This document shows positions 1 to 64,000 of a stretch of 64,000 bases of DNA, in pieces. Position 1 is the first letter of the stretch; every line of letters begins with the position of its first letter. Source of the stretch: Lishizhenia tianjinensis (GTDB taxonomy: Bacteria > Bacteroidota > Bacteroidia > Flavobacteriales_D > Crocinitomicaceae); assembly GCF_900116425.1 (NCBI RefSeq), contig NZ_FPAS01000002.1:328537-392536 (forward strand). The letters run 5' to 3'. The position numbers were made by a program, and so were the translations under genes. Under the pieces are notes generated by a model. The model was not told the DNA's origin and did no database searches. It saw nothing but the letters and a program-made list of their open reading frames with translations.

Positions 1-1
1 G

Positions 2-3000
2 AACGAAATTCAAAATTGGGCGCAACAAAAAATAACCCAGTCTACCAAAGATCCTTTGGTGAATTTCGCCTGTGTAAAGAACAGCTTAAATTTAAAATCA
101 GAGCTAAAGTTTGAATTTAAAAGTGTTGCTAGAAAACTCTTTTTAGAGGCCGAGGATTTTCGTAAGAACAGTGGTGTAGAGACACTATGTTTTGTAGAAC
201 ATCTTGTAAAATGGCACTGGAAAGGAGAGGAGATTTTGACTCCTATCTTTTTGACCCATGTGAGCTATAAAAAAGTTGAATTGGGCAATTGCATCGTCTT
301 CACACCCCAACCTGAAAGTAATTTTATCAATCCTTTTTTGCAAAGTATATTTCGATTGCAAGAGGAAGATACTTTGGAAGATGTAAAAAGTGCTTTTAAT
401 AGGGAAGGGATTGCATTCGAGATTCATGAGACAAGTGAACTAGCCAACGTCCATCCCTACCGCATTAATATTTTACGCGAGTTACAAGCAATGGCGGAGA
501 TGGAGATTAATCCTTCTGCATTGTCTCAAATTATGGGGCATGATAAAAATGAGGCGAAGGAATTTGCTTTTCAAGAAGCCTTACTTACAAATGCAGATGC
601 AGATCAAATCAAAGTTTTTAAAACTCTAGAAAATGAAGACGTGGTCTTGCAAGGCCCTCCAGGAACAGGGAAATCGCAAACCATTACAAATGTATTGGCA
701 AAGGCTTTAGGTCAAGGTTGTTCTGCGTTATTATCATCGGAAAAATCTGTGGCTTTAACGGTGATTTATGAAAAGTTCAAGGCGGCCGATTTACATCATT
801 TTTTGTGTTTTTATAAAGGAAAACAACATAAAAAAGTCTTTGTTCAACAGTTGAAAGAGGCTTGGTTATTCCTAGAAAATCATGTGGAAACCAAAGTGTC
901 CTGCTTACAAATAAGTGAGCTTGAAATTCAACAATTAGATAATCGTTTAGCACGACTCAATAGTCCAACAGCAATAGGTGGAATGAGTTGGTGGAATTTT
1001 AAAGAATTACTAGGAGATAGATCCCTCGATGAAGTGGAAGCCGACGATAAATTGCCTGACTTAAAAGATTGGATGGCTTGTAAAGAGGAAATCAACTTTT
1101 TCTTACAGGATGAATTTTTTAAAGTCCATAAATCTTGGGCTGATTTACCTTTACTGGTTTTTGAAGGTGAGGCTCAACTCAATGACTTTATCCAAAATTT
1201 AGAAAAAACGAAGACGAAACTTGAGCTGTTGTTCGGCAAAGAGCTGAGCATAAAGGAAGTTCAAGATCAAATCCGTTACAGTGATTTTATTCACCTCTTT
1301 TTTTACGATGAACAATTAATTCCAAAGGAACTTTTAGTTAAAGAGAGTGCACAACAAAAAGCCTTTTATAGAACTTATAATTCCTATTCTAAATTAGTAG
1401 ATGAACAAGCCTTGTTGCTGAAAGAAAGAGACAATTGGAAGAAGAATATTAGTTTGAGTGAAATACATGCTTTTATTGATTTTGTTGAAAGTGAAAAAGG
1501 ATTGCGATTTTCTCATTTTAGAGTAAAGAACAAGTTGAAAAAACTGACGCATTTACATTATGAGGCAATCCCAGGTGGACTCCAAAACCTAAAACGTTTA
1601 GAGGAAGTTGAAGCCAAACTCGTAGAGTTAAAAGCTAAACTGAGAAAGCAAAATCTTCCCGAAGAAATCAATCACCTTAGAAGTTTAAAGAATACAGTAG
1701 ATAGAAGTAAAAGTACAGACGACAATGTTTTAAAATCCATTATAGCTTTAACAGATGATGAGCGTATTGACTTGCATAAAAAATCTGGAGAGTACCGTGA
1801 TTTGAGACAGTTTTTTAGGAATTATTTCCAAGTTGTGGAGAACGACAAGAATTGTATTGCTCATTGTGATGAATTGTTGCAAACACTCCCTTTTTGTTTT
1901 ACAGTTTTACCCCGAATTCAGCGTTTAGATAAAGCCGCTAAATATGCCTATAAACACTATGAAAATCTAGAAGGGATAGAATTGCGGGTAGTCAAGACAG
2001 CTTGGTTGAAATTTAAGCATCTTAACCCCGACTTAGCCCAGTTTGATGGAGAGGATTTAAACCAGAGTTTACAAAGAATTACGGAACACATAGCAGAAGA
2101 ACAACACACGTTTACAGAAGTCTTGAAAGACAAGCAAAAAGCAAAGTTCGAAGCGTTTAATAACTTACTTTCCACTCCGGCGGCAAAACTTAGCGAAGAA
2201 GAAAAAGTCCTGAAAAGGGAACTCCGAATTGGAAAGAAAATATTGATCAATGAGTTTGGAAAAACGCGTCGTCATAAAAGTTTGTTAGAACTTATGACCA
2301 GTGAAGCCAGACATTGGATGAAGGCCATACAACCCATCTTTTTGCTCAACACCTTTCAGGTGGCAGATACTTTGCCTTTGGAACAAAACCTTTTGGACCT
2401 ACTTGTTCTAGATGAGGCATCACAAATACCTTTTACACATGCTTTAGGTAGTGTTTTTAGAGCTAAGCGTTGTTTGATTACGGGAGATTCCCAGCAGATG
2501 TCGCCGAGTATGTATTTTGAGAGGGATACAGAAGAGGGGGATATTTTACACCATGCCAGTTTTCAGTTGAAAAGCTTGCATTTAAAACATCATTACAGGT
2601 CTAAACATAGCGAGTTAATAACTTTTTCTAACCGACATTTTTATGCCAATGAGTTGCAGGTATTTCCAAGTCCAGCAACTAAAGTACCAGCAATTGAGGT
2701 AGTGGATCTTGTGGGTGCAATGATGGAGAAAGGAAATAAAATTGAAGCTCAAGCGCTGGCTGAGTATGTTGGGAAACTTATAGCTGCTGGACAAAAAGAC
2801 TTGGGTATTGTATGTTTCAATGAGAAGCAATTAAAGCTATTGTACAAGACTTTTACTCCAGAACAGCTTATTTATTTGGAAGATGAGGCAAACAATTGCT
2901 TTATAAAAACCTTGGAAAAGGTGCAGGGCGATGAATGTCGACATTTGATAATTTCCACAACCTATGCGCCAAATAAAGACGGGGAATTTGCCATGCGTTT

Positions 3001-3328
3001 TGGTCCATTAAATAAAGTAGGTGGCGAAAAACGATTGAACGTTCTAATGACAAGGGCTCAAGAACGGATTACTTGTTTTAGATCCTTTGCTGCAAAGGAT
3101 ATGAAATTGAGTACCAATACCGGGGTAGAAACCTTGCGCAAGTTGATGACTTATTTAGAGGCGTACAAGTACGATGGGAATATTCAATTGGCCGAATACT
3201 TGGAGCAAACCGCAGATAATACGCTTTGCGTAGATGTAAAAAAGACAGCACATTTAGACTCTCGAGAACTCCTAACGCAACACACAGTTCTTAGTGCAAG
3301 GGGTTGGAGCCTGAGCTATAGACTATAG
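2..3328 (+). CDS. Superfamily 1 DNA/RNA helicase-like AAA protein, 5' partial
   Basis: The frame is open from the first bases of the window, so the gene starts upstream; the TTG at 56 is internal. The visible N-terminus (W..K...S.KDPLVNF) resembles the start of DUF4011-type helicases. Walker A (GPPGTGKS) is at nt 653-676. About 580 residues of charged, helix-rich insertion separate it from Walker B (LDEASQIP, near 2410). TGDSQQMSP (near 2485), HYRSKHSE (near 2590), KVQGDE (near 2920) and NVLMTRAQ (near 3040) follow in the order of AAA_11/AAA_12 superfamily 1 helicases. Such proteins unwind or remodel nucleic acid; some are in defence loci, but nothing else here suggests defence. The family call is secure, the role is not. 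Confidence 0.85.
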   Translation, partial: NEIQNWAQQKITQSTKDPLVNFACVKNSLNLKSELKFEFKSVARKLFLEAEDFRKNSGVETLCFVEHLVKWHWKGEEILTPIFLTHVSYKKVELGNCIVFTPQPESNFINPFLQSIFRLQEEDTLEDVKSAFNREGIAFEIHETSELANVHPYRINILRELQAMAEMEINPSALSQIMGHDKNEAKEFAFQEALLTNADADQIKVFKTLENEDVVLQGPPGTGKSQTITNVLAKALGQGCSALLSSEKSVALTVIYEKFKAADLHHFLCFYKGKQHKKVFVQQLKEAWLFLENHVETKVSCLQISELEIQQLDNRLARLNSPTAIGGMSWWNFKELLGDRSLDEVEADDKLPDLKDWMACKEEINFFLQDEFFKVHKSWADLPLLVFEGEAQLNDFIQNLEKTKTKLELLFGKELSIKEVQDQIRYSDFIHLFFYDEQLIPKELLVKESAQQKAFYRTYNSYSKLVDEQALLLKERDNWKKNISLSEIHAFIDFVESEKGLRFSHFRVKNKLKKLTHLHYEAIPGGLQNLKRLEEVEAKLVELKAKLRKQNLPEEINHLRSLKNTVDRSKSTDDNVLKSIIALTDDERIDLHKKSGEYRDLRQFFRNYFQVVENDKNCIAHCDELLQTLPFCFTVLPRIQRLDKAAKYAYKHYENLEGIELRVVKTAWLKFKHLNPDLAQFDGEDLNQSLQRITEHIAEEQHTFTEVLKDKQKAKFEAFNNLLSTPAAKLSEEEKVLKRELRIGKKILINEFGKTRRHKSLLELMTSEARHWMKAIQPIFLLNTFQVADTLPLEQNLLDLLVLDEASQIPFTHALGSVFRAKRCLITGDSQQMSPSMYFERDTEEGDILHHASFQLKSLHLKHHYRSKHSELITFSNRHFYANELQVFPSPATKVPAIEVVDLVGAMMEKGNKIEAQALAEYVGKLIAAGQKDLGIVCFNEKQLKLLYKTFTPEQLIYLEDEANNCFIKTLEKVQGDECRHLIISTTYAPNKDGEFAMRFGPLNKVGGEKRLNVLMTRAQERITCFRSFAAKDMKLSTNTGVETLRKLMTYLEAYKYDGNIQLAEYLEQTADNTLCVDVKKTAHLDSRELLTQHTVLSARGWSLSYRL

Positions 3329-3352
3329 TTTTTAGCATTTAAAGATTTAAGA

Positions 3353-3368
3353 ATTCACTTACGTGAAT
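3353..3368. terminator. Short hairpin after the helicase gene, weak terminator
   Basis: ATTCAC, a TTAC loop and GTGAAT form a perfect 6-bp hairpin 24 bases after the helicase stop, followed by an A/T-rich stretch but no clean T-run. It could end helicase transcription; the support is weak. Confidence 0.3.
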
Positions 3369-3468
3369 GATTTAAAAATTAAAAAAAAAGAACAGAACCA
3401 AAAGGTAATTCCCTTCACTTTTTAATTTATTCAATAACGGACTTTAGCCAGTGTTAAATGGTTAAATC

Positions 3469-3608
3469 AAACAGGGATAGAAGCGGCAGCTTGGCTTGCG
3501 GATATTTAGCAATTGTTGTTGAAGGTATACGACCGCCGGAAGTGTACCTGAAACACTACAAGTGTTTAATATTAAGAAAGGTGACTATAGCGAATAGCCC
3601 GTCTGTTT
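3469..3608 (+). ncRNA. Structured RNA candidate resembling flavobacterial 6S-type RNA
   Basis: This lies in the 393-base gap between helicase and response regulator. AAACA+GGG (3469-3476) can pair with CCC (3598-3600) and TGTTT (3604-3608). Inside, an asymmetric open region pairs ATAGAAGCGG against CTATAGCGAATAG. GATATT (about 3500) pairs with AATATT (about 3569). Two hairpins lie at the tip: GGTATAC/GTGTACC with an 11-base loop, and AAACACT-ACA-AGTGTTT, a perfect 7-bp stem. A long rod with a central bubble is the layout of 6S RNA, and the phrases GGGATAGAAGCGG and GCGAATAGCCC recall a conserved flavobacterial intergenic RNA. That recollection is unverified. A second inverted repeat (3611-3620/3684-3693, 10 bp) follows. 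Strand is chosen from the recalled motif. Confidence 0.5.
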
Positions 3609-3721
3609 GCCCTAAAATAAAACCTTTAAGAAATATTTAACAGTCCAATCGCTTAAGCCTTCCCGTGCCCTAAGGAGATTTTATTATTTTAGGTGTCCCA
3701 AGATTCTACAAAAGAAAAAAC

Positions 3722-4891
3722 ATGAGTAAAATACTGATCATAGACGACGAAAAAAGCATAAGACGCGCGCTCCGCGAAATTCTAGAATTTGAAGATTTTG
3801 AGGTGGATGAAGCCGAAAATGGAAAAGAAGGGGTGAAGTTGGCGACGCAACAGTACTACGACATTATTTTCTGTGATATCAAAATGCCTTTGATGGATGG
3901 AATGGAAGTTTTGGAGGCTTTTCGCAAGGAAAAAGTGTTGAGTCCTGTGATTATGATTTCGGGTCATGGTAATATAGAAACGGCTGTAGAAGCAATTAAG
4001 AATGGCGCCTTTGATTTCATTGAAAAACCTTTGGACTTGAACCGTATTTTGGTAACGATCAGAAACGCTAAAGACAAGAGTTCTTTGGTCGAAGAAAAGG
4101 AAGTATTGAAGAAAACGGTACGTAAATTCAAAGGATCATCTATTATAGGAGAAACGCCAGAGATTTTGACCATCAAGGAAATGATAGAAAAGGTGGGGCC
4201 TTCTGAAGCACGTGTTTTGATTACAGGAGAGAATGGTACAGGGAAAGAACTTGTAGCTCGTTCACTACATGATAACAGTCCGCGAAAAGAAGAGACTTTT
4301 ATAGAGGTAAACTGTGCGGCGATACCTGCTGAATTAATAGAGAGCGAGTTGTTTGGTCACGAAAAAGGATCTTTTACTTCTGCGGTTAAACAGAAGAAAG
4401 GAAAATTTGAACTTGCATCAAAAGGAACTTTATTTTTAGATGAAATTGGGGATATGAGTGCTTCTGCTCAGGCTAAGGTGTTGCGTGCTTTACAAGAAAA
4501 TACAATTCAGCGCGTAGGTGGCGAGAAAAACATCAAGGTGAATTGTAGAGTATTGGCCGCTACCAATAAAGATTTGAGAAAGGAGATAGAAGCCGGTAAC
4601 TTTAGAGAAGATTTATACCATAGGTTAAGTGTGATTTTGATGCATGTGCCTTCTTTAAATGAGCGTAAAGATGATATTCCATTATTAGCCGAGCACTTTA
4701 TGACCATGGTCTGTGCCGAGCACGGAATTCCAAGAAAGAAATTTTCTGATGCAGCTTTAAAAGCATTGCAAGAAGTGAATTGGACAGGAAATATTAGAGA
4801 GTTGCGCAATATTACGGAGCGTTTGATCATTCTTTGTGGTGATGAAATTTCTGCAGAAGATATAGCGACATTCGCCAATCCGAAGAAATAA
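3722..4891 (+). CDS. Sigma-54-dependent response regulator without DNA-binding domain
   Basis: The receiver domain (about 1-120) has D8/D9, phospho-acceptor D52 and K102. The AAA+ activator domain (about 140-310) has Walker A GENGTGKE (169-176) and Walker B with LFLDEIGDM. The loop that contacts sigma-54, normally GAFTGA, reads GSFTSA (216-221). The protein ends at residue 389, just after the AAA+ lid (WTGNIRELRN), so the Fis-type helix-turn-helix of classic NtrC is missing. It may activate from solution or through a partner. The partner sigma factor gene rpoN is in the same window. No histidine kinase is adjacent. The start is supported by the intact receiver N-terminus. Confidence 0.9.
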   Translation: MSKILIIDDEKSIRRALREILEFEDFEVDEAENGKEGVKLATQQYYDIIFCDIKMPLMDGMEVLEAFRKEKVLSPVIMISGHGNIETAVEAIKNGAFDFIEKPLDLNRILVTIRNAKDKSSLVEEKEVLKKTVRKFKGSSIIGETPEILTIKEMIEKVGPSEARVLITGENGTGKELVARSLHDNSPRKEETFIEVNCAAIPAELIESELFGHEKGSFTSAVKQKKGKFELASKGTLFLDEIGDMSASAQAKVLRALQENTIQRVGGEKNIKVNCRVLAATNKDLRKEIEAGNFREDLYHRLSVILMHVPSLNERKDDIPLLAEHFMTMVCAEHGIPRKKFSDAALKALQEVNWTGNIRELRNITERLIILCGDEISAEDIATFANPKK

Positions 4892-4912
4892 GAAAGGTTT
4901 TAAAAATACAGG

Positions 4913-4943
4913 AATCCGGTGCTGTAAAGTATCGGATTTTTTT
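4913..4943 (+). terminator. Intrinsic terminator after the response regulator
   Basis: AATCCG (4913-4918) pairs with CGGATT (4933-4938) across a 14-base loop, and seven T residues follow. It sits 21 bases after the stop codon. Confidence 0.65.
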
Positions 4944-5050
4944 ATGCTGTTTATTGACTACCCGCAATTCTATCCCCCCCCGAATAGATTTGAAATTAGA
5001 GATTGGATATTTGAAATTAAAACCTTTTTATTCCTTAAATTTTTAAATAC

Positions 5051-5134
5051 CCGACGCAAGTCGGTACTTAAATGATTAAATCCCTCAAATCCCTCAAATC
5101 CCTCAAATCCCTCAAATCCTTCAAATCCTTCAAA
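5051..5134. repeat. Palindrome plus six tandem 9-mers (TCCCTCAAA)
   Basis: CCGAC-GCAA-GTCGG (5051-5064) is a perfect 5-bp hairpin with a GCAA loop. From 5081 to 5134 come six tandem copies of TCCCTCAAA, the last two as TCCTTCAAA. The reverse complement (TTTGAGGGA) is the 9-mer found in other gaps of this window, so this island is in opposite orientation. The rest of the 380-base gap 4892-5271 holds a terminator and a promoter. Confidence 0.9.
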
Positions 5135-5185
5135 TTATCAAATTGTAGAATCCATTAACCTTTCCTCGAATTTGTCTCCCTTCCG

Positions 5186-5216
5186 TTGATAATCTCTGGG
5201 CATTGAATTACATTTG
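5186..5216 (+). promoter_or_regulatory. Bacteroidota-type promoter for the cystathionine synthase/lyase gene
   Basis: TTG (5186-5188), 20 bases, then TACATTTG (5209-5216) fits the -33/-7 consensus of Bacteroidota. It lies 56 bases before the start codon and is the only good match in the gap. Confidence 0.65.
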
Positions 5217-5271
5217 TACGCATATACAGTCAACATGTCTGTAAAGACTTAAAAGAACTGGAAGTAGAGAT

Positions 5272-6411
5272 ATGAAATTCGGAACCAAAGCAATACACGC
5301 AGGACTGGAGCCTGATGAAGCAACAGGGGCAATAATGACTCCTATTTATCAAACCAGTACCTATGTTCAAGAAGCCGTTGGGAAGCACAAAGGCTATGCT
5401 TATTCACGTTCTCAAAACCCAACGCGTCATGCCTTGGAACAAAACATAGCGGCACTGGAGAATGCTAGATTTGGCGCTTGTTTTGGATCGGGTGTTGCAG
5501 CTATTGATTGTTTGATCAAAATGTTGAAACCGGGCGATGAGGTGATTTCTACCAATGATCTTTACGGAGGTTCATACCGTTTGTTTACGAGCATTTTTGC
5601 GCAGTACGGTATCAAATTTCACTTTGTAGACATGAGTGATACGCAAGAAGTAGAAGCACATGTAAATGCAAATACTAAGTTGATTTGGGTAGAGACGCCA
5701 ACCAATCCTATGATGAATATCATAGATATTAAGGCCATGGCTGCTGTAGCGAAAAAAGCCAATTGTATGTTGGGGGTAGACAATACGTTTGCGACACCTT
5801 ATTTACAAAATCCGATTGACCTAGGAGCAGATGTGGTTATGCATTCGGCAACAAAATATTTAGGAGGTCATTCGGATGTAGTGATGGGAGCTTTGGTAAC
5901 AGATGATGAAGCGATAGCTAAAGAAATGTACCGCATACAAAATTCATCTGGAGCTGTAACGGCGCCTATGGATTCTTTCTTGGTATTACGAGGAATTAAA
6001 ACCTTACATTTAAGAATGGAAGCCCATTGTAATAACGGGGAAGCAATTGCGGAATTTTTAGCGCAACATCCAAAAGTGGACAAGGTATATTGGCCAGGAT
6101 TTGAAAGTCACCCTAACCATGCTATTGCCAAAGCGCAAATGAGAGGTTTTGGGGGAATGATATCTTTTTCGTTAAAGGGAAATAAGTTAGAGGATGCACA
6201 TGCGGTATTGGCCAAAATGAAGGTCTTTGCTTTAGCTGAATCATTAGGTGGTGTAGAGTCTTTGTGTGGTCATCCGGCAACAATGACGCATGCAGCTATT
6301 CCAAAGGTTGAAAGAGAGAAGGCAGGTATAGTAGATTCTTTAATACGTTTAAGCGTAGGTATAGAAGATGCCGAAGATTTAATTGCAGATATAGAACAAG
6401 CGTTGGCTTAA
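5272..6411 (+). CDS. Cystathionine gamma-synthase/lyase, PLP-dependent
   Basis: This 379-residue protein belongs to the Cys/Met-metabolism PLP family (MetB/MetC/CGL). The PLP-binding lysine is K195 in SATKYLGGHSD, with VDNTFATP just before it. YSRSQNPTR near residue 45 carries the phosphate-binding arginine from the neighbouring subunit. ETPTNP supports the family. It makes or breaks cystathionine in transsulfuration; sequence alone does not separate synthase from gamma-lyase. An AAGTAGAG-like sequence precedes the ATG. The next gene starts 28 bases downstream without a terminator between, so co-transcription with the KtrA-like gene is possible. Confidence 0.9.
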   Translation: MKFGTKAIHAGLEPDEATGAIMTPIYQTSTYVQEAVGKHKGYAYSRSQNPTRHALEQNIAALENARFGACFGSGVAAIDCLIKMLKPGDEVISTNDLYGGSYRLFTSIFAQYGIKFHFVDMSDTQEVEAHVNANTKLIWVETPTNPMMNIIDIKAMAAVAKKANCMLGVDNTFATPYLQNPIDLGADVVMHSATKYLGGHSDVVMGALVTDDEAIAKEMYRIQNSSGAVTAPMDSFLVLRGIKTLHLRMEAHCNNGEAIAEFLAQHPKVDKVYWPGFESHPNHAIAKAQMRGFGGMISFSLKGNKLEDAHAVLAKMKVFALAESLGGVESLCGHPATMTHAAIPKVEREKAGIVDSLIRLSVGIEDAEDLIADIEQALA

Positions 6412-6438
6412 GTGATAAGATAGAAGAAAAATTAGAAT

Positions 6439-7137
6439 ATGGTATTCAGTAAATTTGCCGTAATAGGTGTAGGAAGATACGGAGCAAACATTGCCAAACG
6501 TTTGGCCGAAAAAGGTGCGCAAGTATTTTGTTTTGATAATGATGAAGAGAAGATAGAGGCGATTAAAGACGAAGTGGCTTTTGCGGTGTCTTTAGATACT
6601 ACAGATCAAAAAGCATTGGCTTCTCAGAACATCGTTGAGATGGATGCAGCCGTTGTAGCCATAGGTGAAAATTTTGAAGCTACGGTTTTGACGTGTGTTC
6701 ACTTAATGGACTTGGGGGTGAAACGTATCATTGCCAGAGCGAGTGGTGCACACCAAACTTTAATTTTGGAAAAAATTGGTATTACAGAAATACTTACTCC
6801 AGAAGATGAGGTAGCCTTTGTTGTGCGTGAGCAATTGTTGAACCCTAGTATACTTTCTTTCTTGCAGTTACCAGATGATTATGAGATTGCGGAAATCAAA
6901 CCACCTAAAGGGACTGTGGGGAGAACCATTGATGATATTGACTTCAGAAACAAGTATAAATTAACCTTGGTTACCTTAAAGAGAGAATATGACGTGAAGA
7001 AGGATGGGGACTACTGTGTAGAGAAGCACGTTGTTGGGGTTCCAAATTCCGATACAGTTATAGAATCAAGAGATACGTTGGTCGTCTTTGGTACAGAAAA
7101 GCATGTTCAGCGATTTATAGATATAAATAAAGTATAA
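6439..7137 (+). CDS. Potassium channel regulatory subunit, KtrA/TrkA type
   Basis: The protein has 232 residues. The N-terminal RCK Rossmann domain (VIGVGRYGANIA, about 8-19; acidic FDNDEEK after beta-2) binds nucleotide, and an RCK-C domain follows (about 140-232, ending KHVQRFIDI). Such subunits form rings on the cytoplasmic face of KtrB/TrkH potassium transporters and gate them with ATP/ADP or cyclic di-AMP. No membrane partner is next to it; the gene follows an amino-acid enzyme and ends at a strong terminator. The length fits KtrA (about 220), not the 450-residue two-copy TrkA. Confidence 0.88.
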   Translation: MVFSKFAVIGVGRYGANIAKRLAEKGAQVFCFDNDEEKIEAIKDEVAFAVSLDTTDQKALASQNIVEMDAAVVAIGENFEATVLTCVHLMDLGVKRIIARASGAHQTLILEKIGITEILTPEDEVAFVVREQLLNPSILSFLQLPDDYEIAEIKPPKGTVGRTIDDIDFRNKYKLTLVTLKREYDVKKDGDYCVEKHVVGVPNSDTVIESRDTLVVFGTEKHVQRFIDINKV

Positions 7138-7140
7138 AAT

Positions 7141-7168
7141 AAAGGGAAGATGAAAATCTTCCCTTTTT
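7141..7168 (+). terminator. Strong intrinsic terminator after the KtrA-like gene
   Basis: AAAGGGAAGAT (7141-7151) pairs perfectly with ATCTTCCCTTT (7156-7166) around a GAAA tetraloop, and a T-run follows. It begins three bases after the stop codon. Confidence 0.9.
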
Positions 7169-7320
7169 CATTTAATTTCCAATATACTACATGTAATCAA
7201 GGATTAAATGTATTTAAAATGATATGCATAGGACTAGGAATCCAACTTAATGTCGTTTATCATTGGGTAATATTATTTTAACATTCGTATATTCGCTCTG
7301 TTGCTAAAAAAAATAAAATC

Positions 7321-9462
7321 ATGATAATTAATAAATTAAGGTACTTGTTGCCATTAATTTGTATTGCTTCTTGGGGGCAATCGCAAGAAGTGTTAGATCC
7401 TTTAGGAAATGTTCCATGTAGTCATGTGCATGAAACAGAAGAGATGCTACAAAATGCTAGTCCGACCGATGTAATGCGTTACAATCAATCAAGACAAGAG
7501 CTAGAAAGCTTTACACAACAGTATATTCAGAATAACCTAGTTACTGCTACCAACGAAAATCGTACAATTTCTTACACGATACCTGTAGTTTTCCATGTTA
7601 TTCATAATGGTGGATCAGAGAATATTTCTGATGCTCAAATATTGGATGCATTAGACATCTTAAATAGAGATTATCAAATGTTGAATTCAGATACCTCTGT
7701 AGTGGTTACGCCCTTTAAAAATTTGGTGGCTGATATAGAAGTTGAGTTCAAATTGGCCAACATAGACCCTAGTGGAAATTGTACAAATGGTATTACAAGA
7801 ACAGTTTCTTCTGTTACATCAGATGCCAACGCATCAGGGAATGATAGAATTCAAGCTGTTGTTAATGAGCATGGTTACTGGCCTGGTGATGAATATTTAA
7901 ACATTTACATAGCTGCACAAATTGGTGGAGCGGCAGGATATACGTACAAACCAAGTAACTCTGGATTCACTGGAACTACGATGAATAATGGTATTCATAT
8001 CTTATCGCACTATGTGGGTTCTATAGGAACAGGTTCTACGTCTTTGAGTAGAGCATTAACACATGAGGTTGGTCACTGGTTAAACTTAGACCACCTTTGG
8101 GGAGGTTCTAACAATCCTGGATTAGCAAGCAACTGTAGTATTGATGATGGAGTGGCTGATACGCCTTCAACTTTAGGTTGGACAAGTTGTAATTTACAAG
8201 GAACAACTTGTGATAACAACTTGGATAATGTTCAGAATTACATGGAGTACTCTTACTGTTCTAGAATGTTTACAGTAGGACAAAAAGCTAGAATGCACGC
8301 AGCTTTAAACTCTAGTGTTGGAGGTCGAAATAACATTTGGAGTGCTTCTAATTTAGTAGCAACAGGAGTAAACAATCCAGATCAGTTCTGTAAAGCAAAT
8401 TTCCAAACGGTTTCTAATGAGGTTTGTGCGGGTACAGCTGTAACATTCCAAGATTTGTCTTTTGATGCTCCAACGTCTTGGACATGGAATTTCCCAGGGG
8501 CAACACCATCTACTTCTACGGCTCAAAACCCAGTAGTAGTGTACAGTACTCCGGGTACTTACGAGGTTAGCTTAACGGCGACGGATGGATCTGTAACGGA
8601 TACGGAAACTAAGTCGGGATACATAACAGTATTACCTCAAGTAACGAACTTACCATTTTTAGAGTCTTTTGTGAACAACGCAATTCCATCAGATTACTGG
8701 TCTAGAAACAATATTAGTGGAACAGCTCAATGGCAAAAAACAACTTCTGCAGGATATACAGATAACAGTTGTGCTATGTTGTTTAACTACAGTCAACCAG
8801 ATGGTTCTGAAGATGAGTTTACTTCTCAGTCTTTTGATTTATCAGGAGTAGATCCAAACGTAGGTGTTACCATGTCATTCAGATATGCATACCGTAAGCG
8901 TTCTGCTACTGATTACGAAGTGTTGAGAATATATTTCTCAAGTGATTGTGGAGAAACTTGGTCACAAAGAAAGATTTTATTCGGTTCACAATTAGGAAGT
9001 GAAATTAGCACTACAGCTTGGACTCCTCAAAGTCAAAGTGATTGGAAAGTGGTTCACTTAACAAATTTAACGAGTCAATTCTGGACAGAGAACTTTAGAG
9101 TGAAGTTTACTTTCGAAAGTGGTGGAGGAAACAACTTATTCATCGATGATATTAACCTTTACAACGGTGGACCGTCTGATGAAATTCTATCTATCACAGA
9201 AGAGAGTGTTATTGAAAACTTTGTTGTGTATCCAAACCCAAGTGCGGGGGTAGTGAATGTTAATTTCACCACAGCAGAGGCTACACAAGCGTCAATAAGC
9301 GTAGTAAATATTTTAGGGAAAGTAATTTCTCAAACGGCTGTGAATACCGTAGTTGGTCAAAACAGCTTAAGATTAGAAGATAAACTAGCAGCAGGTACTT
9401 ACCTTGTTAGAGTTAGTTTAGCTGATGGTAGTCAGCAAACCAAAAAGCTTATCGTTAAATAA
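7321..9462 (+). CDS. Secreted M43-type zinc metalloprotease with T9SS tail
   Basis: This 713-residue secreted protein starts with a signal peptide (about 1-21, ending SWGQS). The catalytic domain has HEVGHWLNLDH (248-258), the HExxHxxGxxH-like zinc site of pappalysin/cytophagalysin enzymes, and a Met-turn region (NYMEYSYCSRMF). A PKD domain (about 358-440, with WTWNFPGA) and a jelly-roll-like domain with many aromatics follow. The last 80 residues (VVYPNPSAG ... KKLIVK) are a type A T9SS sorting domain, cleaved when the protein reaches the cell surface. It stands alone between terminators. Substrate unknown; extracellular protein breakdown is the family's usual role. Confidence 0.92.
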   Translation: MIINKLRYLLPLICIASWGQSQEVLDPLGNVPCSHVHETEEMLQNASPTDVMRYNQSRQELESFTQQYIQNNLVTATNENRTISYTIPVVFHVIHNGGSENISDAQILDALDILNRDYQMLNSDTSVVVTPFKNLVADIEVEFKLANIDPSGNCTNGITRTVSSVTSDANASGNDRIQAVVNEHGYWPGDEYLNIYIAAQIGGAAGYTYKPSNSGFTGTTMNNGIHILSHYVGSIGTGSTSLSRALTHEVGHWLNLDHLWGGSNNPGLASNCSIDDGVADTPSTLGWTSCNLQGTTCDNNLDNVQNYMEYSYCSRMFTVGQKARMHAALNSSVGGRNNIWSASNLVATGVNNPDQFCKANFQTVSNEVCAGTAVTFQDLSFDAPTSWTWNFPGATPSTSTAQNPVVVYSTPGTYEVSLTATDGSVTDTETKSGYITVLPQVTNLPFLESFVNNAIPSDYWSRNNISGTAQWQKTTSAGYTDNSCAMLFNYSQPDGSEDEFTSQSFDLSGVDPNVGVTMSFRYAYRKRSATDYEVLRIYFSSDCGETWSQRKILFGSQLGSEISTTAWTPQSQSDWKVVHLTNLTSQFWTENFRVKFTFESGGGNNLFIDDINLYNGGPSDEILSITEESVIENFVVYPNPSAGVVNVNFTTAEATQASISVVNILGKVISQTAVNTVVGQNSLRLEDKLAAGTYLVRVSLADGSQQTKKLIVK

Positions 9463-9489
9463 GCGAGGGAAAATAAAACCAAAATGTAA

Positions 9490-9516
9490 GGGGCTCAATA
9501 GAGTCCCTTTTTTTTT
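9490..9516 (+). terminator. Intrinsic terminator after the metalloprotease gene
   Basis: GGGGCTC (9490-9496), AATA loop, GAGTCCC (9501-9507; one G-U pair) and nine T residues. It begins 27 bases after the stop. Confidence 0.9.
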
Positions 9517-9620
9517 GTGTTCAAACGCTATGTGGAGGTGCTGTTGAAAAGACTGATTAAGAAGCCTAGAGAAGATAAAAGAGAGCTCATACTATTAGAA
9601 GTAGGGCTGTTATTGGGCAT

Positions 9621-9650
9621 AAAAAAATGGTCAACTTTTCAGCTGACCAT
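9621..9650 (-). terminator. Intrinsic terminator of the lipoprotein gene
   Basis: On the minus strand ATGGTCAGCT, GAAA loop and AGTTGACCAT form a 10-bp stem (one G-U pair), followed by a run of six T (9626-9621). It serves the convergent gene 9674-10234. Confidence 0.85.
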
Positions 9651-9673
9651 TGAATATTATTAATTAAGAGTAA

Positions 9674-10234
9674 TTATTTTACTTTCGAGTATGATCTTTT
9701 CTCTGTGTAAGAGCGAAGTAAATTAGATTGTAATGAATCTACTGTAATTTCATTCGAGTAGTTGCGCGTAATTACAAGCTTGTCATTTCTTAATTCTCTT
9801 ACTTCATACGCATGATCGCTGTCGTCGAAAGAGATTTTAGTTTTGTTTTTACCGTCGTTAGACCACCACCAGTTTCCTGAAGTTACAGATTGACCGTATA
9901 AGTAATCCGTCGTTTGAGTGTAACTTCCATCTTTCTCTATGGTCATTGTATAATCTACTTCAATAGACTCGTAATCAGAAGAAGCTGTATCTACGTAGTA
10001 GTAAATTTCATTATCTCCATCAAAGTCGAAAGATTCGTAATAAATAGTGTCCGCTTGCAAGTTGTACGTTAATATCTGAATATCTTTTGAGGAGTAAGAC
10101 TCTAATTTCCATTCTCCAGAAATTCTAGCATCTCTAGTTCTTAAAGATAAAAACGGATCATCTTCTCCCTTTTTACACGCTACCACACTGGCTCCGATTA
10201 ACGCCAATAAAACAAGTGATTTTACAGTTTTCAT
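9674..10234 (-). CDS. Lipoprotein, lipocalin-like family of Bacteroidota
   Basis: This is a 186-residue protein with a type II signal peptide: positively charged start, hydrophobic stretch, lipobox VVAC with Cys20, then KKGEDD. The mature start (DPFLSLRTRDARISGEWKL) is the pattern of a common flavobacterial lipoprotein group with a lipocalin-like beta fold; that comparison is from memory. The rest alternates hydrophobic and polar residues, as in a beta barrel or sandwich. It is monocistronic between two minus-strand terminators. Function unknown. Confidence 0.8.
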   Translation of the reverse strand: MKTVKSLVLLALIGASVVACKKGEDDPFLSLRTRDARISGEWKLESYSSKDIQILTYNLQADTIYYESFDFDGDNEIYYYVDTASSDYESIEVDYTMTIEKDGSYTQTTDYLYGQSVTSGNWWWSNDGKNKTKISFDDSDHAYEVRELRNDKLVITRNYSNEITVDSLQSNLLRSYTEKRSYSKVK

Positions 10235-10304
10235 GATTGAATTTTTTTTGAAAAATACGAATTAGAATGGAAATAGTTGTCTTTTCAAGGAGCTTATTGG
10301 GGAA

Positions 10305-10334
10305 ATAAAAAAGGGATGATCCAGTGACCATCCC
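10305..10334 (-). terminator. Intrinsic terminator after rseP
   Basis: On the minus strand GGGATG (10334-10329) pairs with CATCCC (10318-10313) with a T-rich tail. It separates rseP from the lipoprotein gene on the same strand. Confidence 0.75.
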
Positions 10335-10360
10335 TCTTATTATTCAAAATATTAAAAGTT

Positions 10361-11701
10361 CTATTTTATGATGTAATTATAAATATCGTTACCGTTGGCG
10401 TATATTAAAAGGGATAAGATAAGAACGAATCCAACAAGTTGCGCATATTCTAAGACCTTTTGAGGGGCTTCTCTACCTGTAATGATTTCGTAGATTAGGA
10501 AGGTAACATGACCTCCGTCAAGAGCGGGAATAGGTAAGATATTCATTATCGCTAAAACGAAGGAAATAAAAGCCGTATTCCCCCAGAATACTTGCCAGTC
10601 CCAAGTTGTTGGGAAAAGGTTACCTATGGTTCCAAATCCTCCCATACTAGAAGCACCTTTTTTAGTGAAGATAAATTTCAATTGAACGAAGTAATCGTGC
10701 ATCGTCCAACCTCCTTTGGCAATACCTTTTGAAATGGATTCTCCAAAACTGTAGGTCTTCGTTTCAACCTTAACTTGATTCGCTAAGTCGTTGTAAAAAC
10801 CTATGGTTCCATTCGTATCAGTAGCCACTGTTTTGGTTAACGTGTCTCCATTTCTAATTAATGAAAGTTCAACAAGGGTGTCTTTAAAACTGCGTAAAGT
10901 TTGAGCAAATTCATTGTAGTAACCGTATTCTACTCCATTGATGGCAATAAGTCTATCTCCTTTTCTAAGGTCAGCCTTCAACGCGTTTCCTTCTGGAGCT
11001 AAGGTATCGATTATAGTTAAAACACGTGGAGAGAATAAACGAACAGCGTCGTTCTGGAACATCCATCTGTCTAAATCTACACCGTTCACTTGATTGGGTA
11101 GAACAACAGTTTCTGTAGTCCCATCTTCGTGTAATACTTCAATATTTCTATAACCTCTTAACCATATTTGAGGAAGTAGAGAGTTGACTCCATCGAATGC
11201 TTCGCCTTCTACACTTACTATTTTATCACCGTCTCTAAAATTCAAATTAAGTTCAGCAAGTGCGGGGTGTATGCTTAAGCCGTGAGGAAGTCCTTCGTTG
11301 GTTATTTTGTTTTCACCGTAACCAAAAATGATAAGGATGTAAATGAAGAATCCAACAATAACGTTTACGGTAACACCACCTACCATAACGATAAGTCTTT
11401 GCCATGCTGGTTTAGCTCTAAATTCATCAGGTTGAGGTGGTTTGGCCAATTGTTCTTTGTCCATAGATTCGTCCACCATTCCGGCGATTTTAACATAACC
11501 ACCCAGTGGTAACCAACCAATTCCCCATTCAGTATCTCCAATTTTCTTTTTGAATAATGAGAACCATGCATCAAAGAAAAGGTAGAATTTTTCTACTCTG
11601 ATTTTAAATAGTCGAGCAGGTATAAAGTGACCAAATTCGTGTAAAACGATTAATATAGAAAGCGATAGAATTAACTGCGCTGCTTTCATTAATATATCCA
11701 T
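10361..11701 (-). CDS. rseP: Site-2 intramembrane zinc protease RseP
   Basis: I use the ATG at 11701 because AAGGAGAAC lies just before it and the protein then begins MDILMKAAQ; the frame is open 34 codons further but that stretch does not look like protein. Length is 446. H21-E22-x-x-H25 (LHEFGHF) in the first membrane helix and LDGGH near the C-terminus bind zinc. Two PDZ-like domains lie between (about 120-330), and a membrane helix ends the protein. It cleaves membrane-bound anti-sigma factors and leftover signal peptides. Upstream come a repeat island and, on the other strand, the exporter operon. Confidence 0.93.
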   Translation of the reverse strand: MDILMKAAQLILSLSILIVLHEFGHFIPARLFKIRVEKFYLFFDAWFSLFKKKIGDTEWGIGWLPLGGYVKIAGMVDESMDKEQLAKPPQPDEFRAKPAWQRLIVMVGGVTVNVIVGFFIYILIIFGYGENKITNEGLPHGLSIHPALAELNLNFRDGDKIVSVEGEAFDGVNSLLPQIWLRGYRNIEVLHEDGTTETVVLPNQVNGVDLDRWMFQNDAVRLFSPRVLTIIDTLAPEGNALKADLRKGDRLIAINGVEYGYYNEFAQTLRSFKDTLVELSLIRNGDTLTKTVATDTNGTIGFYNDLANQVKVETKTYSFGESISKGIAKGGWTMHDYFVQLKFIFTKKGASSMGGFGTIGNLFPTTWDWQVFWGNTAFISFVLAIMNILPIPALDGGHVTFLIYEIITGREAPQKVLEYAQLVGFVLILSLLIYANGNDIYNYIIK

Positions 11702-11810
11702 GTTGTTCTCCTTTAAATTTAGCTGATAAATATAGCTATTTATATTAGATTGCTCGGACTTGTAGGGGCTTAGTTTGACTTGCGTAAATATGGTGTTGGT
11801 CATACTTTAT

Positions 11811-11930
11811 CCATACTCTATCTATACTTTATCCATACTTTAAAGTAGAGGGAAGGGGAGGTAGTGTTGAGTGTGAGTAGAGAGGGTTGATGTAATTTAA
11901 GGATTCAAGAATTCAAGGGTTTATTTTGTG
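11811..11930. repeat. Intergenic repeat island: ATACTTTATCC copies and ATTCAANN 8-mers
   Basis: CATACTTTATC occurs at 11811 and, within a related unit, again near 11831, with ATACT-type half units between. GTGTTGAGTGTGAGTAG (near 11863) matches modules at 23.7 and 59.2 kb. ATTCAAGA and ATTCAAGG (11903-11918) are two 8-mers of the window-wide family, followed by TTTTGTGAAAA. Nothing else is seen in the 402-base gap 11702-12103 except a -7 promoter box near its end. Confidence 0.75.
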
Positions 11931-12075
11931 AAAAGTATTGTGTGTAGTGTTTGATGGCGAAGGGGGATAAATATACAAGTGATTGTTGCTGTGTTGACTT
12001 TTGCCGTTTATCGAACAAAGGGTGACGCTGACATAAAATACCATGCAAAAACGCAATGGGCGCGCGATATTCTTT

Positions 12076-12083
12076 TAACTTTG
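12076..12083 (+). promoter_or_regulatory. -7 promoter box of the exporter operon
   Basis: TAACTTTG is a perfect TAnnTTTG box 20 bases before the TTG start of the ABC permease gene. No clear TTG lies at the expected -33 distance, so the promoter is partly supported. A transcript from here would have a leader of only 10-15 bases. Confidence 0.5.
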
Positions 12084-12103
12084 GGAGAAAGAACTACTAG
12101 ACG

Positions 12104-12928
12104 TTGAAGACAGTAATAGACGCGAATAAGAAATCCAGATTTCCTGATTTTAAAGAGCTGCTACGTTATAAAGATTTATTTAGAACATTGGCTTGGAGAG
12201 ATTTTAGGGTAAGGTATGCACAAACGACCATAGGTTTTTTATGGGCATTAATACAACCCTTAGTAACCCTGATAATATTAAATCTTGTATTTGGAAGATT
12301 TGCCGAAGTGGACACTGGAGAAACTCCTCATATCTTGTTCACCATAGCTGGTTTGAGTATTTGGACCTATTTTTCTTTTGTAATGACGAATTCAGGCAGT
12401 TCCATCATTCAGAGTCAGGGTATGATTAAAAAGATATACTTTCCTAGGTTGGTGGTTCCTTTGTCTAAAGCAGTTGTGGGGTTAATAGATCTAGGAATAA
12501 CGATCGTAGTACTCATAACATTGATGATATACTATGGGGTAATGCCCTCTATTAACATTTGGGCAGCTCCGTTATTTATAATCATGGGAATGCTGTCAGC
12601 GTTGGCTGTAGGAATTTGGTTGAGTGCTTTGACGGTGAGGTATAGAGACTTTCAACATGTTGTTCCTTTTATGGTCCAATTGGGCTTGTATATTACGCCT
12701 GTGGCTTATCCTGTTTCCGAGGCAGCCGACAAATTGCCACATTGGGTTATGACCCTGTATTATCTCAATCCAATGGCTGGTATTGTAGACGGTTTTCGCT
12801 GGTCACTTTTTGGAGGAAGTGCTCCAAGTAGTATGATGTACCTTTCTTTTGGAATGGTTGTATTTTTATTCATTACGGGTCTTTTGTATTTTAGGAAAAT
12901 AGAAGACGACATAGCAGATTATGTTTAA
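12104..12928 (+). CDS. wzm: ABC-2 polysaccharide export permease, Wzm type
   Basis: This 274-residue protein has a cytoplasmic N-terminus with LAWRDFRVRYAQT followed by about six membrane helices, as in O-antigen/teichoic acid exporters (Wzm, TagG). It moves lipid-linked polysaccharide across the inner membrane with the ATPase encoded next. The start is TTG: an in-frame TAG sits two codons upstream and no ATG follows before the conserved first helix. The stop overlaps the next ATG by 8 bases, typical of the wzm-wzt pair. It opens a + strand glycan cluster running to 22.4 kb. Confidence 0.9.
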   Translation: MKTVIDANKKSRFPDFKELLRYKDLFRTLAWRDFRVRYAQTTIGFLWALIQPLVTLIILNLVFGRFAEVDTGETPHILFTIAGLSIWTYFSFVMTNSGSSIIQSQGMIKKIYFPRLVVPLSKAVVGLIDLGITIVVLITLMIYYGVMPSINIWAAPLFIIMGMLSALAVGIWLSALTVRYRDFQHVVPFMVQLGLYITPVAYPVSEAADKLPHWVMTLYYLNPMAGIVDGFRWSLFGGSAPSSMMYLSFGMVVFLFITGLLYFRKIEDDIADYV

Positions 12929-14138
12929 AGGTATGAAGGAAGAGGTTGCTATACGCGTTAGCGGATTGAGTAAGCGTTATGAAATTGGTAAAGCAAAAGA
13001 CGGAAGTCTAAGAGGTACCCTGTCTTCTTTATTCAAATCTAGTGCAGCTCAAAAAGATGAGTTCTGGGCGTTGAAGGATGTTAATTTCGAAGTGAAAAAA
13101 GGGGAGGTAATAGGTATTATTGGTAAAAATGGAGCCGGAAAATCAACCTTGTTGAAAATACTTTCTCAAATTACAAAGCCAACAGAAGGAAGAATAGAAA
13201 TTAACGGAAGAGTAGCTTCTTTGTTGGAAGTAGGCACAGGCTTTCACCCAGAATTAACAGGTAGAGAAAATGTTTACCTTAACGGAACTATTTTGGGTAT
13301 GACCCGAAAAGAGGTTGAATCAAAGTTCGATGAAATTGTGGCTTTCTCTGGTGTAGAAAAGTTTATAGATACTCCAGTAAAACACTATAGTTCGGGTATG
13401 TATGTGCGACTAGCCTTTGCCGTTGCAGCTCACTTAGAACCTGAAATTCTTATCATAGATGAAGTCCTTGCGGTAGGAGACGCCGAATTCCAAAAGAAAT
13501 GCCTCGGCAAAATGAAAGATGTCGCCGGAGAAGGGAGGACGGTTTTGTTTGTGAGTCATAATATGGCGGCTTTAGAAGGGTTGTGTACGAAAGGATTTCT
13601 TTTAAAAGGTGGTCATGTTATTGGTGAAGGGGCTACCAAAAGTGTAATAGATCAATATATTAATTTAGGTAGTGAAAGTTTTCATCTTGACTTAGGGAGT
13701 GTAATAAATCGTAAGGGGAATCAAAAAAAACAATTTTTATCGGCAGAATGGCATGGAGAGGGAGCTAGTACTGTTAATAAAATTAAATCACTTAGGAACA
13801 TAATTTTACGAGTAAAAATGAGCGATGAGGTGGATTTAAATATGTCAAGAATTGATGTTGGAATTAATAATTCTAGAGGAGATCGAGTAGCTTGGTTGAG
13901 TACTGACATGCTCAAGGCTAAACCAGAAAGTAAAACTTTGTTTGATTTTGAAATAGATAATTTTAATCTTTCACCGGGGGTTTATAATTGTAATTTCTTT
14001 TTCCAGGAAAAAAACGAATTAGTTGATTGGATACAAAATCAATTTCAATTTGAAGTAATTAACAGTGATTACTTTGGTGTTGGTAGATCTTTTCCTGAAA
14101 ATCAGGGAAACATACTGTTTAATTATAGGTTAAAATGA
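12921..14138 (+). CDS. wzt: ABC polysaccharide export ATPase, Wzt type
   Basis: In this 405-residue protein the ATPase domain has Walker A GKNGAGKST (68-76), signature YSSGMYVRLAFA and Walker B LIIDEVLAVGD. After residue 260 a beta-rich domain follows (ending VGRSFPENQGNILFNYRLK), matching the Wzt C-terminal domain that, in E. coli O8/O9a, binds the capped end of the O-polysaccharide before export. This suggests a chain with a specific terminal modification. A second ATG (12933) could also be the start. The stop overlaps the next gene by 4 bases (ATGA). Confidence 0.9.
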   Translation: MFKGMKEEVAIRVSGLSKRYEIGKAKDGSLRGTLSSLFKSSAAQKDEFWALKDVNFEVKKGEVIGIIGKNGAGKSTLLKILSQITKPTEGRIEINGRVASLLEVGTGFHPELTGRENVYLNGTILGMTRKEVESKFDEIVAFSGVEKFIDTPVKHYSSGMYVRLAFAVAAHLEPEILIIDEVLAVGDAEFQKKCLGKMKDVAGEGRTVLFVSHNMAALEGLCTKGFLLKGGHVIGEGATKSVIDQYINLGSESFHLDLGSVINRKGNQKKQFLSAEWHGEGASTVNKIKSLRNIILRVKMSDEVDLNMSRIDVGINNSRGDRVAWLSTDMLKAKPESKTLFDFEIDNFNLSPGVYNCNFFFQEKNELVDWIQNQFQFEVINSDYFGVGRSFPENQGNILFNYRLK

Positions 14139-14857
14139 TAAAAAAAATTAAGTCTTTAATAGCTGAATTTAGAAACTACCAACAGATTCAAATTTCAAAA
14201 CTTGAAGAACTCGAGTGGGCGCATGTATATCATGATAGTATTAGAGGAAATGAATTGTTAGAAAAGCTCCCATTAAATATTGGCAGGTGGGCTGGAAATT
14301 ACTCATTTTTTTATGTGCTGCATCGAATTTTAAAAGAAACGGAACATAAAGCCATTTTAGAATTAGGTTTAGGGGAATCTTCGAAATTTGTAACAACTTG
14401 CTTAAAGAGTTACAAAAAGAGCTCAGTTCATACCATAGTTGAACATGATGATATTTGGCGAAATCGATTTTTGGTGCAAAATGAGTTGAATCCAAATTCC
14501 AAAGTTGAAATTTTTCCTTTGAAAGAGAAGTTTGTTAACGACGAAAAATATAATTCTTTTGACGGTCTAACAGATAAGGATTTGTCTGAATATAGTTTGT
14601 TTATTGTGGATGGTCCCTTTGGTTCTAATAGATATTCCCGATTTGACATTGTTCAAATTGTAAAAGGGTTTTTAAAAGATAAAGAGTTTATAATCTTAAT
14701 AGATGATTACAACAGACCTGGAGAGGTGGAAACAGTTGATGAACTTTTAAATTGTTTAAATGAAAATGATGTAAAATATCAAGTCGGAGTCTATAAAGGA
14801 GGTAAGCATCAAATAGTAATTGCTTCAAACCATTATTCTTTTCTTACAACACTATAA
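14135..14857 (+). CDS. Methyltransferase-like Rossmann protein in the glycan cluster
   Basis: This 240-residue protein has ILELGLGESSKF (74-85), like the SAM-binding motif I of class I methyltransferases, and FIVDGPFGS with Asp159 further on, like the acidic/post-motif region. An IILIDDYNRPGE segment follows. The order beta-Gly-loop, acidic residue, D-G-P supports a Rossmann fold, but the exact family is not certain. As the gene directly follows wzt with a 4-base overlap, a role in modifying or capping the polysaccharide end is possible, since Wzt C-terminal domains often read such caps. That role is inference. Confidence 0.55.
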   Translation: MIKKIKSLIAEFRNYQQIQISKLEELEWAHVYHDSIRGNELLEKLPLNIGRWAGNYSFFYVLHRILKETEHKAILELGLGESSKFVTTCLKSYKKSSVHTIVEHDDIWRNRFLVQNELNPNSKVEIFPLKEKFVNDEKYNSFDGLTDKDLSEYSLFIVDGPFGSNRYSRFDIVQIVKGFLKDKEFIILIDDYNRPGEVETVDELLNCLNENDVKYQVGVYKGGKHQIVIASNHYSFLTTL

Positions 14858-14859
14858 AT

Positions 14860-15852
14860 ATGGAAAGCTTTTCTCCTGAAATATCCATTGTAGTTCCAGT
14901 GTTTAATAGAGAGAATTTGATAATAGAGACTATTGATTCTGTTGTTAACCAGACATTCGAAAATTGGGAGTTAATTCTTGTGGATGACGGTTCGACAGAT
15001 AACACTCTAAGCGAAATTCAAAAGTATGGGGATCGTGATGCAAGAATAAAAGTTATTGAAAGGCATAGGGGACCAAAAGGTGCTTCAGCTTGCCGGAATA
15101 TAGGTGTTGATAATGCACTCGGAGAATATGTAATGTTTTTAGATAGTGATGATCTTTTAACTTCAAACTGTTTGGAGCACCGTATGAGTTTTGTGTATTC
15201 CAAAAATCAATATGATGGATGGATATTTCAAACAGGAGTATTTGATATACGAATAGGCGATAAGAAAGTACTGTGGAATAATATTCTTAATGAAAAACCT
15301 GATTTAATACGGTTTTTTCAAATTGATATGCCTTGGTCAATTATGGGACCAGTTTGGAGAAAAAATCAGTTGTTAAAATTTAATGAAGAAGCACTTAGCT
15401 TCCAAGATTGGGAGTTTCATATAAGAATGTTGATTAATGGTATAACCTATGTAAAAGATACTGGAGGTTTAGTTGAAGCATATTATCGAAGGGATCAAAA
15501 AAACTCATCCATCTCCAAAACCGGGGTGAGTAAAAAGTATGTGATGAGTAAAATAATGTTAATGTTTGATCTCTTTGAATCGATTCAAAATTTAGAGGAA
15601 GAGTTTAGATTTGAATATTCAAAGTTATTGTTTAGAAATACCAAAGAATTAATAAAGCACGCGGAGTTAAAATTAGCGAAAACACAATGGTTTGCGGTTA
15701 AAGAATTAAAGGTAATGTCCAACCTTGAATTGAATTTATGGTGGCTTTATATAAAATTTGATTCTAAATTCATGGAGTTTTTGGGGTATAGAGTTTTTAA
15801 AAAGGCCCGTTTTCTCAACAAGGAATCAACATTTTTAAATTATTTTGGGTAA
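14860..15852 (+). CDS. Glycosyltransferase family 2
   Basis: The protein (330 residues) is a GT-A fold enzyme: SIVVPVFNRENLI at the N-terminus, ILVDDGSTDNT (about 40), and the metal-binding DSDD at 95-98. FQDWEFHIRM is the usual acceptor-side region. It transfers one sugar from a nucleotide sugar to the growing glycan; donor and acceptor cannot be read from sequence. It starts 2 bases after the preceding stop. The 311-base gap after it is AT-rich, with no gene I can support. Confidence 0.88.
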   Translation: MESFSPEISIVVPVFNRENLIIETIDSVVNQTFENWELILVDDGSTDNTLSEIQKYGDRDARIKVIERHRGPKGASACRNIGVDNALGEYVMFLDSDDLLTSNCLEHRMSFVYSKNQYDGWIFQTGVFDIRIGDKKVLWNNILNEKPDLIRFFQIDMPWSIMGPVWRKNQLLKFNEEALSFQDWEFHIRMLINGITYVKDTGGLVEAYYRRDQKNSSISKTGVSKKYVMSKIMLMFDLFESIQNLEEEFRFEYSKLLFRNTKELIKHAELKLAKTQWFAVKELKVMSNLELNLWWLYIKFDSKFMEFLGYRVFKKARFLNKESTFLNYFG

Positions 15853-16163
15853 AATTGTAAACTTTTAATCAAGTTAATAATTTTTGTTTTCCTCTGATTG
15901 AATAATGGGACAAGATAATGTCATACTTACCATTAACCGAGGATGAGAGTGTTACAAAATGTTTATTTTAACTATGAGCAATGGACTTATTTCTTTGTTA
16001 TAAATTACAACTTCTTATAATTTACGATGTAAGAAAGAAGGTTATATAATTCACATGATTGTTCATTGAATCCTTTAATTACTGGAAAAAGTTCACTTCG
16101 AGTTTTTCTTTATGGAATCAGAATTAAATTGGACCTATATAATCGAATAAAAAAATATTTTAA

Positions 16164-17123
16164 ATGGTGATACCTATAGTTTTATCTTCAAACAATGGTT
16201 ATGTGCCATATATGTCCACAGCTATAGAGAGCATTATGGAAAATGCTGGTTGCAATCACCAGTATAGGATACATATTTTTCATAAGGAAATAAGCGATGA
16301 ATTTCAGGAGCTTTTATTTGATCAAGTTAAAAACAGGTCGAATTTTTCCATCGAATTTATTGATGTTCGTAGCCATTTTTTAAAATTTGCCCCATATACA
16401 GCAGGGATTAGTATAGAAGCGTATTATAGGCTTTACATTCCTTATTACTTTAATAATGATGAAAAAGTGTTGTATCTGGACTGTGATTTGATTTGTAATC
16501 GGGACGTAGCTGATCTTTTTAATTTTGATATTGGAGACCATTTGATAGGAGCAGTAAGAGGTCTCGCGGAAATTGGGTGGTACAATAGTACGGAAAATCA
16601 CTATTGGGATACTTTATTGAAGCTTGAGAATCCCAAAAATTATTTCAATTCAGGAGTAATGCTTATAAACACATCTAGATTTCGCAATGAAATAAGCTTT
16701 GATCAACTTCTTTCAGAAACAGAAAAAGAAGAGTATCCATGTTATGATCAAGATGTTCTTAATATTGTTTGCCAAGAAAAGTGTTACTTTATTCCAAATG
16801 AATGGAATTTCATCAAGTACCCGCTCGCTGAAAATTTAGATGCAGAAATGTCGAACATTTATAGTGAAGTTGAAAAAAAACCAGGTATTATCCATTTTGC
16901 AACTGGTTATAAACCATGGAGTAATCAGTTTTATGTTCCCTTCGCTTATGATTTTTGGAAGTATGCTATGCGGACTCCGTTTGCAGATATTATTAAAGAA
17001 CGAATGAATGATCAGTTCACTGTCTTCAATAAAGAAAAGCTTCAAAATGATTTTTCGAAAGTCCCTTATTTTGTTTTAGTCAAATCACTTTTGCTTAAAT
17101 TGAAAAATAAAATTTTCAATTGA
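16164..17123 (+). CDS. Glycosyltransferase family 8
   Basis: The protein (319 residues) matches the LPS galactosyl/glucosyltransferase (RfaI/J, GspA) group: IPIVLSSNNGYVPYM at the N-terminus, DCD (106-108) for metal and nucleotide, FNSGVMLIN (about 170), DQDVLN and a late IIHFATGYKPW. These retaining enzymes use UDP-glucose or UDP-galactose. It has its own gap upstream and may have its own promoter. Codon use is very AT-rich, as in its neighbours. Confidence 0.9.
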   Translation: MVIPIVLSSNNGYVPYMSTAIESIMENAGCNHQYRIHIFHKEISDEFQELLFDQVKNRSNFSIEFIDVRSHFLKFAPYTAGISIEAYYRLYIPYYFNNDEKVLYLDCDLICNRDVADLFNFDIGDHLIGAVRGLAEIGWYNSTENHYWDTLLKLENPKNYFNSGVMLINTSRFRNEISFDQLLSETEKEEYPCYDQDVLNIVCQEKCYFIPNEWNFIKYPLAENLDAEMSNIYSEVEKKPGIIHFATGYKPWSNQFYVPFAYDFWKYAMRTPFADIIKERMNDQFTVFNKEKLQNDFSKVPYFVLVKSLLLKLKNKIFN

Positions 17124-17316
17124 GTTCAGATTTGTTACAATTGAACTGGATTGACTTTTTGAGTGTTTGTTTTGTGATACTAAGTGATGATAACCTAAGC
17201 GGATAGTTTATAAGAAGCAACTAAATTAGGTTTACTCAAAGAAATCTCAATTAGTATAAACCATAAAGACTTTATAGAAAGTGAATATCAAAAATTTATA
17301 AATTCACAGAAAAGCA

Positions 17317-17946
17317 ATGTTGAATAGAATTTTAAACAAGATAAATAAGCTTTATACAAAGATTAGACTATATCGGACTAAAAATGGTATGACCGATAAT
17401 TCTGATTACTCATTTATTAAGTTAGTTATTCAAGGAACAAATAATATAATAGAAATTGGTGATAAATCAATTATTGATCGATTGACAATTGAAATAAAAG
17501 GAGATAACAACCATATAATAATTCACGAAAGGGTTAAATGTAAAAATGGTAAATTTCATATTGATGGAGATTCCAATCAATTAATCATAGGGAAGGATAC
17601 AACATTTGAGCAAATTAAAATTTGCCAAATCGAAGACAAGAATACAATTACCATTGGAGATGATTGTATGTTTTCACACGGTATAGTAATTAGAAATGGT
17701 GACTCCCACTCCGTTTTAGACTTAGCTACATCTCAGAGATTAAATTACTCTGGTAATGTCACAATTAAGGACCATAGCTGGATAGGCATGAATGCTATAA
17801 TTCTAAAAAATGTAACCATAAATGAAAACTCCATTGTTGCTGCAAATTCACTTATTACAAAAGATATTGAAGCTAATACTATTGTAGGAGGAAACTCAGC
17901 TAAATTAATTAAGCAAAACATTTCATGGAGCAGAGAACGAATTTAG
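17317..17946 (+). CDS. Left-handed beta-helix acyltransferase
   Basis: A 209-residue protein with isoleucine-rich hexapeptide turns, strongest in the last 60 residues (DHSWIGMNAIILKNVTI, then VAANSLITKDI and GGNSAKLI), the pattern of maltose/galactoside O-acetyltransferase relatives such as WbbJ. The N-terminal half has degenerate turns (IEIGDKSII, ITIGDDCMFSHG). It probably O-acetylates a sugar of the polysaccharide from acetyl-CoA. The catalytic His may be in MFSHG or DSHS. Its end overlaps the next gene by 22 bases. Confidence 0.8.
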   Translation: MLNRILNKINKLYTKIRLYRTKNGMTDNSDYSFIKLVIQGTNNIIEIGDKSIIDRLTIEIKGDNNHIIIHERVKCKNGKFHIDGDSNQLIIGKDTTFEQIKICQIEDKNTITIGDDCMFSHGIVIRNGDSHSVLDLATSQRLNYSGNVTIKDHSWIGMNAIILKNVTINENSIVAANSLITKDIEANTIVGGNSAKLIKQNISWSRERI

Positions 17947-18872
17947 CCTTATCAATTGTCATAGTCCACTATAAAACCAAAGAGTTAACCACTAAATGCA
18001 TTGAGAGTGTCTATCAAAGTGAGTTTCAAGATTTCGAAATCATAGTCGTTGATAATGCTTCTAATGATGGTGCAGGTGTAGAAATTAAGGAGCTGTATCC
18101 AAATGTGAAGTGGATATATAACGAAAGCAATGAAGGTTTTGGGAGAGCTAATAATATTGGGATTCAACAGGCAAAGGGTGAGTATATTCTTCTTTTAAAT
18201 TCAGACGTTCAGGTAAATAAAGATACTTTGGGGTCGTGTTTGGCTGAAATTGAAACGATTGAGGACTGTGGGGCGCTGGGGTGTAAACTTCTAAATCCCG
18301 ATGGTTCAATACAAAAATCACAATATTTTCATGTAGATGATTTTCAGGGAGTTCTCAAAAATAATATTTTATTTAGTCATCTGATGTATAAGGAACCGTC
18401 TATACTTAAAGCTGTAATGGGAGCATTTATGTTGATACCATCTAAAATTATACAAGAGGTAGGAGATTTTGATCCAGATTTTTTTATGTATGCCGAGGAA
18501 ATGGAGCTTTGTAAAAGAATCGTATCAGCAGGGTATTCTATAAATTATACCAGTAAGGCATTCGCTATCCATGAACACGGAGCTAGTAGTTCTAATCAAA
18601 CTTGGTCAACACGACAAAACTTACTATCAAATGCTTTATTGTTTTATAAAACAAGGGGGATTATTGGTTATGCGGTTTTTCATATTTTGATGGTTCTTAA
18701 CATGCTAACTAATATTTGTTTTATTTGGAAGATGACTAAGCCAATGAAAGAGTCATTTTTTCTGGTTAATTCTAGTTATTTGAGGAATGCACCGAAGTAC
18801 TTTACTCTTCCTTTCGAGTTTAAACGAACAAGAGGTGAAGGTAACCAACTCCTGAAATTGGATAGAAAATAA
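17925..18872 (+). CDS. Glycosyltransferase family 2, rhamnosyltransferase-like
   Basis: The protein (315 residues) shows SIVIVHYKTKELT, IVVDNASNDG, LLLNSDVQV (DXD-equivalent) and DFFMYAEEMELCKRI, the set typical of WbbL/RfbN-like GT2 enzymes that often add rhamnose. A C-terminal hydrophobic segment (GYAVFHILMVLNMLTNICFI) may tether it to the membrane. The overlap with the acyltransferase gene implies translational coupling. The donor is not known. Confidence 0.87.
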   Translation: MEQRTNLALSIVIVHYKTKELTTKCIESVYQSEFQDFEIIVVDNASNDGAGVEIKELYPNVKWIYNESNEGFGRANNIGIQQAKGEYILLLNSDVQVNKDTLGSCLAEIETIEDCGALGCKLLNPDGSIQKSQYFHVDDFQGVLKNNILFSHLMYKEPSILKAVMGAFMLIPSKIIQEVGDFDPDFFMYAEEMELCKRIVSAGYSINYTSKAFAIHEHGASSSNQTWSTRQNLLSNALLFYKTRGIIGYAVFHILMVLNMLTNICFIWKMTKPMKESFFLVNSSYLRNAPKYFTLPFEFKRTRGEGNQLLKLDRK

Positions 18873-18877
18873 ATTTA

Positions 18878-19642
18878 ATGAATTTACAAGGAGAAAAACT
18901 AGTTTTAGAAATTCCATACGGTGGTTTGGGAGATCATTTATTTCATAGCCATTTACCAAGAGTAGCCAAGGAAATTGGGGGGTATGATAAAGTTTATATT
19001 TCAAGTAAATCCTTGTTTAGACATCCTGATAATAAACAACTGGTCTGGGAGTTAAATCCTTTCGTTGATGGTTTTGTCGATGAAGAGGGGAAAAGTTGTG
19101 ATTTAGATTCACTGGTGAAAAAAGTTGGACCTAATTCTTCTACAAATTTGTTAGATGAGGTTATGTTTGCTTTTGGATTCGATAATGGTAGAAGATGGAA
19201 TGAGCCGGAAGTTTATTACGAACCTAAATTTATTCCAGAGTTTCATAAAGTTGTATACGATCCAAATTATCTATCATGGATAGGGAAAGTTTCAGATCAA
19301 GAGGCTATGTATTTTTTTAAGAATATGGGTATCGAATTTGAGGCAATTATGAAGATTAGATCAGAAAAAAGAATGTATGTGTTGAAAGGAAATGAAAGTA
19401 TTATCGAAACACCAACTTTGTTTGATTTTTGTGATTTAATTTTCTCATCTAAAAAATTATATTGTCTAACATCAGGAACAGCTACTTTGGCAAGTTCTTT
19501 TGGGAAATCAGCAGTTGTGTTTTATGGAGCGGGACAGCAGACTGGATTTAGACATTCAAAACTTCATACCTATATTTTTATTAAAAATAATTTTAGGATT
19601 CGATTTTTGAATAAAATTAAAAGGTTCGTGAATAGGAACTAA
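18878..19642 (+). CDS. Glycosyltransferase family 9-like protein
   Basis: This 254-residue protein starts LVLEIPYGGLGDHLFHSHLPR, like the N-terminal glycine-rich loop of heptosyltransferase-type GT-B enzymes, and later has CLTSGTATLASSFGKSAVVFYG, resembling the donor-site region where GT9 enzymes have T(D)SG..H.A. It is shorter than usual heptosyltransferases (about 340), and the middle of the protein is not clearly recognisable. It is a likely GT-B glycosyltransferase with moderate support. It starts 5 bases after the previous stop. Confidence 0.6.
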   Translation: MNLQGEKLVLEIPYGGLGDHLFHSHLPRVAKEIGGYDKVYISSKSLFRHPDNKQLVWELNPFVDGFVDEEGKSCDLDSLVKKVGPNSSTNLLDEVMFAFGFDNGRRWNEPEVYYEPKFIPEFHKVVYDPNYLSWIGKVSDQEAMYFFKNMGIEFEAIMKIRSEKRMYVLKGNESIIETPTLFDFCDLIFSSKKLYCLTSGTATLASSFGKSAVVFYGAGQQTGFRHSKLHTYIFIKNNFRIRFLNKIKRFVNRN

Positions 19643-20604
19643 TGATTTTTAAGCGAGAGTTTGGAATAATGAACAAGTTAAAAGATTTAAAATATGATAT
19701 TGATTCACCTGTAAAGGTAAGTGTCGCCATGATAGCTTACAATGTAGAAAAGTACATTGAGGAGGCTATTGAAAGTGTTTTAAATCAGAGGGTGGATTTT
19801 AGAGTAGAACTTGTTATTGGTGAGGATTGTAGTACAGATAACACTTTGCTAATTGCACTTACTTATCAAGAAAAATATCCAGATATTATTAAAGTGCTTA
19901 GGCCTGAAAGAAATCAAGGGTTAACTCCAAATTGTATTGCAACCATTAATAGTTGTTCGGGTGAATATGTTGCCTTATTAGATAGTGATGATTTTTGGAC
20001 GAATGATAACAAATTGAATCTTCAAATAGACTTTTTAGATAAAAATGAAACATATGCTGGTTCGGGGCATCAATCCTTTAAAATCTATGATGATAGACCT
20101 GAAATTAATGAATTGTTTGGAGCGTTGGAATCGAAAGATTATGTATTGAATGATATGATTACGCATCGTAAATTTCATACCTCTTCATTCGTGTTTCGAA
20201 AAAGTATTTGGGATAAAACAGGAGGGATTCCATCCGATATTTCCTCTAATGAAAGAGCGCTTTTTCCTATGGTTGCAATTTTTGGTAAAATTAAATACTT
20301 CAAGGAGAATATGTGTGTTTATCGTTTTTCAGGTTTCGGTTTATCCTCGAGAATTGATTATAAAGAACTTGAAACGGATTTGAATATGCTACCTTGGTTA
20401 AAGGATATTGATGCTTCATTTCCTACAGCTAAATTTAAATCCTTTCTGCATTTGTGTATATACACCTATGGGGTTAGCAAAATACCTTTTTCAAGTCTTC
20501 TAAAACACTATACCTTATTTGTCTGGAATTCGTTTGCGTATTTCCCTAAAAACATGGGAGATTTAAAATGGGGAACGATTGATTTTGTTAAAAGGTTAAT
20601 TTAG
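19642..20604 (+). CDS. Glycosyltransferase family 2
   Basis: The protein (320 residues) has VSVAMIAYNVEKYIEEAIESV, VIGEDCSTDNT and ALLDSDDFW, the GT2 GT-A signature. The pattern GEDCSTD matches the group of Bacteroidota capsule enzymes. The ATG shares its A with the preceding TAA, with AGGAAC upstream; an in-frame ATG at 19669 is an alternative start. Donor and acceptor unknown. Confidence 0.87.
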   Translation: MIFKREFGIMNKLKDLKYDIDSPVKVSVAMIAYNVEKYIEEAIESVLNQRVDFRVELVIGEDCSTDNTLLIALTYQEKYPDIIKVLRPERNQGLTPNCIATINSCSGEYVALLDSDDFWTNDNKLNLQIDFLDKNETYAGSGHQSFKIYDDRPEINELFGALESKDYVLNDMITHRKFHTSSFVFRKSIWDKTGGIPSDISSNERALFPMVAIFGKIKYFKENMCVYRFSGFGLSSRIDYKELETDLNMLPWLKDIDASFPTAKFKSFLHLCIYTYGVSKIPFSSLLKHYTLFVWNSFAYFPKNMGDLKWGTIDFVKRLI

Positions 20605-20610
20605 CAAAAT

Positions 20611-21507
20611 ATGACAGTACCTAGAGTTACCATAGGAATGCCCGTCTTTAATGATATAGAATTTATTGAAGAGTCAATTGAGAGTTTACTGAATCAATCT
20701 TATGAAAATTTTAAGCTAATTCTATCTGATGATGGCTCTACCGATGGTAGCAGTGATATTTGTTTGAAGTATGCAGAAATCGATGACCGAATAGAGTATA
20801 TCCGTCAACCAAAAAATTTAGGAATTTCAAGAAACATGGAGTTTTTAGCTCGAGAATCAGATACAGAGTATTTCATGTGGGCTGGAGATGATGATATTTG
20901 GCATAAGGAGTTTTTAGAAAAATGCGTGTCTTTACTCGAATTAAATAAAGATGCTGTAGTTGCTTTTTCGAAATATGATACGATTACTGAAGCAAAGAAA
21001 AAGTTAAGAACAATCTCTAAACCAGCATACAGTAACGCATCATCATTCGTACGGTTAAAAGAATTTATTAGGGATGCTGACGATGGTTTCGGTTATGGAT
21101 TACTTCGTACCGAAGTAGCTCAAAAAGTATCATTCCCTGTTTGGTGGTGGCCGAATAGAAAAACGCCGTATAACAATATTTACCCAACATTATGTTTTTA
21201 TTTGGCACAAGGGAATTATAAGGAGTATTCGGAAGAATCGTTGTTTTATAAAAGGGTAAAAACAGAGGGCAGAGTAAATCATAAACTGATAGGAGAGGGG
21301 AATGCATTTTATGAAACCATTGCATACGTACTAAGGAGATTTAACCTAACCGTGTTTTCATTTAGGGAAATTAGAAGGGCAAAAAATATTGGTTTAGCTT
21401 TTCGTATTTTTCCTTTGCTGATTTATAATTGGTTTCTTTTATCTTCCCTACAGCAAATCAATTTGGCAGCAAAGAGTTTTGTTAAAAACAGAGTATTAAA
21501 AAATTGA
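20611..21507 (+). CDS. Glycosyltransferase family 2
   Basis: The protein (298 residues) has VTIGMPVFNDIEFIEESIES, LILSDDGSTDGS and FMWAGDDDIWH, where the metal motif is GDDD rather than DSDD, as in a known GT2 subset. A C-terminal amphipathic/hydrophobic stretch (FRIFPLLIYNWFLLSSL) may associate with the membrane. It overlaps the next gene's TTG start by 4 bases. Confidence 0.87.
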   Translation: MTVPRVTIGMPVFNDIEFIEESIESLLNQSYENFKLILSDDGSTDGSSDICLKYAEIDDRIEYIRQPKNLGISRNMEFLARESDTEYFMWAGDDDIWHKEFLEKCVSLLELNKDAVVAFSKYDTITEAKKKLRTISKPAYSNASSFVRLKEFIRDADDGFGYGLLRTEVAQKVSFPVWWWPNRKTPYNNIYPTLCFYLAQGNYKEYSEESLFYKRVKTEGRVNHKLIGEGNAFYETIAYVLRRFNLTVFSFREIRRAKNIGLAFRIFPLLIYNWFLLSSLQQINLAAKSFVKNRVLKN

Positions 21508-22451
21508 AAAAACTCCTCCTCATATCTTACTTTTTTCCACCTGCGAATTTCGTAGGTGCACAGCGTACGGCCTATTGGGCGGAAAATTTACACAAATATG
21601 GTTATTATCCCATTGTAATAACGCGACAATGGAATGAGAACCAAACGACCCTAACAGAGAAACAAAACAAAAATGAACTTGTCGTTGAAAAACATGAGGG
21701 ATACGAGGTTCATCGTTTGCCTTATAAGGAAAGCTTAAGGGATAAATTAGATCAATCGGGAAAATACCCTTTGCTTCGTCGGCTACTTACCTTGAAAGAG
21801 ATGATTTTGTCTAATTTTTTTATATCCGCTTTACCCTTTTCAAATTTTTACTCCTATTCCAAAGAATTGCTTCAAAACGATGAGGACATTTCAGCAGAAA
21901 GGAAATCGAATCAACTCTGTATTTTATACGCTGGCACTTTGTATGCAGAACAAAATGTTGAAATACTAATAGAGGCCGTTGGGAATTTTAGAAGTGATAT
22001 TCAATTAAAATTTATTGGAATAGAAATAAATGCAAGGGAAAAAGATAGGGTGCTCATGTTATCTAAGAAGTACAATGTTGATGTTGTGATTGAATCGAGG
22101 AAGTCAGCTAAACTAATTCACGATGATTATTGTAATGCAGACTTATTATTCATAACTGGTTTTTCAAATATCAAGGGTTATTTACCTGTGAAAATGTTTA
22201 CCAATTTCCAAACCGGAAAACCCATCCTTCTGTGCCCATCCGACGATGATGTGATGGAAGAGTTTATTCGTAAAACGAATTCAGGGTACATTGCCAATTC
22301 TGTTGATGAATGTAAGGCAATATTAGAAGAATTAATAGCGAAAAAGAAAAGAGGTGAAAGCATTCAACTTGAGCGTAACACGAAGGAAGCCTATTTTTAT
22401 TCTCGAGAATACCAAACCAAAAAATTAGCGAAGATATTGGACACATTGTAG
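21504..22451 (+). CDS. GT4 glycosyltransferase with an apparent internal deletion
   Basis: The first 125 residues (LISYFFPPANFVGAQRTAYWAENL ... LPFSNFYSYSKELLQNDE) look like the start of a GT4 enzyme. The frame then jumps to LCILYAGTLYAEQNVEILIEA, which normally begins the second Rossmann domain. From memory such proteins have about 410-430 residues; this one has 315, and the end of the donor/acceptor cleft domain, usually with DYRDEW and an NGY segment, is absent. The junction would be near nt 21885-21900 and is in frame. The late PVKMFTNFQTGKPIL region is intact. The start is TTG. It is probably inactive or altered, despite an open frame. Confidence 0.65.
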   Translation: MKKLLLISYFFPPANFVGAQRTAYWAENLHKYGYYPIVITRQWNENQTTLTEKQNKNELVVEKHEGYEVHRLPYKESLRDKLDQSGKYPLLRRLLTLKEMILSNFFISALPFSNFYSYSKELLQNDEDISAERKSNQLCILYAGTLYAEQNVEILIEAVGNFRSDIQLKFIGIEINAREKDRVLMLSKKYNVDVVIESRKSAKLIHDDYCNADLLFITGFSNIKGYLPVKMFTNFQTGKPILLCPSDDDVMEEFIRKTNSGYIANSVDECKAILEELIAKKKRGESIQLERNTKEAYFYSREYQTKKLAKILDTL

Positions 22452-22453
22452 CC

Positions 22454-23233
22454 TCACTCCACCCTAAACTTCCAAACTCCACTTACCCCAACTATTCCTG
22501 CACTCCCAATATTTCTCCCGTTTAACACTTTGGAGGCGGAGACGGATATTCCAAATCTTTCTTTGAGTTGGTAGTAGATTACTCCGCCGAAACGTTGGTA
22601 GCTTACACCGAGTTCTCTGAAATCGTTATAAGGGATAGGACCCAAGAAAATAGCATCGCCTAAGCTGGTTTGGTTCTCAAACCATAAATCTCCATACCAT
22701 TTGCCGGCTCCGTAACCTATTTTTGCCGACCAATTCCAGGCGTGAGGAACGGGGACCAATGTATTTTGATAAGTAGCTTGTGTTTGTATGAACCACGGGG
22801 TGTTGGGCTTGTATTGGAGTACCAACTTTGGTTGTAAATTGGTGGCTCTTTGACCAATAGACTGACTCGTTTCTGTATTGTAATTCGACATAGGAAATGA
22901 AATGCCTACCGCAGGAATTACACTCAATCCTTTCCATTTTAGCACTTCGTATTTCGTGAAAAAAGAGGCGTCTTGAGGTTTGCCATTAATGATGGGGGCA
23001 GAGGCGATGACATCCCATTTGTTCGTGATGCCATATTCAGCGAAGGTGTTGAAAATAAAAAGTTCTCTTCCGTATTCTATAGTGTTTTGAGCGTAGTATA
23101 GCTTTGCTTTTTCGTAGGCGAAGCCCAAAGCCATATCTGTTCTTCCTTTGCCTTTAAAAAATCCATCGACAAGACCTTGAGCACTGCTCGCAAAAGTAAT
23201 GAAGAGTATTAGAGATGTGAGGAGGGCTTTCAT
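22454..23233 (-). CDS. Outer-membrane beta-barrel protein candidate
   Basis: The start is placed at 23233 (MKALLTSLILFITFASSAQG, a clear signal peptide); the longer frame upstream is repeat DNA. The 259-residue protein has alternating strands rich in Tyr, Trp and Gly and ends in an aromatic/hydrophobic strand (GVSGVWKFRV), as outer-membrane barrels do. It resembles Bacteroidota transporter-like barrels of unknown substrate. It converges on the GT4 gene with 2 bases between stop codons, so the two transcripts must overlap or end inside each other. Function unknown. Confidence 0.75.
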   Translation of the reverse strand: MKALLTSLILFITFASSAQGLVDGFFKGKGRTDMALGFAYEKAKLYYAQNTIEYGRELFIFNTFAEYGITNKWDVIASAPIINGKPQDASFFTKYEVLKWKGLSVIPAVGISFPMSNYNTETSQSIGQRATNLQPKLVLQYKPNTPWFIQTQATYQNTLVPVPHAWNWSAKIGYGAGKWYGDLWFENQTSLGDAIFLGPIPYNDFRELGVSYQRFGGVIYYQLKERFGISVSASKVLNGRNIGSAGIVGVSGVWKFRVE

Positions 23234-23293
23234 ACTAGTAGTTTTGAGTTTAGACGGGGACGGGGGATAATTCTTACTTCGAAGCTTGGGTTT

Positions 23294-23370
23294 GTTCATT
23301 TCTTTTTCATTGATAATACTTCGGCTCCGCTCAGTACGGCGCAAGAAACGAACCAAAGAAAAATCTAGGC
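23294..23370. repeat. 77-bp dispersed hairpin repeat, copy 1
   Basis: The ends GTTCATTTCTT and AAGAAACGAAC are inverted (10 of 11 match) around a centre with ACTTCGGCTCCGCTCAG, and AAATCTAGGC closes it. A second copy at 32127-32203 differs at about 6 of 77 positions by eye. Both precede ATTCAANN/ATTTGANNN arrays. Confidence 0.9.
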
Positions 23371-23385
23371 TGGAGCGATTTAAGG

Positions 23386-23445
23386 ATTCAACAATTCAAT
23401 AATTCAAGAATTTGAAAATTTGATGGATTTGATGGATTTGAAAGA
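23386..23445. repeat. Three ATTCAANN 8-mers followed by four ATTTGANNN 9-mers
   Basis: Units run without gaps from 23386. This is the central part of a 575-base gap (23234-23808) that also holds the hairpin repeat, a TCTAGAAATCTAGG palindrome-like block near 23468, a CTTTGTGG block (about 23512-23580) and a TACTCACACTC module (23705-23752). No gene or RNA is seen in the gap. Confidence 0.9.
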
Positions 23446-23808
23446 TTGAGATTCGAACGAAATTAGATTTCTAGAAATCTAGGTGTATAGCTTCTATAAT
23501 TACTTTAGATTTACTTTGTGAACTTTGTGAAAATCTTTGGTGACTTTGTGGTTAAAACCCCGTATTATTCTTTTGCTCAATTTGATGTAGTAGACTTCGG
23601 CTCCTCGACTCCGTTATTAGATTAGCATTAAGATAAAACGATGTAAATTTGACGGTTTTAAGGGGGAAGCAATATTACACGTTTGTACTCCCTCCTCTTG
23701 CTCGATACTCACACTCATTACTGTTATTGCTCACACTCCATACTGTCTTGACAACCTCAAGTCCTTAAAATTCGTTTATTAAGTAAACAAAACTTATATT
23801 AGTCTTCC

Positions 23809-26800
23809 ATGCTTAAAAAACTGTTTTTCATCTGTTCTATCGTCTTGTTTTCCGTGGCGAGTTTGGCCCAAGAAATTGAGCATGAACATAGTTTGTATCA
23901 CGGTTTTATGGAGAACAAAGGACAATGGGAAGAAGATGTTCTTTTCCAAATGAATTTGGCCTATGGAAACTTATGGGTAGAGCAGGGGAAGTTCATGTAT
24001 CACCTCCAAGATTATTCGGAATTAGAAAAAGTTCACGGTCAACTCAAACAAGCTAAAAAAGGTGTAACCACTTTTAATCAGGATATAATTCATCTTAATT
24101 TTCTTGGGAGTCAGGAAGTTAAACAAGTAGAAAAAATTGGAGCTTCTCAACACTATTACAATTTCTTTTACGGTCAGGATGAATCGAAGTGGACACATGG
24201 GGTGAAAACTTACAATGAAGTAAAGCTGCACGAATTTTATCCAGGAATAGACCTTGAATTAATAGAAATTGAAGGGAGTTTTAAATATCAATTTAAAGTG
24301 GAGCAAGGTGTAGATCCTTCCTCTATTCAACTTCAATATAGCAATCAAAAAGGACTTCAAGTTGGTCGAGATGGAGCCTTGAGAATAGAAACTTTTTTAG
24401 GTGAAATCAAAGAGGAAAAACCCTACGCGTATCAAATTATTAACGGGAAAATTAAAGAGGTTGAATGTTCCTTTAAGTTGCTCAATGATAGTGTAGTCGT
24501 GTTTGATTTAGGTAGTTATTCCAAACATGCACCGTTGGTAATAGATCCTGTTTTGGTCTTTGCAACCTATTGTGGGTCTACCACAGATAATTTTGGGATG
24601 ACGGCAACCTATGGTCATGACGGAAGTGCTTACAGTGGTGGGACTATCTATGGAAATGCCTATCCAACACCAGATCCCAATGCCTACAATACTACTTCAA
24701 ATTTCACGGTTCAGAACGTCAATAATTCCATCACAACAGATGCTTTTATCAGTAAATATGCTGCGGATGGCGAAACCATGTTGTGGACCAGTTTCTTAGG
24801 AGGGGGAAACAACACTCAAGGTACAGAAACTGTCCATTCTTTGGTGTGTGACTTGCAAGATAATATCTATTTATTCGGGGTCACATCGAGTACAGATTTC
24901 CCTATAGTTAGTGGGCTCCAAAGTACACATGGAGGAGGGAGTGCCTTAAATATTGCAAACAATGGATGTAATTTCGGAACGGTAGGTACAGATATTTACG
25001 TGGCCAAATTAAGTGCGAATGGACATAATTTATTGGGGTCAACCTACGTAGGAGGAAGTGCAAATGATGGAGTGAATTATTTACCGAGTTCAGGAAATTA
25101 TACTTCGCCTGTTCACTACGATTCCTTAACGACGAATTATGGAGACCAGTTTCGAGGAGAGATTTTTTTAGATGATAACAACAATATACTCATCGCTTCG
25201 TGTACACGATCAACGGACTTTCCAACCCAAACTCCTTTTCAAAGTTCTCTTGCAGGTCAGCAGGATGGGGTAGTGTTTAAATTGAAAAATGATTTTACCC
25301 AGTTGTTATGGTCGAGTTATTTTGGAGGAACAAAGAATGATGCCTGTAACAGTGTTAAGCTGGATGGAAACGGCAATGTTTTCATCGCTGGAGGAACTTC
25401 AAGTAATAATCTTTCAACTACGTCAGGAGGATATAGTCCTACATATAACGGTGGGGAGAGTGATGGGTTTTTGGCCAAAATTTCGAGTAATGGTCAAACC
25501 CTTATGCAAACGACCTACATCGGAGAAAATCTATATGATCAGGCTTTTTTTGTGGAGCTAGACGAGAATGATAAAGTATATACAGTGGGTCAAAGTGCAG
25601 GGGGAAACTTTTTTGTTCATCCTCAATCTTACAGCAATGCCGGAAGTTCTCAATTCGTAGCCAAATTAAATAATGATCTAACAGCTTTAGAACGCTCAAC
25701 TGTATTCGGAACAGGGAGTGCTAACATAGACATCTCGCCCTCTGCTTTTTTGGTGGATGTGTGTGGAAACATCTATGTATCGGGTTGGGGAGCGAATATT
25801 TTACAGACTTCTCCCATTGGAAACATGCCTACGACCTCCAATGCTTTTCAGGCTTCAGCGCCCAATGGTTTCGATTTTTACTTGGTAGTTTTTGAAAGGG
25901 ATTTAGAAGGTTTGCTTTATGGGACATACATTGGAGGTTTTCAAGCCAACGAACACGTAGATGGTGGTACGAGTCGTTTTGATAAGAATGGTGTGGTATA
26001 TCAATCTGTATGTGCAGGTTGTGGAGGAGTGAGTGATTTCCCAACAACTCCAGATGCTTGGAGTAGTCAGAACTTGGCCAACAACTGTAATAACCTGGTT
26101 TTTAAATTCGATTTTGAGCTCATCCCAAAGGCTGAGTTTTTTGTAGATATGGAATTGGGGTGCGCGCCGTTTACAGTGGATTTCAGTAATTTCTCTACCT
26201 CCGATGACAATTTTATCTGGGATTTCGGAAATGGCAACCTAGATTCAACCACCTTTGAACCGAGTATTTTGTACGATACTCCGGGGACCTATGATGTTTT
26301 TCTTTATGTAACGGATACCGTTTGTTTGATTACGGACACAGCAAAAGTTACCATTACTGTTGATGAACCCATTCAGTTAGATATGCCAGCAGATGTGGCT
26401 TTATGTTCGCCAGAGGAATTGACGTTTACACCCAATAGCTTTGGTACAGCCAATCAGTTTGTTTGGTCCACTGACGTGAACTTTACAGATACCATTAACG
26501 ACGATTTAACTGATTCTGTTTTAATTGTGAACCCAACAACAGACCAAACCTATTATTTATCGGTGGGTGATGGAGCATGTAATACCGTAGATTCGGTGCA
26601 AGTTATGTTTACCAGTGCAGCTATGGAGCTTTCAGGAGATATCAACCTGTGTAGGGATGAGGTAGGGAGTTTTACCGTTCAAAGTTTAAATCCCAACCTG
26701 AGTTTATCCAATTTTAATTGGTCGCCAGATTCTGTGCTTGTTTCAGGCCAGGGAACGGATCAAATCCAAGCGCAATTCACAACAAGTCAATACATGTATG

Positions 26801-27390
26801 TTGAGGTTGATGTTTCTAACGGCTGTCACCTCTACGATTCCATTTGGGTGAACGTAAGTTTTATTTCGGCCAGTGATGTGTTGGCTATAGCCTCAGATAC
26901 CATCGTTCCTTCAGGAACTGCTGTAAATCTTACTGCCCTACCGAGTGGGAATTACAATTATTCATGGTCGCCAACTACAGGTATTACAGATCCTAACCAA
27001 CAAAATCTTACGGTTGAAGTTTTTGAGGATATTACCTACACAGTAAGCGTAACAGATGGCATTTGTACACGAACGGATGATGTGGTATTAAAGGCCTTTA
27101 CTTATGTGTGTGGCGAACCTTTTGTGTTCGTACCCAATGCTTTTTCACCCGATGGAGATGGAGAGAATGATGTACTTTTTGTACGTTCTAACATCGTGAG
27201 TAAATTGACCTTTAAGGTCTTTGATAGATGGGGAGAATTGGTGTTCGAAAGCAATGATATTACCAGAGGTTGGGATGGAACATTCAAAGGCAAATTATTA
27301 GATCCCGATACCTATGATTATTATTTGGAAGCCTATTGTATAGATGGGAGTCAGGAAATTATTAAAGGAAACATAACTTTAATTCGTTAG
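23809..27390 (+). CDS. Giant secreted beta-propeller/PKD protein, type B T9SS substrate
   Basis: This 1193-residue protein has a signal peptide (1-20, ending LAQ). An N-terminal domain (about 30-260; GFMENKGQWEEDVLF, HNFFYGQD-like, ending APLVIDPVLVFATY) is the one usually found before SBBP repeats (DUF7948-type). Repeats with the pattern YxGGSxxD...DxxGNVFIAG fill about 270-770. A PKD domain (about 775-860, FIWDFGNGN) and Ig-like segments follow. The last 90 residues (VFVPNAFSPDGDGENDV ... FDRWGELVFES ... ITLIR) are the gliding-motility/CHU_C type B sorting domain. It is a surface adhesin or filament candidate, paired with the SprF gene downstream. Confidence 0.92.
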   Translation: MLKKLFFICSIVLFSVASLAQEIEHEHSLYHGFMENKGQWEEDVLFQMNLAYGNLWVEQGKFMYHLQDYSELEKVHGQLKQAKKGVTTFNQDIIHLNFLGSQEVKQVEKIGASQHYYNFFYGQDESKWTHGVKTYNEVKLHEFYPGIDLELIEIEGSFKYQFKVEQGVDPSSIQLQYSNQKGLQVGRDGALRIETFLGEIKEEKPYAYQIINGKIKEVECSFKLLNDSVVVFDLGSYSKHAPLVIDPVLVFATYCGSTTDNFGMTATYGHDGSAYSGGTIYGNAYPTPDPNAYNTTSNFTVQNVNNSITTDAFISKYAADGETMLWTSFLGGGNNTQGTETVHSLVCDLQDNIYLFGVTSSTDFPIVSGLQSTHGGGSALNIANNGCNFGTVGTDIYVAKLSANGHNLLGSTYVGGSANDGVNYLPSSGNYTSPVHYDSLTTNYGDQFRGEIFLDDNNNILIASCTRSTDFPTQTPFQSSLAGQQDGVVFKLKNDFTQLLWSSYFGGTKNDACNSVKLDGNGNVFIAGGTSSNNLSTTSGGYSPTYNGGESDGFLAKISSNGQTLMQTTYIGENLYDQAFFVELDENDKVYTVGQSAGGNFFVHPQSYSNAGSSQFVAKLNNDLTALERSTVFGTGSANIDISPSAFLVDVCGNIYVSGWGANILQTSPIGNMPTTSNAFQASAPNGFDFYLVVFERDLEGLLYGTYIGGFQANEHVDGGTSRFDKNGVVYQSVCAGCGGVSDFPTTPDAWSSQNLANNCNNLVFKFDFELIPKAEFFVDMELGCAPFTVDFSNFSTSDDNFIWDFGNGNLDSTTFEPSILYDTPGTYDVFLYVTDTVCLITDTAKVTITVDEPIQLDMPADVALCSPEELTFTPNSFGTANQFVWSTDVNFTDTINDDLTDSVLIVNPTTDQTYYLSVGDGACNTVDSVQVMFTSAAMELSGDINLCRDEVGSFTVQSLNPNLSLSNFNWSPDSVLVSGQGTDQIQAQFTTSQYMYVEVDVSNGCHLYDSIWVNVSFISASDVLAIASDTIVPSGTAVNLTALPSGNYNYSWSPTTGITDPNQQNLTVEVFEDITYTVSVTDGICTRTDDVVLKAFTYVCGEPFVFVPNAFSPDGDGENDVLFVRSNIVSKLTFKVFDRWGELVFESNDITRGWDGTFKGKLLDPDTYDYYLEAYCIDGSQEIIKGNITLIR

Positions 27391-27396
27391 ACTTTT

Positions 27397-28410
27397 ATGA
27401 GGCTGAAAGGGTTGAAATCTGTACTTGTTGTGCTTCTGGGAATGGTAAATTTCTGGAGCCAAGCCCAAGATGTGCATTTTTCTCAGTTTGATTACAACCC
27501 CGTTTTTCAAAACCCAGGTAACGTTGGACAATTTACTGGAGACCTTCGTTTTCATGTCAATTACAAAGATCAATGGCGTCGGGTGACTGTTCCTTTTCAA
27601 ACCACAAGTCTTTCCGTAGAAACACGCATTAAAAAAGTAGATGGCCTGGCCTTTGGAGTCTATTTGTTCCACGATGTTGTAGGAGATGGAAGTTTGAGAA
27701 CTGTTGAGTTTGTTCCGAGTGTTTCTTATTTATTGAAATTGACCCCCGATTCTACTCATACACTACGACCAGGTTTTCAAATAGGAATTAATAGTAGGAG
27801 TTTACAATTCGATCAGTTTTATTTCGACAACCAATTCAATGGAATCTTCTTCGATCCGAGTTTGCCAACCGGAGAAAATTTGGGTAATTTATCCAAAACC
27901 AATGTAACGATAGGCGCAGGTTTCGTTTATGAATTTTACATGGATGAAAGAAATAAAATCACAGCAGGAACAGGTCTTTTCAATATCAACAGACCCAATC
28001 AAGGATTTATAGGTCCGAAAGTACAGCGTGATATGCGTTTCAACCTCATGGCGCGTTATCAGCGCAAATTAGATCCCGATTGGGATATTCTACCCTCCTT
28101 ACAGTTTAATGTACAAGGGAAATATAAAGAACTCATCTTTGGAGCTCAAGCAAAGTATTATTTAGAGAACAGGAATGGGAACTACAAAGCCTTGTACGGC
28201 GGTTTGTACCTTAGAAACAGAGATGCCTTGTATCTATTATTAGGGATGGATTGGCAAAACATCTGGGCGGGAATAAGCTATGATATTAACGTTTCACAAT
28301 TGATACCCGCAAGTAATGCCCGCGGAGGTTTGGAATTGAGTTTCCGTTACATTCTAACCCGATTTAAACCTAAAAATATTAAACACAGAGTATGTCCAGA
28401 CTTCATATAG
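27397..28410 (+). CDS. PorP/SprF-family outer-membrane barrel
   Basis: The protein (337 residues) has a signal peptide (1-23, WSQAQD), then DVHFSQFDYNPVFQNPGNVG, the hallmark start of the PorP/SprF family (HFSQF.. NP..NPA). Strands with YKDQWRRV and the late AGISYDINVS..GGLELSFRYIL continue the family pattern. In Flavobacterium johnsoniae SprF is needed for surface delivery of its partner SprB, a type B substrate. Position 7 bases after the giant protein's gene suggests the same partnership here. Its end overlaps the next gene by 19 bases. Confidence 0.93.
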   Translation: MRLKGLKSVLVVLLGMVNFWSQAQDVHFSQFDYNPVFQNPGNVGQFTGDLRFHVNYKDQWRRVTVPFQTTSLSVETRIKKVDGLAFGVYLFHDVVGDGSLRTVEFVPSVSYLLKLTPDSTHTLRPGFQIGINSRSLQFDQFYFDNQFNGIFFDPSLPTGENLGNLSKTNVTIGAGFVYEFYMDERNKITAGTGLFNINRPNQGFIGPKVQRDMRFNLMARYQRKLDPDWDILPSLQFNVQGKYKELIFGAQAKYYLENRNGNYKALYGGLYLRNRDALYLLLGMDWQNIWAGISYDINVSQLIPASNARGGLELSFRYILTRFKPKNIKHRVCPDFI

Positions 28411-30617
28411 TTTTACTGATTAGCGTATTTTCTTTTTTGAGTTTCGGACAAAAAGAGTATCAAAAAAACGTTGAATTTGCCGATCAAAAAGTGGCGGAGG
28501 GAGATTATGTTTATGCATTAAATTACTATCAGAAGGCCATGAAAATAGATTCTACCAGCGTAGATATTTATTGGAAATATGCCCAAGCCTTGCGTGCTTT
28601 TAAGGATTACAGAAAGGCGGAGTACTACTATGCTAAAGTATACGAGCGAGAAGAAACGCAAATCTATGAGGAGAGTCTACTTTACTTAGGGTTGATGCAA
28701 AAGCAAAATGGTAAATATGCTGAAGCTTTGGAGACCTTCAAGTTGGCTAAAAAGAAATACAGAAGTTCTAAAAATAAGGATATATATGCCAAGGCGCGAC
28801 AAGAGTTCAAATCGTGTTTATGGGCAAAAAATGCAATAAGGGATACTTCCACTTTAGTTTTCGAGGCTTTGCCGGTAGGAGTAAATACGAAGAATGCAGA
28901 ATTTGGGCACAGGGTGCACAATCAGCAATTGTATTTTAGTTCCTTAAGAGCAGATTCAATTTCAGCGAATGAGGAGGTTTATGCAGATAGTTACTCTACT
29001 CAAATTTACAGGAGGAATTTGATCGGGGATGGTGATGTTGAACGAATTAAAGATTTGGCGTTGGATGCTTTCAATACAGGAAACGGTAGTTTTAGTTTGG
29101 ACGGAAAGCGCTTTTACTTCTCGGCTTGCAAACCTTATGGAGGAAATTACCAATGTAAAATCTTGGTGGCTTACACACAAAATGGTCGCTTCTCTGATAT
29201 AGATACCTTGGGAGAGATAATAAATGAGGCCTATGCAAACACAACCATGCCCTACATCGGAGAATGGGAAGGAGAAGAGGTGTTGTTCTTTGTGAGTGAT
29301 AGAGAAAAAGGCAAGGGTGGATTGGACATCTGGTATAGTTTTATAGAAGATGGTAATCAATACAAAAAACCTAGAAATGCAAGAAGTATTAACACCGCAG
29401 AAAATGATTTGAGTCCGTATTGGGATGGAGTTAATCAACGTTTATACTTCAGTAACTCATGGGATGAAGGTTTTGGTGGATACGATGTTTTTTATTCGGA
29501 GTATAACAATGGTTGGGGAGAAGCGGTAAATTTAGGTGCACCTATTAACAGTCCGGCGAATGATCTCTACTATTTCCAAGCGGGCGATAGTGCTTTTGTG
29601 AGTTCGAATCGATTGGGCGTTTTGTACAGTAAAAACCCAACCTGTTGTTCTGATGTTTTCGTAGCCTATAGATTGCCCCAAGAAGAGGAAGAATTGACAC
29701 CTCAAGAATCTTTGGAAGAACTAAACAAACGTTTACCCATTACCCTTTATTTCCACAATGACATTCCCGACCCAAGGTCTATAGACACTACATCCCAAGT
29801 GAATTACATCGATAGTTATAATGATTATATGGCGATGTTGGATCGTTACAAAAAAGAGTACAGCGCGGGGTTAAGTGGTGAAGCGGCTCAAGATGCCAAA
29901 GACGATATAGAAGATTTCTTTGTGGAATATGTGGAACAAGGCGTGAAAGATTTGGAGATTTTTAGGGATCTGTTGTTAGAGGAGTTGAATAAGGGACGTA
30001 AAATCAAGCTTACGGTAAAAGGTTTCGCAAGTCCTTTAGCTAAATCTGATTATAACGTTAACCTTACTAAGCGTAGAATCGCCTCGCTTAAAAATTACCT
30101 AGAAGAGTATGGAAATGGTGAATTCAAAAAGCATTTCGAAGCTGGGAATTTAACCATAGAGGAAGTTCCTTTTGGAGAATATACGGCCAATACTTTAACC
30201 AGTGATAACCCAAACGATAAGAAGAATTCTATCTATTCTAGAGCAGCAGCCATAGAGCGTAAAATAGAAGTGCAGAGTGTGTTTTTAGATACTTTGAAAA
30301 AAGAAGCGCAATTGGAGGTGAAGGAACCCATATATCAGTTCGATACGATTACAGAAGGTGAAATCATTCACCAAACATTTGTGCTAGAAAATACGGGGAA
30401 TGCCCCTTTGTACATAGATAGTTTACAATTACCTTGTCACTGTATAAGCGCTACCTTAAACGATAGCATTATTCTACCCGGTGAGCGCTTAGAAATCCCA
30501 GTTGTACTGGATACTAAAAATTACAAAGGTCGCTTGGTACAATCTGTTTATGTATATACCAAAGGTGCGGACAAACCCATGCGCTTGATTTTGGTGGGTA
30601 TCGTAGAGGAGGAGTAA
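28392..30617 (+). CDS. TPR-PD40-OmpA protein with C-terminal DUF1573-like domain
   Basis: The protein has 741 residues with a signal peptide (1-19, LSFGQ). TPR-like helices (about 25-150), PD40/WD40-like repeats (about 195-420; SLDGKRFYFSA, DIWYSF, YFSNSWDEGFGGYDVFYSE) and an OmpA-like region (about 530-640; VKGFASPLAKSDYNVNLTKRR) come in the order of PorE-type T9SS/gliding proteins. After residue 650 a DUF1573-like domain follows (TFVLENTGNAPLYIDSLQLPCHC). The OmpA part would hold peptidoglycan; the other parts probably bind the barrel or the adhesin. The DUF1573 tail on this layout is uncommon as far as I know. It completes a three-gene operon. Confidence 0.85.
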   Translation: MSRLHIVLLISVFSFLSFGQKEYQKNVEFADQKVAEGDYVYALNYYQKAMKIDSTSVDIYWKYAQALRAFKDYRKAEYYYAKVYEREETQIYEESLLYLGLMQKQNGKYAEALETFKLAKKKYRSSKNKDIYAKARQEFKSCLWAKNAIRDTSTLVFEALPVGVNTKNAEFGHRVHNQQLYFSSLRADSISANEEVYADSYSTQIYRRNLIGDGDVERIKDLALDAFNTGNGSFSLDGKRFYFSACKPYGGNYQCKILVAYTQNGRFSDIDTLGEIINEAYANTTMPYIGEWEGEEVLFFVSDREKGKGGLDIWYSFIEDGNQYKKPRNARSINTAENDLSPYWDGVNQRLYFSNSWDEGFGGYDVFYSEYNNGWGEAVNLGAPINSPANDLYYFQAGDSAFVSSNRLGVLYSKNPTCCSDVFVAYRLPQEEEELTPQESLEELNKRLPITLYFHNDIPDPRSIDTTSQVNYIDSYNDYMAMLDRYKKEYSAGLSGEAAQDAKDDIEDFFVEYVEQGVKDLEIFRDLLLEELNKGRKIKLTVKGFASPLAKSDYNVNLTKRRIASLKNYLEEYGNGEFKKHFEAGNLTIEEVPFGEYTANTLTSDNPNDKKNSIYSRAAAIERKIEVQSVFLDTLKKEAQLEVKEPIYQFDTITEGEIIHQTFVLENTGNAPLYIDSLQLPCHCISATLNDSIILPGERLEIPVVLDTKNYKGRLVQSVYVYTKGADKPMRLILVGIVEEE

Positions 30618-30628
30618 TCGATTGAAAG

Positions 30629-30704
30629 ATTCAATAATTCAAGGATTCAAGGATTCAACAATTCAAGGATTTGAAAGATTTGAAAATTTGAGGGATTTGA
30701 TTGA
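30629..30704. repeat. Five ATTCAANN 8-mers then four ATTTGANNN 9-mers
   Basis: The array starts 12 bases after the stop of the OmpA gene. It is followed by a TCTAG block (about 30722-30755: TCTCTAGAAGTCTAGG...TCTAG) like the one near 23468. The array lies between convergent genes and may double as transcript end, though no T-run hairpin is seen. Confidence 0.9.
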
Positions 30705-30753
30705 TTAAGGTTAGAACTAATCTAGCTCTCTAGAAGTCTAGGTATCTAGTAAT

Positions 30754-31971
30754 CTAATTCATCATTTTCTTGTAGGCCAACAGGTATTTCAAACCGCCAT
30801 TTTTTAGGGAGAACTTCTCTTTGGCGTATTGCATCATCTCTTGTCGGTTAATTTCTGGTAGGTGTAAGTTTTTTAAATGTTCTGCTTGGGTGCCTTTTAA
30901 CACTAAACCGGCTCCGGCTTCGGTGATGATTTTATCTGTGTCTCCAACTCCGGCATTACAAATTAAGGGAATACCCATGGCCATCAATTCTCCTTGTTTA
31001 ACAGGAGAAGAAGCTTTTTTAGAATATGCTGGAAGAATGAAAAAAACTGAAAGGTCAAAGATTGACATGTACAGCGGAACTTCATGATGAAGGCATGAGG
31101 TAACTATTATTTCCTCTATTGGAATATTCAATTTCTTGGCCTCACTTAAAATATATTCAGGGTCTTCTTTGCTCACAAATAGAAAGACAGGCTTTTGTTT
31201 ACTTCGTCTCAAATTGGCATACAAGGCCATCATTTCTGGAAGCATGTACCAAGTACCCAAAGAACCCACATAACCTAAAATAAAATCAGAGGATGCTATT
31301 TCCAATTTTTCTTTGGTGGCAATAATTTCCTTTTCTACGATTTCAAGAGGATTGAACAAGTCTGTATTTACACAACATGGAATAACGCTGATGTCGTTTT
31401 CTTTTAGCTTCACATTTTCCCATTGCAGGATTTCGGTTTTTGCGTTGTGAGTAAGCGATACAGTATGCTTGGCAGTATTTAAGAATTCGATTTCCTTCTT
31501 TTTGAAAAACTTGTAAATGGATTTGTAAAGGGGATGTTTTAAATTCCAGATTTTACCATCCACGCGTTCGTCGGCCCAGAAACCACGCATGTCAAAGAGA
31601 AAGTCTAAACCTTTCTTTTTACGCAAGGTAACCGCCGCCAATGCCGACATGTAACTTCTACAATGTACAAAAGCAATAGGGTATCTGTTGCAAATAGAAA
31701 GGGCAATCTTTTCCATTTTTTTGATATCTAAAAAGCTTGAAATCACAGGTGGGTTTTTCCTATAACTCTGAGGGTACCAATGAATCTTTGCTTCGTCACA
31801 AAAATCTTGTATAAATGTACCATGCGCCTCCCATCTGTCTTTTTTCTCAAAACTGATGAGATGAAAAACAAAGTCGTACTGCGTTAATTCTTTGAGGTAA
31901 GACAAAACTTGAGATTGTCCCAAAGGATCTGTCATTCCATCATAAGAAAGGTAGAGCACATGTTTTTTCAT
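30754..31971 (-). CDS. GT4-type glycosyltransferase
   Basis: The protein (405 residues) begins VLYLSYDGMTDPLGQSQVLSYL, a well-known start for Bacteroidota GT-B enzymes of the glycosyltransferase 4/1 group. FDMRGFWADERVDG (about 130), a VIPCCVNTDLF segment (about 205) and GYVGSLGTWY opening the second domain are as expected; SPVKQGELMAMGIPLI is the donor-binding C-terminal motif. Full length, unlike the gene at 21.5 kb. It is monocistronic, with repeat islands on both sides, which is common for mobile surface-glycan genes. Sugar unknown. Confidence 0.88.
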   Translation of the reverse strand: MKKHVLYLSYDGMTDPLGQSQVLSYLKELTQYDFVFHLISFEKKDRWEAHGTFIQDFCDEAKIHWYPQSYRKNPPVISSFLDIKKMEKIALSICNRYPIAFVHCRSYMSALAAVTLRKKKGLDFLFDMRGFWADERVDGKIWNLKHPLYKSIYKFFKKKEIEFLNTAKHTVSLTHNAKTEILQWENVKLKENDISVIPCCVNTDLFNPLEIVEKEIIATKEKLEIASSDFILGYVGSLGTWYMLPEMMALYANLRRSKQKPVFLFVSKEDPEYILSEAKKLNIPIEEIIVTSCLHHEVPLYMSIFDLSVFFILPAYSKKASSPVKQGELMAMGIPLICNAGVGDTDKIITEAGAGLVLKGTQAEHLKNLHLPEINRQEMMQYAKEKFSLKNGGLKYLLAYKKMMN

Positions 31972-32055
31972 GCTTTAAAAATAGAGATTAGTAGGGATAT
32001 TAGGGACGAATTAGGTCATTACTTGTTGTGGATTGATTATTTGCTTTTAGAGAGG

Positions 32056-32087
32056 GTTAGATTGTTAGACCGTTAGACGTGTAGATG
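32056..32087. repeat. Tandem 8-mers of a second type (GTTAGANN)
   Basis: GTTAGATT, GTTAGACC, GTTAGACG and a decayed TGTAGATG stand in tandem. The period is 8, as in the ATTCAANN arrays, but the sequence is unrelated. It is part of the 516-base gap 31972-32487. Confidence 0.8.
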
Positions 32088-32126
32088 GTAGGGAAAGGTA
32101 TTGATTGGACTTCGTACTAGTATTTA

Positions 32127-32203
32127 GTTCATTTCTTTTGCATTGCCCTTACTTCGGCTCCGCTCAGCACGGCGCAAGAAACGAACCAAAGAAAAATCTA
32201 GGC
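32127..32203. repeat. 77-bp dispersed hairpin repeat, copy 2
   Basis: About 71 of 77 positions match copy 1 at 23294-23370, including the GTTCATTTCTT arm, the ACTTCGGCTCCGCTCAG centre and the AAATCTAGGC end. It is followed, as in copy 1, by a GGCGATT-like link and an 8-mer/9-mer array (32218-32252). Confidence 0.9.
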
Positions 32204-32217
32204 AGGGCGATTGAACA

Positions 32218-32252
32218 ATTCAACAATTTGAAAATTTGAGGGATTTGATAGA
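32218..32252. repeat. Short 8-mer/9-mer array after hairpin repeat copy 2
   Basis: ATTCAACA (32218-32225) is followed by ATTTGAAAA, ATTTGAGGG and ATTTGATAG. It has the same order of units and the same distance from the 77-bp repeat as the array at 23386. Confidence 0.85.
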
Positions 32253-32281
32253 TTGGATGATTTGGTGGTTCAATCTTCGAA

Positions 32282-32359
32282 TTAATTTCCCAGCAGTTCG
32301 GTTTGTTTATAAATTATTTGAAGAAGTCGTCCTACAAAGGAAATAAATTCAAACCTTAA
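32282..32359 (+). pseudogene. 3' remnant of a four-helix-bundle (S23) gene
   Basis: This is a copy of the last 26 codons of the S23 gene at 34586-34978: 32282-32378 matches 34901-34997 with 4 mismatches in 97, all but two silent (L to F, D to N). The reading frame and TAA stop are kept, ending YKGNKFKP. The 5' part of the gene is absent; upstream sequence is unrelated. The match extends past the stop into the 8-mer CTTGAATC, after which this copy continues as a ten-copy array. Confidence 0.88.
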
Positions 32360-32363
32360 ACAA

Positions 32364-32443
32364 CTTGAATCCTTGAATCCTTGAATCCTTGAATCCTTGA
32401 ATCCTTGAATCCTTGAATCCTTGAATCCTTGAATCCTTGAATT
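32364..32443. repeat. Ten tandem CTTGAATC 8-mers
   Basis: Nine perfect copies and a final CTTGAATT run from 32364 to 32443. The reverse complement is the GATTCAAG/ATTCAAGG unit of other islands. The array starts 5 bases after the stop of the S23 remnant and lies 45 bases before the TetR-like gene, so its length could affect that gene's promoter. Confidence 0.95.
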
Positions 32444-32487
32444 GTTACTATATGTTAAAAGCTGATTTTTAAATACTAAACAATTCC

Positions 32488-33156
32488 ATGAAAGCGTTTG
32501 TTTTAAAAAGAAAAGTCATGGAAAAAGCAGTACTACTAAAAGCGTATAAAAAGTTTGAGCTCACCAAAGGAAGATCTCCGTATTCTGTTTTTGAATTTAC
32601 CGAAGAATTGGAGGTAGAGGAAAGTGAATTTTACACGCATTTTTCGAGTTTACAACAATTGAAAAAAGTGTTTTTACGTCAGTTAGTAGATAACACGTTA
32701 AAAGCCTTGAACGAGGATGAGAATTACGCTTCATTTAGTGCGCGTGAAAAGCTTCTGGCCTTGTACTTTACTTTATTTGAACATCTGAAATTAGAACGCA
32801 GCTATTTATTGCACAAATACAATTCCAGCGATCCAAGGGTTTTGAGGGAGTTTAAAGACGATTGGAAGGATTTCTTTTTACAACTCAACGCCAGGGTAGA
32901 ACAAATACTCATGGAGGCGAGAAATGAAGAAGAGGTGGTGAATAGACCTTATATCTCCGATCATTACGCAAAAGGGTTCTACTTATTATTTACCTACGTT
33001 TATAAGGTTTGGTTGAACGATGAGTCTGACGATTTTGAAACGACAGATGCGGCTATTGAGAAATCGGTCAACTTGGCTTTTGATTTATTGGGCAAAGGTC
33101 CGCTAGATGCCATGCTTGATTTTGGAAAGTTTGCCCTAAAAACAAAAGTATTTTAA
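32488..33156 (+). CDS. TetR/AcrR-like regulator
   Basis: This 222-residue protein has an N-terminal helix-turn-helix (KFELTKGRSPYSVFEF ... EVEESEFYTHFSSLQQLKKVFLRQLV), the TetR_N pattern with YxHFxS in the recognition helix, followed by an all-helical body with YKVWLNDES. An ATG at 32518 (MEKAVLLKAY) is a plausible shorter start. The next gene follows after 1 base, and a TetR-like protein beside an ABC1 kinase is a pairing I recall from other Bacteroidota. Ligand and targets unknown. Confidence 0.75.
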   Translation: MKAFVLKRKVMEKAVLLKAYKKFELTKGRSPYSVFEFTEELEVEESEFYTHFSSLQQLKKVFLRQLVDNTLKALNEDENYASFSAREKLLALYFTLFEHLKLERSYLLHKYNSSDPRVLREFKDDWKDFFLQLNARVEQILMEARNEEEVVNRPYISDHYAKGFYLLFTYVYKVWLNDESDDFETTDAAIEKSVNLAFDLLGKGPLDAMLDFGKFALKTKVF

Positions 33157-33157
33157 G

Positions 33158-34471
33158 ATGAGTAAAGACGAAAGTGGCCAAGGTAAGATTCCCGTATCTA
33201 AGGTGAAACGCGCTGCAAAAATTATGGGAGCCAGTGCGAAGGTAGGGGGTAATTATATTAAGTATTACGCCAAGAAATCTATCAATAGAGAGTTAACCAA
33301 AGATGAGTTGCACCAAGATAATGCAGAGGATATTTACGCGTCTTTAAGTGAGTTAAAAGGAAGTGCTTTAAAGGTGGCGCAAATGATGAGTATGGACAAT
33401 CAAATGTTGCCCTCGGCTTATCAAGAGAAATTTGCCTTATCGCAATACAGTGCACCGGCTCTATCCTTTCCTCTAATATCCAAGACCTTTGTAAAACAGT
33501 TAGGTGCAAAACCCAATGATTTGTTCGATTCTTTTACCAAAGATGCTGTGAATGCAGCCAGTATTGGTCAAGTGCACAAAGCCACAAAAGATGGAAAGGA
33601 ATTGGCGGTGAAAATTCAATATCCAGGCGTGGGTGATGCCATAAGTTCGGATTTGAAAATGATCAAACCTTTGGCCAAAAAACTGTTGAATATGAAGGCG
33701 GCCGACATGGAAATGTACATGGAAGAGGTAGAGTCTAAAATGATAGAGGAGACGGATTACGAATTGGAATTGGAGCGTTCGCAATTTATTTCTGAAAAAT
33801 GTGCCTTTATAGAACATGTTCGTTTTCCTAAATACTATAAGGAGTTCAGCGCAAAAAGGGTGTTGACCATGGATTGGTTGGATGGCGTGAAGTTTCCTGA
33901 CTTCATCAAAAGCAATCCGTCGCAAGAAGTTAGGAATCAGGTGGGTCAGAGTATGTGGGACTTTTTCATGTATCAAATGAAAGAACTGCGTATGGTACAT
34001 GCAGATCCACATCCCGGTAATTTTTTGGTGGATAAAGACAACAATTTGTGCATACTCGATTTTGGATGTGTAAAGGAAATTCCAGAAGATTTTGCCGCGA
34101 ATTACTTTCAATTGTTACGTCCAGATATACTGGAAAAAGAAGAAGAATTGAAAGCGATTTTCGAGAACATGAACTTTTATAGACCCGAGGATACGCCCGA
34201 ACAGAAAATGAAGTTAAAGGCCATGATTACTCAAAGTATAGCCTTACTCGCACAACCCTTTCATGGAGATGAATTCGATTTTGGAAACGATGCTTTCTTT
34301 AAAAAGATATACGGAATGGGAGAGGATTTGTCGCAAGACAAGGAATTAAGGAAAATGAATAACGCCAGAGGAAGTAGGGATGCCATATATATCATGCGTA
34401 CTTTCTTTGGACTGTATTCTTTATTGAATCAGTTGAGGGCAAAGGTGAGGGTGAATTATAAGCCTTTTTGA
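33158..34471 (+). CDS. ABC1/UbiB-family atypical protein kinase
   Basis: The protein has 437 residues. The N-terminal KGSALKVAQMMSMD matches the KxGQ helix that inhibits kinase activity in ADCK/UbiB proteins. AASIGQVHKA is the alanine/serine-rich loop replacing the glycine loop, VKIQYPG carries the ATP lysine, HADPHPGNFLV the catalytic loop and LDFGCVKE the DFG-like metal site. Family members support quinone or lipid metabolism through ATPase activity. It is coupled to the TetR-like gene (1-base gap). ATTCAANN repeats begin 1 base after its stop. Confidence 0.93.
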   Translation: MSKDESGQGKIPVSKVKRAAKIMGASAKVGGNYIKYYAKKSINRELTKDELHQDNAEDIYASLSELKGSALKVAQMMSMDNQMLPSAYQEKFALSQYSAPALSFPLISKTFVKQLGAKPNDLFDSFTKDAVNAASIGQVHKATKDGKELAVKIQYPGVGDAISSDLKMIKPLAKKLLNMKAADMEMYMEEVESKMIEETDYELELERSQFISEKCAFIEHVRFPKYYKEFSAKRVLTMDWLDGVKFPDFIKSNPSQEVRNQVGQSMWDFFMYQMKELRMVHADPHPGNFLVDKDNNLCILDFGCVKEIPEDFAANYFQLLRPDILEKEEELKAIFENMNFYRPEDTPEQKMKLKAMITQSIALLAQPFHGDEFDFGNDAFFKKIYGMGEDLSQDKELRKMNNARGSRDAIYIMRTFFGLYSLLNQLRAKVRVNYKPF

Positions 34472-34472
34472 A

Positions 34473-34504
34473 ATTCAAGAATTCAAAGATTCAACAATTC
34501 AAGG
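34473..34504. repeat. Four ATTCAANN 8-mers upstream of the S23 gene
   Basis: ATTCAAGA, ATTCAAAG, ATTCAACA and ATTCAAGG follow in tandem. The two units after the S23 gene (34983-34998) are in inverted orientation, so the gene is bracketed like an element with terminal inverted repeats. Confidence 0.9.
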
Positions 34505-34585
34505 ATTGTTGGGGAAAGAATATTTGATTTTCAAATTAGAAGGTAATAGTTTAACTTGTAAAGACTAATCAAAACCTAAATAATT

Positions 34586-34978
34586 ATGTCGACCTATAAG
34601 AAATTTGAAGATTTGGAAGTGTGGAAAATGAGTCGTGAGCTTTGTTACGCTTTGCACCTTGCTTGTCAAAAGAAGGAGGTTCCCAATTCTGGATATCTCA
34701 TAAATCATCTATACAAAACAGCAGGAAGTATTATGGATAATATTGCTGAAGGATTTGAAAGAGGTGGTAATAAGGAGCTTTTACAGTTTTTGTATATAGC
34801 AAAAGGAAGTTCTGGAGAATTTCGATCACAGGTGTACCGAGCGCTAGACCTTGATGTTTTTTCTCAGGATCAATTTGATGGACTAATAAAGAAAAGTGTT
34901 TTAATTTCCCAGCAGCTCGGTTTGTTTATAAATTATTTGAAAAAGTCTTCCTACAAAGGAGATAAATTCAAACCTTAA
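34586..34978 (+). CDS. Four-helix-bundle protein, S23/rRNA-intervening-sequence family
   Basis: This 130-residue, all-helical protein has YKKFEDLEVWKMSRELCYAL, SIMDNIAEGFERGGNKELLQFLYIAKGSSGEF and a final helix with QQLGLFINYLKK, the signature of the S23 family first seen in 23S rRNA intervening sequences and related in fold to Avd of diversity-generating retroelements. Its molecular role is unproven. It is bracketed by inverted 8-mers (34473-34504 and 34983-34998) and has a 3' remnant at 32282, which suggests it is part of a small mobile or repeat-associated unit. Confidence 0.92.
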   Translation: MSTYKKFEDLEVWKMSRELCYALHLACQKKEVPNSGYLINHLYKTAGSIMDNIAEGFERGGNKELLQFLYIAKGSSGEFRSQVYRALDLDVFSQDQFDGLIKKSVLISQQLGLFINYLKKSSYKGDKFKP

Positions 34979-34982
34979 ACAA

Positions 34983-34998
34983 CTTGAATCCTTGAATA
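34983..34998. repeat. Two CTTGAATN 8-mers after the S23 gene
   Basis: CTTGAATC and CTTGAATA start 5 bases after the stop codon, at the same place where the ten-copy array begins after the remnant at 32282. Confidence 0.9.
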
Positions 34999-35029
34999 AA
35001 AAAAGCCACTCTAATGTAGAATGGCTTTT
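34998..35029. terminator. Bidirectional terminator between S23 gene and polyprenyl synthase
   Basis: GCCACTCT (35005-35012) pairs with AGAATGGC (35018-35025), flanked by A-run and T-run, so it can stop both converging transcripts. In minus orientation all eight pairs form, one as G-U. Confidence 0.85.
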
Positions 35030-35049
35030 ATTTTAATATGTATGTGCGT

Positions 35050-36018
35050 TTAAACTTCTCTGCTCATTAGCATTTTGGCTAGGCCGAGTAGGTTTTCTTT
35101 GTTGGCTGCAGGAACATTAATTTTTTCCATAGCTGTTAAGGCATTTTGGTAGAACTCTTCTTTCTTTTGTTCTGCCATTTCACGCACTCCAATTTCATCG
35201 AAAATAGAACGTACTTGACTCACCTTTTCAGCTAAATCTGTTTCTGTTTCTAATGTCTTTAAAGTACCGTGAGTAGTTTCAGACGCATGTTGGTAGGCAG
35301 ATAGTTGTAAGTAGGTTTTTTTGTTAGCGATAACATCTCCTCCCACTTGTTTTCCAAACTTTTCTGGATCTGCGTACAGATCTAAAATATCGTCTTGGAT
35401 TTGAAAGGCCAAGCCAATGTTCATCCCGAAGTCATAGATGTGTTGTGCGTCTTCTTTACTTGCCTTTGCGATGGTTGCACCCATTTCTAGGGCAGCACCT
35501 AAAAGAACAGAGGTTTTTAAACGTATCATTTCTATGTACTCATCTATGCTCACGTCATCGCGTGTTTCGAAGTCCATATCCATTTGTTGTCCTTCACAAA
35601 CCTCCAAAGCTGTTTTAGAGAAGATCTCTAATAAACGTGGGAGTACATCCACATCGTGTTTTGCCAAGTATTGGTATGCGACTACAAAGAGAGCGTCTCC
35701 AGATAAGATACCTACGTTGGTATCCCATTTTTCATGCACCGTCTGCATCCCTCTACGCAAAGGAGCATCGTCCATGATATCGTCATGAATAAGGGTGAAA
35801 TTGTGGAACAACTCCACGGCAATTGCCGCATTTAATGCTTTGATACCAGGTTCACCAAAAAGGTTGGCACCTAACATCGCCAAAGTTGGTCGTGTTCGCT
35901 TTCCTCCTAAGGTAAGGAAGTACGTTAAAGGATCATATAAGTTGGCGGGTTCTTTAGGAAAGGAAATTTTTTGAATCTCATTCTCTAAAATTCCCTGGTA
36001 TTCTAAAATTGTATTCAT
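35050..36018 (-). CDS. Polyprenyl diphosphate synthase
   Basis: The protein (322 residues) belongs to the trans-isoprenyl diphosphate synthase family. First aspartate-rich motif DDIMDD (in LIHDDIMDDAPLRRG) and second DDILD (in FQIQDDILDLYAD) bind magnesium and the diphosphates, and GGKRTRP binds IPP. Residues before the first DDxxD (ELFHNFT) include bulky aromatics, which would limit chain length, so geranyl/farnesyl/geranylgeranyl products cannot be told apart here. The ATG directly follows the stop of rfbA, indicating co-transcription. Confidence 0.92.
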   Translation of the reverse strand: MNTILEYQGILENEIQKISFPKEPANLYDPLTYFLTLGGKRTRPTLAMLGANLFGEPGIKALNAAIAVELFHNFTLIHDDIMDDAPLRRGMQTVHEKWDTNVGILSGDALFVVAYQYLAKHDVDVLPRLLEIFSKTALEVCEGQQMDMDFETRDDVSIDEYIEMIRLKTSVLLGAALEMGATIAKASKEDAQHIYDFGMNIGLAFQIQDDILDLYADPEKFGKQVGGDVIANKKTYLQLSAYQHASETTHGTLKTLETETDLAEKVSQVRSIFDEIGVREMAEQKKEEFYQNALTAMEKINVPAANKENLLGLAKMLMSREV

Positions 36019-36879
36019 CTAATCTTTTAAGCGCATTAAATAATCACCATAACCACTTTTAATTAAGGGCTGGGCTAACTTTTCCAATTGTGTTCTATCT
36101 ATAAAGCCATTTCTGTAGGCTACTTCTTCTATACATCCGACTTTCAAACCTTGTCTTTCTTCAATTACTTGAACAAATTGACCAGCTTGCATTAAAGAAG
36201 GAAAAGTACCTGTGTCTAACCATGCTGTTCCACGGTTTAATACGGCTACTTTTAGTTTCCCACGACGTAAATACTCCGCATTTACATCTGTGATTTCGTA
36301 TTCCCCACGTGCCGAAGGTTCCAAGTTTTTGGCAATTTCTATGACATCATTATCGTAGAAATACAAACCTGGTACGGCATAATTTGATTTCGGATTTTCG
36401 GGCTTTTCTTCTATAGATACCGCATTCATCTCCTGATCAAATTCAACCACTCCATATCTTCTTGGGTCTGAAACGTGGTAGGCATAAACAACACCTCCAT
36501 CGGGTGAATTGTTCTCTTTTAAAAGTTCATCCATTCCTACACCGTAGAAAATGTTGTCGCCCAAAATTAGAGCGACTTTATCATCTCCAATAAATTCTTC
36601 TCCCAACACAAATGCTTGAGCTAAACCATTGGGTTCTTCTTGTATGGTGTACTGGAAATTACATCCTAACTGACTCCCATCTCCTAATAACTTTTGGAAA
36701 TTGGGCATGTCGTGAGGTGTAGAAATAATCAATATATCTTTAATACCCGCACTCATTAAAATGGAAAGTGGGTAGTAAATCATGGGTTTATCATAGATAG
36801 GCATTAACTGTTTACTAACAGCTAATGTTAAAGGATGCAGTCGAGTACCTGATCCTCCTGCTAAAATAATTCCCTTCAT
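36019..36879 (-). CDS. rfbA: Glucose-1-phosphate thymidylyltransferase
   Basis: The protein (286 residues) starts [18 protein letters not shown], the nucleotide-binding loop, with [19 protein letters not shown] just after, highly typical of RfbA/Rml[16 protein letters not shown] and [14 protein letters not shown] are catalytic or sugar-binding segments. It makes dTDP-glucose, first step to dTDP-rhamnose and other deoxysugars. The rest of the rml set is not in the window. The length is normal. It lies 11 bases downstream of the MMPL gene, possibly one operon. Confidence 0.95.
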
Positions 36880-36890
36880 AGTTTTGCGGT

Positions 36891-39554
36891 TTAAGTTCTG
36901 TCTAACTCCTTCGAAGGATCATAGTCGATGGCTGTGGTTCTATCTACCTCCAACTCATCTAAGTCTATGTCTGTTTCTTCGTCGTAAATTTGTATATATG
37001 GTTCTTCAAATGCTTTTGTAGAAACGCGTTTTTCTAAGGTTAATAAAAGTGATGGTAGAACGGTAAGGTTCGTAATCATTGCAATTAATAATGTCAATGA
37101 AACCAATAAACCTAAGGCTTGTGTTCCTCCAAATTGAGATAAAGCGAACATAGAGAAACCAAAGAACAACACGATAGAAGTATAGAACATACTTACACCC
37201 GTTTCTTTTAAGGCGTTCATTACACAAAGCTTTAAATCCCATTTGTTGGTTTTCAATTCCATTCTGTATTTGGCTAAGAAGTGAATCGTATCATCTACAG
37301 AAATACCAAAGGCTATACTAAATACTAATATCGTTGATGGCTTAACTGGTATTTGGAAGAAGCCCATAATTCCTGCTGTTGTTAATAGGGGAATGAAGTT
37401 AGGGACTAATGAAATAACTACCATTTTCCAAGATCTAAACAAAAGCGACATTAATACGGCAATAATCAAAATGGCAATCAATAAACTTGTAAGTAGGTTC
37501 TTTACCAAGTATTGCGTTCCTTCTGCTGCAACTACCGAAGTTCCTGTGAAATCTATATCAAAGTACTCTTCATCTATAGCCGCCCTAAGCGCAGTTTTCA
37601 TTTCCACTTTATCATAGTACTCTTTTACCTTTTCCGGGTTCATGTCAAAGGCATATTGTAACTCATCATTCCCCTTTGAAAGGTTAGCGGTTACCCCGTT
37701 GTAAATTGCAGAGTTTTCTAAGATTAGCGTATCTAATACAGCTGTATTTCCTGTTTCGTAGGCAGCGTATAGTCGTTCAAATTCCGCTCGCTCTGGATTT
37801 AAAATAAGGTCAACCTTTTTGCGAATACTATCTACCTTGTCAGCAATTTCGTAAGAACCTAAGTCTCTTACTTGCATACGAATTCTCAAGGTTGTGCGAC
37901 TCGTATCTACTAACTCGCTCAATGAAATATTAGAATTGGCAGATTGAGAGAGATTCATAGAATCCATGTAAGATTTTAATCTACGTTTATCTCTACTGTT
38001 AATGATTTTATATTGACTCGGATTATTACCATAGTAAGCCATGTTAATCACTTTAATCGCATCTATGTAAGAAAGTGACTTAGAGAACAAGCTATCCTTT
38101 GCAAATACTTCTTGAACTTCCTCTACCTTTTTCATCGTAGAAGATTTCAATAATCTTCCTTCGTTTTTATAGTCTACCATAACCTCAAAAGGAATGGCAC
38201 CACCAAAGCTGTTTTGTAAGAAGTTTACGTCTAATAAAATAGGGTCATTACTTGGTAAGTCTCCCGTTAAGTTACCCGTAGCTTCTATACGCGTCATACC
38301 AAAAACACAAAGAGCAACAACAATACCGGTTACCCAGTAAGCTTTCGTTCTACGAGAAGAAACAATGTGAGCCAATTTGGTCATCAACCCTTTGGTGAAA
38401 TCTCTATCTAAGTGAGAAAGGTGTCTGTTCTTCGGCATTTTAGCCAAAGAGAAAACGATAGGAATAATGGTAATAGATAATACGAATACCAATAAGATGT
38501 TTACCGATGCTATAGTACCGAACTCTATTAATTTCTCACTGTTGGTGAAGATGAAAGTAGAGAAACCTAAAGCTGTGGTAAGGTTAGTTAAGAAGGTAGC
38601 GTTACCAATTTTTTGAATAACACGCGATAATGCCTTGGTTTTATTTCCGTGAAGAGAAACTTCTCTATGGAACTTGGTAAGCAGGAAAATACAGTTGGGA
38701 ATTCCAATTACTATCATCAATGGTGGTATCAAGGCCATCATGATAGAAAGCTTAAATCCTAACATTCCTATAAGACCTAAAGACCAAATTACAGCGGTAA
38801 ATACCACCAAGTTACAGAACATTACTACTCTAAATGACTTAAAGAAAATGAAGAGTAATAAAGAGGTAACAGCGATGGCTAAGCCAATAAAGATGTACAT
38901 TTCACTCATTACCCTTTTGGCAATAATTACACGAATGTGCGGTAAACCGGCGAAGTGAATTTTACCGAAAACAGGTGTAAGTTCTTCGGCCATTTCTTCG
39001 ACGTGTACAACAACATCACTCTTTTTCGGATTCGCTAAAAAGGCTTCGCTAACTCCTATCATCATTAAAGAAACATGACCATCTTTGGTGTACAACAAGT
39101 CATCGTACAAAGGGTTGCTGCGAATTTCTTCTTTGATTTCTTCTATGGATTTTTCTTGGTAGGTGGTATCTGTAAAAATTTTGTGGGCTTCGAATTTTTG
39201 AGCCTCTGTATTGTTCTCAAGGGTAAACAAACTTGCCTCAGATAGAACAGATTCTATTCCATCAACAGCGGCAATTTTATCTCCTAATTGTTTCCAGAGT
39301 TTGAAGTTCTTTTCTGTATAAAGACTATCGGTTTTAATGGCAACGACCAGTGTTCCACCGTCTTCACCAAACATTTCTTTAAACTTTAAGTAAGTGCTTT
39401 GTGCAGGACTCTCTTTCGGGAGCATGTTTCCGTACTTGTTGTCCAATTTTAAGCTCGTAGTCGCAAAATAACCCATCACGGCGGTGATTACGAACAATAT
39501 TGACAAGATTAAGAAACGATTTCTTAAGATTAATTGAGAAAGTTTAAACCACAT
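36891..39554 (-). CDS. MMPL/RND-superfamily membrane exporter
   Basis: The protein (887 residues) has the RND layout: membrane helix 1 ([19 protein letters not shown]), a periplasmic loop, helices 2-6 (about 215-380, with [16 protein letters not shown] and [14 protein letters not shown]), a second half starting near 405, a long periplasmic loop, and helices to about 850 ([15 protein letters not shown], the helix with the proton-relay acidic residues). Length and lack of a third-domain docking loop point to the MMPL/HpnN-like group that exports lipids or other hydrophobic molecules. Its neighbours make isoprenoid and sugar precursors, which fits surface assembly; the cargo is unknown. Confidence 0.88.
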
Positions 39555-39652
39555 CCAAATTCAAAATTTAAAACGAACAAAGGTAAATAAATAAAGCTAA
39601 ACCGAAAGAAATCAAGCCTTCCATATTTCATGAATCTGAACGATATGTCCTT

Positions 39653-39865
39653 TTATTGTTGACCTTTTGAAATTTGAATCTGTTTTTTTCTACGGGTATT
39701 AAATCTAAAAATGAATAGGTAAAACAGTACTACCAAAAGGAAAACAGAAATGGAAAAAAGGATGAAATACTTTAACTCAACGTTCAATTTTAAACTTAGT
39801 AGCAGAACATTTATCACACCCAAGGTAAGGATAAATGCGAGGAGAAATTTTTTACTTTTCTTCAT
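39653..39865 (-). CDS. Small two-helix membrane protein
   Basis: This 70-residue protein has two hydrophobic segments (FLLAFILTLGVINVLLLSL and ILFSISVFLLVVLFYLFIF) and a basic, glutamine-rich tail (RRKKQIQISKGQQ). AAGAAG lies just before the ATG. Not recognised. It lies between the MMPL gene and the divergent dehydrogenase; codon use looks natural. Confidence 0.55.
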   Translation of the reverse strand: MKKSKKFLLAFILTLGVINVLLLSLKLNVELKYFILFSISVFLLVVLFYLFIFRFNTRRKKQIQISKGQQ

Positions 39866-40026
39866 ACATCTTCTTATACATCTGGTTTGTTTCCGTTTTG
39901 TAAGTCGTTAAACGAGATGTGTTTAGGGTCTAAGTTAAACAAAAAAAGAGAAATTAAAAATGAAAAAATAAGCAAGGAGACGAATTGTTGATGACAGGAG
40001 TGCGGTAAAAAGCTGCTGGCTTTTTC

Positions 40027-40034
40027 TAACTTTG
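40027..40034 (+). promoter_or_regulatory. -7 promoter box for the dehydrogenase gene
   Basis: TAACTTTG fits the TAnnTTTG box and lies 50 bases before the ATG at 40084. No convincing TTG is found at the -33 distance. Confidence 0.4.
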
Positions 40035-40083
40035 TTTGCAGAAACAGGTGGTTTGTTTCTTCGTTATTATTTCTTGATTCATT

Positions 40084-41025
40084 ATGACAAAAAAAGTTGT
40101 TTTTATAGATACGGTTCATCCCGTTTTATGGGAGAGGTTAAGCGAGGCTGGTTACACTTGTGTGGATGCAACAAATTTGAAAAAAGAAGAATGTGTCGCA
40201 CAGGTTACCGATGCAACCGGACTTGTAATTCGTTCTCGTTTCCCTATGGACGAAGAATTTTTGAGTCATGCTAAAACCTTGAAATTCATTGCCCGATCTG
40301 GAGCAGGTATGGAGAACATAGATATTCCTTATTGTGAAAAGAGAGGAATAGTATTGCACAATGCACCTGAAGGCAATAGAAATGCTGTTGCCGAGCATGC
40401 TTTAGGGATGCTTTTGGCCTTGTTCAATAATTTGAAGAAAGGAGATTCAGAAATTCGCGCTGGGGTTTGGGATAGAGAAGGCAACCGAGGAGTAGAATTG
40501 GACGGAAAAACAGTTGGGATTATAGGTTATGGAAATAATGGAGCTGCATTTGCCAAGAAATTAAGAGGTTTTGATGTAGAGGTTTTGGCCTATGACAAAT
40601 ACAAAACAGGATTTGGAGATGCCTTCGTAAAAGTAAGTTCATTGGCGGAGATACAACAGAAGGCCGATGTATTGAGTTTGCACATTCCTCAAAATGAGGA
40701 AACCAAGTTTTGGATGGATACACCTTTTTTTAATGCCTTCCAAAAAGCTTTTTATTTGATTAATCTTTCTCGTGGTAAGATAGTAAAAACCTCTGGCCTT
40801 AGAAAAGCACTCAATGAAGGTAAAATTCTTGGCGCTTGTTTGGATGTGTTGGAATATGAAAAGGCATCCTTTGAGAATATTTTCTCGGGTGAAATGCCAG
40901 ATGATTTTAAGTTTTTATTGAATAGTGATAAAGTTTTGCTCTCACCACATGTTGGAGGTTGGACACACGAAAGCTACTTTAAATTGAGCGATGTTTTGGC
41001 AGATAAGATACTTGCTCAAGGGTAG
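40084..41025 (+). CDS. D-isomer-specific 2-hydroxyacid dehydrogenase
   Basis: This 313-residue protein has VGIIGYGNNGAAFAKKL (about 145-161), an NAD-binding motif in which the usual third glycine is Asn. INLSRGKIV has the catalytic Arg, and LLSPHVGGWTHES the catalytic His; the intermediate Glu is in the expected segment (LDVLEYEK). The group includes phosphoglycerate dehydrogenase, which is usually longer with an ACT domain; that domain is absent here. So it may be a serine-pathway or a general 2-ketoacid reductase. Monocistronic, followed by a repeat island. Confidence 0.88.
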   Translation: MTKKVVFIDTVHPVLWERLSEAGYTCVDATNLKKEECVAQVTDATGLVIRSRFPMDEEFLSHAKTLKFIARSGAGMENIDIPYCEKRGIVLHNAPEGNRNAVAEHALGMLLALFNNLKKGDSEIRAGVWDREGNRGVELDGKTVGIIGYGNNGAAFAKKLRGFDVEVLAYDKYKTGFGDAFVKVSSLAEIQQKADVLSLHIPQNEETKFWMDTPFFNAFQKAFYLINLSRGKIVKTSGLRKALNEGKILGACLDVLEYEKASFENIFSGEMPDDFKFLLNSDKVLLSPHVGGWTHESYFKLSDVLADKILAQG

Positions 41026-41041
41026 GGTGGAGTGATTTAAA

Positions 41042-41116
41042 AATTCAAGGATTTAAGAATTCAATGATTCAACGATTCAAGAATTCAATGATTTGAAAGA
41101 TTTGAAAATTTGAGGG
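41042..41116. repeat. Mixed 8-mer/9-mer array after the dehydrogenase gene
   Basis: ATTCAAGG, ATTTAAGA, ATTCAATG, ATTCAACG, ATTCAAGA and ATTCAATG are followed by three ATTTGANNN 9-mers. The gap also holds a second copy of the CTTTGTGGTTAAAACC block (about 41183-41238), which matches 23526-23580. Confidence 0.9.
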
Positions 41117-41243
41117 ATTTTTCTCGGGGCTCGAGAAGCTGTTATCTATTGTTTGTTGAATTTAGAATTACTCCGCGGGCTCTGCGAAAATCTTTGTGCG
41201 CTTTGTGGTTAAAACCACAGCATGATTCTCTTGCTCAATACTG

Positions 41244-42020
41244 TTATAGCGTAGATTCAACAAACTTAGTCAACTCAATAAACTCATCAACACTTAATTG
41301 TTCCGGACGTTTGGTGAGCAATTCGTGGTCAACATCTTTGCCTTTAATCCATTGTTTTACACCATTGCGTATGGTTTTCCTTCTTTGGTTAAAGGTAGCT
41401 TTTACAATTTGGAAGAATAAATTTTCATCACATTCCAGTGATTGGCGTTCATTTCTTACACAACGAATAACACCAGATTTTACTTTCGGTGGTGGGTTAA
41501 ACACATGTTCGTCTACTGTAAAGCAATAGTCTATATCATAATACGCTTGCAAGAGCACAGAAAGAATACCATAAGCTTTGCTACCAGGCTTCTCTGCAAC
41601 TCTAACCGCTACTTCTTTTTGGAACATTCCCATGATTTCTGGGATTTGGTTCCTGTACTCTAAACATTTGAAAAGAATTTGAGAGGAGATGTTGTACGGG
41701 AAATTTCCTACTACACCAAAAGGTTGGTCGCCCATCACCTCTTTCAAATCTGTTTTAAGAAAGTCTTTGTCGTAAATTCTCTCTCCAAGGGCCGCAAAGT
41801 TTTCTTCCAAGTAACGGATAGACTCTAAATCTATATCCATTACGTGTACTTCTAAATCTCCACGTTGTAAGAGGAATTCTGTTAAAGCCCCCATACCCGG
41901 ACCAATTTCCAAGACGCGTGTGCATGCTTGGTGTTTCTGGTATTGGTCAGAAATTTTTCTACAGATGTTCTTATCCGTTAAAAAGTGTTGTCCGAGATGT
42001 TTTTTTGCTTTAACTGACAT
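41244..42020 (-). CDS. rsmA: 16S rRNA dimethyladenosine transferase
   Basis: KsgA/RsmA (258 residues): AKKHLGQHFLTDKNI at the N-terminus, SAM motif LEIGPGMGALTE (about 37-48), an acidic MDIDLES after beta-2, and catalytic NFPYNISSQI (NLPYN variant) near 107. It dimethylates A1518/A1519 of 16S rRNA late in small-subunit assembly. A small DUF4286 gene lies 5 bases upstream in the same operon. The length is normal. Confidence 0.96.
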   Translation of the reverse strand: MSVKAKKHLGQHFLTDKNICRKISDQYQKHQACTRVLEIGPGMGALTEFLLQRGDLEVHVMDIDLESIRYLEENFAALGERIYDKDFLKTDLKEVMGDQPFGVVGNFPYNISSQILFKCLEYRNQIPEIMGMFQKEVAVRVAEKPGSKAYGILSVLLQAYYDIDYCFTVDEHVFNPPPKVKSGVIRCVRNERQSLECDENLFFQIVKATFNQRRKTIRNGVKQWIKGKDVDHELLTKRPEQLSVDEFIELTKFVESTL

Positions 42021-42025
42021 ATATA

Positions 42026-42340
42026 CTAGCGCTTAAATTCTTCAATTACGTTTAAGATAGTTCTAAACGCGGCAAATTTACCACCGAACAATTCTGTGTG
42101 TTCTTGTTGAAGAACGATTGCATGTTCTTTTTGATATTCTTCGTAAAGATCAACCGTTGGTGCAAAGTAAGTGATGGCATAAGTAACTCCACCTTCTTCT
42201 TCGCCATTTACGCGAGATAAACGTGCCTCTTTAAAACATCCCGTGTTCAAAACATCGTTGATGTGTTTCTGACGCATCCAGTTTAACCAGTTTTCTTCTA
42301 TGCTGGCATCTATGCTTACCGTTACATTGTATAAAATCAT
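42026..42340 (-). CDS. DUF4286-family protein
   Basis: A 104-residue protein with MILYNVTVSIDASIEENWLNWMRQKHINDVLNTG-type ferredoxin-like alpha/beta pattern (only part quoted from the first helix) and YQKEHAIVLQQEHTELFGGKF at the end. The family is conserved in Bacteroidota next to ksgA and has no known function; its dimeric alpha/beta-barrel look resembles antibiotic-monooxygenase-like folds. A TATTTTTG box (minus strand, 42352-42345) lies so close to the ATG that the transcript could be nearly leaderless. Confidence 0.8.
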   Translation of the reverse strand: MILYNVTVSIDASIEENWLNWMRQKHINDVLNTGCFKEARLSRVNGEEEGGVTYAITYFAPTVDLYEEYQKEHAIVLQQEHTELFGGKFAAFRTILNVIEEFKR

Positions 42341-42628
42341 GCTGCAAAAATAGGGATTCTTCTTCTTTGAATTTAAAAAGTGACAACAAAGCGTAAGGAT
42401 TGTCTTATCGAGGGCTTATAAAGAACGACGATTAACGAAGTGTTTCGTTGTTAAAATTGTTTCTGAGCTCCCTAAATGTGTTATTTAAACGGTTGTTTAT
42501 CCAATGAATAGGGTAATTAGTCAATAAAATTTTCTACCTCTTTCAAACTCTATATATTTGTGTCCTAATAATGCCTTTAGCCATGAATACTTTGAGAAAA
42601 AGATCATGCGCTAAATAAGAATACTTTT

Positions 42629-42967
42629 ATGTCTACTACTCGGTATATACTACCAATTATGGATGGGATAAATCCGTCTAATTTACAAGCTGGTGAAAAT
42701 TTAGTGCAAATTACAGAAACTGCAGAAGGAAATAATTTCTGGGGTGTATGTAGTGTTATGCTACTCGGCGGAGTAAGCTTCATCTTTATTTCTTATGAAG
42801 TAATCACCTTTATAAAAAATTGTGATTGCTTCCGTAAATCAACTACAGAACAACCCGTAGTTCTCAACGTGAGCAAGCAGAAAAATTTATTGCGTACCTT
42901 GGTATTCGGACTTTTACTAGTTTTTACCTGTCTAGCATACATGTTAATTCTCTATTTTATGGGTTAA
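42629..42967 (+). CDS. Small membrane protein of unknown function
   Basis: The protein (112 residues) has two hydrophobic stretches (GVCSVMLLGGVSFIFISYEV, about 39-58, and TLVFGLLLVFTCLAYMLIL, about 91-109), with a short loop containing CDC. Not recognised. A TATATTTG box at 42553-42560 could drive it. A stretch of 288 bases before it has no other gene; AACGAAGTGTTTCGTT near 42438 is a small hairpin. Confidence 0.5.
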   Translation: MSTTRYILPIMDGINPSNLQAGENLVQITETAEGNNFWGVCSVMLLGGVSFIFISYEVITFIKNCDCFRKSTTEQPVVLNVSKQKNLLRTLVFGLLLVFTCLAYMLILYFMG

Positions 42968-43165
42968 TTCGGGTAATGTAAGCGTGCATTTTCAGAAAGT
43001 TTATCACTAGTTCTAGAATCTGACAAACATCCTAACCTGATATATAAATAAGTATCATTAAATTTGCACCTGATTTATTGAGGAAATAAAATTAGGTTCT
43101 CGGCATTTCAATAAACATGGCCGAAGAACTTTCACTTGGTTATAAGTGATTAAGTTGATAGAGAA

Positions 43166-43522
43166 ATGGAAATGAAAGTTCAAGTAGTTAAGTCTAAAAT
43201 TCACAGAGTTAAAGTTACACAAGCCGATTTAAATTACATCGGAAGTATTACTATAGATGAGGACTTAATGGATGCATCTAACCTTATAGAGGGAGAGAAA
43301 GTTCAAATTGTAAACATTAACAATGGTGAACGCATCGAGACTTATGTAATCAAAGGAGATAGAAAATCTGGTGTAATTTGTTTAAATGGACCAGCGGCAC
43401 GTAGAGTAGCTCCTGGAGATTTAGTGATTATTATTGGTTACGCATACATGGATTTTGAGGATGCAAAAAGCTTTAAACCACAACTTTGTTTCCCCAATGA
43501 AGAAACCAATATGCTAGACTAA
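43166..43522 (+). CDS. panD: Aspartate 1-decarboxylase precursor
   Basis: PanD, 118 residues from this ATG. The chain cleaves itself between Gly and Ser in YIGSITID to make the pyruvoyl cofactor; with the ATG at 43172 (third codon) this pair becomes G24/S25, exactly the E. coli numbering, so the second ATG may be the real start. Later [20 protein letters not shown] is the family's core. It makes beta-alanine for pantothenate/CoA. A TAAATTTG box lies at 43059. The next gene begins 12 bases downstream. Confidence 0.95.
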
Positions 43523-43534
43523 AACTTCAACCAT

Positions 43535-44563
43535 TTGAAAAAATCTATAACCCAAATTATTAAAGTAGTTCTTCCCTTGCTTATAGGTATTTACCTGATG
43601 TGGTATTTCTATGATGCGATGGACGAGCAAGCAAAAGCACAGTTTTATCGCGTAATAGAAGAAGCCGATTATTTCTGGATTATACTTTCCCTCTTTTTTG
43701 GGATAGCCAGTCACTTATCTAGAGCCTGGAGACAGAAATATTTGCTAGAGCCTATAGGATATACAACGAAGTTTTCAAACAGGTACCATTCCATGATGAT
43801 AGGGTATCTGATTAATCTACTCATCCCAAGGGCGGGTGAGGCGGCTAGAGCTGGAGCTTTGTATTCCAGTGAAAACGTACCCTTTTCCAAAACCTTTGGG
43901 GCCATCATAGCTGAACGTGTATTTGATTTAGTAATGTTGGGTATCGTAGTGTTAATTACCCTCAGTATTAGTGGAGATGAGTTAATGATCATTAAAAACA
44001 GTATCGTTAACCCACCGGTGGCTGAAGGAGAAAAAGGCTTTCCATGGATGATGGTATTGGGTGGTGCTGCGCTACTTGGATTACTCGTATTTGTTGTCTT
44101 GTGGTTTAAGAATGAGAAGTTTAAAAACAAGTTTGTGAACTTTGTAAAGGAAGTAATCACTGGTGTTTTTGGAATCTTTAAATCGAAGAACCCGGGTGCT
44201 TTCATCTTGCACACTTTACTGATTTGGATCAATTACATTGTATTCTTTGCTATCTGTTTTTATGCTTTGCCAGAAACCAGTAACTTTCCTATGAGTGGAT
44301 TGCTTATAGGTTTTATTGCAGGTACTGTTGGGATAGCTTTTACAAATGGTGGAATTGGAGCATATCCATTGTTAGTCGGAATAGTAGTGAATTTTTATTT
44401 AGGTCAACAACTCGGTGATAGTGCCAAAGGTGTTGGGGAGGCTTTAGGTATGTTGATTTGGAGTTCGCAGACCTTAATGATGATCATCCTAGGATTAATT
44501 TCCTTCATTATAATACCCAGAAAATTTAAAAAAGTAGAACAAGATGCTAGAAATGAAAGATAG
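43535..44563 (+). CDS. Flippase-like membrane protein, LPG_synthase_TM family
   Basis: This 342-residue protein has about eight membrane helices and no soluble domain. The AWRQKYLL segment, SYHSMMIGYLINLLIPRAGEAARA-type region (helix with PRxGE, about 90-103) and FTNGGIGAYPLLVG match the UPF0104/AglD family, also found as the flippase half of MprF. The start is TTG, 12 bases after panD; no ATG is near. It probably translocates a lipid; substrate unknown. It overlaps the next gene by 20 bases. Confidence 0.85.
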   Translation: MKKSITQIIKVVLPLLIGIYLMWYFYDAMDEQAKAQFYRVIEEADYFWIILSLFFGIASHLSRAWRQKYLLEPIGYTTKFSNRYHSMMIGYLINLLIPRAGEAARAGALYSSENVPFSKTFGAIIAERVFDLVMLGIVVLITLSISGDELMIIKNSIVNPPVAEGEKGFPWMMVLGGAALLGLLVFVVLWFKNEKFKNKFVNFVKEVITGVFGIFKSKNPGAFILHTLLIWINYIVFFAICFYALPETSNFPMSGLLIGFIAGTVGIAFTNGGIGAYPLLVGIVVNFYLGQQLGDSAKGVGEALGMLIWSSQTLMMIILGLISFIIIPRKFKKVEQDARNER

Positions 44564-45071
44564 GTATGCAGCCTTAATGCATAAAATTGTAAGTGTAGAC
44601 GAAGCAAAAAGAAGATTGGAAATTTGGAGACTAACTCCAAGGCAGATTGTTTTTACAAATGGGTGTTTTGATATATTACACAAAGGACACATTAGTTATT
44701 TAGCGAAAGCGGCAAGCTTAGGAAACCGTTTGGTAATTGGTTTAAATTCGGATGCAAGTGTTAAGGCACAAGGTAAAGGAGAGGATAGACCGGTTAACGC
44801 TGAAATGGATAGAGCGGCGGTATTAGCGGCTTTAGGTTTTGTTGATTTGGTGATTTTATTTGATGAAGATACTCCTATCAATTTGATTAACGAATTGAAC
44901 CCTCATATTTTAGTGAAGGGAGCAGATTACGATGCAAATGAAACGGACGAAAACGCGAAAACTTACATCGTAGGTTCTAAAGAAGTAAGAGCAAATGGTG
45001 GTGAAGTTGCTACCATAGAACTAGAAGAAGGATATTCTACAACAGCTTTGATTGAGAAATTGAAAGCTTAA
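44544..45071 (+). CDS. Heptose-1-phosphate adenylyltransferase-like nucleotidyltransferase
   Basis: This 175-residue protein matches the C-terminal half of HldE (RfaE2): VFTNGCFDILHKGHISYL with the HxGH nucleotide site, IGLNSDASVKAQGKGEDRPVN, HILVKGADY and EEGYSTTALIEKL. It adds AMP to D-glycero-beta-D-manno-heptose 1-phosphate, for LPS core or related glycans. No kinase half is next to it. Several ATGs near the start (44544, 44553, 44577) leave its exact start open. A strong terminator ends the panD operon. Confidence 0.9.
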   Translation: MLEMKDRYAALMHKIVSVDEAKRRLEIWRLTPRQIVFTNGCFDILHKGHISYLAKAASLGNRLVIGLNSDASVKAQGKGEDRPVNAEMDRAAVLAALGFVDLVILFDEDTPINLINELNPHILVKGADYDANETDENAKTYIVGSKEVRANGGEVATIELEEGYSTTALIEKLKA

Positions 45072-45091
45072 GAGAAGATACAGATATAGAA

Positions 45092-45121
45092 AAGTCCGAG
45101 TGTAATGCTCGGACTTTTTTG
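45092..45121 (+). terminator. Intrinsic terminator of the panD operon
   Basis: AAGTCCGAG (45092-45100) and CTCGGACTT (45108-45116) form a perfect 9-bp stem with a 7-base loop and T-run. It begins 20 bases after the stop. Confidence 0.92.
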
Positions 45122-45123
45122 TT

Positions 45124-45816
45124 TTAATGTGATGTCTCCTTTAACAATTCAGGATGTTTTGCCTTGAATTTGTTTAAACGAGGTATAGAAACCGACCGTA
45201 CGTACGGATTTTCGGGATGTTTACGTTCATATTCTTGATGATAATCCTCAGCTGGATAAAAAGCCTCTAATGGCTCTACTAAGGTGGTGATTTGTGTATG
45301 AACCTTTTGTTCAATTAAACTATCTATAAAGGCTTGCGCTTTTTCTTGTTGATAAGGATAGGTGTAGAATATTTCACTTCTGTACTGTCTTCCTTTGTCT
45401 GGACCTTGCTGATTGAGCGTGCTCGGATCATGAGAGTCAAAGAAAACGGTGAGTAAAGTTGTGTAGGAAATTTTTGTGGAATCGTAATACACCTTTACAC
45501 TTTCTGCATGTTTTGTTTTTCCAGAGCTAACTTGTGGATACGTTGCCGTAGTTGCTGATCCACCCGCATATCCAGAAACGGCCTCCTCAACTCCTTTTAC
45601 AGCTTGAAAGACTGCTTCTACACACCAAAAGCAGCCACTCGCAAAGTAGGCAACCTGTAAACTGTCTAATGAGGTATTGGAACTCGTCGTAAAGTTTGTT
45701 TCCGGGGCTTGGACTATCGTATTGTTCGGTACTTGATTACTGCAGGCAATTATAAACCCAAAAGTAATCAAAGGGAGGGTCGTCAAAATCTTTTGAATTA
45801 CAGGTTTCATCATCAT
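45124..45816 (-). CDS. msrA: Peptide methionine sulfoxide reductase A, lipoprotein
   Basis: MsrA of 230 residues: the catalytic GCFWCVEAVF (about 61-70), GYAGGSATTATYPQVSSGKTKHAESV and SEIFYTYPYQ are standard. The extra N-terminus is a type II signal peptide (lipobox FIIAC), so this is a periplasmic or surface-anchored form, unlike the cytosolic E. coli enzyme. It repairs Met-S-sulfoxide in envelope proteins. It is divergent from another lipoprotein gene with 29 bases between them, so their promoters overlap. Confidence 0.95.
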   Translation of the reverse strand: MMMKPVIQKILTTLPLITFGFIIACSNQVPNNTIVQAPETNFTTSSNTSLDSLQVAYFASGCFWCVEAVFQAVKGVEEAVSGYAGGSATTATYPQVSSGKTKHAESVKVYYDSTKISYTTLLTVFFDSHDPSTLNQQGPDKGRQYRSEIFYTYPYQQEKAQAFIDSLIEQKVHTQITTLVEPLEAFYPAEDYHQEYERKHPENPYVRSVSIPRLNKFKAKHPELLKETSH

Positions 45817-45845
45817 CTTATTGTTATTTTTAATGGCTCAAAATT

Positions 45846-46364
45846 ATGTTCATGACCAATAAGTTTATTTTCCTTTGTTGCGTTTCGTTGTTTGGCTGTT
45901 CTGGCCCTACATCTTCGACGGATATTTACGAGGAAACTTACAGTTTGGATGAAATGATTTTACCCACCAAAGATGAGCTCAATCAAGAGGTTAACACCTC
46001 TGTTGCTTTATTGTTTACCCAAAACCCTGTCTTAACAAAAATAGAAGTAGAAAATAGAAGTTTTGATGTAGAACAGTTAACAGACAAATCCATCGCTCGT
46101 GTGGTAGGGTGTTTTACGATGGGCCCAAATTCAGTGGAACAAATAGAATTACTTTTTGTAGATCAGAAATTGCTTTACTTACGACAAGATGTTTTCGAAG
46201 GTGAAAATTGTCAGGATGCAAGTATACTCATGAATGTTGAAAAGAATTATTTCTACGAGAACCAACTTGTGCATCAACATCAGGGGAGAAATAATGGTGT
46301 TTTTCTTTGGAAAAGTGAACAAGAACTGCAACAGTTAAGCGCTGCGGTGTTAGCCGCGTTGTAG
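45846..46364 (+). CDS. Lipoprotein of unknown function
   Basis: The protein (172 residues) has a signal peptide with lipobox SLFGC (Cys18) and then SGPTSST. The mature part is alpha/beta with DVEQLTDKSIARVVGCF. No family recognised. MNKFI could begin at 45852 (third codon). It is divergent from msrA, and its stop is directly adjacent to the stop of the convergent TPR gene. Possibly co-regulated with msrA. Confidence 0.65.
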   Translation: MFMTNKFIFLCCVSLFGCSGPTSSTDIYEETYSLDEMILPTKDELNQEVNTSVALLFTQNPVLTKIEVENRSFDVEQLTDKSIARVVGCFTMGPNSVEQIELLFVDQKLLYLRQDVFEGENCQDASILMNVEKNYFYENQLVHQHQGRNNGVFLWKSEQELQQLSAAVLAAL

Positions 46365-48179
46365 TTAACTCGTTGTTTCGGCTTGTAAATTTCTATACCT
46401 TTTTCTGGCTTCGGTAACGAATAAACTTCCTCTGTGTTCTTTCATTAAACGCAGGTAGTATTCCATAGCTTTGGTTTTATCTCCCTTATGCACTTCGTAA
46501 ATTATACCGAGTTCCATTAACGCGTTGTCCATTAAAATATCACTGGCATATTTAGTGGTGATGAGTTCAAGTGCTTCAATTGCTTTGTCCCACTCTTGAA
46601 GTTCCTCGTAAGCCTGTGCTTTGCGCAACAATACTTCGTCTGCTAATCCATGGAAGGGAAGGAATTTTAAAATGGAGTCATATTTTGCGAAGGCTTCTTC
46701 GTATTTGTGTTGTTCCAACAATAGGTCTGCGTTTGCAAATTGACGCATGGCATTGTAATTACTGTCTAACCCAAGGTTATCTGTGATTAAAAGTGAGAGT
46801 TCCAGTGCATCGTTGGCAATCAATTTTGAAGTAGACTGTTTAAGCACTTTGAGTTGAGATTGCGCCCATTCAAAATCCCCTGCGTAATAAAATACTTGTG
46901 CATTTTTAAATTTAGCCTCAGCTCCTATGGTTTCAAATTTAAACTGACTTTCAACTTGCATGTAAAGTAAGGATGCTTCCCAAATATCATTTTGTATTAC
47001 CAAGACATCTGCAAGGGCCATTTTGGTCTCAGCGAGATCTTTTCCGTAAAGTCCTTCTATTTGTAAAACGCGTTCCAAAAGTGTTTTGGCAGCAGTTATT
47101 TCTTGAGAATAATAAGTTTGTATATGCGCCAAACCTAAGGCAATGGGAACTACTTCATTGTTATAGCCTATGCGTTCTATGGATGCTTGGTAGGCTTCAA
47201 TGGTTTGAGCAAGTTGTGCTTTGTCGTAGATTTTATTTTCAGTAATCTCTAGAAATGAGGTTTGAAGGTAATAGTATTCACTTTGGTAATAGTAGGGTGA
47301 ATTGGGACCAAGTTCCATAACATAAGCAAAGGCTTTTCTGGCCTCTGTATAAGCTTTGTTATTTAGGGCTATGGTTCCCATTTCTATGAGCTTTTCACCT
47401 TCACTACGCGTTCTTTTGTCGAGCGCTTTAGCTTGTATGTAAGCGGCGTTAAATTCTTTAGTTTGTATGAATGTCCAAATCAACAAATCAGTATATGATG
47501 TAGTATTTGGACTTCTTTGTATGTTTTCGAGCAAGAGACGTTTTAAGAGCAAAACATCTTCGCTTTTAGGGTTTTCAAAATCAATGTATCGTGGTAGAAC
47601 GTTGGTGACTGTATTGAGCATACGTTCGTTGTAATCGAGTAGGGTGATGTACTCGTTTACCATGTCTTCCTTTCTGTCCAAGTCGCTATATACTTGTGCA
47701 AATTGAAAGTGTAGAGGATAGGTATTTCCAAGGTTTTTCCTCCCTTGTTCTAAAACTTCGAGGGCTAAAAGGGGTTTGTTCATTCCTCTAAAAGCAGTGG
47801 CTAAATTGATGATGTTGGTGCTGCGTTGAGGATTGTTTTCGATCAGGTCGTTATAGATTTTATCCGCAGATTTTTGATCACCAGTTTCTTCATAGAGTTT
47901 TCCCAATTGAACACTGTAATTGATGTCATTAGGATAAAAATCAATCTGCTCTTTCAGGAGTTTAATACCGGCTTTTTGTCCTTCTATTTCTTGGGTACAA
48001 ATTAGAAGTTTATCAAAAATGAAACTTCTGTGGTCTTCTTGATAAACCTTTTGAAGGTAGGGGAGAGCCTTTTCGAGCTCTCCCTTATTATAATAGAATT
48101 CAGCTAATTTATAATCATTTTCTTGCCCGTATAGGTTGAGGCAAAAGAGTAAAGAGAATAAGATTAGCGTGTATTTCAT
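46365..48179 (-). CDS. Periplasmic tetratricopeptide-repeat protein
   Basis: This 604-residue protein has a signal peptide (1-18, LNLYGQ) and TPR-like pairs of helices throughout: YYNKGELEKALPYLQKVY (about 28), GQKSADKIYNDLI, a middle region, and ADEVLLRKAQAYEELQEWDKAIEALE near the end followed by KAMEYYLRLMKEHRGSLFVTEARKRYRNL, like YbgF/BamD-type repeats. Such proteins scaffold envelope complexes. It lies 2 bases after the lipoprotein gene 48182-48724 and shares its operon. Partner unknown. Confidence 0.85.
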   Translation of the reverse strand: MKYTLILFSLLFCLNLYGQENDYKLAEFYYNKGELEKALPYLQKVYQEDHRSFIFDKLLICTQEIEGQKAGIKLLKEQIDFYPNDINYSVQLGKLYEETGDQKSADKIYNDLIENNPQRSTNIINLATAFRGMNKPLLALEVLEQGRKNLGNTYPLHFQFAQVYSDLDRKEDMVNEYITLLDYNERMLNTVTNVLPRYIDFENPKSEDVLLLKRLLLENIQRSPNTTSYTDLLIWTFIQTKEFNAAYIQAKALDKRTRSEGEKLIEMGTIALNNKAYTEARKAFAYVMELGPNSPYYYQSEYYYLQTSFLEITENKIYDKAQLAQTIEAYQASIERIGYNNEVVPIALGLAHIQTYYSQEITAAKTLLERVLQIEGLYGKDLAETKMALADVLVIQNDIWEASLLYMQVESQFKFETIGAEAKFKNAQVFYYAGDFEWAQSQLKVLKQSTSKLIANDALELSLLITDNLGLDSNYNAMRQFANADLLLEQHKYEEAFAKYDSILKFLPFHGLADEVLLRKAQAYEELQEWDKAIEALELITTKYASDILMDNALMELGIIYEVHKGDKTKAMEYYLRLMKEHRGSLFVTEARKRYRNLQAETTS

Positions 48180-48181
48180 GT

Positions 48182-48724
48182 TTAAAATTCTAGTGTTGAA
48201 ATTAATGAATCAACTTTTGGTTTAAGGGTGTAGTATAAGTTTCTACTCTTGTTAATAGAACGTTCGTAAAGTAAAGACATTGTATCTAATTGCGCAACAT
48301 TTGTTTTTTCTGTCAAAACAAATTGACCGTAGGCTTCTCTATCGTTCACTCCTTCGGCTATGTCGTGGCGTAATTTACTGAGTTGTTCACGTTCCTCTGG
48401 TATAGCTTTATCTATTTTTTGTTTGTTTTTAGCAGCGCCAGCAATAATTTTTCGCACTGATTTGTAATTGGTAAGCATAGTGCCCAAGGCAATATTGGTT
48501 GTATCAGGACCCGTGTAGTGCTTTTGAATGTTCGTAAGATCATTTCTTACAATAGCTATCATTATCCCATTGGAATCGTCTTTAATCGCATCCATACGAG
48601 CTGATATTTCATCTACTGATGTTTCTAGTTCATCTAGGGTAGAAAGGTGTTTTTCTATTTCCTGATCTTTACAAGAAACTAAGGTGATTCCTAGGGTAAG
48701 GACGGCAAAAAATATTTGTTTCAT
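48182..48724 (-). CDS. Lipoprotein with coiled coils
   Basis: This 180-residue lipoprotein has lipobox TLVSC (Cys18) and a helix-rich, charged mature part (HLSTLDELETSVDEISARMDA; EEREQLSKLRHDIAEG) suited to coiled coils. I do not recognise the family. It is co-transcribed with the TPR gene (2-base gap), so the two probably act together in the periplasm. Confidence 0.7.
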   Translation of the reverse strand: MKQIFFAVLTLGITLVSCKDQEIEKHLSTLDELETSVDEISARMDAIKDDSNGIMIAIVRNDLTNIQKHYTGPDTTNIALGTMLTNYKSVRKIIAGAAKNKQKIDKAIPEEREQLSKLRHDIAEGVNDREAYGQFVLTEKTNVAQLDTMSLLYERSINKSRNLYYTLKPKVDSLISTLEF

Positions 48725-48810
48725 TCTTATAGTTTTTAACGAAGTTAATCTTCTAAATTGTTTTGGAGTTGGTAGAAGTCTATACTGTAAAAGCCGTTGA
48801 TTAAAGGTAT

Positions 48811-48839
48811 AAAAAAAGGGATTGTATGTCTACAATCCC
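48811..48839 (-). terminator. Intrinsic terminator after infB
   Basis: GGGATTGTA (48818-48826) pairs with TACAATCCC (48831-48839) with a 4-base loop; on the minus strand it is followed by seven T. It closes the rimP-nusA-infB operon. Confidence 0.92.
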
Positions 48840-48859
48840 TTTTAATTATTCTGGTGTTA

Positions 48860-51748
48860 TTATAGCTTTCTCGCTACCTCAACTTCTTCGTAAGCTTCAA
48901 CAATGTCACCAACTTTAATATCGTTGTACTTGTCTATGTTCAAACCACACTCGTAGTTGTGTTTCACTTCTTTTACATCGTCTTTGAAACGCTTCAATGA
49001 TCCAAGAGCACCTGTGTAAATTACGATACCATCTCTAATGATACGGATGTTTGAGTTACGTTTAATAACTCCATCCAATACGTAACATCCTGCAATTGTA
49101 CCCACTTTCGTGATTTTGAAAGTTTCTCTAACTTCAGCAGAACCGATAATCTCTTCTTTGATGTCTGGTGATAACATACCTTCCATCGCTTGTTTCAATT
49201 CATCGATAGCTTTGTAGATAACAGAATATAATCTGATGTCGATTTGTTCTGTTTCAGCCAATTTACGAGCTGATGCTTGCGGACGAACTTGGAAACCAAT
49301 AATGATGGCATCTGATGCACTAGCTAAGTTAACGTCGGCTTCAGTAATGGCACCTACCGCTTTGTGAACGATGTTTACCTGTATTTCTTCTGTAGATAAC
49401 TTCAATAAAGAGTCAGAAAGTGCTTCGATAGATCCATCCACGTCACCTTTAACGATAACGTTAAGTTCTTTAAAGTCACCCAATGCAAGACGTCTACCAA
49501 TTTCTTCAAGTGTAAGGTGTTTCTGAGTTCTAAGTCCTTGTTCTCTGTACAACTGCTCACGCTTCGTAGCAATAGAACGTGCTTCTCTTTCATCATCCAT
49601 CACGTGGAATTTGTCTCCCGCTGATGGCGCACCGTTAATACCTAAGATAGATACTGGAGTTGATGGTCCTGCCTCTTTTAATTCTTTACCGTGTTCGTTG
49701 TGCATCGCTCTTACTCTACCAGAGTGACGCCCCGCTAAGATCACATCTCCAATACGTAATGTACCTGCTTCAACCAGCATGTTAGTAATGTATCCTTTTC
49801 CTTTATCCAAAGAAGATTCTACAACAGTACCAACTGCATTTTTATTTGGGTTCGCTTTTAATTCTAAAAGGTCAGCCTCTAAAATTACTTTTTCAAGTAA
49901 TTCGTCAATGTTCAATCCTTTCTTCGCAGAAATTTCTTGAGCTTGGTATTTACCACCCCAATCTTCTACCAAGATATTCATTTGAGATAATTGCTCACGA
50001 ATTCTGTCTGGGTTTGCACCTGGCTTATCGATTTTGTTAATCGCAAATACCATAGGTACACCAGCTGCCTGTGCGTGAGAGATTGCCTCTTTTGTTTGTG
50101 GCATCACATCATCATCAGCTGCTACAATAATAATAGCAACGTCTGTTACTTGAGCACCACGGGCACGCATCGCTGTAAAGGCTTCGTGACCAGGAGTATC
50201 TAAGAAAGTAAGTTTTTTACCATCTTCTCTTGTTACAGAGTAAGCACCAATGTGCTGTGTAATTCCTCCGGCCTCACCGTCTACTACTGTAGCGTTACGG
50301 ATGTAATCCAGTAAAGATGTTTTACCGTGGTCAACGTGACCCATAACCGTAATGATTGGCGGACGATCTTTTAAGTCTTCTTCTTTATCCTCAACAGTTG
50401 GAATAGCATCTTGAACTTCTGCAGAAACGAATTCTACTTCGAATCCGAATTCAGAAGCAACAATAGAAATTGTTTCAGCATCCAAACGTTGGTTAATAGA
50501 AGCGAAGATACCTAAAGACATACAAGCTGAAATTACTTGTGTAGATTGTACATCCATCATAGAAGCTAATTCAGAAACCGTTACGAATTCTGTTAACTTC
50601 AAGATACCTTTTTCCATTTCTGCTGCCATTTCTTCCATCTCTCTCTTCTGAGCGATAGAGTCTCTTTTAGCACGACGGTTTTTAGCACCTTTAGATTTAC
50701 CACCTCCTGAAAGACGTGCAAGTGTTTCCTTGATTTCTTTCTGGATATCTTTTTCAGTAACTTGAGGTTTTTCAACCTTTTTCTTACCTCTTCCTTTTTG
50801 ATTTGGTTTACCAGCTCCTTGAGTACCTGGCTTACGCTTGTCGTTAGGGTTTTTAGAAGCTTGTTTATTAACGTCAACCTTCTTAATACGCTTACGCTTA
50901 CGTTTGTTGTCTGCACTAGAAGTTTTCTTCTTCTCTACAGGTAATTCGATTTTACCAACTACTGTAGGTCCTGTTAACTTCTTACGTTCAACCTTAATGG
51001 TTTCAACCTCTTCTCTAGGTTTTGTTTCTTTCACTTCCTCTTTTGGTTTTTCTTCTTTTGCCACTGGTGGAGTTACCACTGGAGTTGGCTTTGGAGTATC
51101 CTTTTTAGGAGCGTTAGAAACTGGAGTTTCTTCTTTCTTTTGAGCAGGTTTTTTATCCCCTTTCTTTTTCTTATCCGGTCTTGTTTTAGTATTAATAGAA
51201 CCTAAGTCTATTTTACCCAAAACTTGCACCTTTAAATCTCCACCACCTAAAGTTTTCGAATCTTCTTTGGTGATTTGAGGACTTTTATCTTCCTCTTTTT
51301 TCACTTCTTCTTTAACAGGCTCCTCTTCTTTCTTAACCTCTTTAACTTCTTCAGCTTTCGCAACTTCCTTTTCGGCCGGAGCAGGAGTTTCTTCCACTTT
51401 AGGAGTTTCAGGAGTTTTCTGATCTTCAGATTTCACCTTAGCAATAGTTTCGTGAACGTCAATGTCGTCCTCTACTTCTTTTTGCTCTTTTGCTTCAGGT
51501 TTTGTATTTGAAGCAAGCGTTATTGTTTCACGCTTTTCGCGCTTTAAAGCAGTTTTATTCGCTGCTTCTTTCAATGATTGGTCCGCAGCAAATTGCTCAC
51601 TCAGCTTATCGAAATGCTCAGGGCTAATTTTGGTGTTGGGGTTAGAATCTATCTCCACACCTTGAGTACCCAAGAAATCTACAATGGTAGAAATCCCAAC
51701 GTTTAACTCTCTTGCTACTTTACTTAATCTTTTTACTTTACCGGCCAT
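48860..51748 (-). CDS. infB: Translation initiation factor IF-2
   Basis: The protein has 962 residues. The N-terminal IF2_N-like helix ([21 protein letters not shown]) is followed by a long, low-complexity Lys/Glu/Pro linker (about 80-330) and a second IF2_N (about 385-445). The GTPase has GHVDHGKTS (about 469), DTPGHEAF and NKIDKPG (about 567). Domains II, III and IV fill the end ([13 protein letters not shown]). It places initiator tRNA on the small subunit. The first ATG also has its own promoter (51839-51869), inside the end of nusA, so infB may be transcribed independently. Confidence 0.97.
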
Positions 51749-51838
51749 ATAAAAAGTCCTTCTTGTATTTTTTTTATTACGTAGATAAACTACGAATTAA
51801 TTCCCGTTTTTGTTACGGTTTACCCATTTTTCTGATGA

Positions 51839-51869
51839 CAAAGTTAGAAGTGTTTCCTATCTATTCAAA
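51839..51869 (-). promoter_or_regulatory. Promoter for infB inside the nusA 3' end
   Basis: On the minus strand TTTG, 19 bases and TAACTTTG match the Bacteroidota consensus exactly. The -33 element overlaps the last codons and stop of nusA. A leader of about 85 bases would follow. The match is the best in the window. Confidence 0.65.
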
Positions 51870-53096
51870 CTCTGCTTCCAATATTTTGAAAACTTCTTTG
51901 ATAGTTTCTTCTTCTAAATCTGTACGACTCACTAATTCTTCAACACTTAGCTCTAGAACTGATTTGGCGCTATCACAACCAATTTCTTTCAATTCATCGA
52001 TGATCCAAGAGTCGATTTCATCTGCAAACTCTTCTAAGTCTACATCTTCTATATCTTCAGCTCCTTCTCTGTATACGTCAATTTCGTATCCAGTTAAGCG
52101 ACCTGCTAATTTAATGTTGTGTCCACCTCTACCGATAGCCAATGAAACTTGGTCTGGCTTCAAGTATACGTCAGCTCTCATTTCTTCTTCGTTCAATTCG
52201 ATGTTAGAAATTTTTGCTGGAGACAATGCTCTTTGAATGTATAATTGAGGGTTAGACGTGTAGTTAATAACGTCAATATTTTCGTTTCTTAACTCTCTAA
52301 CGATACCGTGAATACGAGAACCTTTCATACCCACACAAGCTCCTACAGGATCAATTCTGTCGTCGTAAGACTCAACAGCAACTTTCGCTCTTTCTCCTGG
52401 AGCACGCTCAATGTTCTTAATTGTAATCAATCCGTCGAATACTTCAGGAACTTCTAACTCGAACAAACGCTCTAAGAATTCTGGCGCTGTTCTAGAAAGT
52501 ATAATTACAGGGCTTGAGTTACGCATATCAACTTTGGCAACAACAGCTCTTAAAGTTTCTCCTTTCTTGAAGTAATCTGAAGGAATTTGCTCTGATTTCG
52601 GTAACAATAACTCGTTTCCTTCATCATCTAATACCAAGATCTCTTTCTTCCATACTTGGTAAACTTCACCAGTAACGATTTCACCGATTCTGTCTTTGTA
52701 AACCTTGTATAAGTGATCTTTCTCTAATTCTAAAATTCTAGAAATTAAGTTTTGACGTAAAGACAAGATGTTTCTTCTTCCGAAATCCATGAATTTCATT
52801 TCCTCAGAAACTTCTTCACCTACTTCAAAATCAGGCTCTATCTTAACCGCTTCAGAGTAAGCAATCTCGATGTTCTCATCTTCAACCTCTCCGTCTGGTA
52901 CTATCTCTTTGTTTACCCAGATTTCGAAGTCACCTTTATCAATGTTGATAATTACGTCACAGTGCTCGTCTGTACCGAATTTTTTCTTCAACATCGTTCT
53001 AAACACGTCCTCAAGAACGTGCATCATTGTTTGTCTATCTATATTCTTGAATTCTTTGAATTCAGAAAATGATTCAATCAAATTTAAGCTATCCAT
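51861..53096 (-). CDS. nusA: Transcription termination/antitermination factor NusA
   Basis: The protein has 411 residues: N-terminal RNA-polymerase-binding domain, S1 domain (about 130-200; GEIVTGEVYQVWKKEILVLD), KH domains (VGMKGSRIHGIVREL and LAIGRGGHNIKLAGRLTG), then an acidic stretch and a helix-hairpin-helix-like end (LEEETIKEVFKIL). The acidic repeat pair of E. coli NusA is absent, as is usual in this phylum. It modulates pausing and termination. It sits between rimP and infB, in the classic order. Confidence 0.96.
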   Translation of the reverse strand: MDSLNLIESFSEFKEFKNIDRQTMMHVLEDVFRTMLKKKFGTDEHCDVIINIDKGDFEIWVNKEIVPDGEVEDENIEIAYSEAVKIEPDFEVGEEVSEEMKFMDFGRRNILSLRQNLISRILELEKDHLYKVYKDRIGEIVTGEVYQVWKKEILVLDDEGNELLLPKSEQIPSDYFKKGETLRAVVAKVDMRNSSPVIILSRTAPEFLERLFELEVPEVFDGLITIKNIERAPGERAKVAVESYDDRIDPVGACVGMKGSRIHGIVRELRNENIDVINYTSNPQLYIQRALSPAKISNIELNEEEMRADVYLKPDQVSLAIGRGGHNIKLAGRLTGYEIDVYREGAEDIEDVDLEEFADEIDSWIIDELKEIGCDSAKSVLELSVEELVSRTDLEEETIKEVFKILEAEFE

Positions 53097-53103
53097 TTTG
53101 CTT

Positions 53104-53583
53104 CTATTTAAATGAAATTACAATTTTTGTTTCCTTTATATCCGCGTATTGTAAAGCATGATCCTCTACAATCGTTTCTTTTTTCTTTTTCCCTTCTATG
53201 CGTTCTTTGCGCGTAGTTTCTACAACTATTCCGTTATCATCAGCGGCTTTTAATATACCCTCTAATTTACCGTTTTCATCGTTGAGTTTTACTTTAACTT
53301 CTCGACCAATATTTTTGATGTATTGAGGAACCATTCGCAAAGGTTGATCTAACCCTGGTGAAGAAACGCTCAATTCAAAATCCTGCTCTTCTCTGTCTAA
53401 GTTGTGCTCAATGTTACGCGAAACAGAAATGCAATCGTTTATTGCTACACTTCCTTCAGCACTGTCTATCAAAACATTGATTTGATTAGCAGAACTAATC
53501 TTTATGTCCACAATAAACAACCCGTTATCTAGTTCAGCAATACGCTCTTCGGCGAGTTCTCTTACAATCTTTTCACTAATCAT
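53104..53583 (-). CDS. rimP: Ribosome maturation factor RimP
   Basis: RimP (159 residues): the first alpha/beta domain has LIDSAEGSVAINDCISVSRNIE and VSSPGLDQPLR, the family's signature. The C-terminal SH3-like domain has IKNIGREVKVKLNDENGKLEGIL. It helps assemble the 30S subunit. It is the first gene of rimP-nusA-infB. Between its promoter and ATG lies a terminator-like hairpin whose T-run ends 8 bases before the ATG, leaving no room for a normal ribosome-binding site. Confidence 0.95.
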   Translation of the reverse strand: MISEKIVRELAEERIAELDNGLFIVDIKISSANQINVLIDSAEGSVAINDCISVSRNIEHNLDREEQDFELSVSSPGLDQPLRMVPQYIKNIGREVKVKLNDENGKLEGILKAADDNGIVVETTRKERIEGKKKKETIVEDHALQYADIKETKIVISFK

Positions 53584-53591
53584 ATCGATAC

Positions 53592-53616
53592 AAAAAGAGG
53601 GGACTTTCGTCCCCTC
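53592..53616 (-). terminator. Terminator-like hairpin in the rimP leader, attenuator candidate
   Basis: GAGGGGAC (minus strand), a GAAA tetraloop and GTCCCCTC form a perfect 8-bp stem followed by five T. It could end the transcript of the upstream cyclase gene. However, the rimP promoter (53645-53673) lies upstream of it, so every rimP transcript must also pass through it. Confidence 0.85.
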
Positions 53617-53644
53617 GTTCTACAAATTTTCAATAAAACTTATG

Positions 53645-53673
53645 CAAATATAGTCATTTTATTTTAAACGCAA
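53645..53673 (-). promoter_or_regulatory. Promoter of the rimP-nusA-infB operon
   Basis: TTG (minus; plus 53671-53673), 18 bases, then TATATTTG (plus 53652-53645). The predicted start, near 53638, is about 20 bases ahead of the leader hairpin. Confidence 0.6.
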
Positions 53674-53726
53674 TAACTTATTGAGTTTCAGATTTCTTTT
53701 TTTAAGTAGTGCTCTACTTATAAGCC

Positions 53727-54476
53727 TTATTCAAAGGCATATAAAACAGGTCTACTTGGAGAAGCATCATTATCAAAGGGAGCTACTTGTAGGTTGAGAA
53801 GGTATTCACCATCCTCAATGTGATTGTCTACAAATATCATCTCAGTAATAGTGCGCTCATGATTTGGATTTTCTGGTACATTCCAAAATTTATGGTGAAA
53901 GGCCAATTCGCCTCCATCACTTTCCCTGTCAACACTTGGTAAATCCAAAAGGAAGTGTTTAACGCCTAGTTCATCAAAGATTTCGACTATCCTTTCATCT
54001 AAATAAGGAGGATTGGTACTCGAATAATTATAGTGTTTTTTCGCTTCAGTATTGGGAAGTGTTCTTAAAACAACTGCATCCACCGGAGTTGAACCTAAAG
54101 CAGCTTTGACTGCTTCGTATTGTACTATATGATCGGTTTCTTCTCCATTTTGAACCTCTTCAGGTGTAATAGAAATTACTTTGGCGTTGAAGAAGAATTC
54201 TTTTAACCTTTCATTTACAGAATAGATTTCCTTTGTGATATGACCTAAACATTCTGTATGCGTGCCATGGCCGTGTGGGTTGAAAAAGATATCTCTAAAA
54301 TTAACAGCTCCCCCTTGAGCAACTTCACCTACCCATCCGTTTTCCATTACAGGTTCGAAGCGAGGAGGGTTTACATACCAAGCTCTAGGGTTGTTCTCGC
54401 TATTTGTAAGAGTTATAGATATATCATGACCTTTGGAAAGATCAATTGTTTTACCATTTTCAAGGGTAACGCGCAT
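53727..54476 (-). CDS. Cyclase/kynurenine-formamidase-family hydrolase
   Basis: The protein (249 residues) has GHGTHTECLGH (about 71-81), a variant of the metal motif HxGTHxDxPxH of the putative cyclase family (PF04199), with Glu in the usual Asp place. RTLPNTEAKKHYNYSSTNPPYL and DLPSVDRESDGGELAFH add to the active site; HH later in a family-typical position supports metal binding. Members hydrolyse N-formylkynurenine or cyclic amides; the substrate here is not known. Start near 54476; the region upstream is a long 8-mer array. Confidence 0.85.
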   Translation of the reverse strand: MRVTLENGKTIDLSKGHDISITLTNSENNPRAWYVNPPRFEPVMENGWVGEVAQGGAVNFRDIFFNPHGHGTHTECLGHITKEIYSVNERLKEFFFNAKVISITPEEVQNGEETDHIVQYEAVKAALGSTPVDAVVLRTLPNTEAKKHYNYSSTNPPYLDERIVEIFDELGVKHFLLDLPSVDRESDGGELAFHHKFWNVPENPNHERTITEMIFVDNHIEDGEYLLNLQVAPFDNDASPSRPVLYAFE

Positions 54477-54518
54477 GTGTTTTATAGTTTAGGCGGGCAA
54501 GATAGTCAAGATTTGAGA

Positions 54519-54646
54519 ATTCAACAATTCAAGGATTCAATAATTCAATAATTCAAGGATTCAAAGATTCAAAGATTCAAAGATTCAAGGATTCAAGGAT
54601 TCAAGGATTCAAGGATTCAAAGATTCAAGGATTCAAAGATTCAAGG
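54519..54646. repeat. Sixteen tandem ATTCAANN 8-mers
   Basis: From 54519 to 54646 there are sixteen contiguous units, NN being GG, AG, CA or TA. This is the longest array in the window. It lies between two minus-strand genes, 43 bases before the cyclase ATG in plus coordinates, so it may sit in that gene's promoter region. No 9-mers follow here. Confidence 0.95.
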
Positions 54647-54701
54647 ATTGGGCATTTGATGGAGGGAAGTATTGAATAGGGGTTGGAAGTAGGGGATTTC
54701 C

Positions 54702-54736
54702 AAAAAAAATCCCGATGTAACAAATACAACGGGATT
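54702..54736 (-). terminator. Intrinsic terminator of the M48 peptidase gene
   Basis: AATCCCG (54708-54714) pairs with CGGGATT (54730-54736) across 15 bases, and a T-run follows on the minus strand. Confidence 0.8.
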
Positions 54737-54756
54737 TTATAAAAGTGTTATGATGT

Positions 54757-55551
54757 TTAAGGCAAAGTGCTTAACATGCGTTTGTATTCTGTTTCGTACG
54801 TTTTTTCACCGCTACAACCTAAAGTAGTTTTAGTATTGTAGAAATCTTCTATACGATTCGTAGGTGATGGGTGAGTACTCAAGAATTCAGGTGTACCTCC
54901 AGCCCCTTCAGCTTGCAATTTCTCAAAGAAAGAAGCTCCTCCAGCGGCATTGTAGTCTGTTGGACATAGGTATTTTACTGAGGCTTCGTCTGCTTCCGTT
55001 TCGTGAGAACGAGAGAATTTTAACCCAATTAAACCTGCTGTTACTTGTTTGATGGCTTGTCTGTCACCAGCAATTACATTAAGTAAGAAATCAATACCAT
55101 GTAATTTGGTCATTTGTCGTGTAGAGTGACGTAAATCGGCATGTCCAATTTCATGTCCCATAACTCCTGCCAATTGATCTTCAGAATCTAAATACTTCAT
55201 CAATCCCGTGTAAACGTAGATGTAACCACCCGGTGTACAAAAGGCATTTAAAGTATTGTCATCATGAATGATGCGCAATCTCCAACCAAACTCATTTTTA
55301 TGTGTTACAGCTCCAGAGTTTAAAATTTTATCTCTCATTTTGTAGAGGTACTGATAAGGTTTTGGATTAGAAGCACTGTCTAAAACAGGGTATTCGGCAG
55401 GGTTTCCATCTATTTCTGCGGCTACTTGTGCGCCTAATTCTTTGTCTTGGTCTACCGTGAATAAGTTAATTCCTCCTCCACTCGTTCCACAAGCAGATAG
55501 GGTTAAGGCCACTGTTGAAATGGCTATCGTATTTTTTAAGAAACGCTTCAT
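54757..55551 (-). CDS. M48-family metallopeptidase, lipoprotein
   Basis: The protein (264 residues) has a lipobox LSAC (Cys21) and GTSGGG. MGHEIGHADLRHSTRQM (about 135-151) has the zinc HExxH, with E later in SRSHETEADEASVKYL as the third ligand. It belongs to the LoiP/YcaL/BepA-type periplasmic proteases that survey outer-membrane proteins. It is shorter than BepA (no TPR). Its ATG is 11 bases after the next upstream gene's stop, so rpoN, the PAP2-like gene and this one may share a transcript. Confidence 0.92.
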   Translation of the reverse strand: MKRFLKNTIAISTVALTLSACGTSGGGINLFTVDQDKELGAQVAAEIDGNPAEYPVLDSASNPKPYQYLYKMRDKILNSGAVTHKNEFGWRLRIIHDDNTLNAFCTPGGYIYVYTGLMKYLDSEDQLAGVMGHEIGHADLRHSTRQMTKLHGIDFLLNVIAGDRQAIKQVTAGLIGLKFSRSHETEADEASVKYLCPTDYNAAGGASFFEKLQAEGAGGTPEFLSTHPSPTNRIEDFYNTKTTLGCSGEKTYETEYKRMLSTLP

Positions 55552-55562
55552 AGTTGAATATT

Positions 55563-56213
55563 TTATACTTGTGAATATATAAAAATAGTAAGTAGCTGTA
55601 CAAAAAATCCTAGTCCATATCCTAGTCCAATTTGTTTTAGTGTGTGTTTGTTGAGTATTAGTCGTGATGTAGTTGTTATTATTCCCATAAGGATAACCAA
55701 GTAAACAACATTCATCTCAAAATAAGACTGAGTTTGGAAGTAGGCAATGATAAAACCTAAGAGCGAACCGACTCCCATAGCGTGTAAGCTGATTTTTGTC
55801 CATCGGGTAATCACCAAGCACATTACAGCACTTAAAAAGCCACCAAAGCTCGTGGCGATCAGTACCTCGGGAATGTTGCCTTGTTGTTGATACATCAAAA
55901 ACCCGAACATCAGAAAGAAGTAGAAGGCCGTAATGGCAATGGGGTACTTTCTCTCTTCCTTGTTTTCTAATCCCAATGAACTCACCGTTTTGTTTAAGCG
56001 AAGCATTAAAAGTGAGAGTCCGGGAGCAAGTATGGTAAAAATTGAAAACAGGCTTAAGAAGCTTGTTTTAAACTCGGGGTTTAAATAGAAAAGTGAATAG
56101 CGCGCGTAAAAGTTTTCTGGAATGCTCGGTATGTAAAGCGTGAGCAACAATCCATACAAAGGCATGAATAGCGGAAGGAAAACTATGGAGGCTACTTTGG
56201 CTAAAAAATTCAC
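55563..56213 (-). CDS. PAP2-like integral membrane protein
   Basis: This 216-residue protein has about six membrane helices. KISLHAMGVGSLLGF and TTSRLILNKHTLKQIGLGYGLG resemble the second and third PAP2 phosphatase motifs (SxxH, SRxxxxxHxxxD), but the last Asp is not seen and the first motif is unclear. So it may be a degenerate or lipid-binding relative. Its ATG overlaps the last base of rpoN. No direct evidence for its role. Confidence 0.65.
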   Translation of the reverse strand: MNFLAKVASIVFLPLFMPLYGLLLTLYIPSIPENFYARYSLFYLNPEFKTSFLSLFSIFTILAPGLSLLMLRLNKTVSSLGLENKEERKYPIAITAFYFFLMFGFLMYQQQGNIPEVLIATSFGGFLSAVMCLVITRWTKISLHAMGVGSLLGFIIAYFQTQSYFEMNVVYLVILMGIITTTSRLILNKHTLKQIGLGYGLGFFVQLLTIFIYSQV

Positions 56214-57661
56214 TAGAGTTCTTTTCTTAAACGTGCAACAGGAATGTTTAATTGCTCTCTGTATTTAGCAACGGTTCTTCGTGCGATATTGTATCCCTTT
56301 TCCTTGAGGAGTTTTGCCAGCTTTTCATCCGTAAGTGGTTTGCGCTTTTCTTCGTTTTTAACTGCGTCAGATAAAATACTTTTCACCTCTCTTGTCGATA
56401 CCTCTTCACCTGAATCTGTAGACAAACTTTCTGAGAAGAAGTATTTTAACAACTTCACACCGTAAGGCGTTTGAACGTATTTAGAGTTGGCAACTCTTGA
56501 TATTGTTGATATATCTAGGTTCACAATTTCTGCAATGTCTTTCAATATCATAGGTTTTAACTCCGTTTCATCACCGGTTAAAAAGTATTGATATTGGTAA
56601 TTCATGATGGCGTGCATCGTAGAATAAAGGGTGTTTTGTCTTTGCTTAATCGCATCGATAAACCACTTGGCAGAATCTAATTTTTGCTTTACAAAGGTAA
56701 CGGCTTCCTTGTCTGATTTTGTAAGTTTAGCTCCTTCCGAAATGTTGCGCAACATTTTCTCATAGCTTCTGCTTACTTTTAAATCGGGAGCATTTCTTCC
56801 GTGTAAAGCCAATTCCAATTTCCCATCCAATTCTGTAATGATGAAATCGGGGGTAACTTGTTCTAAAGATTTAGAGGAGCTTTTTAAAGAACCTCCTGGC
56901 TTGGGGTTCAGACGAATGATTTCATCTATTGCTGCCTTCAAGTCATCATCACTGATTTCTAATTTCTTTAGAATTTTGTTGTAGTGCTTTTTGGTGAACT
57001 CTTCGAAATGATCTTCCAAGATTTTCTTGGCTGTGTACCGCGTAATATCACCATTTTGACGTCTGTTGATTTGTAGCAACAAACATTCTTGTAAATTTCT
57101 GGCACCTACACCTGCTGGGTCTAAATCTTGAATAATTTCCAAAAGCTTCTCCAACTCTTCTTCAGTTGTCATGATATTTTGAGAAAAGGCCAAGTCATCA
57201 ACAATAGCCTCTAGGTCTCTTTCTAAATATCCTGCATCATCCAAATTTCCAATTAAAGTTTCGGCGATCATGTAGTCGTCTTCACTTAAATCACGAAGGT
57301 GTAATTGTTCTTTGAGTCGCTCTTGGAAGGAAGACCCAGAAGACAAGGGAATAGATGTTTCATCGTCATCTTTTCCCTTGTTTGAAGTTTTCGTTTTGTA
57401 CGCGGGCTCATCATCTGAGATGTAGTCGTTAATGTCGAAGTCATTGTCGTCACCACCCTCGTCAAAATCTGTATCTTGTTCGTTAGAAAAATCGTCTTCT
57501 ACTTCGTCTTTACCTTCTTCCAACGCTGGATTTTCCTCAATTTCTTGCTTAATTCTTGCGTCAAGTTCCATAGTGGGAACTTGCAACAATTTCATCAATT
57601 GAATTTGCTGCGGCGATAAACGCTGTTCAAGCTTTTGTGATAAGGATTGTTTTAATGCCAT
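56213..57661 (-). CDS. rpoN: RNA polymerase sigma-54 factor
   Basis: RpoN (482 residues): region I (QSLSQKLEQRLSPQQIQLMKLLQVPTMEL-type, glutamine-rich) binds activator; an acidic region II (about 50-100) follows; the core-binding domain (about 110-300) and HTH domain lie beyond; the RpoN box ARRTVAKYRE is near residue 463. It directs polymerase to -24/-12 promoters and needs an AAA+ activator such as the response regulator at 3.7 kb. It is followed immediately by the PAP2-like gene. Confidence 0.96.
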   Translation of the reverse strand: MALKQSLSQKLEQRLSPQQIQLMKLLQVPTMELDARIKQEIEENPALEEGKDEVEDDFSNEQDTDFDEGGDDNDFDINDYISDDEPAYKTKTSNKGKDDDETSIPLSSGSSFQERLKEQLHLRDLSEDDYMIAETLIGNLDDAGYLERDLEAIVDDLAFSQNIMTTEEELEKLLEIIQDLDPAGVGARNLQECLLLQINRRQNGDITRYTAKKILEDHFEEFTKKHYNKILKKLEISDDDLKAAIDEIIRLNPKPGGSLKSSSKSLEQVTPDFIITELDGKLELALHGRNAPDLKVSRSYEKMLRNISEGAKLTKSDKEAVTFVKQKLDSAKWFIDAIKQRQNTLYSTMHAIMNYQYQYFLTGDETELKPMILKDIAEIVNLDISTISRVANSKYVQTPYGVKLLKYFFSESLSTDSGEEVSTREVKSILSDAVKNEEKRKPLTDEKLAKLLKEKGYNIARRTVAKYREQLNIPVARLRKEL

Positions 57662-57722
57662 GCGCTAAAATATTCTGAAGTAAAATTTACGTTTTTTCTT
57701 CGAAATAATTCTTGTTTCTCTA

Positions 57723-59174
57723 CTAAAATTCTGCGTTTTGCGGAGTTCTTGGGAAAGGAATTACGTCTCTGATGTTGCTCATACCTGTTACGAACATCAC
57801 CATCCTCTCAAATCCTAGGCCAAAACCTGCGTGTGGAACCGTTCCAAATTTTCTCGTATCTAAGTACCACCAAACGTGCTCTTCAGGTATGTTGAAATCA
57901 GCACATTTTTGCTTTAATACATCCAATCTTTCTTCACGTTGAGATCCACCTACGATTTCACCAATTCCTGGGAACAACACGTCCATAGCAGCAACCGTTT
58001 GTTTTCCTTCTTCACATCCGTCGTTGTTACGCATGTAGAAGGCTTTGAAATATGCAGGGTAATCTGTAATGATTACTGGCTTTTTAAATTCTTTCTCCAC
58101 TAAGAAACGCTCGTGCTCTGATTGTAAATCAGTTCCCCATTCCACCTCGTACTTGAATTTCTTCTTTTTGTAGGGCTTAGAATTGCGTAAAATCTCTATG
58201 GCTCTTGTATATGTGATGCGCTCGAAATCGTTGTTGGCAACAAATTCTAAACGCTCTTTTAATCCTAGTTCATTTCTTTCTGCAGCAGGTTTTGCTTTGT
58301 CAGCTTCCGCCTCACGTTTTGCTAAGAAATCTAAATCGTCTGCACAGTTCGTTAACACGTAGTTACAAATGTGCTTTAAGAAGTCTTCTGTAAGGTCCAT
58401 GTTGTCGTTCAAATCATTAAACGCAACCTCTGGTTCTACCATCCAGAATTCTGCTAAGTGACGAGAGGTATTAGAGTTTTCTGCTCTAAAGGTTGGTCCG
58501 AAAGTATAGACTTGACCTAAAGCGGTAGCTCCTAATTCTGCTTCTAACTGACCAGATACTGTTAAGTTTACTGGTTTTCCAAAGAAATCTTCTGTGTAAT
58601 CAACCTCACCTGCTTCATTTACAGGAGCATTGTTCGGTTCGAAAGTTGTCACCTTAAACATCTCACCTGCACCTTCGGCATCTGATCCTGTGATGATAGG
58701 AGTATGTAAATAGTAAAATCCTTCGTTATTGAAATATTGGTGAATGGCAAAAGAAACCGCATGACGGATTCTGAATACTGCACCAAAAGTGTTGGTTCTA
58801 AAACGTAAGTGCGCTTGCTCTCTTAAGAATTCTAAAGAGTGCTTTTTAGGTTGCATTACTGTTTTTTGAACTTCATCTGGGTTCGCTTCTCCTAAAACTT
58901 CTACTTCTTTTACTTGAATTTCAACGGCTTGTCCAGCTCCTTGAGATTCTACCAAAGTACCTGTAATCGCTACAGAAGCACCTGTAGTTACACGCTTTAA
59001 GATGGCTTCGTCGAAATTTTCGAAATCTACAACAGCTTGAATATTATTGATTGTTGATCCATCATTCACTTGGATAAAGCGATTACTTCTAAATGCTCTT
59101 ACCCATCCCTTGATCAATACCTCAGCGTTCACCTCTGGAGCGCTCAACAATGTTGCGATTTTCGTACGTTTCAT
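57723..59174 (-). CDS. asnS: Asparaginyl-tRNA synthetase
   Basis: AsnS, 483 residues from the ATG at 59174; the open frame runs 58 codons further but that part is repeat and promoter DNA, and the family normally starts at MKRTKIA. An OB-fold anticodon domain (about 15-110) precedes the class II core with [21 protein letters not shown] (motif 2) and [15 protein letters not shown] (motif 3). It charges tRNA-Asn directly. Promoter at 59197-59225. Confidence 0.96.
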
Positions 59175-59196
59175 TCTTCTTGTAATTATAGAAAGA

Positions 59197-59225
59197 CAAA
59201 AATAAAAAGTATAGCGATATGGCAA
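59197..59225 (-). promoter_or_regulatory. Promoter for asnS
   Basis: TTG (minus; plus 59223-59225), 18 bases and TATTTTTG (59204-59197) precede the ATG by about 22 bases. Confidence 0.5.
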
Positions 59226-59235
59226 CGAAAAATCA

Positions 59236-59346
59236 GTATTGAGTTTGAGTATGGAGTATTGAGTGTATGGCGCGATGCAATCGCGCATTAGCTGATAATT
59301 TTGAGAGTGAGTGAGGAGTACCGCGTTTAAGGCGCGATACAACGGC
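59236..59346. repeat. Palindrome GCGCGAT-GCA-ATCGCGC and related copy
   Basis: A GTATTGAGTTTGAGTATGGAG module (from 59236) leads to a perfect palindrome (59270-59286) and, 60 bases on, to a degenerate copy (GGCGCGATACAACGGCATATAAGC). The GAGTATGGAGTATTGAG part matches modules near 11.86 and 23.7 kb. The island lies just upstream of asnS on the other side of the promoter. Confidence 0.85.
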
Positions 59347-59357
59347 ATATAAGCTAG

Positions 59358-60227
59358 TTAAAGTGGTGCTATCCATTGAATCAAGGGATATGGAATGATG
59401 ACGACACCATCATGAAGTATTAATAGTGAAATTCCAAGTTGTAATGATTTTTGATTCAAGAGCTTATGACGAAGACCAATATAAAGGGAAGTGAATCCAT
59501 AATTTTCGTCCGTAATGGCATCTTTATATCCCTCAGGATCATTTTGGTAATAGGTTCCCGTGTAAAAGCTTGAATCTATAACTTCTTTTCTAGGTGGAAA
59601 GATATAAGAGTCAAAAACTACATTTGTATTGTTGAATAGTTTAATGCTTCCGGATACAGAAATTGAAGGACCAGTTTCTTTTTGTTCTGAATTGTCAAAA
59701 ATATCGAATTTGTAATATATTGTATAGCCTCCAGTGATGGATAAGTTATTAGAATGATCACCTAAAGTTAGGGTAGCGAAAGGCAATATGCCTTTCGTTT
59801 TTGGTCTAAAGTAAGTGCCCGTACCTGCGGTTGTGCCTATGGCCAGGTGTGTTTTTACATTCAGTTGCCAAGATTTTTGAAGGTTAATTAGGGCGGGAAA
59901 TGCTAACCATGAAGTTGTGATACCTATTTGGAACTGTCTTCCGAGTCCAATTTGTATATCTGGACCTAAAATATTCAAGCTCGCAAAGTGAGCTCCTCTT
60001 TCAAAGGGAAGGGCATTGGAAGTGAAGAAATAACGTCTTGAGAATTCGGTGGAATCGAAAGAATATAGATTTGTGTGTTTTTGATTCCTGGGTGGATTTG
60101 AATAGCGTTTTGCGTACATAGCCGAAATGTTGGTATGTAATTTCCCCACAGGCTTCGTTGTTATATACGATTGTGTAAAACCATTAATCCAAAAGAGGCA
60201 TACTAGACTTAAAATAAAGAATTTCAT
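59358..60227 (-). CDS. Outer-membrane protein candidate
   Basis: This 289-residue protein has a signal peptide (1-18, NGFTQS). The rest alternates beta strands with aromatic residues (FQIGITTSWLAFPAL, THLAIGTTAGTGTYF, NNLSITGGYTIYYKFD, YGFTSLYIGLRHKLL), as in outer-membrane barrels. It ends QWIAPL, without the usual aromatic C-terminus. No family recognised. It is in a gap of low conservation beside repeats; monocistronic. Confidence 0.65.
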   Translation of the reverse strand: MKFFILSLVCLFWINGFTQSYITTKPVGKLHTNISAMYAKRYSNPPRNQKHTNLYSFDSTEFSRRYFFTSNALPFERGAHFASLNILGPDIQIGLGRQFQIGITTSWLAFPALINLQKSWQLNVKTHLAIGTTAGTGTYFRPKTKGILPFATLTLGDHSNNLSITGGYTIYYKFDIFDNSEQKETGPSISVSGSIKLFNNTNVVFDSYIFPPRKEVIDSSFYTGTYYQNDPEGYKDAITDENYGFTSLYIGLRHKLLNQKSLQLGISLLILHDGVVIIPYPLIQWIAPL

Positions 60228-60286
60228 AAGATGTTGATTTTAGAGCAAAAAATGTTTGGTAGTAGCAATTAGGAGTTGATCTTGTT

Positions 60287-61090
60287 TTAATCCATGAGCA
60301 TTATTTTTTTTCTATTCACTTTTAAAACATAGAGATAGAGTTTGGGTGATAACCTGTAGGTGTAGTAAATGAGTTTACCTTGTAGCGACGAAAAGGCTCT
60401 GAATTTTCTCATTTCTAATTGCTTTATAATTTGTGAAGCCGTGATCGTTAGGGGTAGTGCTTTTACATTTTCACGTTTTTTTAATACAGAAGTTTTACCA
60501 TCAGGTTTGATTATTTGTTTTTGACTGTCATTTTCTGTAAAACCGGGGTAATTTACACCAATGAATACCCCTTTATCCACTAATTCATTTTTAATACTTT
60601 CTGCCAAGGTGATAATCATACTTTTAGTACCGGAATAGGCAAAGTAACTTGGTAAGCCGGCGATGCCTGCTAAGGAGGAAATAAATAGGATTCCTCCTTT
60701 TTGCTCAATAATATCGGCAAGCAAAGCATGGGTTGGGTAGAGACTTCCTTTTATATTGATATCAATAACGCTGTCAATAACAGTCTTGCTTGAATCTAAC
60801 AGATTTCCTTTGCTCGCCACACCAGCATTGTTGATTAAATAGTCTATCCGTCCAAATTTTTTGATGACTTCTGAGCGTAGAGATTTACAAAACACGTAAT
60901 CGGTAACATCTCCCGTTACTCCAAAGGCTATTCCTCCTTGGTCTGAAATGTTTTTTACAGCGGCTTTAACCTTTTGTTCTCTTCGTGAATTGATAACAAC
61001 CTTGGCACCTCGATGGGTTAACATTTCAGCCGTTTTATATCCTATGCCTTGGGTAGACCCTGTTATAACTATGACTTTATTTCTGAACAT
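60287..61090 (-). CDS. Short-chain dehydrogenase/reductase
   Basis: The protein (267 residues) has VIVITGSTQGIGYKTAE (TGxxxGIG cofactor motif), NNAGVASKGNL (NNAG), ISSLAGIAGLPSYFAYSGTKSM (S..Y-x-x-x-K catalytic triad) and a C-terminal basic tail (VLKVNRKKIMLMD) that could sit at a membrane. It reduces or oxidises a small hydrophobic alcohol/ketone. It is coupled to the extended SDR gene upstream (5 bases apart), which suggests one pathway. Substrate unknown. Confidence 0.9.
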   Translation of the reverse strand: MFRNKVIVITGSTQGIGYKTAEMLTHRGAKVVINSRREQKVKAAVKNISDQGGIAFGVTGDVTDYVFCKSLRSEVIKKFGRIDYLINNAGVASKGNLLDSSKTVIDSVIDINIKGSLYPTHALLADIIEQKGGILFISSLAGIAGLPSYFAYSGTKSMIITLAESIKNELVDKGVFIGVNYPGFTENDSQKQIIKPDGKTSVLKKRENVKALPLTITASQIIKQLEMRKFRAFSSLQGKLIYYTYRLSPKLYLYVLKVNRKKIMLMD

Positions 61091-61095
61091 GATAT

Positions 61096-62085
61096 TTAGC
61101 TTATATATCCGTTAAGGATGAACCATTCATAACTTTCGCGTATAGCAATGTTTAAAGGCGTGTTAGGCATGTTAAGTTCTCTGCGTGCTTTTTCTCCTGA
61201 GTAAATATGATTTTCGCAACTGAGAAGAGCTAATTCCTTCGTGATTGTAGGTGTTTTACGTGTTGCCTTGCAAATCAAGGAACAAATTCTACCGTATATT
61301 TTTACAATGTTGTCGGGCAGTTTAAAGTGAGGGGGCGTTACCTTTAATTCTTCGGCCATTAATTTAAATGCGTCGGCATAATTTAAGTTGTGATTACCAA
61401 GTATGTAACATTCGCCAATTCTCCCCAGGGTAATAGCGTTAACTATGGCTTGAGAAGCATCTTTTACAGAAATGTATGTTTTGGAACCACCGGTGTATCC
61501 AGGTAGTTTTTGATTGTATAGGGCAATAATCATTGCTCCAGAACTCGGTTTGGCGTCATACGCTCCCAACATGAAGGTTGGGTTTACGACAAGTGCAGGA
61601 AGTTTATGTGTTTTTACGGCATTTAGCACAAGGTCTTGTGCCGCCTTTTTAGAATCCATATAATCTAATCCATATTTCCAACCTGTGTAGGGGTTTATCT
61701 CTGTTCCTGGATTTTTGAAAGTACCAGGGCAGAAGGAGTTGGCACTTCCTACATGTATAAATCGTTTGATTTTATGTTTTAAACTAGCTTCTATAACATT
61801 TTTGGTACCCTTTACATTGACTTCAATTATAGAGGAGCTCTTGGCGGGTATAACCATGGTAGAGGCAGCAGCGTGTATTACAACTTCTTTTCCAGTGATT
61901 GCACTGTCAAGGCTATTTAGGTCGAGGATGTTTCCGTAGATGATTTCTATGTTTAAATCCTTAATAGTTGGAGATAAGGAACCTGTATCTAAGAGCAAAA
62001 CAGAAACTTCATGATCTGCTTTTAACAACATTCGGAGGAGGTTACTACCTAGTAAACCGTCTCCACCTGTAACTAACACTTTCAT
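61096..62085 (-). CDS. NAD-dependent epimerase/dehydratase, extended SDR
   Basis: The protein (329 residues) begins VLVTGGDGLLGSNLLRMLL (cofactor loop GxxGxxG) and continues with HAAASTMV, HVGSANSF, and YMDSKKAAQDL (catalytic Tyr-x-x-x-Lys). VVNPTFMLGAYDAKPSSG follows. It resembles dihydroflavonol-reductase/3-beta-hydroxysteroid-type enzymes more than sugar epimerases. Five bases from the SDR gene, with a shared promoter probably between 62086 and 62308, where I see no clear signal. Confidence 0.88.
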   Translation of the reverse strand: MKVLVTGGDGLLGSNLLRMLLKADHEVSVLLLDTGSLSPTIKDLNIEIIYGNILDLNSLDSAITGKEVVIHAAASTMVIPAKSSSIIEVNVKGTKNVIEASLKHKIKRFIHVGSANSFCPGTFKNPGTEINPYTGWKYGLDYMDSKKAAQDLVLNAVKTHKLPALVVNPTFMLGAYDAKPSSGAMIIALYNQKLPGYTGGSKTYISVKDASQAIVNAITLGRIGECYILGNHNLNYADAFKLMAEELKVTPPHFKLPDNIVKIYGRICSLICKATRKTPTITKELALLSCENHIYSGEKARRELNMPNTPLNIAIRESYEWFILNGYIS

Positions 62086-62308
62086 AACTTTGTTTATTGG
62101 TATACTGCAAAGTTATGTTGAGGTTGAGCTAGAGGAAAACGGGTTTTAGCCAGTGCTGTTGAGGGATTTGCGATTATCACAAATCTATTTTGATTCTATA
62201 TAAACTGAGGAGGGGATTGGGGGTTTTCGTAGAAAATAATTTCGAAAAATGTTCTTTTGCGAATTTTCTAGTAAATGATTTAGGTGATTAGGGAAGTTTT
62301 CAAAAAAG

Positions 62309-63322
62309 TTAAGATGACATTATATCGAGTTCAATTTTTTGTCGAACAGACATAATGGTTTGGTCTATTCTATGAAAGAAAATATTTCTCTCTTTTTCGT
62401 TACTTTCACTAATGAAACTGGAGTTTGCCAATTGTTTTTCCAGGATGGATTTCGTCTCGTTCACATAAACAGCGTCGTTGGTGTGTAGGAAATTCATCTG
62501 GTTGTGCGATAAATATATCCCTTCAATTTCATCAGCTGAATAATAAAATGAGTTATCCGAATTGATGGTGTCGTTTAAGTAAACATCATATTTCGCACCT
62601 ATATTTTTGGAATCATCTCTAAATTTCATTTTATAACCGAGTTGACTTTGCGCCTTAATATGGTCAGCCATATTTTTCACATCGTCCATGAGCTTGAGTG
62701 CGTAATGAGGGTCTTCAAATAAACGCGCATTAGAATAGTACTGAATTTGACGAATGAAACCTTTGAGGAATTCGGTATCGTAACACTCTTTCGTTGGGAT
62801 ATTCACGTACAAATCTAAGATCTCTGCACCTAAATTAAATGCTGTTTCTGTTACGCGTTCATCCGTGTGCAAAGCCTCTCTATACTCCTCTATATGCAAA
62901 TGAGTTTTGGCCCAAAAATACAATCGAAATCTACTCAACCTTGGGAAGTTGAGAAGTTGAAAGATGGCCAAATTGTTCGTGGTGAGTATAAAGGAAGGAT
63001 TCGTGCATTGTTTGAGTGTTTTTAGCGCTGTTAACATTCCCTCCAGATATTGCTCTAAACTAAAGTCATAGAGATGTGTTGGGTTGTAGTTAAACATTAC
63101 ATTTGTTTCTCCCATCCCTAAAAGGGCATCTAGGGAGATGCCATAATGGTTGCAAATTTTTTGCACCTCATGGATGGTGAAGGGTGTTTCATTTCTATTT
63201 CTTCTGTATGCAGCATCCATACTTATACAGAGCAGGTCAGAGAGTGCGTTGGGTACAGTGTCTTTTTTACCAAGTTTGTCCTTTACGCAATTCAGGAGCT
63301 TTGTTTGTATATCTAAATCCAT
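62309..63322 (-). CDS. Helix-turn-helix regulator with large helical domain
   Basis: Starting at MDLDIQTKLL (63322) rather than the longer frame, the protein has 337 residues. An N-terminal XRE/BetR-like HTH (ALSDLLCISMDAAYRRNRNETPFTIHEVQKICNHYGIS-type region, quoted only in part: ALSDLLCISMDAAYRR) ends near residue 65. The rest is mostly helical, with aromatic segments (RFRLYFWAKTHLHIEEY), like a sensor/TPR-type body. No kinase or ligand domain seen. It stands alone; target unknown. Confidence 0.7.
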   Translation of the reverse strand: MDLDIQTKLLNCVKDKLGKKDTVPNALSDLLCISMDAAYRRNRNETPFTIHEVQKICNHYGISLDALLGMGETNVMFNYNPTHLYDFSLEQYLEGMLTALKTLKQCTNPSFILTTNNLAIFQLLNFPRLSRFRLYFWAKTHLHIEEYREALHTDERVTETAFNLGAEILDLYVNIPTKECYDTEFLKGFIRQIQYYSNARLFEDPHYALKLMDDVKNMADHIKAQSQLGYKMKFRDDSKNIGAKYDVYLNDTINSDNSFYYSADEIEGIYLSHNQMNFLHTNDAVYVNETKSILEKQLANSSFISESNEKERNIFFHRIDQTIMSVRQKIELDIMSS

Positions 63323-63485
63323 AGTGTGTTTCTGGTTTATAGGGGGAATATACACCAATGAGCTTCTTTTTACTTTAGGTATTTCCCCCTATTTCAGTTT
63401 GTTTCTTTACAAAAGTGATTAAAAACCTTAATACGGTGTTGAAATTTTAAAAATGTTTGCAAGACTATGTTGTAAGCGTATACAT

Positions 63486-63881
63486 TTATTCGAGGCTTTT
63501 CCATTTTTGAAGGATGCGCACTTTACTTTTCTTTATTAATCGCAAGCTGTAAAGCGCACGTGAAATACCGTAAATTGGCGCAGCTATAGAAAAAGCGATG
63601 GCCATCATGGGTTGATTAGGGATAAAGTTAAACCTAGCGATGAGAAGTGTTATACTCACAAGTAGAAAAAATACAATACTTAATAGCCAAAGAAGTCTTT
63701 TAGCTTTAGTCGTTTCTTTATCGAAAGTAGAGAACTTGTTTGCGTCAAATTCAAATTGATCCAGAAGTAAGAGCCTGCTTTCCTCATCTTTGCCCATCTG
63801 TTGCAGTTGAACTGAAAAAGCTTGCCGGTCAATTATTCCTTTTTTATGTGCTTCTAAGTATTGGTTGAAGAGAGGATACAT
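63486..63881 (-). CDS. Small membrane protein of unknown function
   Basis: The protein (131 residues) has a polar N-terminal half (DRQAFSVQLQQMGKDEESRLLLLDQ) and two hydrophobic helices (LLWLLSIVFFLLVSITLLIA, about 65-84, and PMMAIAFSIAAPIYGISRALY). Not recognised. It lies 19 bases after the partial gene 63901-63999 and may be its operon partner. Confidence 0.6.
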   Translation of the reverse strand: MYPLFNQYLEAHKKGIIDRQAFSVQLQQMGKDEESRLLLLDQFEFDANKFSTFDKETTKAKRLLWLLSIVFFLLVSITLLIARFNFIPNQPMMAIAFSIAAPIYGISRALYSLRLIKKSKVRILQKWKSLE

Positions 63882-63900
63882 GTGTTTAAGTTTCTGTTGC

Positions 63901-63999
63901 TTAAAGTTGAGCGAGAATTTCCTTCATTTTTGAAAGGGAAGTCTCCAGGTAATTGGTGGTGTACATGTTTTTACTTTCATCTTTTACCCAATCCGTTGC
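63901..63999 (-). CDS. C-terminal end of a gene running off the window, 5' partial
   Basis: On the minus strand a frame open from the window edge gives 32 residues (ATDWVKDESKNMYTTNYLET, then SLSKMKEILAQL) and a TAA at 63903-63901. It is too short for a family. It shares strand and close spacing with the membrane-protein gene that follows. Confidence 0.5.
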   Translation of the reverse strand, partial: ATDWVKDESKNMYTTNYLETSLSKMKEILAQL

Positions 64000-64000
64000 A

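Follow-up and report, generated by a model that had tools for sequence, protein, structure and literature searches.

S23/IVP proteins have gone without a function since their discovery inside rRNA genes, and the intergenic heptamers of cyanobacteria, Xanthomonas and Bacteroidota have so far had no known maker. A 64,000-nucleotide stretch of the Lishizhenia tianjinensis genome (the window) raises the question of whether the two belong together. It carries a gene that matches PF05635 (profile match, E 6.8e-22), which places it in the S23 family, and TIGR02436 (71 bits, cut-off 24). The first-pass annotation had described four ATTCAANN units 5' of this gene and two inverse units 3' of it, and we confirmed both arrays (Table 1). 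The cassette consists of an array, an S23 gene in sense with its host operon, and the same array inverted. It does not lie inside an rRNA gene; it is flanked by an ABC1-kinase gene upstream and by a convergent gene downstream. Chance would give 0.10 copies of the two-unit pattern ATTCAANNATTCAA in the window, which has 38; across the 3.56-Mb genome, the three-unit ATTCAANN pattern was counted 141 times and its reversed counterpart 0 times.

Table 1. Features of the S23 cassette, its relic and the solo arrays (window positions).
Feature	Position	Strand	Basis or remark
Left (5') array: four ATTCAANN units	34473..34504	+	1 base past the upstream ABC1-kinase stop codon
S23 / four-helix-bundle gene, 130 aa	34586..34978	+	PF05635, TIGR02436; AlphaFold model, Foldseek
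Right (3') array: two inverse units, TTGAATCCTTGAAT	34984..34998	-	sequence
Upstream host gene, ABC1-type kinase, co-directional	33158..34471	+	context, outside the element
Downstream host gene, 322-aa ORF, convergent	35050..36018	-	context; polyprenyl synthetase by reading the translation, no family search
Relic, putative: degenerate left array, ATTCAA/ATTTGA units	about 32209..32260	+	boundaries approximate
Relic, putative: final S23 codons LISQQFGLFINYLKKSSYKGNKFKP and stop	32282..32363	+	alignment to the window S23 gene
Relic, putative: expanded right array, 9.9 perfect copies of CTTGAATC	32364..32442	-	sequence
Solo array: 16 ATTCAANN units, no adjoining S23	54519..54649	+	sequence
Solo composite array: ATTCAANN units then ATTTGAnnn units	30629..30700	+	motifs as at the two nearest S23 paralogues
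Solo composite array: ATTCAANN then ATTTGAnnn	23386..23447	+	sequence
Solo composite array: ATTCAANN then ATTTGAnnn	41034..41113	+	sequence

The window also holds a second copy of the 3' end of the gene. Positions 32282-32378 match 34901-34997 at 93 of 97 bases, with the four mismatches leaving the S23 frame intact, and the copy runs on into an 8-mer array, all as first noted. The coding end and the 8-mer had been taken to travel as a unit, and here a different reading serves better. Because the fragment has a degenerate 5' array of its own, it appears to be an internally deleted cassette. The same structure is found at the sdhA/sdhB junction of genome G068, where a 190-bp relic joins a left array to the final S23 codons and a right array; in three genomes of the same genus (G057, G044 and G094) this junction carries the full cassette. 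Given this match in structure, the most plausible reading of the fragment is as what deletion has left of a second cassette, nearly identical to the first. LINE-like 5' truncation was dropped in favour of internal deletion on the same two grounds, the fragment's own 5' array and the G068 relic. Apart from the window gene itself, this genome contains just one S23 coding stretch that closely resembles it.

Inverted short arrays frame all seven PF05635 genes in this genome, and the unit is different at each: ATTCAANN at the window gene, ATTTGAGGG at L004, GTGATAAGT at L001 (sdhA/sdhB), CTAGATNT at L002 (fadB/fadA), ATTTGAA at L003 (iscA-type gene/sufB), a AGTATTGAG-like unit at L005 and TTAAGAA at L007 (atpA/atpG); gene names given without a family search were read from the translated sequence. 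Arrays also occur away from S23 genes. In 412 kb of this genome we found 31 places with ATTCAANN arrays, all intergenic and most of them solo, without an S23 gene beside them; only two formed inverted pairs, one of which is the S23 cassette. In many solo arrays, the run passes into ATTTGA units, which are the motif at the sister S23 gene L004. Within the same 412 kb, solo arrays were also found in convergent and divergent intergenic regions and showed no sense bias to neighbouring genes, with about 3 sense and 10 antisense to the downstream gene in co-directional gaps. A genome-wide dispersal of all seven S23 motifs was rejected: it is clear only for the ATTCAA/ATTTGA class and modest for CTAGA, and is not seen for the others.

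Inverted arrays accompany most S23 genes in related genomes, contrary to the first of the two outcomes named in advance as speaking against the link. The 155 S23 loci that we collected came from two sources: a set of 100 genomes in the family and, by a single-protein query, named genomes encoding the nearest homologues of the window protein. We scored the arms of each locus by local alignment of the reverse-complemented upstream flank to the downstream flank; 295 non-S23 genes from 412 kb of one contig of the L. tianjinensis genome served as controls. The median arm score was 15 at the S23 loci compared with 8 in other pairs, and a score of at least 14 was reached by 63% of own pairs but by 0.7% of unrelated pairs (protein identity <0.3). 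Scores in direct orientation reached 14 at 15% of the 155 loci. Control genes had a median of 8.5, with 1% above 14.1. Against dinucleotide-preserving shuffles, 66% of the S23 loci gave p<=0.05, whereas only 3.4% of the control genes did so, which is the reverse of the second such outcome, arrays equally common beside unrelated genes. A separate phylum-wide sample of 30 genomes gave 53%, a fairer estimate for the phylum than 66%; S23 is carried by 235 of 296 genomes of the whole phylum. About a third of the S23 loci have no significant arm pair, although arrays are often visible there by eye. S23 flanks showed a periodicity of 7, then 8 and 9, and control flanks lacked the period-7 peak. Units are 7-9 bp long, mostly 7, with a sequence that varies by locus and is equal in both arms. 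The expectation of an array beside S23 genes was borne out, but ATTCAAGG did not hold up as a general motif; the unit differs by S23 clade.

Short tandem repeats are prone to slippage, and strand switching can equalise inverted arms without any protein. Such repeats might therefore have gathered by chance around a dispensable small gene, with S23 uninvolved. We consider this highly improbable, as the control genes lack such arms, S23 genes have them in several phyla, and the link of motif class to protein clade holds even where sites are unrelated.

Unit classes differ between clades of the S23 tree: CAGATTGC, TTAGGCA/TTAGC, TTAGAC/AAGAC and, in the clade of the window protein, an [A/G]TT[C/T][A/G]A type. 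The Mantel correlation between protein identity and cross-locus arm similarity was 0.30, or 0.24 without pairs that share neighbours, against a permutation maximum of 0.07 in both cases, figures that overstate independence because the loci are related by descent. All four family genomes with an S23 protein at least 57% identical to that of the window have three-unit ATTCAANN arrays, each adjoining S23, compared with 7 of the remaining 96 (hypergeometric p about 8e-5, kinship of genomes ignored). Brumimicrobium relatives have an ATTCAA-type S23 at a different site, in a polysaccharide operon. Genome G066 has 35 array matches, yet its S23 is only 35% identical. Recognition of the array by the protein would predict such tracking of S23 clade by motif class. 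Arm co-evolution beyond shared ancestry was not retained: reciprocal closest homologues showed only a weak excess of own over cross-arm matches (17 versus 13, p 0.03).

A motif that follows the S23 clade would also suit TRAP-like regulation, in which each subunit of an S23 ring would bind one of the tandem units, on nascent RNA or single-stranded DNA, and the ring would adjust its own operon together with genes that have dispersed arrays. The array units are built of a core plus a variable spacer, a layout that recalls TRAP sites. Passages of PMC4990558 describe the solved S23 protein Xcc0516 of Xanthomonas (2GSC) as a toroidal homopentamer, and a post-transcriptional role is proposed for TAACTGA heptamers in the text available from PMC4679880. 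By contrast, the 3' arm is the reverse complement, the dispersed arrays are without sense bias, and presence at any one junction is patchy. We regard this explanation as quite unlikely.

The genomic setting of the cassettes gives some indication of their history. Common junctions were sufB/sufC (21 loci), sdhA/sdhB (16), fadB/fadA (15) and sufA/sufB (12), together with smaller groups. Among relatives, atpA/atpG and sdhA/sdhB hold a full cassette, a short gap, or inverted arrays without S23. Cassettes thus occupy conserved operon junctions in a patchy manner, and internal deletion reduces them to arrays that may or may not retain an S23 stub. Empty junctions were seen only in genomes too distant to define the exact cassette ends. 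S23 proteins diverge about twice as fast as the flanking proteins, mostly in step with them, and the two divergences correlate at 0.3-0.77 in the larger junction groups. Because S23 mostly co-diverges with its flanks, the cassettes are largely stable residents, most of them long-term occupants of particular operon junctions and not frequent jumpers. Vertical inheritance and loss may explain most of the distribution.

One possible explanation for S23 clades that keep to particular conserved junctions, with patchy presence, is homing: S23 or a partner would cut the empty junction, and repair would copy the cassette in. The sufB/sufC junction, which hosts two S23 clades with different motifs, and the conserved polar S23 residues S48, N52, E55, R59, S75 and E78 are in keeping with such an activity. 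However, Pfam and Foldseek gave no known nuclease motif and no nuclease-like fold match for the window S23, and the co-divergence of S23 with its flanks also argues against homing, which we find distinctly improbable.

The inverted arms might instead act in RNA. If they paired in polycistronic mRNA, RNase III could excise the S23 segment as an intervening sequence (IVS), much as it does in rRNA. S23-encoding IVSs in the 23S rRNA of Leptospira and Coxiella are described in passages of PMC4990558 as having complementary borders, being excised by RNase III, occurring sporadically in forms with and without the ORF, and being thought selfish. The cassettes share with them the S23 family, complementary borders (as the arm tests show) and a sporadic distribution, and cassettes and hairpins with and without S23 parallel the two IVS forms. 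Orientation fits as well, since 131 of the 155 S23 genes are in sense with both neighbours and 2 are antisense to both. The cassettes differ from the rRNA IVSs in lying between protein genes of operons and in having tandem 7-9 bp arrays as ends, with the motif set by S23 clade. They also show no sign of RNA pairing: a stem kept for its RNA should give more G.U than A.C mismatches, and a strand-asymmetric mismatch test on the arms found 231 G.U and 218 A.C (p=0.57). The idea that the arms are inverted in order to form an RNA stem is therefore unsupported and was set aside. Variable spacer positions are often mismatched between the two arms, and the solo arrays in convergent and divergent regions likewise do not suit excision from an operon transcript. 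We think RNA excision unlikely.

The predicted protein structure also bears on how the cassette might work. The AlphaFold model of the window S23 (pLDDT 90) is a four-helix bundle, and Foldseek matched it to 2GSC (TM 0.8), 2RLD and Avd (4DWL, 8UB7); one S23 paralogue in this genome gave a weak NCBIfam Avd match. With this fold, and with PF05635 as its only Pfam match, the window S23 is not a Y1 (HUH) transposase. A reverse transcriptase acting in trans was rejected, because this genome has no RVT_1 (PF00078) match despite its 7 S23 genes, and among the 100 family genomes RVT_1 matches occur in 39, compared with 86 that have S23. The lack of a G.U excess, the lack of RVT_1 and the fold similar to 2GSC, 2RLD and Avd together favour DNA-level ends bound by the cognate S23 protein. 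We see about an even chance that the cassette is a resident, selfish-type element of this kind, its arrays being DNA ends putatively bound by its own S23 protein.

Such an element would be without a transposase of its own, and its arrays would act at the DNA level both as element ends and as putative sites for S23, which by homology to 2GSC and Avd may form a pentameric ring. If S23 binding acted together with slippage during replication, or with strand switching from one inverted arm to the other, the arms could stay alike; the same process could allow gradual change of the motif and, now and then, plant arrays or entire cassettes at new sites. Sense placement in operons would supply transcription to the putatively promoterless S23 gene. 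The cassette would be mostly inherited, lost by deletion and seldom moved.

RAYT genes lie between inverted copies of a dispersed short repeat, the REP, whose class is specific to the protein clade. The window S23 gene is likewise flanked by inverted copies of a repeat, of the ATTCAA class, that is also dispersed in this genome, and here too the class is specific to the S23 clade. In contrast to the RAYT and REP/BIME system, S23 is a four-helix bundle and not a Y1 HUH nuclease, the repeats are tandem 7-9-mer arrays and not palindromic REPs, and the cassettes are mostly site-stable, so that an activity of S23 like that of RAYT on REPs is offered as an analogy. With the Avd protein of diversity-generating retroelements (DGRs), S23 shares its fold (4DWL, 8UB7), but not the reverse transcriptase in this genome. 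We therefore rate the S23-array element as a new anatomy, outside the IVS, RAYT/REP and DGR classes, with newness judged by open-access coverage. No report linking S23 to inverted tandem arrays was found in the open-access literature (subscription papers and preprints lie outside this coverage), and the available passages on S23 in rRNA, cas loci and DGRs (PMC4990558, PMC3936711, PMC10053308) link no such arrays to it.

The published intergenic heptamers offer the closest resemblance on the repeat side. The available text describes TAACTGA (PMC4679880) and GGGAATC/GGGGATT in Xanthomonas and Nostoc, with about 70 convergent inverted pairs of function unknown in Xanthomonas (PMC4692102); the same passages do not mention S23. 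These repeats, including the cyanobacterial STRR, resemble the arrays described here in being intergenic tandem 7-mers, with inverted pairs in Xanthomonas, and we propose an S23 connection. More tentatively, at slightly less than even likelihood, a bacteria-wide class of elements might exist in which the S23 protein, small and ring-forming but with no known catalytic site, preserves and disseminates tandem repeat ends specific to its clade. Many of the 7-9-mer arrays of Bacteroidota and Cyanobacteria that lack an explanation would then originate from such elements. Because a clade-matched motif surrounds most sampled S23 genes, a single binding experiment could address both S23 function and heptamer origin. 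With the pairing of S23 and arrays as a marker, a hidden class of elements that reside in operons could also be traced. These data suggest that a kind of DNA element that looks selfish has been overlooked, and that puzzling short repeats in bacterial genomes may come from it.

Similar to the Bacteroidota, S23 genes with inverted arrays were found in Cyanobacteria, Gemmatimonadota and Alphaproteobacteria, in a sample of plasmid and viral records. Plasmid S23 genes with such arrays came from Nostoc, Geminocystis, Calothrix, Pseudanabaena, Trichormus, Aulosira, Scytonema, Anabaena, Picosynechococcus, Leptolyngbya, Gemmatirosa and Azospirillum, with units such as GGGAACA, AGAGGTGACAGG and GGGCAGGAG, and four of five viral contigs had them too. 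Arms were absent or weak at the S23 genes of Nostoc HK-01, Pseudanabaena PCC 7367 and viral contig L289. Three cyanobacterial S23 genes lie inside CRISPR operons. According to PMC3936711, cas loci can contain 23S_rRNA_IVP genes, placed either between cas6 and cas4 or between cas10 and cmr3, and we met the same placements here. These cas-operon copies also have inverted arrays on both sides, so they seem to be passengers, an alternative to reading them as Cas partners.

At the sdhA-sdhB operon junction, which often holds an S23 cassette, the inserts of two genomes from the family sample (G016, locus L257; G068, locus L333) are shortened and have retained their arrays. That of G068 is clearly an S23 remnant, and the two loci are examples of decay in place. 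The sdhA-sdhB gap of a third genome (G013, locus L251) contains a 651-bp insert instead of S23. Judged from its sequence, the start of this insert reads like a small nucleotidyltransferase, with an IAIFGSYA motif, and the insert is perhaps an MNT/HEPN pair. In the own-genome S23 gene between an iscA-type gene and sufB (L003), no in-frame ATG, GTG or TTG start was found from the preceding stop up to the domain; this gene may be decaying or may use another start.

Genome G066 is array-rich, with 35 three-unit matches to ATTCAANN, and has no close S23 homologue; the congeneric G005 and G055 each have one. It is possible that G066 recently lost its cognate S23.

Several solo arrays are preceded by a common hairpin-bearing sequence, TTCATTTCTTTT..AAAAGAAACGAACCAAAGAAAA..CTAGGC, which is itself dispersed and forms a separate repeat family.

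Coordinates of the sufB-proximal S23 gene and the hairpin-bearing sequence (G000, own genome)
Feature	Location	Position
L003 S23 gene, 5' of sufB	G000:C6	79957-80337
Hairpin-bearing dispersed sequence	window	about 32120-32210
Hairpin-bearing dispersed sequence	G000:C8	38740-38830
Hairpin-bearing dispersed sequence	G000:C8	72460-72550
Hairpin-bearing dispersed sequence	G000:C8	351830-351920

S23 genes also lie within CRISPR operons at three cyanobacterial loci (L271, L277 and L279), twice between cas6 and cas4 and once between cas10 and cmr3, and all three are flanked on both sides by inverted arrays.
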